33,965 bases of DNA from Flavipsychrobacter sp. (GTDB taxonomy: Bacteria; Bacteroidota; Bacteroidia; Chitinophagales; Chitinophagaceae), in the NCBI GenBank assembly GCA_025963465.1, contig JAOQAP010000181.1, positions 1 to 33,965 of the forward strand, read 5' to 3'. Positions 1 to 33,965 of the stretch are shown here, piece after piece. Made by a program: the position numbers and the translations under genes. Position 1 is the stretch's first letter. Every line of letters begins with the position of its first letter. The notes below the pieces were generated by a model. It was not told the DNA's origin and made no database searches. It was given only the letters and a program-made list of their open reading frames with translations.

Positions 1-125
1 TGAAAAAACACAAAACAGGTGCTACTGCAAAGTACATGGTGCCAATGGTAGAGGCTAACCACCTTACTCTGATCAGGACTGACGGAGAAGAAAAATGCAA
101 CATCAACTACGCTATTGCCCCTTAA
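1..125 (+). CDS. 3' end (or near-complete small ORF) of unknown protein
   Basis: An open frame runs from the left edge to a TAA at 123-125 and ends in ...NINYAIAP. The window starts with TG followed by AAA AAA, so if the base before the window is A, G or T this would be an NTG start and the protein would be only 41 residues. Otherwise it is the tail of a longer gene. Many Lys residues and one Cys are visible, but no family is recognised. A strong hairpin follows 20 bp after the stop, which supports a real gene end here. Confidence 0.5.
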   Translation, partial: KKHKTGATAKYMVPMVEANHLTLIRTDGEEKCNINYAIAP

Positions 126-144
126 GCAAAGCAGTTACCACATA

Positions 145-182
145 AAAAGAGAACGCCCGCATTTTGCGGGCGTTCTCTTTTT
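145..182. terminator. Bidirectional intrinsic terminator
   Basis: A GC-rich inverted repeat (arms 145-161 and 165-181, loop TTT) is flanked by A-run and T-run, so it can terminate transcription from both sides. It sits between the rightward gene ending at 125 and the leftward transporter ending at 181, and overlaps the last bases of the transporter. Confidence 0.85.
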
Positions 183-1122
183 ATTCATCAGCTGATAAGC
201 AATCGGTTTCTTCACACGGCCTGTTTGCCGATTCCAGTTCTATTGTAGAGTGGTGAATATTATTGTGCATCAGCTCATGCTTTATTTTATGTACCAGTTT
301 CATTTTTTCATCAAATGTGAGTTGTTCATTCAGCACCAGGTGAGTTGTAAGGGCATTCTCTGTAGTGCTCATGGGCCATATATGCATATGGTGTATGCTC
401 TCCACACCTTTTACCTTTAGTATCAGCTGCTCTATACTCGCTACCTCCACATTGGCAGGCACTGCATCCACCGACATGCGCAGGCTGTCTGTAAGTAGCG
501 ACCAGGTACCCACAAGTATCACAATAAGTATCGCCACGCTCACCGCGCCATCCAGCCAATACCAGTTAGTATACTTGATAACGATACCTGCTACCACCAC
601 GCCTAGTGATACCAGGGCGTCGGTCAGCAGGTGCAGGTAGGCACCCTTCGTATTAATATCATGGTCCTTATTTTTATAGAAGAACATTGCTGAACCAAAA
701 TTTACGGCGATGCCTATACTTGCTACGATAGCCACTATTCCACCCTCGATAGGCTGCGGATGAAATATGCGACTAATAGATTCAAACCCTAACAAACCGA
801 TAGCGATCAGCAGGATCACTGCATTGGTCAGGCCTGCCAGAATTGTCGACTTTTTATAACCGTATGTAAATGTATCGGTCGCCTTTACCTTGGCAAGCTT
901 AAAAGCGATGAGTGATAATGCCAGGCTGGCTACATCGCTCAGGTTATGTCCCGCATCACTGAGCAGTGCCATAGAGCCTGTCATAAATCCGGCAACAGCC
1001 TGCGCCACAACATATACACTGTTCAGTATGATCCCTGCTACAAAGGCTTTATTCGCCACATCGGCAGGCGTTACCTGGTGATGGTGGTGATGTCCTTCAT
1101 GGCTATGGTCGTGGTTATGCAT
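181..1122 (-). CDS. Cation diffusion facilitator (CzcD/ZitB-like) transporter
   Basis: This 313-residue inner-membrane protein is a CDF-family exporter, expected to use proton antiport to remove divalent metals such as Zn, Co or Cd from the cytoplasm. The first 16 residues are His-rich (HDHSHEGHHHHH). About six membrane segments lie between residues 25 and 210. The tetrahedral metal site is visible as H59 and D63 in TM2 (DAGHNLSD) and H164 and D168 in TM5 (HLLTDAL). After the last TM comes a cytoplasmic ferredoxin-like domain with the HHMHIWPM stretch. Length is normal for ZitB/CzcD. It stands alone as a leftward unit. Zinc is the likeliest substrate but the exact metal cannot be read from the sequence. 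Confidence 0.93.
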   Translation of the reverse strand: MHNHDHSHEGHHHHHQVTPADVANKAFVAGIILNSVYVVAQAVAGFMTGSMALLSDAGHNLSDVASLALSLIAFKLAKVKATDTFTYGYKKSTILAGLTNAVILLIAIGLLGFESISRIFHPQPIEGGIVAIVASIGIAVNFGSAMFFYKNKDHDINTKGAYLHLLTDALVSLGVVVAGIVIKYTNWYWLDGAVSVAILIVILVGTWSLLTDSLRMSVDAVPANVEVASIEQLILKVKGVESIHHMHIWPMSTTENALTTHLVLNEQLTFDEKMKLVHKIKHELMHNNIHHSTIELESANRPCEETDCLSADE

Positions 1123-1165
1123 ATTTGTTCCTACTGCAAGCTACGTAAATTATAAATTTAAGCAG

Positions 1166-2151
1166 TTACACCCACCACTTCGAATTATGCGCTCCGGTCA
1201 CTTCCGTTGGTGCTCCCGGCTTAGGCACAAATAGTGTTATGTTCTTCTGCTCTGCAATTTTCTGCAATAGTTCTATAGGTTCGTCCCATGGATGGAAAGC
1301 CAGGTTAAAGGTGCCCCAGTGTATGGGCATCATACTTTGCCTTTCAGGGCCAGGTGGGCTTCGCTGGCATTAGCTGGCCCCATATGTATATTAGACCATC
1401 CTTCACCATAAGCGCCTATTTCCAGCATGGTAAGGTCAAAAGGCCCGTACATATCACCTATTTCTTTAAATGCAGGGTGAATGCCGGAGTCTGCGCCGAA
1501 ATAGATATTATGCGTATGTCCTTTTATTACAAATGATGACCACAGCGTCTGGTTCCTGTTGGTCAGGCTTCTTCCTGAAAAATGCCTTGCAGGTAATGCC
1601 ATGATACTGCAATCGCTGCCTACCATTGCTTTATCTGTCCAGTCCATTTCCGTAATGCGGCTACGGCTCACGCCCCATTTTTCTATTATATCGCCTACGC
1701 CTATGGAGCACAACACAGGTGTATCCATAATATGTGCCAGCTTCTTTATTACATGGTAGTCCAGGTGGTCATAATGGTCGTGAGACAATATGATAGCATC
1801 CAAAGGAGGCAGGTCTTCCAGCGATATAGGTGCCTCAAAAAATCGCTTTGGCCCCATGAACGTGAGAAAAGAAGCCCTCCCCCATACAGGGTCAGTAAGT
1901 ATACGTTTCCCATCTATTTCTATCAGCAGCGATGAGTGGCCCAGCCAGGTAATGCGCAGCCCGCTTACCGGTGGTGTTTTATATATGGCAGCGTCAGTTA
2001 CAAATGGCCCCAGCTGTTTGTCTGGTTCGCGTTGTCCCTTGACGGTCGCAAACTTCCACATCATCTTCCACATACTTTCTGTGGTTTGCGTGGTAGGTAT
2101 GATATTCTGATATTCCTTCCCCAGCTTTTCAGCTTTTTTTATGTAAGACAT
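1166..2151 (-). pseudogene. MBL-fold hydrolase (UlaG/NAPE-PLD-like), frameshifted near C-terminus
   Basis: The N-terminal 273 codons (1330-2151) encode a metallo-beta-lactamase fold of the UlaG/RomA/NAPE-PLD type: WLGHSSLLIEIDG beta-strand, LTDPVW, the metal motif SHDHYDHLD, a mid His (PARHFSGR) and FGADSG. The reading frame stops at TGA 1330-1332 right after ALKGKV. In the adjacent frame the expected C-terminus continues directly as MMPIHWGTFNLAFHPWDE and ends at TAA 1166-1168 (55 codons). One missing base around 1333 explains this. The lost part holds the conserved HWGTF histidine that such enzymes use in the metal site, so the 273-residue product alone should be inactive. The downstream ATGATG overlaps the stop, so translational reinitiation is conceivable. 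A sequencing or assembly error is equally possible. Confidence 0.8.
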
Positions 2152-2260
2152 TGTATGTGGCTATGAACATGCAAAACAACCTAATTGTTTGTGAACTATT
2201 TGACAAAATGCTAATTTATCCGTTAACAAATAAAATTTTATTTATGTAAAACACTTGTTA

Positions 2261-3433
2261 ATGAAAGAAATAACCTATTTTTATCACCTTATATCTGCAA
2301 AATCTATAAGCATATTAAAGATGCCTCCCGAAGGTAAAAAATATTCGTCCAGGGGTTTTTTGATTGCTGTCCCGGTAGTACTGCTTGCTGTAACGGAACT
2401 GATCATATTTTTAATGATCTCCGCCGGCTACATAGAAGTGTCTCCGTGGGTAGCCGTTCTTCTTGTGCTCATACTTTCGGGGGTAGCTATAGGGGGAATT
2501 ATGTACCTGTATAATAAAATGGTAAATCCCCTCCGGCTTGCAAAACAGGCCCTCAACAATTATGTAGTGTCGCAGGAGATACCACAGCTGCCCACCCATA
2601 CCAGTGATGAGGCCGGCCTCCTCCTCAAAAATATACATGCTACCATCACCCAGCTCGATGCCCTGAATGTGGAAAAGACGGACATGATAGACCTGCTCTC
2701 GCACGACCTGCGCAGCCCTGTAGGCCGTATCATGAGCCTGAGCAACCTGATAAAATTTGATGAAGAAGGCGATATTTCCCTCTATGCCGATTATATAGCC
2801 AATGAGTGCAAAGGCCTGCTGCGCATGCTGGAGAACATATTGCTCATGCTGAAAGAAGATAATCATGTGTTCGGCATGTCGAACATAAACATGGAGAAGA
2901 TAGTGCGGGAGACCATTACCTTTTTCGATTTTGCCATTGCTGAAAAGCACCTGAAACTGGACATCGACATCGACAGGTCTGTATACATATATGTGCAGGC
3001 CGATCTGTTTACCCAGGCAGTGAGAAATATTATTGGCAATGCCATCAAGTTCTCGCCGGATGGGAAGACCATACATATTACCGGCCACCAGGAAATGGAC
3101 AAAATAACGCTATGTATAAGGGACGAAGGCATGGGTCTTAAGCCCGAAGACCTCGAGCGCATATTCGACCGCTTTACTAAGGCAGGAAAGAAAGGCACAA
3201 AGGGCGAAGCATCCGTGGGCCTTGGCTTGTACCTGAGCAAAAAAATTATAGAAAAGCACGCCGGTAAGCTGCTTGCCGACAGCAAGGGTTTAAACAAAGG
3301 TGCGTCATTTACCATCGTTCTCCACCGCCTCATTACCAAGAAGCCGGATAAGCAGCTGGACAAAAACCTGTTCGACCCTGCATTCATGCAGCTGCCCACC
3401 ACCAAACCGCAGTACAACAAGCCGCAGGCCTGA
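2261..3433 (+). CDS. Sensor histidine kinase (2 TM, HisKA, HATPase_c)
   Basis: Membrane-bound two-component sensor kinase. Two hydrophobic segments lie at about residues 32-55 and 62-86 with only a short loop between them, so there is no large periplasmic sensor domain. A HAMP-like linker follows (NPLRLAKQALNNYV). The dimerisation/phospho-acceptor motif is LLSHDLRSPVGR, with His at about 148. The ATPase domain shows the N box (NIIGNAIKFSPDG), G1 (DEGMGL), F box (IFDRF) and G2 (VGLGLYLSKKI). The frame opens at a TTG at 2255; ATG 2261 and ATG 2321 (MPPEGKK) are more credible starts. No response regulator is adjacent, so the partner is elsewhere. It reads toward alaS, 73 bp away, but alaS has its own promoter-like element. 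Confidence 0.92.
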   Translation: MKEITYFYHLISAKSISILKMPPEGKKYSSRGFLIAVPVVLLAVTELIIFLMISAGYIEVSPWVAVLLVLILSGVAIGGIMYLYNKMVNPLRLAKQALNNYVVSQEIPQLPTHTSDEAGLLLKNIHATITQLDALNVEKTDMIDLLSHDLRSPVGRIMSLSNLIKFDEEGDISLYADYIANECKGLLRMLENILLMLKEDNHVFGMSNINMEKIVRETITFFDFAIAEKHLKLDIDIDRSVYIYVQADLFTQAVRNIIGNAIKFSPDGKTIHITGHQEMDKITLCIRDEGMGLKPEDLERIFDRFTKAGKKGTKGEASVGLGLYLSKKIIEKHAGKLLADSKGLNKGASFTIVLHRLITKKPDKQLDKNLFDPAFMQLPTTKPQYNKPQA

Positions 3434-3479
3434 CAAACAGCATTTTTGCCCTGTACTAGTTACTGCCAGTCACTTTCCT

Positions 3480-3487
3480 TAGTTTTG
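3480..3487 (+). promoter_or_regulatory. Bacteroidota -7 element of alaS
   Basis: TAGTTTTG matches the Bacteroidota TAnnTTTG -7 consensus and lies 20 bp upstream of the alaS ATG, giving a short leader. A convincing -33 TTG is not present at the usual spacing. Confidence 0.5.
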
Positions 3488-3506
3488 CAGCCAATTCTTA
3501 TATATA

Positions 3507-6134
3507 ATGCTTACTGCAAACGAGATACGGAAACAATTTTTAGATTTTTTCAAAAGCAAAGGCCACGACATAGTGCCATCGGCGCCTATAGTGGTGAAGA
3601 ATGACCCGACCCTGCTGTTTACCAATGCGGGTATGAACCAGTTCAAAGATTTTTTCCTGGGCAATGGCCGGCCGGCCAATACCCGCATAGCTGATACACA
3701 AAAGTGCCTGCGCGTAAGCGGCAAGCATAACGACCTGGAAGAAGTGGGTGTAGATACCTACCACCATACCATGTTCGAGATGCTGGGCAACTGGAGCTTT
3801 GGCGACTACTTCAAGAAAGAAGCAATAGCATGGAGCTGGGAACTGCTCACTGAAGTATATGGCATACCTAAGGATAAGCTGTACGTAACAGTCTTCCAGG
3901 GAGATGCAGCGGAGAACCTGCCGATGGATGAGGAAGCTTATGGCTACTGGAAACAGTATGTAGCGGAAGACCGTATACTCATGGGCAATAAGAAAGATAA
4001 CTTCTGGGAGATGGGCGATACAGGCCCGTGCGGCCCGTGCTCTGAGATACATGTGGACTGTCGCACCGAAGCTGAAAAAGCTATAGTGCCCGGCAGCAAG
4101 CTGGTAAATGCAGACCACCCGCAGGTGATAGAGATATGGAACAATGTGTTCATGCAGTTCAACCGCCAGAAGGACGGATCTCTTGTGCCGTTGCCTGCAA
4201 AGCATGTGGACACAGGCATGGGCCTGGAAAGGCTGGTGCGTGTGCTGCAGGGCAAGCAGAGCAATTATGACACTGACCTGTTCACAGGTACTATTGCTGC
4301 CATAGAAACGATGACCGGCAAAAAATACGGCTATACCGACAGCAAGCAGGATATAGCTTTCCGTGTACTGAGCGATCATATACGCGCTATAGGTTTCACC
4401 ATTGCAGATGGCCAGTTACCGTCTAATACAGGTGCCGGTTATGTAATACGCCGTATCCTGCGCCGTGCAGTGCGTTACTACTATTCTTACCTCGATTTCA
4501 AACAGCCATTGCTGCATAAGCTGATGCCTGTGCTGGCAAAACAGTTTGAAGAAGTGTTCCCTGAATTGCAGATGCAGATAGGGCTGGTAAGTAAAGTGGT
4601 GAAGGAAGAAGAAGATGCATTCCTGCGTACACTGGACAAAGGGCTGAAGAAAATAGACGACATAGTAAACGATACAAAATCGCGCAACACCAATATAATA
4701 GATGGTAAGGCGGCGTTTGAGCTATACGATACATTTGGTTTTCCTATAGATCTTACCAGGCTCATAGGTAGCGAGCATGGCTTGCAGGTAGATGAAGTAG
4801 CTTTCGATAAAGCGCTGCAGGAGCAGAAGACCCGCAGCCGCGCAGCTACTGCACTGGATACTGACGACTGGGTGATTGTAAAAGATAGCAACACCACAAA
4901 GTTTGTAGGCTACGATCACATGGAGGCTGATGCATCTATACTCAAGTACCGCAGGGTAACATCAAAAGGTAAAGAATGCTTTCAGCTGGTGCTGGATGTA
5001 ACACCGTTCTATGCAGAAAGCGGCGGCCAGGTAGGCGATACCGGTGAGTTCATCTTCCCGAATGAAAGCATACAGATAACCGATACTAAAAAAGAGGACG
5101 GCCTCACGATACACTTTGCGGAAGTAATGCCGGAGAACGTGAGCGCACCTGTACATGCAAAGGTAGATGCCATAAGGCGCCTGGACACAACCATGCACCA
5201 CAGCGCTACCCACCTGTTGCATGCAGCACTACGCGAAGTGCTGGGTACGCACGTTGCACAAAAAGGGTCGCTGGTGAACAAGGACAACCTGCGTTTCGAC
5301 TTCTCGCACTTTGCTAAGGTGACCGATGAAGAGATAGCGCAGATAGAAACTATAGTGAACCAGAAGATAAGGGAGAACATACCTGTAGTAATAAAAGAGA
5401 TGACCAAGGACGAAGCGGTAGCACTGGGTGCTATGGCATTGTTTGGCGAGAAGTATGGTAACATAGTTCGCGTGGTTATCATGGATGAAAAATATTCTTT
5501 AGAGTTGTGTGGTGGTACGCACGTAGGCGCTACCGGGCAGCTCGGTTATTTTAAGATACTGAGCGAAAGCGCAGTAGCAGCAGGTGTGCGCCGTATGGAA
5601 GCGGTGAGCGGTGTGGCGGCTGAGCATTTTATCAACAGCCAGCTGCAGCTCATCAGCAATATACAGGCGCAACTGAAGAACGCTAAAGACCCCCTGAAAG
5701 CAATAGAAAAGCTGCAGGAAGAAAAAGCACAGCTGGAAAAACATGTGGACAGCCTGGAGGCGCGCCAACTGGTAGGTGTGCGCAATGAGCTGCTCACCAA
5801 AGATGAGATCATTAACCAGGTGAGCTTTATAGGCCAGATGGTATCAGTGAGCAGTGCAGATGCGCTGAAGAAACTGTGTACCGACCTGAAGAGCCACCTG
5901 AACGACCACGTGATAGTGCTGTGTGCCAATATAGATGGCAAGCCATTCGTGGCTGTGGGCGTGGATGAAAAAGTAACTGCAGCAAAAGGATTGGACGCAG
6001 GCAAAATAATCAAAGAACATGTAGCACCTCTTATCAAAGGCGGCGGCGGCGGCTCTAAAGCCATAGCCACAGCAGGCGGACAGGACGTAAGTAATATGCA
6101 GGCTGTCATAGATAAAGTGAGAGGATTGCTGTAG
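3507..6134 (+). CDS. alaS: Alanine--tRNA ligase
   Basis: Full-length 875-residue alanyl-tRNA synthetase, which attaches alanine to tRNA-Ala in the cytoplasm and clears Ser/Gly mischarges. The catalytic domain begins NEIRKQFLDFFKSKGH and includes FTNAGMNQFKD and the GDTGPCGPCSEIH segment. The editing domain carries the zinc-binding HSATH motif (H565, H569) and CGGTH (C668, H672). The C-terminal domain contains a coiled-coil (about 720-750) and the glycine-rich KGGGGGSK stretch followed by TAGGQD. Length equals the bacterial norm, and no truncation is seen. Start ATG 3507 is supported by the conserved N-terminus. Confidence 0.99.
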   Translation: MLTANEIRKQFLDFFKSKGHDIVPSAPIVVKNDPTLLFTNAGMNQFKDFFLGNGRPANTRIADTQKCLRVSGKHNDLEEVGVDTYHHTMFEMLGNWSFGDYFKKEAIAWSWELLTEVYGIPKDKLYVTVFQGDAAENLPMDEEAYGYWKQYVAEDRILMGNKKDNFWEMGDTGPCGPCSEIHVDCRTEAEKAIVPGSKLVNADHPQVIEIWNNVFMQFNRQKDGSLVPLPAKHVDTGMGLERLVRVLQGKQSNYDTDLFTGTIAAIETMTGKKYGYTDSKQDIAFRVLSDHIRAIGFTIADGQLPSNTGAGYVIRRILRRAVRYYYSYLDFKQPLLHKLMPVLAKQFEEVFPELQMQIGLVSKVVKEEEDAFLRTLDKGLKKIDDIVNDTKSRNTNIIDGKAAFELYDTFGFPIDLTRLIGSEHGLQVDEVAFDKALQEQKTRSRAATALDTDDWVIVKDSNTTKFVGYDHMEADASILKYRRVTSKGKECFQLVLDVTPFYAESGGQVGDTGEFIFPNESIQITDTKKEDGLTIHFAEVMPENVSAPVHAKVDAIRRLDTTMHHSATHLLHAALREVLGTHVAQKGSLVNKDNLRFDFSHFAKVTDEEIAQIETIVNQKIRENIPVVIKEMTKDEAVALGAMALFGEKYGNIVRVVIMDEKYSLELCGGTHVGATGQLGYFKILSESAVAAGVRRMEAVSGVAAEHFINSQLQLISNIQAQLKNAKDPLKAIEKLQEEKAQLEKHVDSLEARQLVGVRNELLTKDEIINQVSFIGQMVSVSSADALKKLCTDLKSHLNDHVIVLCANIDGKPFVAVGVDEKVTAAKGLDAGKIIKEHVAPLIKGGGGGSKAIATAGGQDVSNMQAVIDKVRGLL

Positions 6135-6177
6135 ATGGAATTAGGAATTGGGAATTTGTAATTAGGATTGTTGTTAG

Positions 6178-6205
6178 CGCCCCGCAATATATGCGGGGCG
6201 TTTTT
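6178..6205 (+). terminator. Intrinsic terminator of alaS
   Basis: A perfect 9-bp GC-rich stem (arms 6178-6186 and 6192-6200, loop ATATA) is followed by TTTTT, 43 bp after the alaS stop. Confidence 0.9.
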
Positions 6206-6223
6206 ATTTTGCGCAATAAATAG

Positions 6224-6310
6224 ATAGAATTACTAAAGCTCAATGTTCTTGTTGCAGTATTCCCCCTTTAACGCAGCTATGTGTGCCGGCGAAGGGGTAA
6301 GAGGATGTTT
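6224..6310. repeat. Degenerate ~90-bp interspersed element, copy A
   Basis: This stretch matches, in inverted orientation, the region 12147-12238. The two share a 21-bp exact block (6224-6244 vs 12218-12238), then after the same 14-nt gap an ATTCCCCCTTT block (6259-6269), then a purine-rich GAAGGGG...GGATGTTT end. The C-rich and G-rich ends are complementary, so the element can fold into an imperfect hairpin. Confidence 0.7.
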
Positions 6311-6337
6311 AATAATGATGAGTTTACCATGAACCAT

Positions 6338-6823
6338 CTAGTGCTTCGTAAATATTCTCAACAGTTTCAGCAGCGGCAAATAATTGCCCTTAGTGGCTTG
6401 GTAAATAGCGCCGCCTAAAAACAGCGCCAGCAAATTAGCAAGCGCCAGGAGAACAGCATCGCTTCCTGCAGTATCATTAAAGCTGATGATGCCTAACACG
6501 ATACCCAGCAGATCTGCCGCATATACAGCCAACACAAAAGGAGCTGTAGGCACCGCCGCTATCGCCGCCACCAGCGCCACCACTACAGCCACAGAGCCAA
6601 TGCACGAAAAAGTAAACGCCAGCACCCCCAGGAAGCTATGGCGTGTGCCCCTGAACCGGTGCATGTGGGCATACTTGTTTCCCCGTTCATGAAAACTGCC
6701 TGCCTGCCCTGTGGCGGGTGTGCTTGAAACAACTTTTGCTGCAACAGGTGTATAATAGGCCGCGCGGCTCTCTACAGGCATTACCATACACAGCATGCAA
6801 AGCATGACCAGCAATAGCTTCAT
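6338..6823 (-). CDS. Hypothetical exported/membrane protein
   Basis: 161 residues and not recognised. It has a cleavable Sec-type signal (MKLLLVMLCMLCMV... up to about ESRA, residue 21), a polar 45-residue segment ending in HRFRGTRHSF, then three hydrophobic segments (about 66-93, 96-116, 122-142), so it is probably an inner-membrane protein. The layout resembles the small membrane proteins with a DUF4190-like TM bundle that Bacteroidota often carry, but this is only resemblance. An inverted repeat (6824-6830 / 6839-6845) sits directly against the ATG in the leader. The gene is a lone leftward unit. Confidence 0.75.
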   Translation of the reverse strand: MKLLLVMLCMLCMVMPVESRAAYYTPVAAKVVSSTPATGQAGSFHERGNKYAHMHRFRGTRHSFLGVLAFTFSCIGSVAVVVALVAAIAAVPTAPFVLAVYAADLLGIVLGIISFNDTAGSDAVLLALANLLALFLGGAIYQATKGNYLPLLKLLRIFTKH

Positions 6824-6938
6824 AAGGGTTTGTTTTACAACCCTTTGACTGCAGTTGTTGGGTAAAGTTGAATGGGTAGGAAAAATTATTTTAATCCTGA
6901 TTATGCAATTATTTTGCTAAAAGCTAAACATGGGCATA

Positions 6939-7394
6939 TTATTTTGCCTGCTTTGCCACTATTATATAATCACAATAGTAATCATAGTTTACTGGCTGTC
7001 CGTCATATACACCGGCTGTCAGTTTCAACTCTGTATTATGTCTGAATGCTGTGTTGTTATATGTTACATCATAAAGCAGCATTGTATGATTAGGCCCCGG
7101 AGTTTGTGGTGACGTTATCGTTACATTTATTACAGGGTTTTGCTTGCCGGGTATCAGCACTCCGTTGGTATCAGTATTTACTACCAGTTTCGGTAGTAAT
7201 ATGGCTACCTGTCTTACATGCTTGCCACCTTGCGGCACACACATCAGTACCCGCCCCGTGTACATATACATACCCTTGCCAAGAGAGATAGTATCAGCAG
7301 GAACAGGGAAATTCACGGTACATGGTTTTTGCACCCAGGCATGCACCAGCTGAAATAATAAGCAGCCTACAAATAGTGCTAACGTTTTGTTCAT
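6939..7394 (-). CDS. Hypothetical secreted protein
   Basis: About 151 residues with an N-terminal Sec signal (MNKTLALFVGCLLFQLVHA). The frame stays open upstream to 7421, but the ATG at 7394 gives a normal signal peptide. The mature part is beta-rich with three Cys (KPC, MCVP, YYCDY) and no membrane segment, suggesting a periplasmic or surface beta-sandwich. No family is recognised. It lies between two other leftward genes but is separated from them by more than 100 bp on each side. Confidence 0.7.
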   Translation of the reverse strand: MNKTLALFVGCLLFQLVHAWVQKPCTVNFPVPADTISLGKGMYMYTGRVLMCVPQGGKHVRQVAILLPKLVVNTDTNGVLIPGKQNPVINVTITSPQTPGPNHTMLLYDVTYNNTAFRHNTELKLTAGVYDGQPVNYDYYCDYIIVAKQAK

Positions 7395-7519
7395 AAAGCA
7401 TTTCTTATAAATGTAAAGCATTCCTGTAAAAGTAGTTGTCCGGAGATCGGTTTCTGCAAGGGTGAAGTCAAGAATACTATGTCTTAACGTGGGGTATATT
7501 GCGTTTCCTGTTCCGCTAT

Positions 7520-9727
7520 TTATTCCCGCACTATTTTCTTTATTAAGTTCTGTTTACCATCAATGCTGGTTGCTTTAAGGAAGTATACACCTTGTGGTAC
7601 TTTGGGATTGATGCTTATTGTATTACCAGTGTATATTTCTTTGCTATGCACCTTCCCAAATGCATCTGAGAGGGTAATGTTCCATATACTGCTCGATGAC
7701 GGCAAATTTATGGTGATGATACCTGTCGACGGATTAGGGGAAACGGTAAAATTATTCGATAATGTTTTACTGGTATCTGATCTTGGGCCATTTGCTTTAC
7801 TGATAATATTCGTAGTCGTGTTTGTTACAACCGGATCATTGTAGTCAAAGAAAATATACGCGGTGTTGTTTATCGCATCATTTATTGAGGCAGTACTCTT
7901 GGTGTTAATTGAGTAAACAACCTGGCCATGAGCACCTTCCGGATCAGAAGCGCTGTCGGGTAAATGTATATCACTGAAGGTGAATGTTACCACATGGTCA
8001 TTTGTCCATGTAAGTGTTGGATTCTTTGGGCTCGCACCCAGTACTTTTAATGTAGTTACATCCAGATGACTGTCTATGGTGTCAAGTATAACAACCTTTT
8101 TTGCAAAATAATTACCTGTATTCTCAAAACCTATCGTGTACACAAGTGGCTTGTCTGGCGTAAAATTATACTGCCTGTTTACCGATTTGAAGTTAGGGTC
8201 TAATGAGGAAATTGTAGTTCCGCAATAAGTGGTTGTGTCGTCACCAATGCCAATATTATTGATGTAAGGCGACATGCTATGAAACGTAAGCAATGCGCCA
8301 AGTCCCAAAGAGGTATCAATGTATAAGCTTATTACCACACTATCTGTAATGCCATCGTGAAGACTGTCAATAGTATATAAAAGGGTATCGCCCGAAATAG
8401 AAACAGGAGGAGGTACAGAGGAAATGAAAGAAACATTAGAATCCAGTACTACGATAGCCGTAGTGCTGTCTATATTCCTTGTTCCTATGTTGGCAAATGA
8501 AACATGAAGGTGACTGGTATCTCCCGGCACCAGGCAGTTGCTATACATAGATATTGCAAGGTGGTGATGAATGTTGAACAGGCTGTCAAAGTTGACAGCT
8601 CCTATATGGATACGCGGTAAGGAGGTGTCATATATAGTATGTGTATAAAACGCACCGCCTTGTTTATTTGGCACTAATGCCAGGATATATCCTTTATTTT
8701 GTTTGGGTGTACGGGTTATAGAGTCAAGAAGATTTAAATTTTTATCGTAAATGTGAAATCCGTTGTATTCATATGATGCTGTCAGGTATTTGCCATTTGA
8801 TAGTTCAACAGCATAGCAGGACGGATTCACACTATCAATAGTGAATGAGTGAATTAACTTGCCCGAACGATCAAATTTGCACAACCTGGTTGTAGAATCA
8901 TAAATTCTCATCAAAAATCCTGAATCAGAAGTACACGATATATAATCAACTCCACGAATTTTCGAGAAAGGGCTATCAATGTAAAATTCATAATTTAATG
9001 TGCCATCTGAATTGATCTTCCCTATTTTATTCGCCAGAAAATAGACAATTTCATCATTTGCTGAGCGATCAGCAATAATTTTAAATTCGAAAGACGGGGT
9101 TACGAGAATGTCTGAAGAGGATTTACTCCACAATAAAATATTATTGCTATCATACTTGTCAATGTAATTACGTCGCTCGTAAAAGTCGTTATATTTTTCA
9201 ACGATATTATAAAATGAATCTTTGCTATAAGTTATATAGTATCCACCATCGTTAGTTTTCATTACATTGTGATAAGCATCCGAATAGCCATAGTATGTAT
9301 AGCCTTTCCTCATAGAATGGAGCAGTTTGCCGTTTGAGTCAATTCTGCAAAAAAAACCATAATCATCATCATGACTTAGATTATCTGGTGTCAGCGTTGC
9401 TCCAATAATGTAGTCTCCGTTTGTTAACTGTGCGATTGAGTTTGGTGTTGCGCGCATGCCATATGCATCCAGGCTATTCCACTTAGTCCACAATGTATCT
9501 CCATACCTGTTTATCCGAATTAGGCATGTATTAAAGATATAAGTTGAAGGGTCAGAACCTCCATCTACACACATTAGTCCGCCTTTTGCTTCAGTATAAT
9601 CATAACACCCGAAGTTTGATATACGAGAGAATTCAGGTGAGCCGGAATAATTTTTCTCCCATGTTTGTGCTGTAGCAAAGAATCTGCAGGAAATCAGGAT
9701 AAGTGATAAATATAAGGCTTTATGCAT
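7520..9727 (-). CDS. T9SS-secreted protein with DUF11/DUF7619-like repeats
   Basis: 735-residue secreted protein. A signal peptide (MHKALYLSLILISCRFFATAQ) leads into a long region (about 22-390) with repeated beta-blade-like motifs (NGDYIIGATL, NDGGYYITYS, SDSGFLMRIY, LSNGKYLTAS), consistent with a beta-propeller. Residues about 400-640 contain immunoglobulin-like DUF11/DUF7619 domains (VYTIGFENTGNYFAKKVVI, FDYNDPVVTN). The last ~75 residues form a type A T9SS sorting domain: VSPNPSTGIITI, then VPQGVYFLKA and KKIVRE. It is expected to cross the outer membrane by the type IX system and be released or anchored at the surface. Role unknown; such proteins often act in adhesion or gliding. Confidence 0.9.
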   Translation of the reverse strand: MHKALYLSLILISCRFFATAQTWEKNYSGSPEFSRISNFGCYDYTEAKGGLMCVDGGSDPSTYIFNTCLIRINRYGDTLWTKWNSLDAYGMRATPNSIAQLTNGDYIIGATLTPDNLSHDDDYGFFCRIDSNGKLLHSMRKGYTYYGYSDAYHNVMKTNDGGYYITYSKDSFYNIVEKYNDFYERRNYIDKYDSNNILLWSKSSSDILVTPSFEFKIIADRSANDEIVYFLANKIGKINSDGTLNYEFYIDSPFSKIRGVDYISCTSDSGFLMRIYDSTTRLCKFDRSGKLIHSFTIDSVNPSCYAVELSNGKYLTASYEYNGFHIYDKNLNLLDSITRTPKQNKGYILALVPNKQGGAFYTHTIYDTSLPRIHIGAVNFDSLFNIHHHLAISMYSNCLVPGDTSHLHVSFANIGTRNIDSTTAIVVLDSNVSFISSVPPPVSISGDTLLYTIDSLHDGITDSVVISLYIDTSLGLGALLTFHSMSPYINNIGIGDDTTTYCGTTISSLDPNFKSVNRQYNFTPDKPLVYTIGFENTGNYFAKKVVILDTIDSHLDVTTLKVLGASPKNPTLTWTNDHVVTFTFSDIHLPDSASDPEGAHGQVVYSINTKSTASINDAINNTAYIFFDYNDPVVTNTTTNIISKANGPRSDTSKTLSNNFTVSPNPSTGIITINLPSSSSIWNITLSDAFGKVHSKEIYTGNTISINPKVPQGVYFLKATSIDGKQNLIKKIVRE

Positions 9728-10479
9728 AGTGTCGGTTTACAATATAAATATACCAAAATTTTGTTAAAATGTTATTAGTTGATTATGTGGTCACAAGCCT
9801 GTCATTATTATTATTTTAAATTATAATGATTCACTTACTCAACAGACTTAAACAGAGCATTAACCTTGTCAATACAGAATAGCCGGCAAAAAAACTCAGA
9901 ATCAGCTTAAACCCTCATCAGACGTGCAAACTAATTTCTATGATACTACAATTTTCGTCTTATCATAGATTTTTGTCCTTGTTTGTTCGCAGTACTCTTC
10001 CGAAATTTGTGGCGGACGGTATCAGATAACCCTTGTGTAAACCAAAATCAGTATTTAATCCGCGATTCAGATAAATTGCGCATCGGGGCCTGTCCGGCTG
10101 CATAGACGGGCAAAAAGTGCGCAAGAATTGGGCAATTATTTTGCGCACTTTGCGCAAAAAGGTATTGGTAATCAACTCAAGCAAACATATTTGCCCGGAA
10201 ACAAAATTTTCACCCAAAATTGCGCAATTGCACAATTTGCAGGTTCGCCAGGAAAAACAATATTATCCCTTTGATCAGGTAAATCAAGGTTCAGGCCGGG
10301 GTGAAAATGGGAAATTTGAATGGTCTAAAAGGTTGATTATCAATTCGAGCATGGGAAATTTGAATTTGCAGCGGATATGGGGAAATTCAAGGTTCAGGCT
10401 GGTATTTGTTAAAAGTCGTATAATCGTATTCAGGCATTAGCTATTGTAGCGGGAATGTGTATTTTTACTGTAGTAAATC
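9728..10479. other. 752-bp gene-free region with palindromes and short repeats
   Basis: No credible gene is seen. Two overlapping opposite-strand frames (about 90 and 107 codons) cover the same palindromic DNA and have no recognisable protein. The region holds five TGCGCA hexamers in 150 bp (10077-10226), nested inverted repeats at 10107-10197, a 15-bp direct repeat (10307-10321 and 10351-10365) and a 13-bp direct repeat (10284-10296 and 10387-10399). AT-rich DNA occupies 9760-9830. Confidence 0.6.
10107..10197. repeat. Nested inverted repeats built around TGCGCA
   Basis: The inner arms AAAGTGCGCAA (10114-10124) and its exact complement (10141-10151) enclose 16 nt. The outer arms CGGGCAAA (10107-10114) pair with TTTGCCCG (10190-10197). 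A further self-complementary ATTGCGCAAT lies at 10219-10228. No T-run follows, so it does not look like a simple terminator. Confidence 0.65.
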
Positions 10480-10644
10480 ATGGTCTTCAGGAATCTTCTA
10501 TATTTCATTGCTACGCTACTGCTCATAGGCTGGGTTTTGGGTTTCCTGGTATGGAAGCACGAGGGGTATATGGTACATAGCCTGTTACTTTTTGGCGTTA
10601 TTGCACTTATTTTAGCGGTTACCCGCAAGGTGGAGGCAGAGTAA
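10480..10644 (+). CDS. Small DUF5670/lmo0937-like membrane protein
   Basis: A 54-codon ORF, below usual size cut-offs. It begins MVFRNLLYFIATLLLIGWVL, has a WxxGFLVW turn, a charged loop with His and Gly, a second hydrophobic segment (SLLLFGVIALILAV) and a basic end (TRKVEAE). This two-helix layout with an RNLLY start and an IGW motif matches the DUF5670 (lmo0937) family of tiny inner-membrane proteins common in Bacteroidota and often stress-induced. The family function is unknown. It lies 171 bp upstream of dnaN on the same strand. Confidence 0.8.
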   Translation: MVFRNLLYFIATLLLIGWVLGFLVWKHEGYMVHSLLLFGVIALILAVTRKVEAE

Positions 10645-10731
10645 GTGTCTCGCAAAGACGCAGAGTCGCTAAGATCCTTGTTTCGTACCTCAATTCGTTT
10701 TTAAGCCCGCAGGTTCGCGTTTTTCAGTTAT

Positions 10732-10740
10732 TTATCCACA
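10732..10740 (+). promoter_or_regulatory. Perfect DnaA box upstream of dnaN
   Basis: TTATCCACA is an exact match to the DnaA-box consensus, 75 bp before the dnaN start and just upstream of its promoter. I see no second perfect box close by, so this looks more like regulation of dnaN by DnaA than a full origin. Confidence 0.6.
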
Positions 10741-10788
10741 TTGGGGCTGTTGGCCTTTGCGGGCGGCAAAATTTGCCTTTATTTAAAA

Positions 10789-10796
10789 TATCTTTG
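10789..10796 (+). promoter_or_regulatory. -7 element of dnaN with adjacent palindrome
   Basis: TATCTTTG fits the TAnnTTTG -7 consensus, 19 bp before the ATG. A 13-bp palindrome GGCAAA-A-TTTGCC (10765-10777) covers the area where the -33 contacts would fall and could be an operator. Confidence 0.55.
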
Positions 10797-10815
10797 TTCA
10801 AAACCAATAATATAA

Positions 10816-11937
10816 ATGCGCTTCATAGTTACTTCAACGGCCTTACTTAAAAATCTGCAGCAGATCAGTGGCGTGATCAGTGCCAATACAGTATTGTCTG
10901 TACTCGAGGATTTTTTATTTGAATTACGTGGCAATACGCTTACCCTCACCGCTACCGACCTGGAAACCATGATGCGGGTGCAGATGGAAGTGAACGATGC
11001 GGACGGCAACGGCCGTATATGCATACCGTCTAAAATACTGACCGACTACCTGAAGAACCTTCCGGAACAGCCGATCACTTTTAATATCAATGAGCAGGAC
11101 CTTTCTATAGAAATGTCGAGCGATGTGGGCAAGTACCGCATAGGCGGTGAAAAGGCCGATGACTTTCCGAAAGAACCGGCCCCCGGAGATACTACCGCTT
11201 TCAGCATGCCATCTATAGCGCTGCTGGAGTGCATCAACAAAACATTGTTCGCAGTAAGTGCAGATACCCTGCGCCCTGCTATGACCGGCGTTTACTTTGA
11301 GCTGGCGCCTGATAATATCACATTCGTATCTACAGATGCGCACCGCCTGGTGCAGTTCCGCAGAACGGATATCAGCTGCCCTGCAAAGGAAGGCTTTGTA
11401 GTACCTAAGAAACCACTGCAACAGCTGCGCGCAACGCTGGCTGCTGATGAGAGCTTGCTGCAACTGGCATACAACGGCAGTCACCTGTTCGTAACGGGTG
11501 ATAAGCTGAGCCTCAGCTGCCGCCTGATAGATGCACGCTACCCAGACTACAAGGCAGTAATACCGCTGGACAACCCTTACAGGCTCACCATAAACCGTGC
11601 TGACTTTGTAGGTGCGCTGCGTCGCGTAAGCATCTTTGCCAACAAGACTACCAACCAGGTAGTAATGGACATTAACGGCAATGCACTGCAGATAAGCGCA
11701 CAGGATATTGACTTCAGCTACGAAGGAAAGGAAATGCTGAGCTGCCAGTACAGCGGTGAGGATATGAAAATAGCCTTTAACGCAAAGCTGATGGTGGAAA
11801 TGGTGAACAACCTGGACGGCAACGAGATACAGGTGGAACTGAGCACGCCTACCCGCGCAGGTATCTTCCGTTCTATAGACAAGACAGATAACGAAGACGT
11901 ACTGATGCTGCTGATGCCGCTGATGGTGGGAGTTTAA
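10816..11937 (+). CDS. dnaN: DNA polymerase III beta subunit (sliding clamp)
   Basis: 373-residue beta clamp, a dimeric ring that tethers Pol III to DNA. The three-domain layout is intact: domain 1 starts MRFIVTSTALLKNLQQISGV and includes SVLEDFLFEL and TATDLE; domain 2 has FAVSADTLRPAMTGVYFEL and STDAHRL; domain 3 ends with the conserved ...DNEDVLMLLMPLMV, the normal C-terminus that forms the protein-binding cleft. Length is standard. dnaA and recF are not next to it, as is usual in Bacteroidota. Its upstream region carries a DnaA box and a -7 element. Confidence 0.99.
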   Translation: MRFIVTSTALLKNLQQISGVISANTVLSVLEDFLFELRGNTLTLTATDLETMMRVQMEVNDADGNGRICIPSKILTDYLKNLPEQPITFNINEQDLSIEMSSDVGKYRIGGEKADDFPKEPAPGDTTAFSMPSIALLECINKTLFAVSADTLRPAMTGVYFELAPDNITFVSTDAHRLVQFRRTDISCPAKEGFVVPKKPLQQLRATLAADESLLQLAYNGSHLFVTGDKLSLSCRLIDARYPDYKAVIPLDNPYRLTINRADFVGALRRVSIFANKTTNQVVMDINGNALQISAQDIDFSYEGKEMLSCQYSGEDMKIAFNAKLMVEMVNNLDGNEIQVELSTPTRAGIFRSIDKTDNEDVLMLLMPLMVGV

Positions 11938-12079
11938 GTGAAAAGTTAGAAGTGAAAACCTCAAAGTTGAGGGAGTGAAGAGCGGATAACTTGGAAGTGA
12001 AAAGTTAAAACCTCAAAGTGAGAGGAGTAAGCGAAGAGTGGACAACTAATAGTGAATAGATAATAGTTGATGGTTATAA

Positions 12080-12116
12080 AGAACTAAAGCGTACGGTATC
12101 CGTACGCTTTAGTTCT
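12080..12116. terminator. Long perfect hairpin, possible dnaN terminator
   Basis: A 17-bp perfect stem (12080-12096 with 12100-12116, loop TAT) lies 143 bp after dnaN. There is no clean T-run on either side, so termination is likely but not certain. Confidence 0.6.
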
Positions 12117-12146
12117 CTGTATTATAATCTGGAGTAAGTAATAAAG

Positions 12147-12238
12147 AAACATCCCCCTTGCCCCCTTCTCAATCGCACAAAAGCTAACGCACAAAGGGGG
12201 AATGCACCATCGAGGTTATTGAGCTTTAGTAATTCTAT
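12147..12238. repeat. Degenerate ~90-bp interspersed element, copy B
   Basis: The inverted partner of 6224-6310. The C-rich run (12153-12167) and the G-rich run (12195-12200) give it hairpin potential, and it ends in the 21-bp block shared exactly with copy A. Confidence 0.7.
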
Positions 12239-12314
12239 TGTTGTTTGCAGTCATCATTAGTTTATTGCAACAACATACTTTGAGGTTTTCACTTTTAAGT
12301 TTTAACTTAAAAAA

Positions 12315-12731
12315 CTAATCAATAGTAGCGATGCACTTCAGCTCAATGGTAATGGCTGTAGGCAGGGAGTCGATGCCGATGGTGGTGCGGCATGGCTGAT
12401 TGTCTTTGAAGTATTCGGCGTATATCTTGTTGTAGGTCTGGAAGTCGCGCTTCATGTTTACGAGGAACACGGTAACGTCTATGAGCTTGTCCCAGCTGCT
12501 GCCGCTTTCTTCCAGTATGGTGCGCACATTATCAAACACGCTGCGGCACTGCGCTTCAAAATCGAAAGCGATGTAGTTGCCGTGCTTGTCGGTAGTGAGG
12601 CCGGGGATCTCGTCAGATCCTGCCTTGCGAGGGCCTACACCGGAGAGGAATAACAGGTTGCCCGCACGGCGTGCATGAGGGTATAAGCCAACCGGCTTAG
12701 GCGCTTTATCAGTAGAGAATTGCTGTGACAT
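12315..12731 (-). CDS. RidA/YjgF-family protein, 2-aminomuconate deaminase-like
   Basis: 138-residue RidA-superfamily protein, a small trimeric enzyme fold. Features seen: SGVGPRKAGSDEIPG, the FDFEAQCRSVFDNVRTIL helix, DVTVFLVNMKRDFQTYNKIYAEYF, the CRTTIG motif with the Arg that binds the substrate carboxylate, and the end IELKCIA. The DFEAQC and MKRDF signatures resemble the RidA subgroup annotated as 2-aminomuconate deaminase in tryptophan/kynurenine breakdown. No other genes of that pathway are nearby, so a general enamine/imine deaminase role is equally possible. The frame opens at a TTG (12740), but ATG 12731 (MSQQFSTDK) is the better start. It follows the PAP2-like gene by 35 bp and may share its transcript. 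Confidence 0.9.
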   Translation of the reverse strand: MSQQFSTDKAPKPVGLYPHARRAGNLLFLSGVGPRKAGSDEIPGLTTDKHGNYIAFDFEAQCRSVFDNVRTILEESGSSWDKLIDVTVFLVNMKRDFQTYNKIYAEYFKDNQPCRTTIGIDSLPTAITIELKCIATID

Positions 12732-12766
12732 ATATTGCAATTAAGAGGTAAAGTTATGTTGTTTGT

Positions 12767-13444
12767 TTATTTCATGTACACATAAGCAGCCAGCTGCACT
12801 ATGATGCCCACTATGTAGCCCAGCCATATATCGCCACGCTGATGCGCGCCGAGTGTCGCACGCGAAGTGCCAATGATGCCGGCTATAATAATACCCGCGA
12901 ACAGCGGCAGCACCAGGTTGACCGGGCTGGAGATCATGAGCACTATGAGTATGCCTATCATACTGCCTGCGGCAGCGGTGTGCATACTTATCTTGGTAAA
13001 GATATTGATGAGGAACAGGATGATGATACCCCAGAAATTGCCCAGCAGCAGCACCTTCAATGCCAGTGGTGGGGGAGTGCCCGCCATAGTGTTGAACACG
13101 TGCGTGATCCAGAAGTAAAAGATCATGGAGGTCATGAGCGGTATGGTGCGCTCACGTGCAGTAGGCATATGGTAGCTGCTGATAAAACCCAGCGGCTTCA
13201 TCAACGCAATGCTGAACAACGGGAAGAACACAGCGGTAAGACCAATGCTGATGAACCACAGGCCCAGCTGCTTTGGCGGCACGCCCGTAAAGCTGTCAGG
13301 GTTAAGCTTGTAGATAACCCATGCCAGCACCAGCGGAGAAAATACCGGGTGACAGATATAGGAAACAATAGTAGCCGCTATACGCAATGGTTTAGACTGC
13401 GTGGGTGTGGTGGTTGGTACCGGTTGTTGTTGTGCTTCGCTCAC
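12767..13444 (-). CDS. PAP2-like integral membrane protein
   Basis: About 225-241 residues, mostly hydrophobic, with six likely membrane helices. Motifs typical of type 2 phosphatidic-acid phosphatases are recognisable in order: PTARERTIPL (KX6RP-like), ISMHTAAAG (PSGH-like, keeping S-x-H-T) and SRATLGAHQRGD, an exact SR-x5-H-x3-D. This suggests a phospholipid or isoprenoid-pyrophosphate phosphatase, although the first two motifs are degenerate and activity is uncertain. The start is unclear: a GTG at 13492 would overlap metH by 25 bp, and a GTG at 13444 (VSEAQQQP) does not overlap. It lies directly downstream of metH on the same strand. Confidence 0.78.
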   Translation of the reverse strand: MSEAQQQPVPTTTPTQSKPLRIAATIVSYICHPVFSPLVLAWVIYKLNPDSFTGVPPKQLGLWFISIGLTAVFFPLFSIALMKPLGFISSYHMPTARERTIPLMTSMIFYFWITHVFNTMAGTPPPLALKVLLLGNFWGIIILFLINIFTKISMHTAAAGSMIGILIVLMISSPVNLVLPLFAGIIIAGIIGTSRATLGAHQRGDIWLGYIVGIIVQLAAYVYMK

Positions 13445-13467
13445 TTTTTGCTTTGTCTTTACGTCAC

Positions 13468-16185
13468 TTAGTCTAATACAGGAGATAACCACCTGCTCAT
13501 GTCTTCGAGGCTCATGCCCTTACGTTTGGTATAGTCGTGAAGCTGGTCGTCGAGTATTTTGTTCACACCAAAGTAGGTGCTCTCCGGGTGGCTGAAATAC
13601 CAGCCGCATACAGATGCGCCGGGGTACATAGCCAGTGATTCGGTAAGCGTGATGCCCGCATGTTCCGTAGCATTCAGCAGGTCGAACAGCTTGTACTTCT
13701 CGGTATGGTCAGGGCAGGCAGGGTAGCCCGGTGCAGGACGTATGCCCTGGTACTTTTCCTTTACCAGTTCTTCTATAGGTATTGCCTCGTCCTTTATGTA
13801 GCCCCAGAACTCTGTCCTGGTGCGCTTGTGCAGCACTTCGGCAAAAGCCTCTGCCAGCCTGTCGCCTATGGCCTGCAGCATGATCTTGTTATAATCATCG
13901 AGGTCGTCTGCGAATTTTTTGATGTGGGGCTCCATGCCATGTATGCTCACGGCAAACGCGCCCATATAGTCTTTAGGCTCATGCTCGCTGAATGTGTGCG
14001 GGCGAACAAAGTCGGAAAGGGAGAAGTTAGGTTGGCCCGGTGCTTTCTTTATCTGCTGCCTCAGTGATTCCAGTTGCGCCAGCTCTTTTCCATGCACATC
14101 TTTCAGTACGATGGTATCAGGTGCGGTCTTCAGCGCTTCCCAGAAGCCTATTACGCCTTTGGCGGTCAGCCACTTTTCATTGATTATTTTATCCAGCAAT
14201 GCATTAGCATCGTTGTATAGCTTGGTAGCTTCTACTCCTACATTTGCATCATTCAGTATCTCAGGGAACTTGCCACGCATTTCCCAGGATATAAAGAATG
14301 GCCCCCAGTCTATATATTTCCTGATCTCGTTCAGGTCATAATCAGGGAAAGGCTGTACACCGAGTAAAGCAGGAACAGGAGGCGTATACGTGCTCCAGTC
14401 TATCTTCACTGCATTGGCCTGGGCCTGTGCAAGCGGTATATATTGTTTGGCAGATTTCTTATTCGCGAAATCATCCCGCAGCTTGTCATACTCTTCATTG
14501 ATGCCGCTGAGGAATTGTGTTTTTGTTTCTTTGTTCAGCAGATTGCCTACTGTGGTAACGCTACGGCTTGCATCCAGCACGTACACTACACCGTTGTCAT
14601 ATTGCTGTGCTATTTTCACGGCAGTATGCATGCGGCTGGTAGTGGCACCACCTATCAGTAATGGCTGTGTCATACCACGACGTTTCATTTCCTTAGCCAC
14701 ATGTACCATCTCGTCTAGCGATGGGGTGATGAGCCCGCTAAGGCCTATTACGTCTACTTTCTCTCTTATTGCTGTGTCCAGTATTTTATCAGCAGGTACC
14801 ATTACACCCATGTCTATAATGTCATAGCCATTGCAACCCAATACCACACCTACTATGTTCTTACCTATATCATGCACATCACCTTTTACGGTGGCCATCA
14901 GTATTTTGGCTGCACCTGCATTCTCTTCATTTATTGTGCCTGCGGCTATATGCGCCAGCCTGCGTTCTTCTTTCTCCGCCTCTATGAACGGGAACAGGTA
15001 TGCTACGCTCTTCTTCATTACACGCGCGCTCTTCACCACCTGCGGCAGGAACATCTTTCCGCTGCCGAACAGGTCGCCCACTACGTTCATGCCATCCATA
15101 AGAGGGCCTTCAATCACGTCAAGTGGCTTTGGGTATTTGGCCCTTGCTTCTTCGGTGTCTGCGTCTATATAGTCTGTGATGCCGTTTACCAGTGCATGCT
15201 TCAGCCTTTCTTCTACGGCTGTGCCACGCCATGCATCATCTACTTTTATTTCCTTGCCTTTTGCCTGTACGGTCTCTGCAAATGTTACGAGGCGCTCTGT
15301 AGCTTCAGGGTTGCGGTTCAGTATCACGTCTTCGCAAAGCTCTTTCAGCGTTGGCTCTATCTCGTCATAAACCACCAGTGAGCCTGCGTTCACAATGCCC
15401 ATGTCCATACCCGCTTTAATAGCATGGTACAGGAATACGCTGTGCATGGCCTCACGTACCGGCTCATTGCCACGGAACGAGAAGGATACGTTACTTACAC
15501 CACCACTTATTTTTGTGAGCGGCATTTTCTGTTTCACCATGCGGGTAGCCTCAATAAAATCTACCCCGTAATTATTATGCTCCTCAATACCCGTTGCTAT
15601 TGCAAAGATGTTGAGGTCGAATATGATATCCTCAGGTGGAAAACCAACCTGCTCTGTAAGTATCTTGTATGCGCGTTCTGATATTTCTACTTTGCGTTGT
15701 ATGGTATCGGCCTGTCCTACTTCGTCAAACGCCATTACTATTACTGATGCACCATAGCTGCGGCATATCTCTGCCTGCTCTATAAATTTCTCTTCTCCTT
15801 CTTTCATGGAGATAGAGTTAACGATACATTTTCCCTGTATGCATTTCAGCCCCGCTTCTATGATAGCGAACTTAGAAGAGTCGAGCATGATAGGTATCTT
15901 GGCGATATCAGGTTCTGCCTGTAAGAGGTTTACATAAGTGGTCATCGCCTGCACGCCATCCAGCAGGGCATCGTCCATGTTGATGTCCAATACCTGCGCG
16001 CCGTTCTCCACCTGCTGGCGGGCAACAGACAAGGCCTCTTCATATTTATTTTCACGTATGAGCCTTGCGAATTTTTTGGAACCCGTAACATTGGTACGCT
16101 CACCCACGTTCACAAAATTCATCTCCGGGCGTATCACGAGCGGTTCCAACCCGCTTAATCTCAAAAAGGGCCTTATTTCAGACAT
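13468..16185 (-). CDS. metH: Cobalamin-dependent methionine synthase lacking the homocysteine module
   Basis: 905 residues that align with MetH from the folate domain onward. The protein starts directly at the pterin-binding domain ([16 protein letters not shown], about 22-330). Next come the four-helix cap ([24 protein letters not shown] split across 359-382), the B12-binding Rossmann domain with the DVHDIGKN ligand motif (H438), and the AdoMet reactivation domain ([26 protein letters not shown]). E. coli MetH has its cobalamin His at 759, so about 320 N-terminal residues, the whole Hcy/zinc module, are absent. Split MetH systems with a separate homocysteine methyltransferase protein are known in Bacteroidota, but no partner lies next to this gene. 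Confidence 0.97.
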
Positions 16186-16209
16186 TCAGTAATATTTAAT
16201 AAAACGCAG

Positions 16210-16217
16210 CAAAGGTA
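16210..16217 (-). promoter_or_regulatory. -7 element of metH
   Basis: Read on the minus strand, TACCTTTG matches TAnnTTTG, 24 bp upstream of the metH ATG. The leader is too short for a cobalamin riboswitch, and none was seen further up. Confidence 0.55.
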
Positions 16218-16328
16218 GGTTATCTGGTTATAAGTTGATAGGTTATAAGGTCACGGGATAGAGATATAGCGGACTATCCTGCACATGAGCTAATTACATA
16301 ATGCGATATGCTTATGTACCAAAAGCAA

Positions 16329-16361
16329 AAAAGGCAATGTTTCTTAGAAACATTGCCTTTT
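16329..16361 (-). terminator. Terminator of beta-helix lipoprotein gene
   Basis: A perfect 15-bp stem (16329-16343 with 16347-16361, 3-nt loop) followed on the minus strand by a T-rich run, 25 bp after the lipoprotein stop. Confidence 0.88.
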
Positions 16362-16385
16362 GCAAATAATAAAAACTTAGTAAGA

Positions 16386-17738
16386 TTAGAACTTGGTCCA
16401 GCCTTTCCACCATGTGTCACCCACACCTACTGCACCACGATAAGCTACTGTAGTAGCGCCTGACAGCTTACCACTTGCAACATAACCAGAAGCAAGCATA
16501 GAACCTGCGGTGATAGAAGGATCGAATGCTGCGCCAGCACCATATGCTGCAACTATACCGGCATCAGAAGTATTGTCTTTTACGCTATTGTTCCATGAAG
16601 CATCAGCTGTAAGGAAAGTACCTAATACGCCTAATGTAGTCGTTATAGTACCTACTGTATCAGTAGCTTTTGTATCACCTGCAAGCACTATGCCTTTTAA
16701 TTCCATGTCATTATTTACCAGGTTAGTACCTGATTTAGAACCATCTATAAGTATACCTGTAGGGTAGCCCATTATCACGGAATTGAAGATAGAACAACGG
16801 CTGTTCCTACGGATATGCGCACCACGCTTAAAGTTAGTAGCGATAGTAGTGCCTGCATCCTGCTTAGGGCCTATGATAGTGATGTTGCTGAACACCGGAG
16901 CAGTGATAGGTGTAGTAGTTGTACCACTTGCATCGTTATCTGATTCAAAACCATTAGAGCCGGAAACGTCTGCCTTATCCTTATCGCGGATAGCTATAGC
17001 GAACTGGATGGTACCACGGAACCCGTTATCTGTATCGAAATCATCATCGAGTCCTTTGTAAGCGATCAGGTGTTTTGCGTTTACTGTACCACCAAACCAT
17101 TCGAAAGCGTCATCACCACCATAAGAGCACTGTACGTAGTCTATTTCAGTACCACGACCTACACCGCCCATAGTCAGTGAGTTCACTTCCTTATCAGGCT
17201 GGAAAGGATAACCACCGTATTCTATACGTACATATTTCAGCTTACCTGAGTTATCATTGTCATCAGTACCACCATACAGACCATCGCCTGCAGCGTTGTT
17301 GATACCACCTTCTATTTCACCTGTACCTGCAGCACCATTGAAAGAAGCATTTGTAGTTGCCTTACCCAGCAATACTATACCACCCCAATCGCCCGGTGCA
17401 GGAGCAGCCTCAGCTGATGTAAGTACAATAGGAGCAGCAGCAGTACCTTCTGCCATGATCTTTGCACCTCTTGCTACTACGATAGCTATTTTACCTTTTG
17501 ATACTTTGATGGTAACGCCTGATTCGATAGTAAGCGTAGCGCCGCTTTTCACATATACCAGGTTAGTAAGTGTATACGTTTTGCCCGCTTTCAGTGTCCT
17601 GTTGGCAGCAATGTCTGTACTCAACACATATCCTGCAGTATCTTCGGTAGATACAGGAGTAGATGTGTTCTTTTCTTTTTTGCACGATGCAGCAAACATC
17701 AGTGAAAGTACGGCGATGCCGAAAACGAATTTTTTCAT
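16386..17738 (-). CDS. Parallel beta-helix lipoprotein, partner of TonB receptor
   Basis: 450 residues. A lipoprotein signal ends in FAASC with Cys19 as the lipidated residue, then KKEKN, and no acidic retention residue, so it is probably carried to the outer membrane or cell surface. From about residue 45 onward the sequence is a succession of Gly- and Asp-rich short strands (GATLTIESGVTIKV, GDWGGIVLLGKA, LKYVRIEYGG, IDYVQCSYGGDDAFEWFGG, GRGTEIDY), the pattern of a right-handed parallel beta-helix like polysaccharide-binding or lyase proteins. No catalytic site was recognised. It lies downstream of the TonB receptor but behind a terminator and with its own 11-bp-phased operator array, so it is co-regulated rather than co-transcribed. 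The substrate is unknown. Confidence 0.88.
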   Translation of the reverse strand: MKKFVFGIAVLSLMFAASCKKEKNTSTPVSTEDTAGYVLSTDIAANRTLKAGKTYTLTNLVYVKSGATLTIESGVTIKVSKGKIAIVVARGAKIMAEGTAAAPIVLTSAEAAPAPGDWGGIVLLGKATTNASFNGAAGTGEIEGGINNAAGDGLYGGTDDNDNSGKLKYVRIEYGGYPFQPDKEVNSLTMGGVGRGTEIDYVQCSYGGDDAFEWFGGTVNAKHLIAYKGLDDDFDTDNGFRGTIQFAIAIRDKDKADVSGSNGFESDNDASGTTTTPITAPVFSNITIIGPKQDAGTTIATNFKRGAHIRRNSRCSIFNSVIMGYPTGILIDGSKSGTNLVNNDMELKGIVLAGDTKATDTVGTITTTLGVLGTFLTADASWNNSVKDNTSDAGIVAAYGAGAAFDPSITAGSMLASGYVASGKLSGATTVAYRGAVGVGDTWWKGWTKF

Positions 17739-17783
17739 TGTTTTTGTATATTTAATTTATACCGCAAAATTCATTATTGAATG

Positions 17784-17822
17784 TTACCGGAATATTACCG
17801 CCTGTTTAACTGTAGGTTAACC
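17784..17822 (-). promoter_or_regulatory. Four 11-bp-phased TTA-boxes (Pho-box-like operator)
   Basis: On the plus strand TTACCG, TTACCG, TTAACT and TTAACC begin at 17784, 17795, 17806 and 17817, exactly 11 bp apart. The array lies 46-84 bp upstream of the lipoprotein start. Hexamer direct repeats with 5-nt spacers are how OmpR-family regulators such as PhoB and PhoP bind. The repeat sequence resembles the array upstream of the TonB receptor. Confidence 0.65.
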
Positions 17823-17867
17823 CATTGATAATTTAATGTGAACAAATGACCATGAAATGCAGCAAAA

Positions 17868-17900
17868 AAAATGCCTCCCGGCATATGCGGGAGGCATTTT
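17868..17900 (-). terminator. Terminator of TonB-dependent receptor gene
   Basis: A 13-bp GC-rich stem (17868-17880 with 17888-17900). On the minus strand it is followed by eight T. It lies 22 bp after the receptor stop codon and separates it from the lipoprotein unit. Confidence 0.92.
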
Positions 17901-17921
17901 AATAACAGAATGATCTGTTGC

Positions 17922-20696
17922 TTATCTTAAGTTATACAGGAATGAGATAGAATATGTGGTGCCTGTAAGACGGGATATTCTCAGGAAGTCTGTATTGCTG
18001 TCGTACTTACCGTTATCATTTTTATCCTGGTAAAAATTAGCTTTTTGGTTCAGGATATCTGTGATGGTAAACTTGATGTCTGCTTTTTTCTTCATGATCT
18101 TTTGTGACACCATAAAGTCGAACAGCGGCCTTGGTGCTTCCCATATGCTCGGGCTTTGCTCATTGCCTACAAGGTATATCCTGCGGCCTATCATATTGAA
18201 CAAAAGGCTGGCGCTGGTACCTGAGGCCTCACCGTCATATTGCAACCCACTGTTTATTACGTATGGCGACTGGCCCTGCATCGGCCTGTTGCTCTTTACT
18301 TCATTGCCATTAACATCTGTTGTTGTGAAGTTCACCTTGTTCAGGATATAGGATACGTTGGCAAAAACAGTGAATGGCTTAAATGCTTTACCAGGTATGA
18401 AATCAAGGTGCTTCCTGAATTCCAGCTCTACGCCTTCACTGGCTGCTGATGGTGCATTGCCGTATGTGAAAGAAAAGGTATTAACACCTGATTCGTTATA
18501 GAACTGCTCTATCGGGTTTATAAATTTCTTATAGAATACACCCGCCGTGATCAGCTCACCTGAACGGGGATACAACTCATAACGCAGATCAAGGTTAGTG
18601 ATCTTTGTACGTTTCAGGTCAGGATTTCCCTGGACTGCAGCAAGTATTTCGAAGTCATAAAACGTAAACGGAGACAACTCACGGAATTCAGGACGGATAA
18701 CTGTTTGCGATGCGCAGAACCTTAAATTGGTTTTGCTGTTTGCTTTGTAAGTAAGGTTAACAGAAGGCAGGAAGTCGCCTGTGTTGTTGTCCAGGTTTAC
18801 CGGTTTGTTGCTTCTGAAGCCATTCAGCTGCTGGTCGTAGTTCTCATAACGAACACCCCAAACCGCTCTCAGCTTTTCTGTAATTGCATTATCAAACATC
18901 AGGAAACCTGCATTCAGCAAGCTAGCTGCGGTGTAGTCATAGTCCTTGTCGCTCAGTTCTGACAGGTTGTAACCATTTGCTACGCCTATGTTTGCCGGAG
19001 CGAATATCTCACCTGCACCCAACTGGTTATTTTCATTGCTGCCACCTGTCATACCAAATGGCCTTGAGTTAAACACCCTGCCTTTACTCTGTACCATATA
19101 GCCGGTCTTGATCGACTGTGCCATGCCACCAATTTTAAATTGTTTGGCAGCATCTACGCTACCCATTACTATATTGTCAGTAAGCTTTGAGTAGAACCTG
19201 CTTGCAGAGTTGAGTGATGGCAGGTAGCTCTGTACACTTGCATAGTATACACTGTCGCCATCCGGCTTCCTGTACTCCATGCGACGCAGGTTTGGCTGAT
19301 TCTGGTACAGGCGTACATAGCTGGTATTCCAGTTTACCTTTATTTTAGAACTTTCAATGTAGTGTGCACCTACCAACTGTGATGTAAGATACTGGGTAGA
19401 TTTGAAAGCAAGCTGGTAAGCGTTCACATCAGCACCATAATCATTATTACGGCCACTGCGCAACAGCGTATTGTCCATGCCGTTTATGTTGAACAGGTTC
19501 TTAAAAGAGATCCTGTTATTATTGTTCAGCTCCAGCGAAAGGTTGGCTAATGCACCCGCTAAAACCTCTTCAGTATAAGACTGTTCGTTATAATCAAGTG
19601 TTTTCTGTATTGCTCCTGTCTGGTTGTAGAAAGCACGGGTGATGTCTGTTTTGCGGTTTTGCTTATTATAGTTAACTGCGAAAATAGCGCCGAACTTCTT
19701 GTTCATCAAACGTGTGTTCAGTCCGCCTGAAGCCTGCATACTAGCATTTGGCATGCCTGCTTTTTTCTGGTAAGACCAGTCGTTCTTAAAGTCTTTTCCT
19801 ATAGCATTCTTTTCATCAACGGAAAGCTCCCTGAATTTATCTTTATCGACCATGCTTGCCGGTACTGCGCGTGTACCATCATCTATACCTAACCAGTCAG
19901 TTTTGCCACCTTTATTATAATAGAAGTCATTGCCGATAGTCTGCGAGTTGACCCCGCTACCTACCTGTATGGTAAAGAAATTGCTGGAAGGAATATCTTT
20001 AGTATTCACCTGTATTAGTCCTCCTGCAAATTCACCCGGAAGATCAGGCGTTGCGGCTTTATTGATCACGATATTATCTATCATACCGGAAGGGAACAGA
20101 TCGAAAGAGAATGTCTTACGGTCGGGCTCAGTGCTCGACAATAAAGAACCATTCAGCATAGCCTGGTTGTAACGATCTCCCAGGCCACGGATAATGAGGT
20201 ACTTGCCTTCCTGTATAGAAGCCGATGATATTCTTTTCAGCACTTCGCCGGTATTCCTGTCCGGCGACTTCCTGATAGCCTCGGCAGATACCACCTGAGC
20301 TACGGTGTTGGTATTTTTCTGGTACAATATCATGGCGCTGATATTCTCCTTTTTAACAGAGGTCTGCACCACAACTTCTTTCAGCTCATTTGTTGCAGCG
20401 GTAAGCAGCACATTCACATTCGTCTCTACACCATCGGTTACTATTATACCATCTATCTCTTTGTCCTGGTAGCCTACATACTTTACAGATATGGTGTATG
20501 TGCCAGCATCTACGGATAGTACAAAATTTCCATCCATGTCTGTTGCTGCTCCTGCCGGGGAACCTTGTACAGTAACGATTGCACCGATCACCGTTTCGCC
20601 ATTTTTGCCGTCAGTAATCTTTCCTGTAATTTTCCCCGAAGCAAATGCCTGCGATAACGATAAACACATTACAAGGGATAAAATAAAATAACGCAT
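17922..20696 (-). CDS. TonB-dependent outer-membrane receptor
   Basis: 924 residues. A signal peptide (MRYFILSLVMCLSLSQAFA) precedes a CarboxypepD_reg-like domain (GKITGKITDGKNGETVIGA, about 22-105). A plug domain follows (about 130-260) with IQEGKYLIIRGLGDRYNQA, ILYQKNTN and NKAATPDLPGEFAGG. Then comes a long 22-strand barrel ending in the aromatic ...TYSISFLYNLR typical of BamA-recognised beta-barrels. It belongs to the receptor group with the LGDRYNQAMLNG and STEPDRKTFSFD signatures and is not a SusC-type receptor; no SusD partner is present. It should import a large or scarce substrate with TonB/ExbBD energy. Its gene is preceded by an 11-bp-phased repeat array and followed by a terminator, and the neighbouring lipoprotein carries a similar array. 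Confidence 0.95.
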   Translation of the reverse strand: MRYFILSLVMCLSLSQAFASGKITGKITDGKNGETVIGAIVTVQGSPAGAATDMDGNFVLSVDAGTYTISVKYVGYQDKEIDGIIVTDGVETNVNVLLTAATNELKEVVVQTSVKKENISAMILYQKNTNTVAQVVSAEAIRKSPDRNTGEVLKRISSASIQEGKYLIIRGLGDRYNQAMLNGSLLSSTEPDRKTFSFDLFPSGMIDNIVINKAATPDLPGEFAGGLIQVNTKDIPSSNFFTIQVGSGVNSQTIGNDFYYNKGGKTDWLGIDDGTRAVPASMVDKDKFRELSVDEKNAIGKDFKNDWSYQKKAGMPNASMQASGGLNTRLMNKKFGAIFAVNYNKQNRKTDITRAFYNQTGAIQKTLDYNEQSYTEEVLAGALANLSLELNNNNRISFKNLFNINGMDNTLLRSGRNNDYGADVNAYQLAFKSTQYLTSQLVGAHYIESSKIKVNWNTSYVRLYQNQPNLRRMEYRKPDGDSVYYASVQSYLPSLNSASRFYSKLTDNIVMGSVDAAKQFKIGGMAQSIKTGYMVQSKGRVFNSRPFGMTGGSNENNQLGAGEIFAPANIGVANGYNLSELSDKDYDYTAASLLNAGFLMFDNAITEKLRAVWGVRYENYDQQLNGFRSNKPVNLDNNTGDFLPSVNLTYKANSKTNLRFCASQTVIRPEFRELSPFTFYDFEILAAVQGNPDLKRTKITNLDLRYELYPRSGELITAGVFYKKFINPIEQFYNESGVNTFSFTYGNAPSAASEGVELEFRKHLDFIPGKAFKPFTVFANVSYILNKVNFTTTDVNGNEVKSNRPMQGQSPYVINSGLQYDGEASGTSASLLFNMIGRRIYLVGNEQSPSIWEAPRPLFDFMVSQKIMKKKADIKFTITDILNQKANFYQDKNDNGKYDSNTDFLRISRLTGTTYSISFLYNLR

Positions 20697-20718
20697 ATTA
20701 TAAATTTATGCGAAGGTC

Positions 20719-20799
20719 TTATTCCTATGTTATGATATTGTTACGCCATCATTACGGACATGTTATGTTTGTTACGGGAATATTACGGGAGTGTTAACG
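20719..20799 (-). promoter_or_regulatory. Eight-unit 11-bp-phased TTA-box array (Pho-box-like)
   Basis: On the plus strand TTA(C/T)G-type boxes start at 20719, 20730, 20741, 20752, 20763, 20772, 20783 and 20794, that is intervals of 11, 11, 11, 11, 9, 11 and 11 bp. The best units read TTACGG or TTACGC. The array begins 23 bp upstream of the receptor ATG. The shape fits cooperative binding of an OmpR/PhoB-family activator to one face of the helix. The 9-bp step splits it into a five-unit and a three-unit block. Confidence 0.7.
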
Positions 20800-20815
20800 G
20801 AAGCTGATGACGTAC

Positions 20816-20860
20816 ATTTAATAATAAAGGCCCACGATTTGTGGGCCTTTATTATTAAAT
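20816..20860 (-). terminator. Terminator of His/Gly-rich protein gene
   Basis: A perfect 20-bp stem (20816-20835 with 20841-20860, loop GATTT), 15 bp after the stop of the leftward gene. On the minus strand the 3' arm ends in an AT-rich run. Confidence 0.88.
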
Positions 20861-20874
20861 TTTTGAAGCGGGAA

Positions 20875-21543
20875 TTAGTGGCCGTGTCCATGACCGCCCT
20901 TATCGTGGCCGCCATTACCATGTCCTTCGTTACCATGTCCTTGGTCGCCATGTCCTTCGTTACCATGTCCGTGGTCATTTCCATTTCCATGTTCCATCGG
21001 GGGGCGGTTTTGATGAGGGTTGCCGTTTCCAGGGCCTGCAGGCGGCCGGTTTTGGTGAGGGTTTCCGTTGCCATGGCCGGGGTTATTATTCCCGTTGTGA
21101 TTTCCGTTATTACCTTTCCATTTGCCATGTTCGGGATGGCCCGGATTCTGCCAGTATTTTTCTTCGTGGCTATCCCTGATCACACGTTGGTCGTGCTTTC
21201 CCTTATATTGTATATATTGGTTATGGTATCTTTCGTGGTGCAACCATGGGCTTGGCTCATTGATCACTACCTTATGAACTGTATACAAGTCTATCGTCCT
21301 GTAGCGCGGAGGAAGGGATGTAACAGTAACCCAGCGGTTATTGTCCATGTAAATGTATTCATGTCTCGGCACATAATAATAGGCATCGATATCAGGGATA
21401 TAATAATATTCCACATGATCGTAGCCTACAGGTCCCCATACAGGTTGTGAACCTATATTGATGTTAACGCTTATCTGTGCATTCAAACTCGTTGTATAGA
21501 GACTGCCGCAAGCAACCGCCGCTATAAGGATCAATTTTTTCAT
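20875..21543 (-). CDS. Secreted protein with His/Gly/Asn-rich repeat tail
   Basis: 222 residues from ATG 21543. The open frame continues upstream to 22026, but that part is antisense to the E1 gene and is not real. A signal peptide (MKKLILIAAVACGSLYTTSLNA) is followed by a Tyr-rich globular domain (DHVEYYYIPDIDAYYYVPR, YIYMDNNRWV, SLPPRYRTIDLY, KVVINEPSPWLH), a pattern common in unnamed Bacteroidota exported proteins. From about residue 135 the tail is low-complexity: two near-identical GNGNPHQNRPP units, then GHGNEGHG-type units to the end. Such a tail could bind Zn, Ni or Cu, or be a flexible coat. The tandem DNA repeats are in frame. No function is assigned. Confidence 0.85.
   Translation of the reverse strand: MKKLILIAAVACGSLYTTSLNAQISVNINIGSQPVWGPVGYDHVEYYYIPDIDAYYYVPRHEYIYMDNNRWVTVTSLPPRYRTIDLYTVHKVVINEPSPWLHHERYHNQYIQYKGKHDQRVIRDSHEEKYWQNPGHPEHGKWKGNNGNHNGNNNPGHGNGNPHQNRPPAGPGNGNPHQNRPPMEHGNGNDHGHGNEGHGDQGHGNEGHGNGGHDKGGHGHGH
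20881..21080 (-). repeat. In-frame tandem repeats in the His/Gly-rich tail
   Basis: Short units encoding GHGN/EGHG recur between about 20885 and 20985. A ~40-bp unit encoding GNGNPHQNRPP occurs twice (about 20999-21030 and 21043-21075). They preserve frame, which suggests slippage expansion under coding constraint. Confidence 0.6.
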
Positions 21544-21651
21544 ATTATAGTATATCCTAAAATCATGCCACATTGTGTTATGAGGGATATAATAAGCATG
21601 GTTTCTACTGTAAAGAACCGCTGTAAACCCCAATAATGACCAAATAGGTCT

Positions 21652-21659
21652 TATTTTTG
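21652..21659 (+). promoter_or_regulatory. -7 element of E1 dehydrogenase gene
   Basis: TATTTTTG matches TAnnTTTG, 20 bp before ATG 21680. It makes the upstream TTG at 21674 an unlikely start. Confidence 0.55.
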
Positions 21660-21679
21660 CCGGCACACAAATTTTGAAC

Positions 21680-23656
21680 ATGCAATTTGACCGTAACGGC
21701 CTGGGTAATGAGCAACTGATCCGATTATATACTGAACTGGTAAGGCCCAGGATGATAGAGGAAAAGATGCTGGTATTGCTGCGGCAGGGCAGGGTAAGCA
21801 AATGGTTTAGCGGCATAGGCCAGGAAGCAATAGCTGTAGGTGCAGCAATGGCACTGGACGAAGATGAATACATCATGCCCCTGCACAGGAACCTGGGCGT
21901 GTTCACGGTGCGCAAGATGCCTTTTGATAAATTGTTCATGCAATGGCAGGGACGTAAGGAAGGATTCAGTAAAGGGCGAGAGCGTTCTTTCCACTTCGGG
22001 GCAAATGAATACCATATATGCGGCATGATCTCTCACCTGGGGCCGCAGCTGGCGATAGCTGATGGTATAGCGCTGGCACATAAACTAAAACAGGAAAATA
22101 AAGTATCGCTGGCATTCAGCGGAGACGGAGGTACCAGCGAAGGTGACTTTCATGAGGCACTGAATGTGGCGGCTGTGTGGGGACTGCCAGTGATTTTTGT
22201 AGTAGAGAACAATGGTTATGGGCTCAGTACGCCAAGCAGTGAGCAGTTCATCTGCGAGCAGCTGGCAGACAGGGCGGTAGGCTACGGCATGAGGGGTATA
22301 ACTATAGATGGTAATAACATACTGGAGGTATATAACGAGATCAGCAAGGCGCGTAAGTATTGCATAAAAGAGCAGAAACCAATACTGATAGAATGCATGA
22401 CCTTTCGTATGCGCGGGCATGAAGAGGCGAGCGGGGTAAAATATGTGCCCAAAGAGCTGTTTGAAGAGTGGGGTAAGAAAGACCCTGTGGCAAAGTTTGA
22501 ACAGTATCTTACGGATATACAGGTGCTGACCGAGAATGACATAGCAGATATAAGAGCAGGCATACAAAAAGAAATAGAAGACGGCCTGGCAACAGGATTT
22601 GCAGCACCGCCTGTAACGCCTTGCACTGAAGAAGAGGTGCGTGATGTATATGCACCACTGACAAAGCCAGTGGTACATCCATCAGGAGCAAGTACTGAAA
22701 AGAAATTTATACAGGCCATAACCGAAGGATTAAAAACCGGAATGGACCGTAACCCCAACTTGGTGCTGATGGGGCAGGACATAGCGGAATATGGCGGCGC
22801 ATTTAAAGTGACCGAAGGCTTTGTGCAGCAATATGGCAAGGAACGTGTACGTAATACACCACTCTGTGAAAGTGCTATAGTAGGTACAGCATTAGGCTTG
22901 TCCATCAAGGGCTTTAAGTCGATGATGGAAATGCAGTTCGCTGATTTTGTGACAGTGGGCTTTAACCAGATCATTAATAACCTGGCCAAGATACACTATC
23001 GCTGGGGACAAAATGCTGATGTAGTGATACGCATGCCTACGGGCGGCGGTGTTGGCGCAGGGCCTTTCCATTCGCAGAGCAATGAAGCATGGTTCGTACA
23101 TACACCGGGGCTTAAAGTAGTGTACCCCTCTACACCGGAAGATGCAAAAGGCCTGATGATAGCCGCAATAGAAGATCCTAACCCGGTATTGTTCTTTGAG
23201 CATAAGGCAATGTACCGCAGTATAAGCGGTATGGTGCCCGACGAACATTATACAATAGAGATAGGCAAGGCAAGACACGTGCAACAGGGTAGTGACGTCA
23301 GCATTATTACTTATGGCATGGGTGTGCACTGGGCTACAGACTATGCAGCGAAACACCCTGAAACCTCAATAGATATACTGGACCTGCGCAGCCTGCTGCC
23401 GCTGGACTATGATGCAATAAAAGCTGCTGTGCTGCGTACCGGAAAGGTATTGCTGCTGCATGAAGACACCCTGACAGGTGGCCTGGGCGGAGAGCTAGCA
23501 GCATGGATATCGGAAAATTGTTTTGAACACCTGGACGCGCCAATAGTGCGCTGCGCCAGCCTGGATACGCCGGTGCCATTTGCCATAGAGCTAGAGCAGA
23601 ACTTTATGGCCAGCAGCAGGCTGGATAGCTGTGTGCAGAAACTGTTGAATTATTAG
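21680..23656 (+). CDS. Fused alpha-beta E1 of a 2-oxoacid (branched-chain) dehydrogenase
   Basis: 658 residues carrying both E1 halves of a thiamine-diphosphate 2-oxoacid dehydrogenase. The alpha half (about 1-330) has GQEAIAVGAAMAL, MPLHRNLG and the ThDP motif GDGGTSEGDFHEALN...ENNGYG, plus FRMRGHEEA. The beta half (about 340-658) has MGQDIAEYGGAFKVTEG, NTPLCESAIVG, MPTGGGVGAGPFHSQSNEAWF, LRSLLPLD and HEDTLTGGLGGE. Fusion of alpha and beta is common in Bacteroidota. The substrate is most likely branched-chain 2-oxoacids, feeding branched fatty acid primers, though pyruvate cannot be excluded. E2 and E3 genes are not in the window. The next gene is 28 bp downstream on the same strand. Confidence 0.94.
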   Translation: MQFDRNGLGNEQLIRLYTELVRPRMIEEKMLVLLRQGRVSKWFSGIGQEAIAVGAAMALDEDEYIMPLHRNLGVFTVRKMPFDKLFMQWQGRKEGFSKGRERSFHFGANEYHICGMISHLGPQLAIADGIALAHKLKQENKVSLAFSGDGGTSEGDFHEALNVAAVWGLPVIFVVENNGYGLSTPSSEQFICEQLADRAVGYGMRGITIDGNNILEVYNEISKARKYCIKEQKPILIECMTFRMRGHEEASGVKYVPKELFEEWGKKDPVAKFEQYLTDIQVLTENDIADIRAGIQKEIEDGLATGFAAPPVTPCTEEEVRDVYAPLTKPVVHPSGASTEKKFIQAITEGLKTGMDRNPNLVLMGQDIAEYGGAFKVTEGFVQQYGKERVRNTPLCESAIVGTALGLSIKGFKSMMEMQFADFVTVGFNQIINNLAKIHYRWGQNADVVIRMPTGGGVGAGPFHSQSNEAWFVHTPGLKVVYPSTPEDAKGLMIAAIEDPNPVLFFEHKAMYRSISGMVPDEHYTIEIGKARHVQQGSDVSIITYGMGVHWATDYAAKHPETSIDILDLRSLLPLDYDAIKAAVLRTGKVLLLHEDTLTGGLGGELAAWISENCFEHLDAPIVRCASLDTPVPFAIELEQNFMASSRLDSCVQKLLNY

Positions 23657-23684
23657 TTACTTTCGTAGGTGAAATATTGTCGGT

Positions 23685-24533
23685 ATGATCAAAAGGGTTG
23701 CACATATTGGGTTGTTGTCCATAGCATTGTTCTTATGCTCCTGCAAGGATACGCCTTCTAAAAATCACGGGCCTATCATATTGGGCGATTCGGCTACAAT
23801 AGTAACGGAAACAGACCCTAAGAAACTGGAGGACCTTGTCGCAGACCTGAAGCCCGAAATACCACCGGCTGTAAATACAGATACGGTTGCCGTAGCCAAA
23901 ACAGCTGCACCTGATACCAGCAAAAAAGAAAAGGTAGTAGCTGCCGCACCTGTTGCGGCCAGCCAGCCGCAACTGCCTGCAGGTCAGGGCCTGCTTGCAG
24001 ATTTCAAAGACGTCTCTGTACTTGTTACAGGGCTTGTTGCAAGACAAGCCGGCAATCCTAACCTGCAACGTGCAAATGGTGCTGTATATACCCTGACAAG
24101 CGGCAACATACCTAATGCACAAATAAAGATAAGAGGGACAGTAACCAAAGTATCGCAACGCTACAAGACAGTGGTACTGCTTAAGAGCAGCGACCTGGGT
24201 ACCATACAGATAGATGCATTCTCCACTACTACAGACTGGGAAGCGTTGAAGGGTGTAAATAATCAATATAAAGTAACAGGGCTGGACGCAGGATCGCTGG
24301 ACTACCCTGATGCAAATGCGACCACGATACGTAATGCAGTGACAAAGGCAGCAAAACGCAGGCGCATGAGCAGGGCTAAAGTGGAAGACCTGCTGGACGA
24401 TGTGCGTAAGGTGAAATCACTGAGTCAAAAACCGATGGCCGTAGTGCTGCGCTCCGTAATGTGGAAGATAGATGGCAAGGATGCGCAAGGCAAAAATTTC
24501 TCTAAACAGATAAGAGTAGATATACCACTGTAA
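23685..24533 (+). CDS. Hypothetical lipoprotein following E1 gene
   Basis: 282 residues. A lipoprotein signal ends LFLCSC with Cys at 19, then KDTPSKN. Residues about 40-100 are Ala/Pro/Thr-rich and likely disordered. A folded segment (about 105-215) reads LADFKDVSVLVTGLV, AQIKIRGTVTKVSQRYKTVVLL and DAFSTTTDWEAL, which hints at an OB-like beta-barrel domain. A basic stretch AAKRRRMSRAKVEDLLDDVRKVK is split across 238-260, followed by a beta end with KQIRVDIPL. No family is recognised. It is 28 bp after the E1 gene and before a terminator, so probably co-transcribed, although no functional link is apparent. Confidence 0.8.
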   Translation: MIKRVAHIGLLSIALFLCSCKDTPSKNHGPIILGDSATIVTETDPKKLEDLVADLKPEIPPAVNTDTVAVAKTAAPDTSKKEKVVAAAPVAASQPQLPAGQGLLADFKDVSVLVTGLVARQAGNPNLQRANGAVYTLTSGNIPNAQIKIRGTVTKVSQRYKTVVLLKSSDLGTIQIDAFSTTTDWEALKGVNNQYKVTGLDAGSLDYPDANATTIRNAVTKAAKRRRMSRAKVEDLLDDVRKVKSLSQKPMAVVLRSVMWKIDGKDAQGKNFSKQIRVDIPL

Positions 24534-24568
24534 CCCCTAACTCCTAAAGGGGAGTTTTACGGTTAAAT

Positions 24569-24601
24569 AAAAAAGGAGCTACAAATCGTAGCTCCTTTTT
24601 T
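24569..24601. terminator. Bidirectional terminator between lipoprotein and rpiB
   Basis: A 14-bp stem (24569-24582 with 24588-24601, loop AAATC) with A-run and T-run ends, serving the converging genes on both sides. A CCCC...GGGGAG mini-palindrome (24533-24555) precedes it. Confidence 0.9.
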
Positions 24602-24606
24602 ACTTG

Positions 24607-25053
24607 TTATATTTTTTCCACTCTTTTTTCGTGCCGGCCACCTTCAAATTCGGTAGCGAGGAATGTATCTGTCATTTGCTCTGAGAGCTGAAGTGATACG
24701 AAGCGCGATGGGATGCACAATACATTTGCATTGTTGTGCTGGCGTGCCAGTGATGCCAGCTCGTCCGTCCAGCAGAGGGCTGCGCGGATGCCTGCATGTT
24801 TGTTGGCGGTCATACAAACACCATTGCCGCTGCCGCATATCAGTATGCCTGCGGTGGCCTTGCCGTCTTCTACCATAGTAGCTAGTGGATGCGCATAATC
24901 AGGGTAGTCCGTACTGTCCAGGCTATAGGTGCCTTTATCTTCTACCAGCCAGCCGGCGGCCTGTAGCTTTTTCTTGATCTCTTCTTTATATTCAAACCCT
25001 GCGTGGTCTGATCCTATTGCGAGCGGAAGGCTCTTGTCGAAAGTCTTGTTCAT
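24607..25053 (-). CDS. rpiB: Ribose-5-phosphate isomerase B
   Basis: 148-residue RpiB/LacAB-family isomerase that interconverts ribose 5-phosphate and ribulose 5-phosphate in the non-oxidative pentose phosphate pathway. Signatures seen: IGSDHAGFEYKEEI (start of the Rossmann-like fold), DYPDYAHPLA, the active-site ICGSGNGVCMTANK with the catalytic Cys position, GIRAALC and the ARQHNNANVLCIPSR helix. Length is normal. Its start codon overlaps the tatC stop by one base (TAATG), so translation is coupled to tatC, an arrangement without a known functional reason. Confidence 0.97.
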   Translation of the reverse strand: MNKTFDKSLPLAIGSDHAGFEYKEEIKKKLQAAGWLVEDKGTYSLDSTDYPDYAHPLATMVEDGKATAGILICGSGNGVCMTANKHAGIRAALCWTDELASLARQHNNANVLCIPSRFVSLQLSEQMTDTFLATEFEGGRHEKRVEKI

Positions 25054-25916
25054 TATTGGTTTTCTTTAGCTTTTAATGCGTCTTTTATTCTTTGTGCTTT
25101 TACAGCACGGCCACTTATATATACCGATACCTCGAACAGGATATACAAAGGTACAAATACGAGCAGGCAACTAAACATATCCGGCGGGGTAATGAGCTCC
25201 GCAAGGATAAATAATATGACGAAGGCATAACGGCGTTTTGCCCTGAGGAATTCCGGGGTAAGGATACCTATACGTGTAAGGAAATAGACCAGCATAGGCA
25301 TCTCGAATACTACGCCAAGGGCGATCATCATATCGCTCATGGTATCGTAGTAGTTATCTATTGTGATAATGTTCTCGAACTGGGGACTGAGCTTATAATT
25401 GCTAAAGAAGTTGATAGTGTAGGGTGCAATAATGAAATAAGAAAAAGCAACACCGCAAAAGAACAGCAGCGAACACCAGAATACAAGGCCATTGGCCATT
25501 TTTACTTCAGATGGCCTGAGCGCAGGCTTTATGAATTTCCATAGCTGCCACAGTACATAAGGGAATGCGAGTATAAAGCCCAGCATCATAGATACGGACA
25601 TGCTCATCATGAACTGGCCGGACAGAGTAGTATTCTGGAACTTCAGGTGAAAAGCGTTCAGGCAAAAGCCATCATAATGCAATAGCCGTCCTAATGCACA
25701 AAACCACCTGTACGCTATGAAGTCGTTTTTGGCCGGGCCTAAGATTATATTGTCAAATATCCACTCTACCTTAATAAAAACAAGAACAGCACACACTACA
25801 ACAGCGATAGCTGAACGTATAATGTGTATACGCAGCTCATCTATATGGTCCAGGAAACCCATTTCCCCTTTCGGGTCATCGCCTCTGTTGTTCAGGAAAT
25901 TTTTTAAGATGCTCAC
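25053..25916 (-). CDS. tatC: Sec-independent protein translocase TatC
   Basis: 287-residue six-helix inner-membrane protein of the twin-arginine translocase, the receptor for folded proteins with RR signal peptides. The N-terminal cytoplasmic motif MGFLDHIDELRIHIIRS is the conserved signal-binding site, and later regions include GFILAFPYVLWQLWKFIKPALRPSE (split across 112-137) and FVILFILAELITPPDMFS. It is somewhat longer than E. coli TatC because the first periplasmic loop is expanded (about 62-105), containing two Cys (WFCALG, GFCLNAF) that could form a disulphide. TatA/B are not in the window. First gene of the tatC-rpiB unit. Confidence 0.97.
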   Translation of the reverse strand: MSILKNFLNNRGDDPKGEMGFLDHIDELRIHIIRSAIAVVVCAVLVFIKVEWIFDNIILGPAKNDFIAYRWFCALGRLLHYDGFCLNAFHLKFQNTTLSGQFMMSMSVSMMLGFILAFPYVLWQLWKFIKPALRPSEVKMANGLVFWCSLLFFCGVAFSYFIIAPYTINFFSNYKLSPQFENIITIDNYYDTMSDMMIALGVVFEMPMLVYFLTRIGILTPEFLRAKRRYAFVILFILAELITPPDMFSCLLVFVPLYILFEVSVYISGRAVKAQRIKDALKAKENQ

Positions 25917-25934
25917 TGTACTGTATTAGGGGTG

Positions 25935-25942
25935 CAAAGGTA
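25935..25942 (-). promoter_or_regulatory. -7 element of tatC-rpiB
   Basis: Read on the minus strand, TACCTTTG matches TAnnTTTG, 18 bp upstream of the tatC ATG. Confidence 0.55.
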
Positions 25943-26011
25943 GAACATTAGTTAACAGGTTAATGTGGTAATAAGTTAAAAAGTTAACCTAGTCGGGATA
26001 TACCAATGAAA

Positions 26012-26040
26012 AAAGCGACAGTGTTTATAACTGTCGCTTT
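26012..26040. terminator. Terminator of the anti-sigma/protease gene
   Basis: An 11-bp stem (26012-26022 with 26030-26040, 7-nt loop) with flanking A and T runs, 25 bp after the protease stop. Confidence 0.8.
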
Positions 26041-26064
26041 CATTATATTTTTAATATTCAAACA

Positions 26065-27177
26065 TTATTTCTTGTATACTTTAACGGAGAAGGTGTACGC
26101 CTCCATTTTTTTGATCTGCTCGTCACGGTCCAGCTTAGCCATTTTATTTACTTTAGGCAGGTGGAGCGTATTGTCCGGCAGCTCGTGAAGCAGTTTGCTG
26201 ATAAATACTTTTGAACTTACCGCATAAGTGCTTGATTCCTGCTCGCTGCCTACACCTGTAAGGATACCAAGTACAGTACCGTTTGCTGACATAACGGGAG
26301 AACCGCTCTGTCCATGGCTTACAGGAAGCTCCAATGTATACTGCATATCGTTACCGTCAAAACCATTCTTTGAGCTGATGTAGCCTTCTTTATATACCAC
26401 CTCGTCTTTAGGGTAACCAAGCGTGAAGATACGAGCACCCAGGCCAGATTTATCAGCAGCGAATGTATAAGGCACTTCGCCTTTGCCGAAATGGAAATTC
26501 TTCTTTTCTACTTTCAGGATGGCGATATCGGCGCCTGCATCATAATTGATGAGGGTAGCCTTGAAATACTGGCCATCATGCGTTTGAATGTATACAGAGT
26601 CGAAATCGCCTTTGTTGTTGTGATGGATAACGTGGTTGGCCGTAACAAAATAACCATCGTTGGTGAGTGCGAAACCGGTACCGGCATAAGCAACGTCAGA
26701 TGGTGGTGGTGCAGGCTTGCTGTTCTTAATATCTTTAATAAGCTGGTTCTGCTGCGCCTGCTGCTGTGCCTGTACTTTCTTTATTGTTTCCACCTCACGG
26801 CTTATGGTGCTGTACTGGGAGTCGCTCTTTTTGATAGCAGGCTTCAGGCTCCATATGGTGAAAGCAGATGAAAACAAAGCTACGCTTGCCGCTACTGCAG
26901 CAGTGCGCCATGTTTGCGGCGTAAATTTGATGAGCCATCCTTTTTTAGACGGTGAGGCTGTAGCCTGCTTTGCGTGAATATCGCGCAGCATGGCACGGAA
27001 GCGTTTCTGCTTACCACTACCTTCAAATGAACTTATAAGATTGATCTGCTCATTGAACTCGTTAGCAAATGCCGCATCAGTTGAAAGGCGGTTCTTTAGT
27101 TCGTTCAGCTCGTTTTCCTGTAGTTTGCCTGCAAGATATGCTTCGGCTACTTCCCAGGCATTATTGTTGATAGACAT
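26065..27177 (-). CDS. Membrane-anchored trypsin-like serine protease with anti-sigma-like N-terminus
   Basis: 370 residues in three parts. Residues 1-90 are cytoplasmic and resemble the N-terminal part of Bacteroidota anti-sigma factors (NAWEVAEAYLAGKLQENEL, DAAFANEFNEQINLI). One membrane helix follows (about 92-110, TAAVAASVALFSSAFTIW), then a Gln-rich coiled coil (about 118-150). The periplasmic part (about 163-335) is an S1C/HtrA-type protease with an intact triad: H182 (VTANHVIH), D217 (AGADIAIL) and S291 (SHGQSGSPVM), plus GTGFALTNDGYFV and TLGYP. There is no PDZ domain. It lies 9 bp downstream of a sigma-factor gene, so the pair is almost surely one operon. Inference: a sigma/anti-sigma pair in which the sensor is itself a protease. 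Confidence 0.88.
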   Translation of the reverse strand: MSINNNAWEVAEAYLAGKLQENELNELKNRLSTDAAFANEFNEQINLISSFEGSGKQKRFRAMLRDIHAKQATASPSKKGWLIKFTPQTWRTAAVAASVALFSSAFTIWSLKPAIKKSDSQYSTISREVETIKKVQAQQQAQQNQLIKDIKNSKPAPPPSDVAYAGTGFALTNDGYFVTANHVIHHNNKGDFDSVYIQTHDGQYFKATLINYDAGADIAILKVEKKNFHFGKGEVPYTFAADKSGLGARIFTLGYPKDEVVYKEGYISSKNGFDGNDMQYTLELPVSHGQSGSPVMSANGTVLGILTGVGSEQESSTYAVSSKVFISKLLHELPDNTLHLPKVNKMAKLDRDEQIKKMEAYTFSVKVYKK

Positions 27178-27186
27178 AGTACTTAA

Positions 27187-27768
27187 TTATTTCACCTGCA
27201 TGCCGTAAAATATTTTACGGAGCCTTGCGAGGCATTTATATTTTTGGTTTTTAGCGTTGTCGGGGTTGGTATACCCAAAGTCTGCCGCTATTTCCTGCAT
27301 GTTCTTATCGTGGTGATAATACGCCTTTAATAAAGACCTGCAGGGTTCGCCTATTTGTTCGAGCGCTGTATCAAGTTGTTCGTAATGTGCCTCACGTTCA
27401 TGATGCACATTTACATCGTCTTCATATGCTACTCCGTATTCGTCCTCTTCCGTACCGGGGTCGTGTGTTAAGAACGACGGGCCATTGCTTTGTTTTTGCA
27501 GCTTTTTGTACCACAGGTGCTTGCTTATTGCAAATAGATTAGTGCCTATGCTAAAGGTTAGCCGGAAGTGTTCATCCGCCTCTTTGCCAAACAAAACCAC
27601 CATCGCTTCCTGGAACACATCTGCAGCATCTGCCGAAGCGCCCCCGTTTTTTATTAACCAACCACTAACAATGTGAAAGTTTTGTCGATAAATGGTTTCG
27701 GTGGCTGTCCTGTCGCCCGCTGCCAGTGCCGCTAATAACTGTTGCTCGGTATTTATTGGACTGTACAC
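27187..27768 (-). CDS. ECF-like RNA polymerase sigma factor
   Basis: 193-residue sigma-70-family protein of ECF size. Region 2 is visible at about 15-95 (AGDRTATETIYRQNF, ADAADVFQEAMVVLF, RLTFSIGTNLFAISKHLWYKKLQK). Region 4 helix-turn-helix is at about 130-190 (LDTALEQIGEPCRSLLKAYY, MQEIAADFGYTNPDNAKNQKYKCLARLRK). An acidic linker (GTEEDEYGVAYEDD) joins them. The start is a GTG at 27768, the only in-frame start with a full region 2. It is followed 9 bp later by the membrane protease with anti-sigma-like N-terminus, its likely regulator. Confidence 0.92.
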   Translation of the reverse strand: MYSPINTEQQLLAALAAGDRTATETIYRQNFHIVSGWLIKNGGASADAADVFQEAMVVLFGKEADEHFRLTFSIGTNLFAISKHLWYKKLQKQSNGPSFLTHDPGTEEDEYGVAYEDDVNVHHEREAHYEQLDTALEQIGEPCRSLLKAYYHHDKNMQEIAADFGYTNPDNAKNQKYKCLARLRKIFYGMQVK

Positions 27769-28038
27769 TAATTAATACGATTTTGAACAAAAAGTAACCC
27801 GCACACAAAGAAATATTTTCGTTGCAATATGGCGGAAGATGAAATTTGTTTAAAGGTAAATAAAATTAAAACCAGCGGGAATGAAAACGTTCAATTTTCA
27901 CAATAAGTTTTGTCATTCGTTACTGTCTGCCCGTCAAAAGCCGGAGTTTAATATTTCAGATGAAAAAAAGTTATTGCCGATGGGTTACTATTTAGCTTTT
28001 CGGGTATAAACGGCATAACAATCTAAAATAACAATATT

Positions 28039-28368
28039 ATGAAATTCGTAAAATTAAGCGTACTTGCTCTTTCAATGGGCCTTTTTGTAACATCTTGCGG
28101 TAACGGTGCTGGTGAAACAAAGACTACTGATTCTACTGCAGCTACTACAACTACTATGGCTGAAGCGCCTAAGACTGATACTCCGGTAGCAGGTCCTGCA
28201 AAGCCAGCTGATTCTGCTGCAATGACTACCACTACTACAACAACAACTACTGCTGCACCTGCTGCAACTGAAGTTAAGAAAGAAACTAAGATGGAAGCGA
28301 AAGCCGACGCTAAGACAACAACTACTGAAACTAAGACTAAGACAGTTGAAAAGACTAAGACCAAATAA
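28039..28368 (+). CDS. Thr/Ala-rich small lipoprotein, copy 1
   Basis: 109 residues. The lipoprotein signal MKFVKLSVLALSMGLFVTSC gives Cys20 as lipid site, then GNGAGETKTTDSTAATTTT. The rest is low-complexity Thr, Ala, Lys and Pro with no predicted fold, including a run of nine Thr, and a Lys/Thr-rich end. Such tails may be flexible spacers or glycosylation targets. A close paralogue follows at 28566. The 36 bp before the start are also conserved between both copies, so the duplication included the leader. Function unknown. Confidence 0.8.
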   Translation: MKFVKLSVLALSMGLFVTSCGNGAGETKTTDSTAATTTTMAEAPKTDTPVAGPAKPADSAAMTTTTTTTTTAAPAATEVKKETKMEAKADAKTTTTETKTKTVEKTKTK

Positions 28369-28392
28369 TTACAAAATTTGCTTCTTATTATA

Positions 28393-28418
28393 CAAAACCA
28401 TCCTTCGGGGTGGTTTTG
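28393..28418 (+). terminator. Terminator with UUCG tetraloop
   Basis: An 11-bp stem (28393-28403 with 28408-28418, one G-U pair) closed by C(TTCG)G, with T-rich sequence after it, 24 bp past copy 1 of the Thr-rich lipoprotein. Confidence 0.88.
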
Positions 28419-28565
28419 TTGTTTTTTACAATATTTATTGTTTATCAGCGACAAACGAGTTGTAAAAATATTAATGTGAATATTTTTCAGAAATTATTTC
28501 AAAACGGGGGTTACCTTTTTCTGTTTGCGGTATAAACCTGCATAACCATCTAAAAAAACAAAATT

Positions 28566-28805
28566 ATGAAATTTGTAAAATTAAGCGTACTTGCATTGTC
28601 AATAGGTCTTTTCGTAACATCTTGCGGTAACGGCGGTGGCGAAACTAAAACTACTGATTCTACTGCAGCTACTACAACTACAATGGCTCCAGCTCCAGCA
28701 ACAGAAGCGCCTAAGACTGATTCAGCTTCTATGGCTACTGCAACTCCAGCTGCTCCTGCAACTGCAACTACTACTACTGAAACTAAGACAGAAGTTAAGA
28801 AATAA
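28566..28805 (+). CDS. Thr/Ala-rich small lipoprotein, copy 2
   Basis: 79 residues, a tandem paralogue of the gene at 28039. The first 41 residues are nearly identical (MKFVKLSVLALSIGLF, VTSCGNGGGETKTTDS), with the same lipobox Cys20. The tail is shorter and diverged (APAPATEAPKTDSASMATATP) and ends KTEVKK. Low complexity with no recognisable domain. It has its own terminator and a leader like that of copy 1, so the two are separate transcription units. Confidence 0.78.
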   Translation: MKFVKLSVLALSIGLFVTSCGNGGGETKTTDSTAATTTTMAPAPATEAPKTDSASMATATPAAPATATTTTETKTEVKK

Positions 28806-28821
28806 TTTCTTTCCAGATAGT

Positions 28822-28860
28822 AAAAAAATAAACCATCCTTTTAGGATGGTTTATTTTTTT
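28822..28860. terminator. Bidirectional terminator
   Basis: An 18-bp perfect stem (28822-28839 with 28843-28860, loop TTT) with A7 and T7 ends, between the converging Thr-rich lipoprotein copy 2 and the M28 peptidase. Confidence 0.93.
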
Positions 28861-28890
28861 GTGCCTGATATAAAGATGATTTAGTTATTC

Positions 28891-30561
28891 TTATTTAGCG
28901 AGGAACTCCAGCGGCAGGGTCATTTCTTTGCCGTCACGGGTCAAAGTGACCTGGGTTTTCTCTCCGGGGGTGAATTTACCAAGGGCTTCCATATAGCTTT
29001 GCATGCCAATGATCTTGTGATCGCCCAGCATAGTGATGATATCACCCTGCTTTATTCCGGCTTTCATGGCCGGGCGGTTATCGCTCACTCCGTCTACACG
29101 CACACCTCCTGTTTCAAATGTATAGTCGGGCATGATGCCAAGGGTTACCTTGAACTTACTTTTGCCCATTGTTTGCTGCTTAGTAGTAGTGTAGGCAGGC
29201 TTTACCTGTTCTTTATCCAGTTTGGCAAGTACCTTGTCCACATACTTAATTACCTGAACCTCTCCTTTATAATTGATAAACTCTGCCCTGTCGGTTGGTT
29301 TGTGGTAGTCTTTGTGAGTGCCGGTAAACAGGAACAATACCGGTATGCCTGCATTATAAAAGCTCGTATGATCTGATGGCCCCTGGCCTGCGCTGTCAAT
29401 AACTACTTTAAAATCGTTTCCTGCCATGGTCACCATATCGCCCCAGGTGGGGGAGGTGCCTACGCCACCTATGGTAAGCGCATGAGTGCTGTCGTTGAGC
29501 CTGCCCACCATATCCATATTTATCATGTAGGCAATATGCATACTATCTATCTCCGGCTGGTCTTTTACAAAAGCCTTAGAACCATAGAGCCCCAGCTCTT
29601 CGCCTGAAAAATTGAGGAACAGGTAATTATAGTGGTTCAGATGCTTACTCTTTACCCACTTGGCTATTTCCAGTACTGCGGCCGTACCGCTCGCATTGTC
29701 ATCTGCACCATGGTGCACCTGGTGTTCCTTTACCGCATTGGCAAAAAGGCTGTTGCCGTCTTCTCCAAAGCCAAGATGATCGTAGTGCGCGCCTACTATT
29801 ACTGTGTATTTTGCTTTATTGTCTATATAAGCTGCTATGTTGTTACCGGTACGTTCTGATCTGTTCACAGATACGTTCAGATCTATATTGATACCATTGA
29901 CGTGAGCAGGTTCTGTATCTTTTATGAATTTTCGGTAAGAGGTGTGAGATAAGTATATTATGGGTATTTCCAGTGGCTCATATTCCGAATGGCGGTTGAA
30001 CACAGCCGGGAACGTGGCGCCAAAGCTATCGTAGAACACTATACCTGCCGCACCCTGCTTCTCTGCATCCTTTGCCCGCTCGTACATAAACTTTTCTGCC
30101 TCGAAGTGCGGGTTGCTTGCTTCTTCAGAATCATTGTAAATGGAGATCATCCAGATACTGCCCTGTTCCATCACATCCGGCAATATATCGCTGGTCATGT
30201 GCTTGTTGCCGCTGAATGGCATAGGGAATGCTTCTTCATTTACCGGTACCGACAGGTTGCCAATGTTTATCTGTGTAGCTGGAGATATCTCTTTACCATA
30301 AACAAAATTGAACGGAAGGCGATACTGGCTTTTATAAGGGGTGATCTTTATTTCCTTGTATCTTTTTTCGATGTAGTCAGCAGCTTTGTGTTCCCCATCT
30401 GTGGCTGTGCGGCGCCCCGCCAGGTCGTCAGATGCAAGGAAAGAAATGTCGGCCTGTAATCGTTTAGCAGTTTTGCGGTCAGATTTGCTCTGAGCATGCA
30501 ATACAGTGCCGGAAGTAATAATGGAAGAAAGAAATAATAACGTAAAAATACGCCCTGTCAT
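28891..30561 (-). CDS. Exported M28-family metallopeptidase with PA and PDZ domains
   Basis: 556 residues from ATG 30561. A TTG-initiated version (30579) would put its start codon inside the -7 element and is rejected. The signal peptide is MTGRIFTLLFLSSIITSG... to LHAQ. A protease-associated insert (about 110-230) is followed by the zinc-aminopeptidase core: VIVGAHYDHLG, HGADDNASGTAAV, NFSGEELGLYGS, NMDMVGR and SDHTSFYNAGIPVLF...HKPTD, with the two-zinc ligands intact. A C-terminal PDZ domain (about 455-550: GGVRVDGVSDNRPAMKAGIK, QGDIITMLGD) probably binds peptide ends. It likely trims peptides in the periplasm or outside. Confidence 0.95.
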   Translation of the reverse strand: MTGRIFTLLFLSSIITSGTVLHAQSKSDRKTAKRLQADISFLASDDLAGRRTATDGEHKAADYIEKRYKEIKITPYKSQYRLPFNFVYGKEISPATQINIGNLSVPVNEEAFPMPFSGNKHMTSDILPDVMEQGSIWMISIYNDSEEASNPHFEAEKFMYERAKDAEKQGAAGIVFYDSFGATFPAVFNRHSEYEPLEIPIIYLSHTSYRKFIKDTEPAHVNGINIDLNVSVNRSERTGNNIAAYIDNKAKYTVIVGAHYDHLGFGEDGNSLFANAVKEHQVHHGADDNASGTAAVLEIAKWVKSKHLNHYNYLFLNFSGEELGLYGSKAFVKDQPEIDSMHIAYMINMDMVGRLNDSTHALTIGGVGTSPTWGDMVTMAGNDFKVVIDSAGQGPSDHTSFYNAGIPVLFLFTGTHKDYHKPTDRAEFINYKGEVQVIKYVDKVLAKLDKEQVKPAYTTTKQQTMGKSKFKVTLGIMPDYTFETGGVRVDGVSDNRPAMKAGIKQGDIITMLGDHKIIGMQSYMEALGKFTPGEKTQVTLTRDGKEMTLPLEFLAK

Positions 30562-30576
30562 AAACGGTATTTGATG

Positions 30577-30584
30577 CAAATGTA
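30577..30584 (-). promoter_or_regulatory. -7 element of M28 peptidase gene
   Basis: Read on the minus strand, TACATTTG matches TAnnTTTG and contains the upstream in-frame TTG, so translation must begin at the ATG at 30561. Confidence 0.6.
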
Positions 30585-30638
30585 GTTAAAAAGCTACAAG
30601 GGTTTTGGTCGTATTTTTAAAATAGAGACTTTATATTC

Positions 30639-31700
30639 TTAATGTGGATCGCTGAAGTCGGGGTCTTTGAGGAATGCCTGGTCTGTGAAGGTTTTTAAAA
30701 AGACTACAAGGTCAGATTGCTCCTGGCTTGTAAGGTTCAACCCATTCCCGAAAGCAGGCATATGCTCATCAATGTTCGGGCTGCTTTGTTGTATTCCTGT
30801 GCTGTAAAAGTTCACTACCTGCTCCAGCGTTGTAAAGCGGCTGTCGTGCATATAAGGCGCTGTCATGGCTATGTTGCGCAATGTCGGCACTTTGAATTTA
30901 CCCCTGTCGGATGCAATTCCGGTAAACTTCATCAATCCTGCATCAGCAGGTGCTGCGTCAAGGCCATTGTTTTTAAATTCATGGTCGGTCAGCAGTGTAT
31001 TCATCAGGTGGCAATTGTTGCACATGCCCTTGCCTGTGAAAATGTTGAAGCCACTTTTTTCCTGTGCAGTAAAAACTGTAGTATCTCCCAGGTGATAATA
31101 CTTATCAAACCTGCTGTCAAAAGAAACAAGCGTCCGTTCGAACTGCGCAATGGCCTTCATAGCAAGATTGCTGTCAATGGTTTTGGTTCCGAAAGCCTTA
31201 AAGAATAAAGTGGGGTATAGCATATTGCTTTGCAGCCTGCTTACCACCTCTGTCCAGTTGTTGGCCATTTCTATCGGGTTTGTCACCGGGTCATGGGCCT
31301 GGCCTTCCAGTGAGGCCCGTCTGCCATCCCAGAAGAATTGTTTATCCCATGCAGCGTTGATTATCGCCATAGCATTGCGATTACCCTCGGCACCATTTGT
31401 TCCTTTGCTGAAAGGACGACGGTCGTCGAACGCATTTTTTTGCTCATGACAGCTTGCGCAGGAGATGGTCCTGTTGTTACTGAGCAATTTTTCGTAGAAC
31501 AGCATTCTGCCCAATGCCACGCCTTCTGCGGTAAGCTGGTTATCCGGAGGACTGGGCATGGCACCAACATATTTTTTTACGAAAGCAGGAACTTCGACAG
31601 TCAACGCTGTTGGGTTGTATACTGCATCCTTTTCTTTCTTGCAGGCATACGTGCCTATAAATATGGCGGCTATGGCCGCGATCAGGACTTTTTTCTTCAT
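30639..31700 (-). CDS. MauG/CcpA-type dihaem cytochrome c peroxidase lipoprotein
   Basis: 353 residues. A lipoprotein signal ends at Cys20 (FIGTYAC, then KKEKD). Two c-type haem sites are visible: C81-A-S-C84-H85 and C227-N-N-C230-H231. Typical family segments are LGRMLFYEKLLSNNRTISCA, FSKGTNGAEGNRNA, FWDGRRASLEGQAHDP and KVPTLRNIAMTAPYMHDS. The HDP and PYMHD segments carry expected distal ligand or active-site positions. Members reduce hydrogen peroxide or, as MauG, oxidise protein side chains. The gene begins 2 bp after a T9SS-secreted thioredoxin-like gene, so both are on one transcript. The end of the transcript is not marked by a clear terminator. Confidence 0.93.
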   Translation of the reverse strand: MKKKVLIAAIAAIFIGTYACKKEKDAVYNPTALTVEVPAFVKKYVGAMPSPPDNQLTAEGVALGRMLFYEKLLSNNRTISCASCHEQKNAFDDRRPFSKGTNGAEGNRNAMAIINAAWDKQFFWDGRRASLEGQAHDPVTNPIEMANNWTEVVSRLQSNMLYPTLFFKAFGTKTIDSNLAMKAIAQFERTLVSFDSRFDKYYHLGDTTVFTAQEKSGFNIFTGKGMCNNCHLMNTLLTDHEFKNNGLDAAPADAGLMKFTGIASDRGKFKVPTLRNIAMTAPYMHDSRFTTLEQVVNFYSTGIQQSSPNIDEHMPAFGNGLNLTSQEQSDLVVFLKTFTDQAFLKDPDFSDPH

Positions 31701-31702
31701 TA

Positions 31703-32476
31703 TTATTCTTTAACCACTTTCTGTACCGTAGTATAGTTATCCGCATCTGTGATCTTTACCATGTAGAGGCCACTGGCAAGAGATGTAAGATCAATAGAAG
31801 GATTCATTTTGGCTGATACAAAATGTTCGGTTTTTATTGTCTGTCCGTTTACCGATGTTATAGTAATATCAGTTATGCCTTTTACATTGGTGATCGTCAA
31901 AAGGTCGTTCACAGGATTAGGCGACAATTTCATTGCTGCATCAGCTGGTGTTGCAGGAACATTGAGCGAACCGAGTGCCGTGTTGATAGCGGCTACCATG
32001 CCCGCAGAGTCATTGGCTGCAAGCCCTTTCTTATTAAAATAGATATTGTGCGAGGAACCACCCATAATGACGATGTGTGGCATACCTGATCCGCCGAAGT
32101 TACTTTCATCTATGAGGTTGCCTGCATTATTCATGATGGTCATATTCGCCGTATTGCCAACACTATTTGTTGTTACCCAGGATGAGATAGTAGCACAGGT
32201 AGCATCTCCAAGGTCATCAGATATGTAAAAGTGTACCTTGCCCGGATTTGACGTTGCATAATTCTGAACTACTTTGTACCCCATGGCAGAAGGGGCGATA
32301 CAACTACCACATGGCATCACCCAGGCAAATACGATCACATTGCCTCCGTCCAGTTCGCTGAACAATGTATGGCTCGTACCACTGCAATCAGGTGCGGTCC
32401 AGTTAGTAGCGGTTGTTTGTGCATGAGCAGCAACACCTGCCAGTAACAATGCGATGGAAGTAAGTATTTTTTTCAT
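31703..32476 (-). CDS. T9SS-secreted thioredoxin-like protein
   Basis: 257 residues from ATG 32476; the frame is open to 32533 but the signal peptide fits MKKILTSIALLLAGVAAHAQ. Residues about 24-190 form a thioredoxin/peroxiredoxin-like domain: TAPDCSGTSHTLFSELDGG, IVFAWVMPCGSCIAPS with C56-G-S-C59, VHFYISDDLG, FGGSGMPHIVIMGG (cis-Pro loop-like) and HNIYFNKKG. The last ~70 residues are a type A T9SS sorting domain (MKLSPNPVNDLLTI, LASGLYMVKI, VQKVVKE). It is predicted to be secreted across the outer membrane and to bind metal or do redox chemistry. It is transcribed ahead of the dihaem peroxidase. Confidence 0.88.
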   Translation of the reverse strand: MKKILTSIALLLAGVAAHAQTTATNWTAPDCSGTSHTLFSELDGGNVIVFAWVMPCGSCIAPSAMGYKVVQNYATSNPGKVHFYISDDLGDATCATISSWVTTNSVGNTANMTIMNNAGNLIDESNFGGSGMPHIVIMGGSSHNIYFNKKGLAANDSAGMVAAINTALGSLNVPATPADAAMKLSPNPVNDLLTITNVKGITDITITSVNGQTIKTEHFVSAKMNPSIDLTSLASGLYMVKITDADNYTTVQKVVKE

Positions 32477-32565
32477 TTTTTTAGTTTTAGAGTAATCACT
32501 CACGGCATTAGTAAAATGCTGAATTGAATGCATGACCCGATCATGTATATTGTTCTGTATACCTG

Positions 32566-32573
32566 CAAAGTTA
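32566..32573 (-). promoter_or_regulatory. -7 element of thioredoxin-like/peroxidase operon
   Basis: Read on the minus strand, TAACTTTG matches TAnnTTTG. The resulting leader is about 80-90 nt before ATG 32476. Confidence 0.5.
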
Positions 32574-32623
32574 AATGTTATCCTATGAGCTCTATGCTGA
32601 TTTTGGTCATGCCTATCGGATCA

Positions 32624-32959
32624 TCAGAATACTCTTGTAAAACCAACAAAGACAACGATAACTCCGGCGCTTGTAAGGCCAAACAATACATAGGGAAATG
32701 AAGTGTGCGTGAACGAAGAGGTAATGGTAATAAGGAAGCTGGCAAAACAAATGATGGCGCCGATCAATATAAGCGTCAGGCCCTGTGTTCGCCTCTGTGA
32801 ATAACGCAGTGCCTGGCATTCCTGTACAAGCGTTTTTACAAATTTTTCATCATGACCTTGTCCAAGGAGGTCTTGCTCAATTTCCTCCCTTCTCTGTCCT
32901 TCATTCAGCAGAAAGATAATGTGCTTACTTAAAGTACTCGTATTTTCTATCATAGTCAT
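32624..32959 (-). CDS. Hypothetical two-TM protein with N-terminal helical domain
   Basis: 111 residues from ATG 32959 (a second ATG lies at 32953; the longer frame to 32995 lacks a good start). Residues about 1-55 form a helical charged region (LSKHIIFLLNEGQRREEIEQ, DLLGQGHDEKFVKTLVQECQ), similar in layout to short motifs that promote oligomerisation. Then come two membrane helices (about 60-82 and 88-109). No family is named with confidence. The gene is alone on the minus strand. Confidence 0.68.
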   Translation of the reverse strand: MTMIENTSTLSKHIIFLLNEGQRREEIEQDLLGQGHDEKFVKTLVQECQALRYSQRRTQGLTLILIGAIICFASFLITITSSFTHTSFPYVLFGLTSAGVIVVFVGFTRVF

Positions 32960-33015
32960 TTCACTGTTAGGTAGATACAATTTACAAAAAAACAATTAAT
33001 TGTATGTCTTGGCAT

Positions 33016-33047
33016 AAAAAAACGCTTCAGAAGGAAGCGGTTTTTTT
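33016..33047 (-). terminator. Terminator of NHL-repeat gene
   Basis: A stem (33016-33028 with 33034-33047, one bulged G) with A7 and T7 ends, 12 bp beyond the stop codon of the leftward NHL-repeat gene. Confidence 0.85.
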
Positions 33048-33058
33048 AACCAACGATA

Positions 33059-33965
33059 TTATTTAATGCTTAATTGGACCGTATGAGTATTGTTGGCAGT
33101 GATCGTTTTTACAAAATAGATACCCGCAGGAACCTTCAAATGCATGTTGATATCCATATTCGTTAAAGTATTCATGGTAGTAATGATTTCGCCGATGCTA
33201 TTAATTATATATACGTTTGAAGGTTGGCTTTTCTCTGATTTTATATGCAAAACGAAATCCCCTTCATTGGGTTGCGGTTTGATAATCACTTCTTCTTTCC
33301 CGGAAATTGATTTATTCACCGGTTCAATCGCAAGATTTTTTGATGATACTTTTCTAATTACATTATTGTCATAATCTGCGATAAAAACATTCCCTTGAAA
33401 ATCTACAGCTACGCCAACAGGGCTATGTATCTCTGCGGATGTAGCAGGACCGCCATCGCCGGAATATCCGGCAACTCCGTTGCCTGCTATTGTAGTAATA
33501 ATGCCCGATGAACTTATTTTTTTTACTTTCTGATTTGCTAGATCAGAAAAATAAATGGAGCCAAACTTATCGATAGCCAAACCATAAGGAGTAGATATAC
33601 GAGCTGCAGTTGCAGCCCCACCTTCTCCGCTATCACCTGGCACGGTGCCGGCAAAAGTCGTGATTATACCAGATGTGTTGACTTTTCTAATACGACTGTT
33701 TCCTGCATCAGCAATATAAAGATTACCGGAACCATCCATGCAAAGTCCCCATGGACCAGGAATACCGGCAGCGGTAGCTGGTCCTCCATCACCGCCATAT
33801 ACTGCTGTTCCATTTCCGGCTATTGTTGTTACAATTCCCGCCACATCAATTTTTCTTACACGAAAATTATTCTGATCACTTATATAAATATTGCCAGTTT
33901 TGTCTACTAAAAGACCTTTTATTAGATCGAATGAAGCATCTGTAGCCGGCCCATTATCTCCACTA
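33059..33965 (-). CDS. NHL-repeat T9SS-secreted protein, 5' end outside window
   Basis: The frame is open to the right edge, so the N-terminus is missing. The apparent GTG start at 33844 is an internal Val (KIDVAGIVTTIAGNG). At least four NHL/beta-propeller blades are seen, each with SGDGGPAT, a short WG/PYG/PVG turn, a GNLYIADAGN-type strand and RKV followed by GIITTIAG. The last ~80 residues carry a T9SS type A sorting domain (PQPNEGDFVLHI, VPAGIYFVKTI, TVQLSIK). Predicted to be secreted by T9SS; the propeller may bind ligands or proteins. Role unknown. Confidence 0.9.
   Translation of the reverse strand, partial: SGDNGPATDASFDLIKGLLVDKTGNIYISDQNNFRVRKIDVAGIVTTIAGNGTAVYGGDGGPATAAGIPGPWGLCMDGSGNLYIADAGNSRIRKVNTSGIITTFAGTVPGDSGEGGAATAARISTPYGLAIDKFGSIYFSDLANQKVKKISSSGIITTIAGNGVAGYSGDGGPATSAEIHSPVGVAVDFQGNVFIADYDNNVIRKVSSKNLAIEPVNKSISGKEEVIIKPQPNEGDFVLHIKSEKSQPSNVYIINSIGEIITTMNTLTNMDINMHLKVPAGIYFVKTITANNTHTVQLSIK

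Follow-up and report, generated by a model that had tools for sequence, protein, structure and literature searches.

The window, by which we mean the whole stretch of 33,965 nucleotides from Flavipsychrobacter sp. that was analysed, contains a gene for a TonB-dependent receptor and a gene for a beta-helix lipoprotein (Table 1). The lipoprotein (P0001) has a signal peptide with a lipobox cysteine, ...LMFAASC, read by eye and with no predictor. It is a pectin-lyase-like beta-helix with zero Pfam matches. No close solved structure was found for it; NosD and many beta-helix enzymes were listed alike, and we therefore ascribe no enzymatic activity to it. Membership of the SusCD/PusCD class was considered and rejected, since the lipoprotein gives no Pfam match and the receptor reaches 63.5 bits with TIGR04056 against a cut-off of 368.25. 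The neighbouring receptor carries plug and CarbopepD_reg_2 domains, as in pairs of the ElpS/FI-FII type, and the gene pair is of an already known kind. The lipoprotein is present at all 29 receptor loci of the relatives, and a receptor match is present in 70 of 80 named lipoprotein stretches. Each gene is followed by its own terminator-like stem, in agreement with the separate terminators proposed in the first-pass annotation. The window also contains an ECF-type sigma gene at 27187-27768, more than 6 kb away, on account of which ECF sigma control was considered as well.

Table 1. Features of the receptor and lipoprotein genes, in window coordinates.
Feature	Position	Strand	Remarks
TonB-dependent receptor, 924 aa	17922..20696	-	plug PF07715, CarbopepD_reg_2 PF13715, OMP_b-brl_3 PF14905
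Lipoprotein, 450 aa, right-handed beta-helix, Cys lipobox AASC	16386..17738	-	lipobox read from sequence
Pho-box-like array before receptor	20719..20799	-	35.2 bits for the four first-block boxes; composite-pattern match C194:20711-20754
Pho-box-like four-box array before lipoprotein	17784..17822	-	29.8 bits; composite-pattern match C194:17765-17808
Receptor -7 promoter element GACCTTCG, TAnnTTTG variant	20711..20718	-	sequence, composite pattern
Lipoprotein -7 promoter element GAATTTTG	17765..17772	-	sequence, composite pattern
Terminator-like stem between receptor and lipoprotein	17868..17900	-	
Terminator-like stem after lipoprotein	16329..16361	-	
Long inverted repeat (terminator-like) between upstream gene and receptor promoter	20817..20859		

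Twelve boxes had been reported upstream of the two genes, and a sequence check found all of them with the positions and steps given. They start at 20719, 20730, 20741, 20752, 20763, 20772, 20783 and 20794 before the receptor, and at 17784, 17795, 17806 and 17817 before the lipoprotein. The form TTA-C/A-C-G attributed to them holds for part of the boxes; TTATTC, TTATGA and TTATGT also occur in the receptor array, and TTAACT and TTAACC in the lipoprotein array. Because both genes lie on the minus strand, the functional reading of the box is DTAAYA; along the direction of the genes, the form is (D)TAAYA every 11 nt. In the receptor array, the boxes at 20730, 20741, 20752 and 20763 share one phase, and those at 20772, 20783 and 20794 share a second one after a 9-nt step. 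The box at 20719 falls in the gap that separates the -7 element from the last phased box; it is probably promoter spacer and not a site. The receptor array would therefore consist of seven boxes, four in one phase block and three in the other with the 9-nt step between them, instead of the eight initially counted.

Exact runs of TTA at an 11-nt step number one of five and one of four in the window. Among 500 dinucleotide shuffles of the window, a run of at least four was obtained in 10 and a run of five in none. Counts over whole genomes were made using IUPAC patterns with reversed-pattern controls. In the host genome, four RTTAH boxes with at most one mismatch gave 13 matches, several of them overlapping at a single site, and the control gave 1. 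A looser pattern of four TTAY boxes gave 15 matches against 12, showing that bare boxes are unspecific; TTAY matches were also seen on C36, C37, C126, C144, C189, C98 and C123.

The arrays were then considered with respect to the Bacteroidota -7 element, for which the consensus TAnnTTTG was used (PMC7366714). The TTCG of the receptor element (20711-20714) and the TTTG of the lipoprotein element (17765-17768) each start 18 nt past the TAA of the last box. The number of boxes and the phase vary from promoter to promoter, and the distance from array to -7 element is equal at the porin-pstS, phoB, receptor and lipoprotein promoters.

In order to score arrays, we used a matrix trained on the receptor promoters of relatives only, with a threshold of 15 bits. 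The learned matrix is centred on TAAY and does not contain TGTCA. On shuffled sequences, 1 of 12,100 reached the threshold. Within the relatives, 24 of 28 receptor regions reached it, at step 11 only, though this class is the training set and the count is not independent. The same score was reached at 21 of 29 lipoproteins (8 of 29 falling below it), 19 of 29 porins, 15 of 29 phoB promoters and 6 of 6 host regions, the porin and phoB classes each including the host's own gene. With steps of 7-10 and 12-16, no region of any class reached 15 bits. One receptor locus was dropped because the gene is cut (L043; 28 of 29 kept), and second receptor copies without loci were not scored; one porin (L197, match starting at residue 108) and one phoB (L237, contig edge) were also dropped, leaving 29 of 30 in each case. 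TTTG or TTCG was observed at +18 with 17 occurrences for 21 lipoprotein arrays, 18 for 19 porin arrays and 13 for 15 phoB arrays.

The first-pass annotation had suggested looking for the array at pst. Among the 29 porins, host included, an array precedes all 18 that are linked to pstS (the host's and 17 from relatives) and 1 of the 11 others; this sole array-bearing porin without pstS behind it directly precedes a pstS-linked porin. In the host, the porin-pstS array scores 36.1 bits. The phoBR promoter also carries an array, scoring 24.0 bits by the matrix and missed by the patterns: the likely site is C177 3398-3436, a pattern match at C177:3255 falls within the final part of the gene ahead of it, and at phoB promoters the third box does not fit.

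In the host, blind whole-genome patterns located the array upstream of porin-pstS, of the one paralogous receptor that is full-length and of the beta-helix partner of this receptor. A composite pattern made of three boxes and TTTG, with at most one mismatch, gave 12 sites, and the control gave 4. Five of these 12 belong to porin-pstS, the receptor and lipoprotein genes of the window, and their two paralogues on C122 (in the lipoprotein paralogue a T9SS tail takes the place of the lipobox). Two further matches precede a metallophosphoesterase gene with a glycosyltransferase (C88) and a gene with Phytase-like and PhoX domains (C116); the array is weaker before these plcP-like and phytase/PhoX genes than before the main set. 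No evident phosphate gene was recognised from translations at C237 (twice), C108 and C273, and the match on C216 falls within a coding start. On C216, a second array reads towards a 441-aa ORF, with a three-box score of 23.5 bits and TTCG at 29 nt, and a nearby DUF47-pit operon has a 24.5-bit array 150 nt ahead of its start. Overall, the host genome contains six promoters of at least 20 bits and three weaker candidates. The two-gene regulon initially proposed is thus not supported, and the predicted PHO regulon of this genome is larger than two genes.

Upstream of the seven other OmpR-family regulator genes of the host, no array was found (scores -2.7 to -10.9). The same was true for ten receptor-like genes, the ones with loci among 12 partial receptor matches, though not all of these need be TonB receptors. 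Whether arrays of equal quality are common at random loci, which would have counted against the first-pass annotation, was checked in 188 kb of host stretches, partly chosen around matches: outside the described promoters, only C123:1410 and C28:40912 reached at least 15 bits.

The composite pattern was also searched in 60 genomes, where 94 exact sites were found, mostly within the genus, against 4 for the reversed control. Outside the genus, 11 matches against 1 were obtained in 25 genomes. In relatives, the pattern led to porin-pstS, a PstS-like protein, a DNA/RNA endonuclease and a PLD-like protein. Of the 80 named loci, the upstream regions of 64 receptors and 76 lipoproteins could be taken, the rest being truncated, having too little sequence upstream or failing the match threshold. 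At least 15 bits were reached by 43 of the 64 receptors, at step 11 only, the other 21 being below; the 11-bp period on which the first-pass annotation had relied is thus kept in orthologues, here and at the receptors and lipoproteins of the relatives. At the same loci, 66 of 76 lipoproteins were below 15 bits and 1 of 15 phoB promoters reached this score. Receptor arrays were found as far as MAG contigs labelled Chlorobiota (L155, 35.7 bits) and Ignavibacteriaceae (L169, 30.9 bits). The named loci hold 102 distinct arrays of at least 15 bits, of which 59 were assigned and 43 stand before genes outside those considered, showing that the array extends beyond the described gene set. In two scans, 201 of 15,962 and 92 of 7,660 tiles reached at least 15 bits, known sites included.

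Eight OmpR-family regulators are encoded in the host genome. With PhoB models, the regulator at G000:C177:3473-4159 scores best of the eight (208.8 against a cut-off of 296.2, and 205.1 against 270), remaining below the curated PhoB cut-offs, and its adjoining kinase is below those of PnpS and PhoR. This gene, with the kinase beside it, is the most likely phoB. A phoB homologue of at least 200 bits was found in 15 of the 80 named lipoprotein stretches. In non-genus genomes with both matches, a phoB orthologue lies at most 4 kb from a receptor in 5 of 15. At L109, the receptor, the lipoprotein, pstS, pstB, phoU, phoR and phoB occur in one stretch.

The arrays are tandem direct repeats of 11 bp and one stands before pst, as in a Pho box in the broad sense. 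Judging from sequence, we put at about 0.87 the probability that they are operators of a phosphate regulon, bound by PhoB and activating the pair, porin-pstS and phoBR under low phosphate. The array before porin-pstS and phoBR supports the OmpR/PhoB-family type of operator and the phosphate-starvation control suggested by the first-pass annotation. We infer that phosphorylated PhoB would bind the (D)TAAYA repeats in head-to-tail order along a single face of the DNA. Since the last box is fixed at 18 nt from the -7 element (TAA to TTTG) and the box before it covers the -33 region, PhoB may be an activator standing in for the -33 contact. At low phosphate, PhoB~P would switch on the receptor, the beta-helix surface lipoprotein, the paralogous pair, porin-pstS and phoBR, and probably also the plcP-like phosphoesterase with its glycosyltransferase and the phytase/PhoX protein. 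The receptor-lipoprotein pair is predicted to bind and import a phosphorus compound at the surface. The joint capture of a substrate suggested in the first-pass annotation would fit the constant pairing of the genes at the 29 receptor loci of the relatives; the substrate and the joint action of the pair are the least certain parts of the explanation.

One of the seven other OmpR-family regulators might bind the arrays, the pst and phoBR sites being shared or overlapping targets. Such a reading is unlikely. It draws on the number of candidate regulators, on the scores of the C177 protein under the PhoB cut-offs and on the fact that OmpR-family operators resemble one another. In Riemerella, the authors likened their PhoP motif to that of ArcA (PMC9603813). 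However, the seven other regulator genes carry no array and the gene set is phosphate-related. In addition, pair-linked regulators of other genomes are closer to the C177 protein than to the three other host regulators compared, though only slightly at L126 and L128. It is even less probable that PhoB binds the arrays while repressing or remaining silent at some, the pair being under other control, for instance TonB-receptor signalling. The differences in array length and phase among promoters would fit this, but the -7 distance is the same at all four kinds of promoter, and the Flavobacterium homologues are reported as induced, not repressed, at low phosphate (PMC8115612). Finally, chance or compositional periodicity of AT-rich intergenic DNA has next to no likelihood: the bare TTAY pattern hardly exceeds its control, but shuffles almost never reach the threshold, step 11 alone works and the array is kept across families before the same genes.

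Beyond the proposed activation by PhoB in this host, it seems likely that Bacteroidota and neighbouring phyla share an ancestral Pho box of a distinct design. This would be an open-ended DTAAYA array phase-locked to the -7 element and replacing the -33 contact, and the receptor/beta-helix pair would be one of the constant members of the phosphate regulon. TTTG would then stand at 18 nt, shifting to 29 or 40 if the last boxes are degenerate (18 + 11n). A literature search found no described Bacteroidota Pho box or operator, and no phase-locked array. If the ancestral box exists, the phosphate regulon would become readable from sequence in a phylum for which no Pho box was found described. With an array this simple and locked in phase, the regulon would be predictable: in the host, the blind composite pattern led to the porin-pstS, plcP-like and phytase/PhoX genes. 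By DNA evidence, the array also links the TonB-receptor/beta-helix-lipoprotein pair of the ElpS/FI/FII type, which is poorly understood, to phosphorus acquisition. It further offers a model, open to testing, for the way in which an OmpR-family activator cooperates with a sigma factor having a weak or absent -33 element.

In E. coli (PhoB) and B. subtilis (PhoP), Pho boxes consist of direct repeats in tandem, spaced by about 11 bp, which precede pst and the gene of the regulator itself. In its letters, the window box resembles the B. subtilis TTAACA form. With respect to E. coli (CTGTCAT repeats with a TGTCA core), the window box is DTAAYA and the TGTCA core is absent. Unlike in both systems, up to seven boxes are found here, phased to the Bacteroidota -7 element and not to a -10 element.

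Within Bacteroidota, the phosphate-starvation response has been mapped by omics in Flavobacterium, and the Riemerella anatipestifer PhoP is an OmpR-family protein like the regulator proposed here. This PhoP is up-regulated in phosphate starvation; its DAP-seq sites (583 peaks) have TTTAACA as most conserved letters, and the promoters shifted in EMSA include that of a TonB-dependent receptor, the part of the report used here giving no 11-bp array or promoter spacing (PMC9603813). Pho boxes are predicted in plcP clusters of marine bacteria in PMC4796936, the part of it used here containing no Bacteroidota consensus.

The pair itself resembles, by description, ElpS/Cc0171 of Caulobacter crescentus, a phosphate-starvation-induced surface lipoprotein beside a TonB-dependent receptor (PMC2996285). 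That system differs in being proteobacterial and adjoining type II secretion genes, and Cc0171 is reported as constitutive, elpS being induced (PMC2996285). Also similar are the low-phosphate pairs of F. johnsoniae, Fjoh_0545/0546 (PUSIV, FII) and Fjoh_3857/3856 (PUSIII, FI), in which a receptor with plug and CarbopepD_reg_2 (OMP_b-brl_3 in 0545) lies beside a surface lipoprotein (IPR011050 for 0546), the likeness being one of description (PMC8115612). The terms "Pho box" and "motif" are absent from the main text of that report. Depletion of Pi strongly induces the TBDT gene Fjoh_0545 and the lipoprotein gene Fjoh_0546, which adjoin phoBR (PMC8115612). The locus tags Fjoh_0543 to 0546 imply the order phoR-phoB-receptor-lipoprotein, which also occurs in the Chryseobacterium loci L101, L102, L103 and L106. 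In the window, by contrast, each of the two genes has a terminator and an array of its own, and phoBR lies elsewhere.

Both arrays that the first-pass annotation had placed upstream of the TonB-dependent receptor and the lipoprotein were found exactly at the positions it gave (Table). Read on the gene strand, their boxes have the form (D)TAAYA and occur once per 11 nt. One run of four and one run of five TTA at step 11 are present in the window. Among 500 dinucleotide shuffles of the window, runs of at least four were obtained in 10 and a run of five in none. The receptor array consists of two phase blocks, split by one 9-nt step at 20763-20772. Each of the two genes is followed by a terminator-like stem. 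The gene in the ORF upstream of the receptor is probably shorter than the ORF, with its true start at an internal Met followed by a signal peptide (MKKLILIA).

The own genome (4.18 Mb in 277 contigs, 97.5% complete, with its pst genes divided among contigs) was then searched with patterns. Four TTAY boxes with at most one mismatch gave 15 matches as against 12 for the reversed pattern, and the bare pattern is therefore weak. Two of these matches are the window receptor array and three (C122:10016, 12924 and 12935) lie beside one other gene pair; the window lipoprotein array has too many mismatches to be matched. By protein search of the own genome, one gene of the C122 pair is the receptor's sole full-length paralogue (33% identity); all 12 further matches are partial. 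The gene next to it is homologous to the lipoprotein (46% identity, 171/369 columns) and has a T9SS tail. Each gene of the pair has an array upstream. Ten other own genes partly matching the receptor gave array scores below zero. The RTTAH pattern (13 matches versus 1 for the control) matched the porin-pstS array of contig C185 without mismatch. There, TTACCA, TTACCC, TTAACT and TTAAGT follow one another at step 11. PstS was assigned by Pfam; the 428-aa protein before it, which has no Pfam or NCBIfam match, is a putative phosphate porin, named from its sequence and place. Genes reading as pstA and pstB, with phoU (PF01895), stand at the start of contig C126, and we infer that they continue the C185 operon.

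Conservation was measured with a matrix of an 11-position box trained on 28 relatives' receptor promoters, four consecutive boxes being scored. At least 15 bits were reached by 21/29 lipoprotein, 19/29 porin and 15/29 phoB promoters (the last two including the own gene) and by 6/6 own promoters, as compared to 1 of 12,100 shuffles. At steps 7 to 16 other than 11, no region reached this value. The array was present before all 18 porins with pstS behind them (own included) and absent from 10 of the 11 without; the exception, at locus L199, directly precedes a pstS-linked porin. The porins serve as an internal control. In one relative (G013:C9:104406-107318) the porin is tandemly duplicated before pstS, and both copies carry an array (15.5 and 38.8 bits). 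Apart from the arrays treated in this text, two places in the 188 kb of own genome that were scored, partly chosen around matches, reached at least 15 bits: G000:C123:1410 (17.5 bits) and G000:C28:40912 (18.7 bits).

The Bacteroidota -7 element has the consensus TAnnTTTG (PMC7366714). The usual distance from the T of the final TAA to the start of its TTTG or TTCG is 18 nt, so that the -33 region lies under the penultimate box. This distance occurred 17 times in 21 lipoprotein, 18 in 19 porin and 13 in 15 phoB arrays. In the relatives' receptor arrays (n=24), 13 occurrences were at 18 nt, 3 at 29, 4 at 40 and 7 elsewhere; in 43 receptor arrays of named loci (best 80 of 580), the corresponding numbers were 25, 4, 10 and 12. 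The distances of 29 and 40 nt equal 18 plus one and two turns. A composite pattern of three boxes and TTTG gave 12 sites in the own genome with at most one mismatch (4 for the control), 94 exact sites in 60 genomes including the own (control 4), and 11 versus 1 in 25 genomes outside the genus.

Of the eight OmpR-family regulators that the own genome encodes, the one at C177:3473, adjoined by a PnpS/PhoR-like kinase, scores highest with PhoB models, regulator and kinase both falling below the model cut-offs. It is also the only one with an upstream array (24.0 bits, TTTG at 18 nt), which was seen by matrix scoring and missed by the pattern searches; the other seven scored -2.7 to -10.9 bits.

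Seven extra composite sites were obtained in the own genome, on C88, C116, C216, C237 (two), C108 and C273. The gene pair behind the C88 site likely serves phospholipid-to-glycolipid remodelling of the PlcP type. Three Chitinophaga loci among the best 80 of 580 (L107, L120 and L127) have, close to the receptor, a plcP homologue preceded by a separate array of 25.0-27.6 bits. The C116 array is weak (12.6 bits, TTTG at 18 nt). At C216 a three-box array of 23.5 bits has TTCG at 29 nt, one turn past the usual 18, and a second array overlaps the coding start of the ORF; this site is ambiguous. Translations behind the C237, C108 and C273 sites revealed no evident phosphate gene. Of 29 relatives' loci with exact composite sites, 8 lead to the porin, 7 to lipoproteins of the window lipoprotein's family and 7 to one secreted-protein family. 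A PstS-like protein, a DNA/RNA non-specific endonuclease and a PLD-like protein follow at one locus each, and at three loci no ORF is in reach. The secreted proteins, which have no functional Pfam match, share YWxFN near the N-terminus; they may form a phosphate-regulon family not yet described.

Features associated with the arrays (positions without a locus or contig handle are those of the window)
Feature	Position	Strand	Content
Receptor array	20719-20799		
Lipoprotein array	17784-17822		
TonB-dependent receptor, 924 aa	17922-20696	-	plug, CarbopepD_reg_2, OMP_b-brl_3
Lipoprotein, 450 aa	16386-17738	-	no Pfam match
ORF upstream of receptor	20875-22026	-	Gly/His/Asn-rich repeats at end
C88 gene pair (L250)	G000:C88:3360-5419		calcineurin-like, plcP-like metallophosphoesterase, then family-1 glycosyltransferase; array 18.7 bits
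C116 gene, 1,500 aa	L251:1830-6332	-	Phytase-like, PhoX and Ig-like domains, T9SS tail; MauG-like gene beside
C216 ORF, 441 aa	L252:1219-2621	+	no Pfam match; divergent from DUF47-pit
Secreted-protein family	L254, L270, L271, L274, L275, L277, L278		seven same-genus genomes; exact composite sites directly upstream; T9SS tail in three of those scanned; L275 a divergent pair

At 29/29 of the relatives' receptor loci, the stretch examined also contains the lipoprotein. Among the named loci, found by lipoprotein homology (best 80 of 580, 1.32 Mb in total), 70 have a receptor match, and in 15 a phoB homologue reaches 200 bits or more; at two of these 15 (L126 and L128) a different regulator of the own genome gives a score almost as high. 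Three named loci (L109, L115 and L149) contain pstB with phoU, and L109 unites receptor, lipoprotein, pstS, pstB, phoU, phoR and phoB in one stretch. In this best-80 set, at least 15 bits were reached by 43/64 receptor, 10/76 lipoprotein and 1/15 phoB promoters. Across much of the phylum, then, the two genes may form an operon under a single array, whereas in the window lineage each gene has an array to itself. The same loci hold 102 distinct arrays of at least 15 bits, preceding receptors (43), lipoproteins (10), plcP homologues (4), pstS (1), phoB (1) and other genes (43, as at L120 and L127). The genes of this last group may belong to the regulon as well, or the matches may be spurious.

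In the open-licence papers searched, where absence is weak evidence, we found no published description of a tandem array with fixed phase to the -7 element. A Bacteroidota PhoP whose sites read TTTAACA has been described in Riemerella (PMC9603813), and low-phosphate induction is known for Caulobacter ElpS, whose pairing with a TonB receptor, reported as constitutive, had already been noted (PMC2996285). Low-phosphate induction of such receptor-lipoprotein pairs is likewise already known in F. johnsoniae (PMC8115612). In four Chryseobacterium loci (among the best 80 of 580), phoR-phoB is divergent from receptor-lipoprotein, the same order as that of locus tags Fjoh_0543 to 0546 in F. johnsoniae (PMC8115612).
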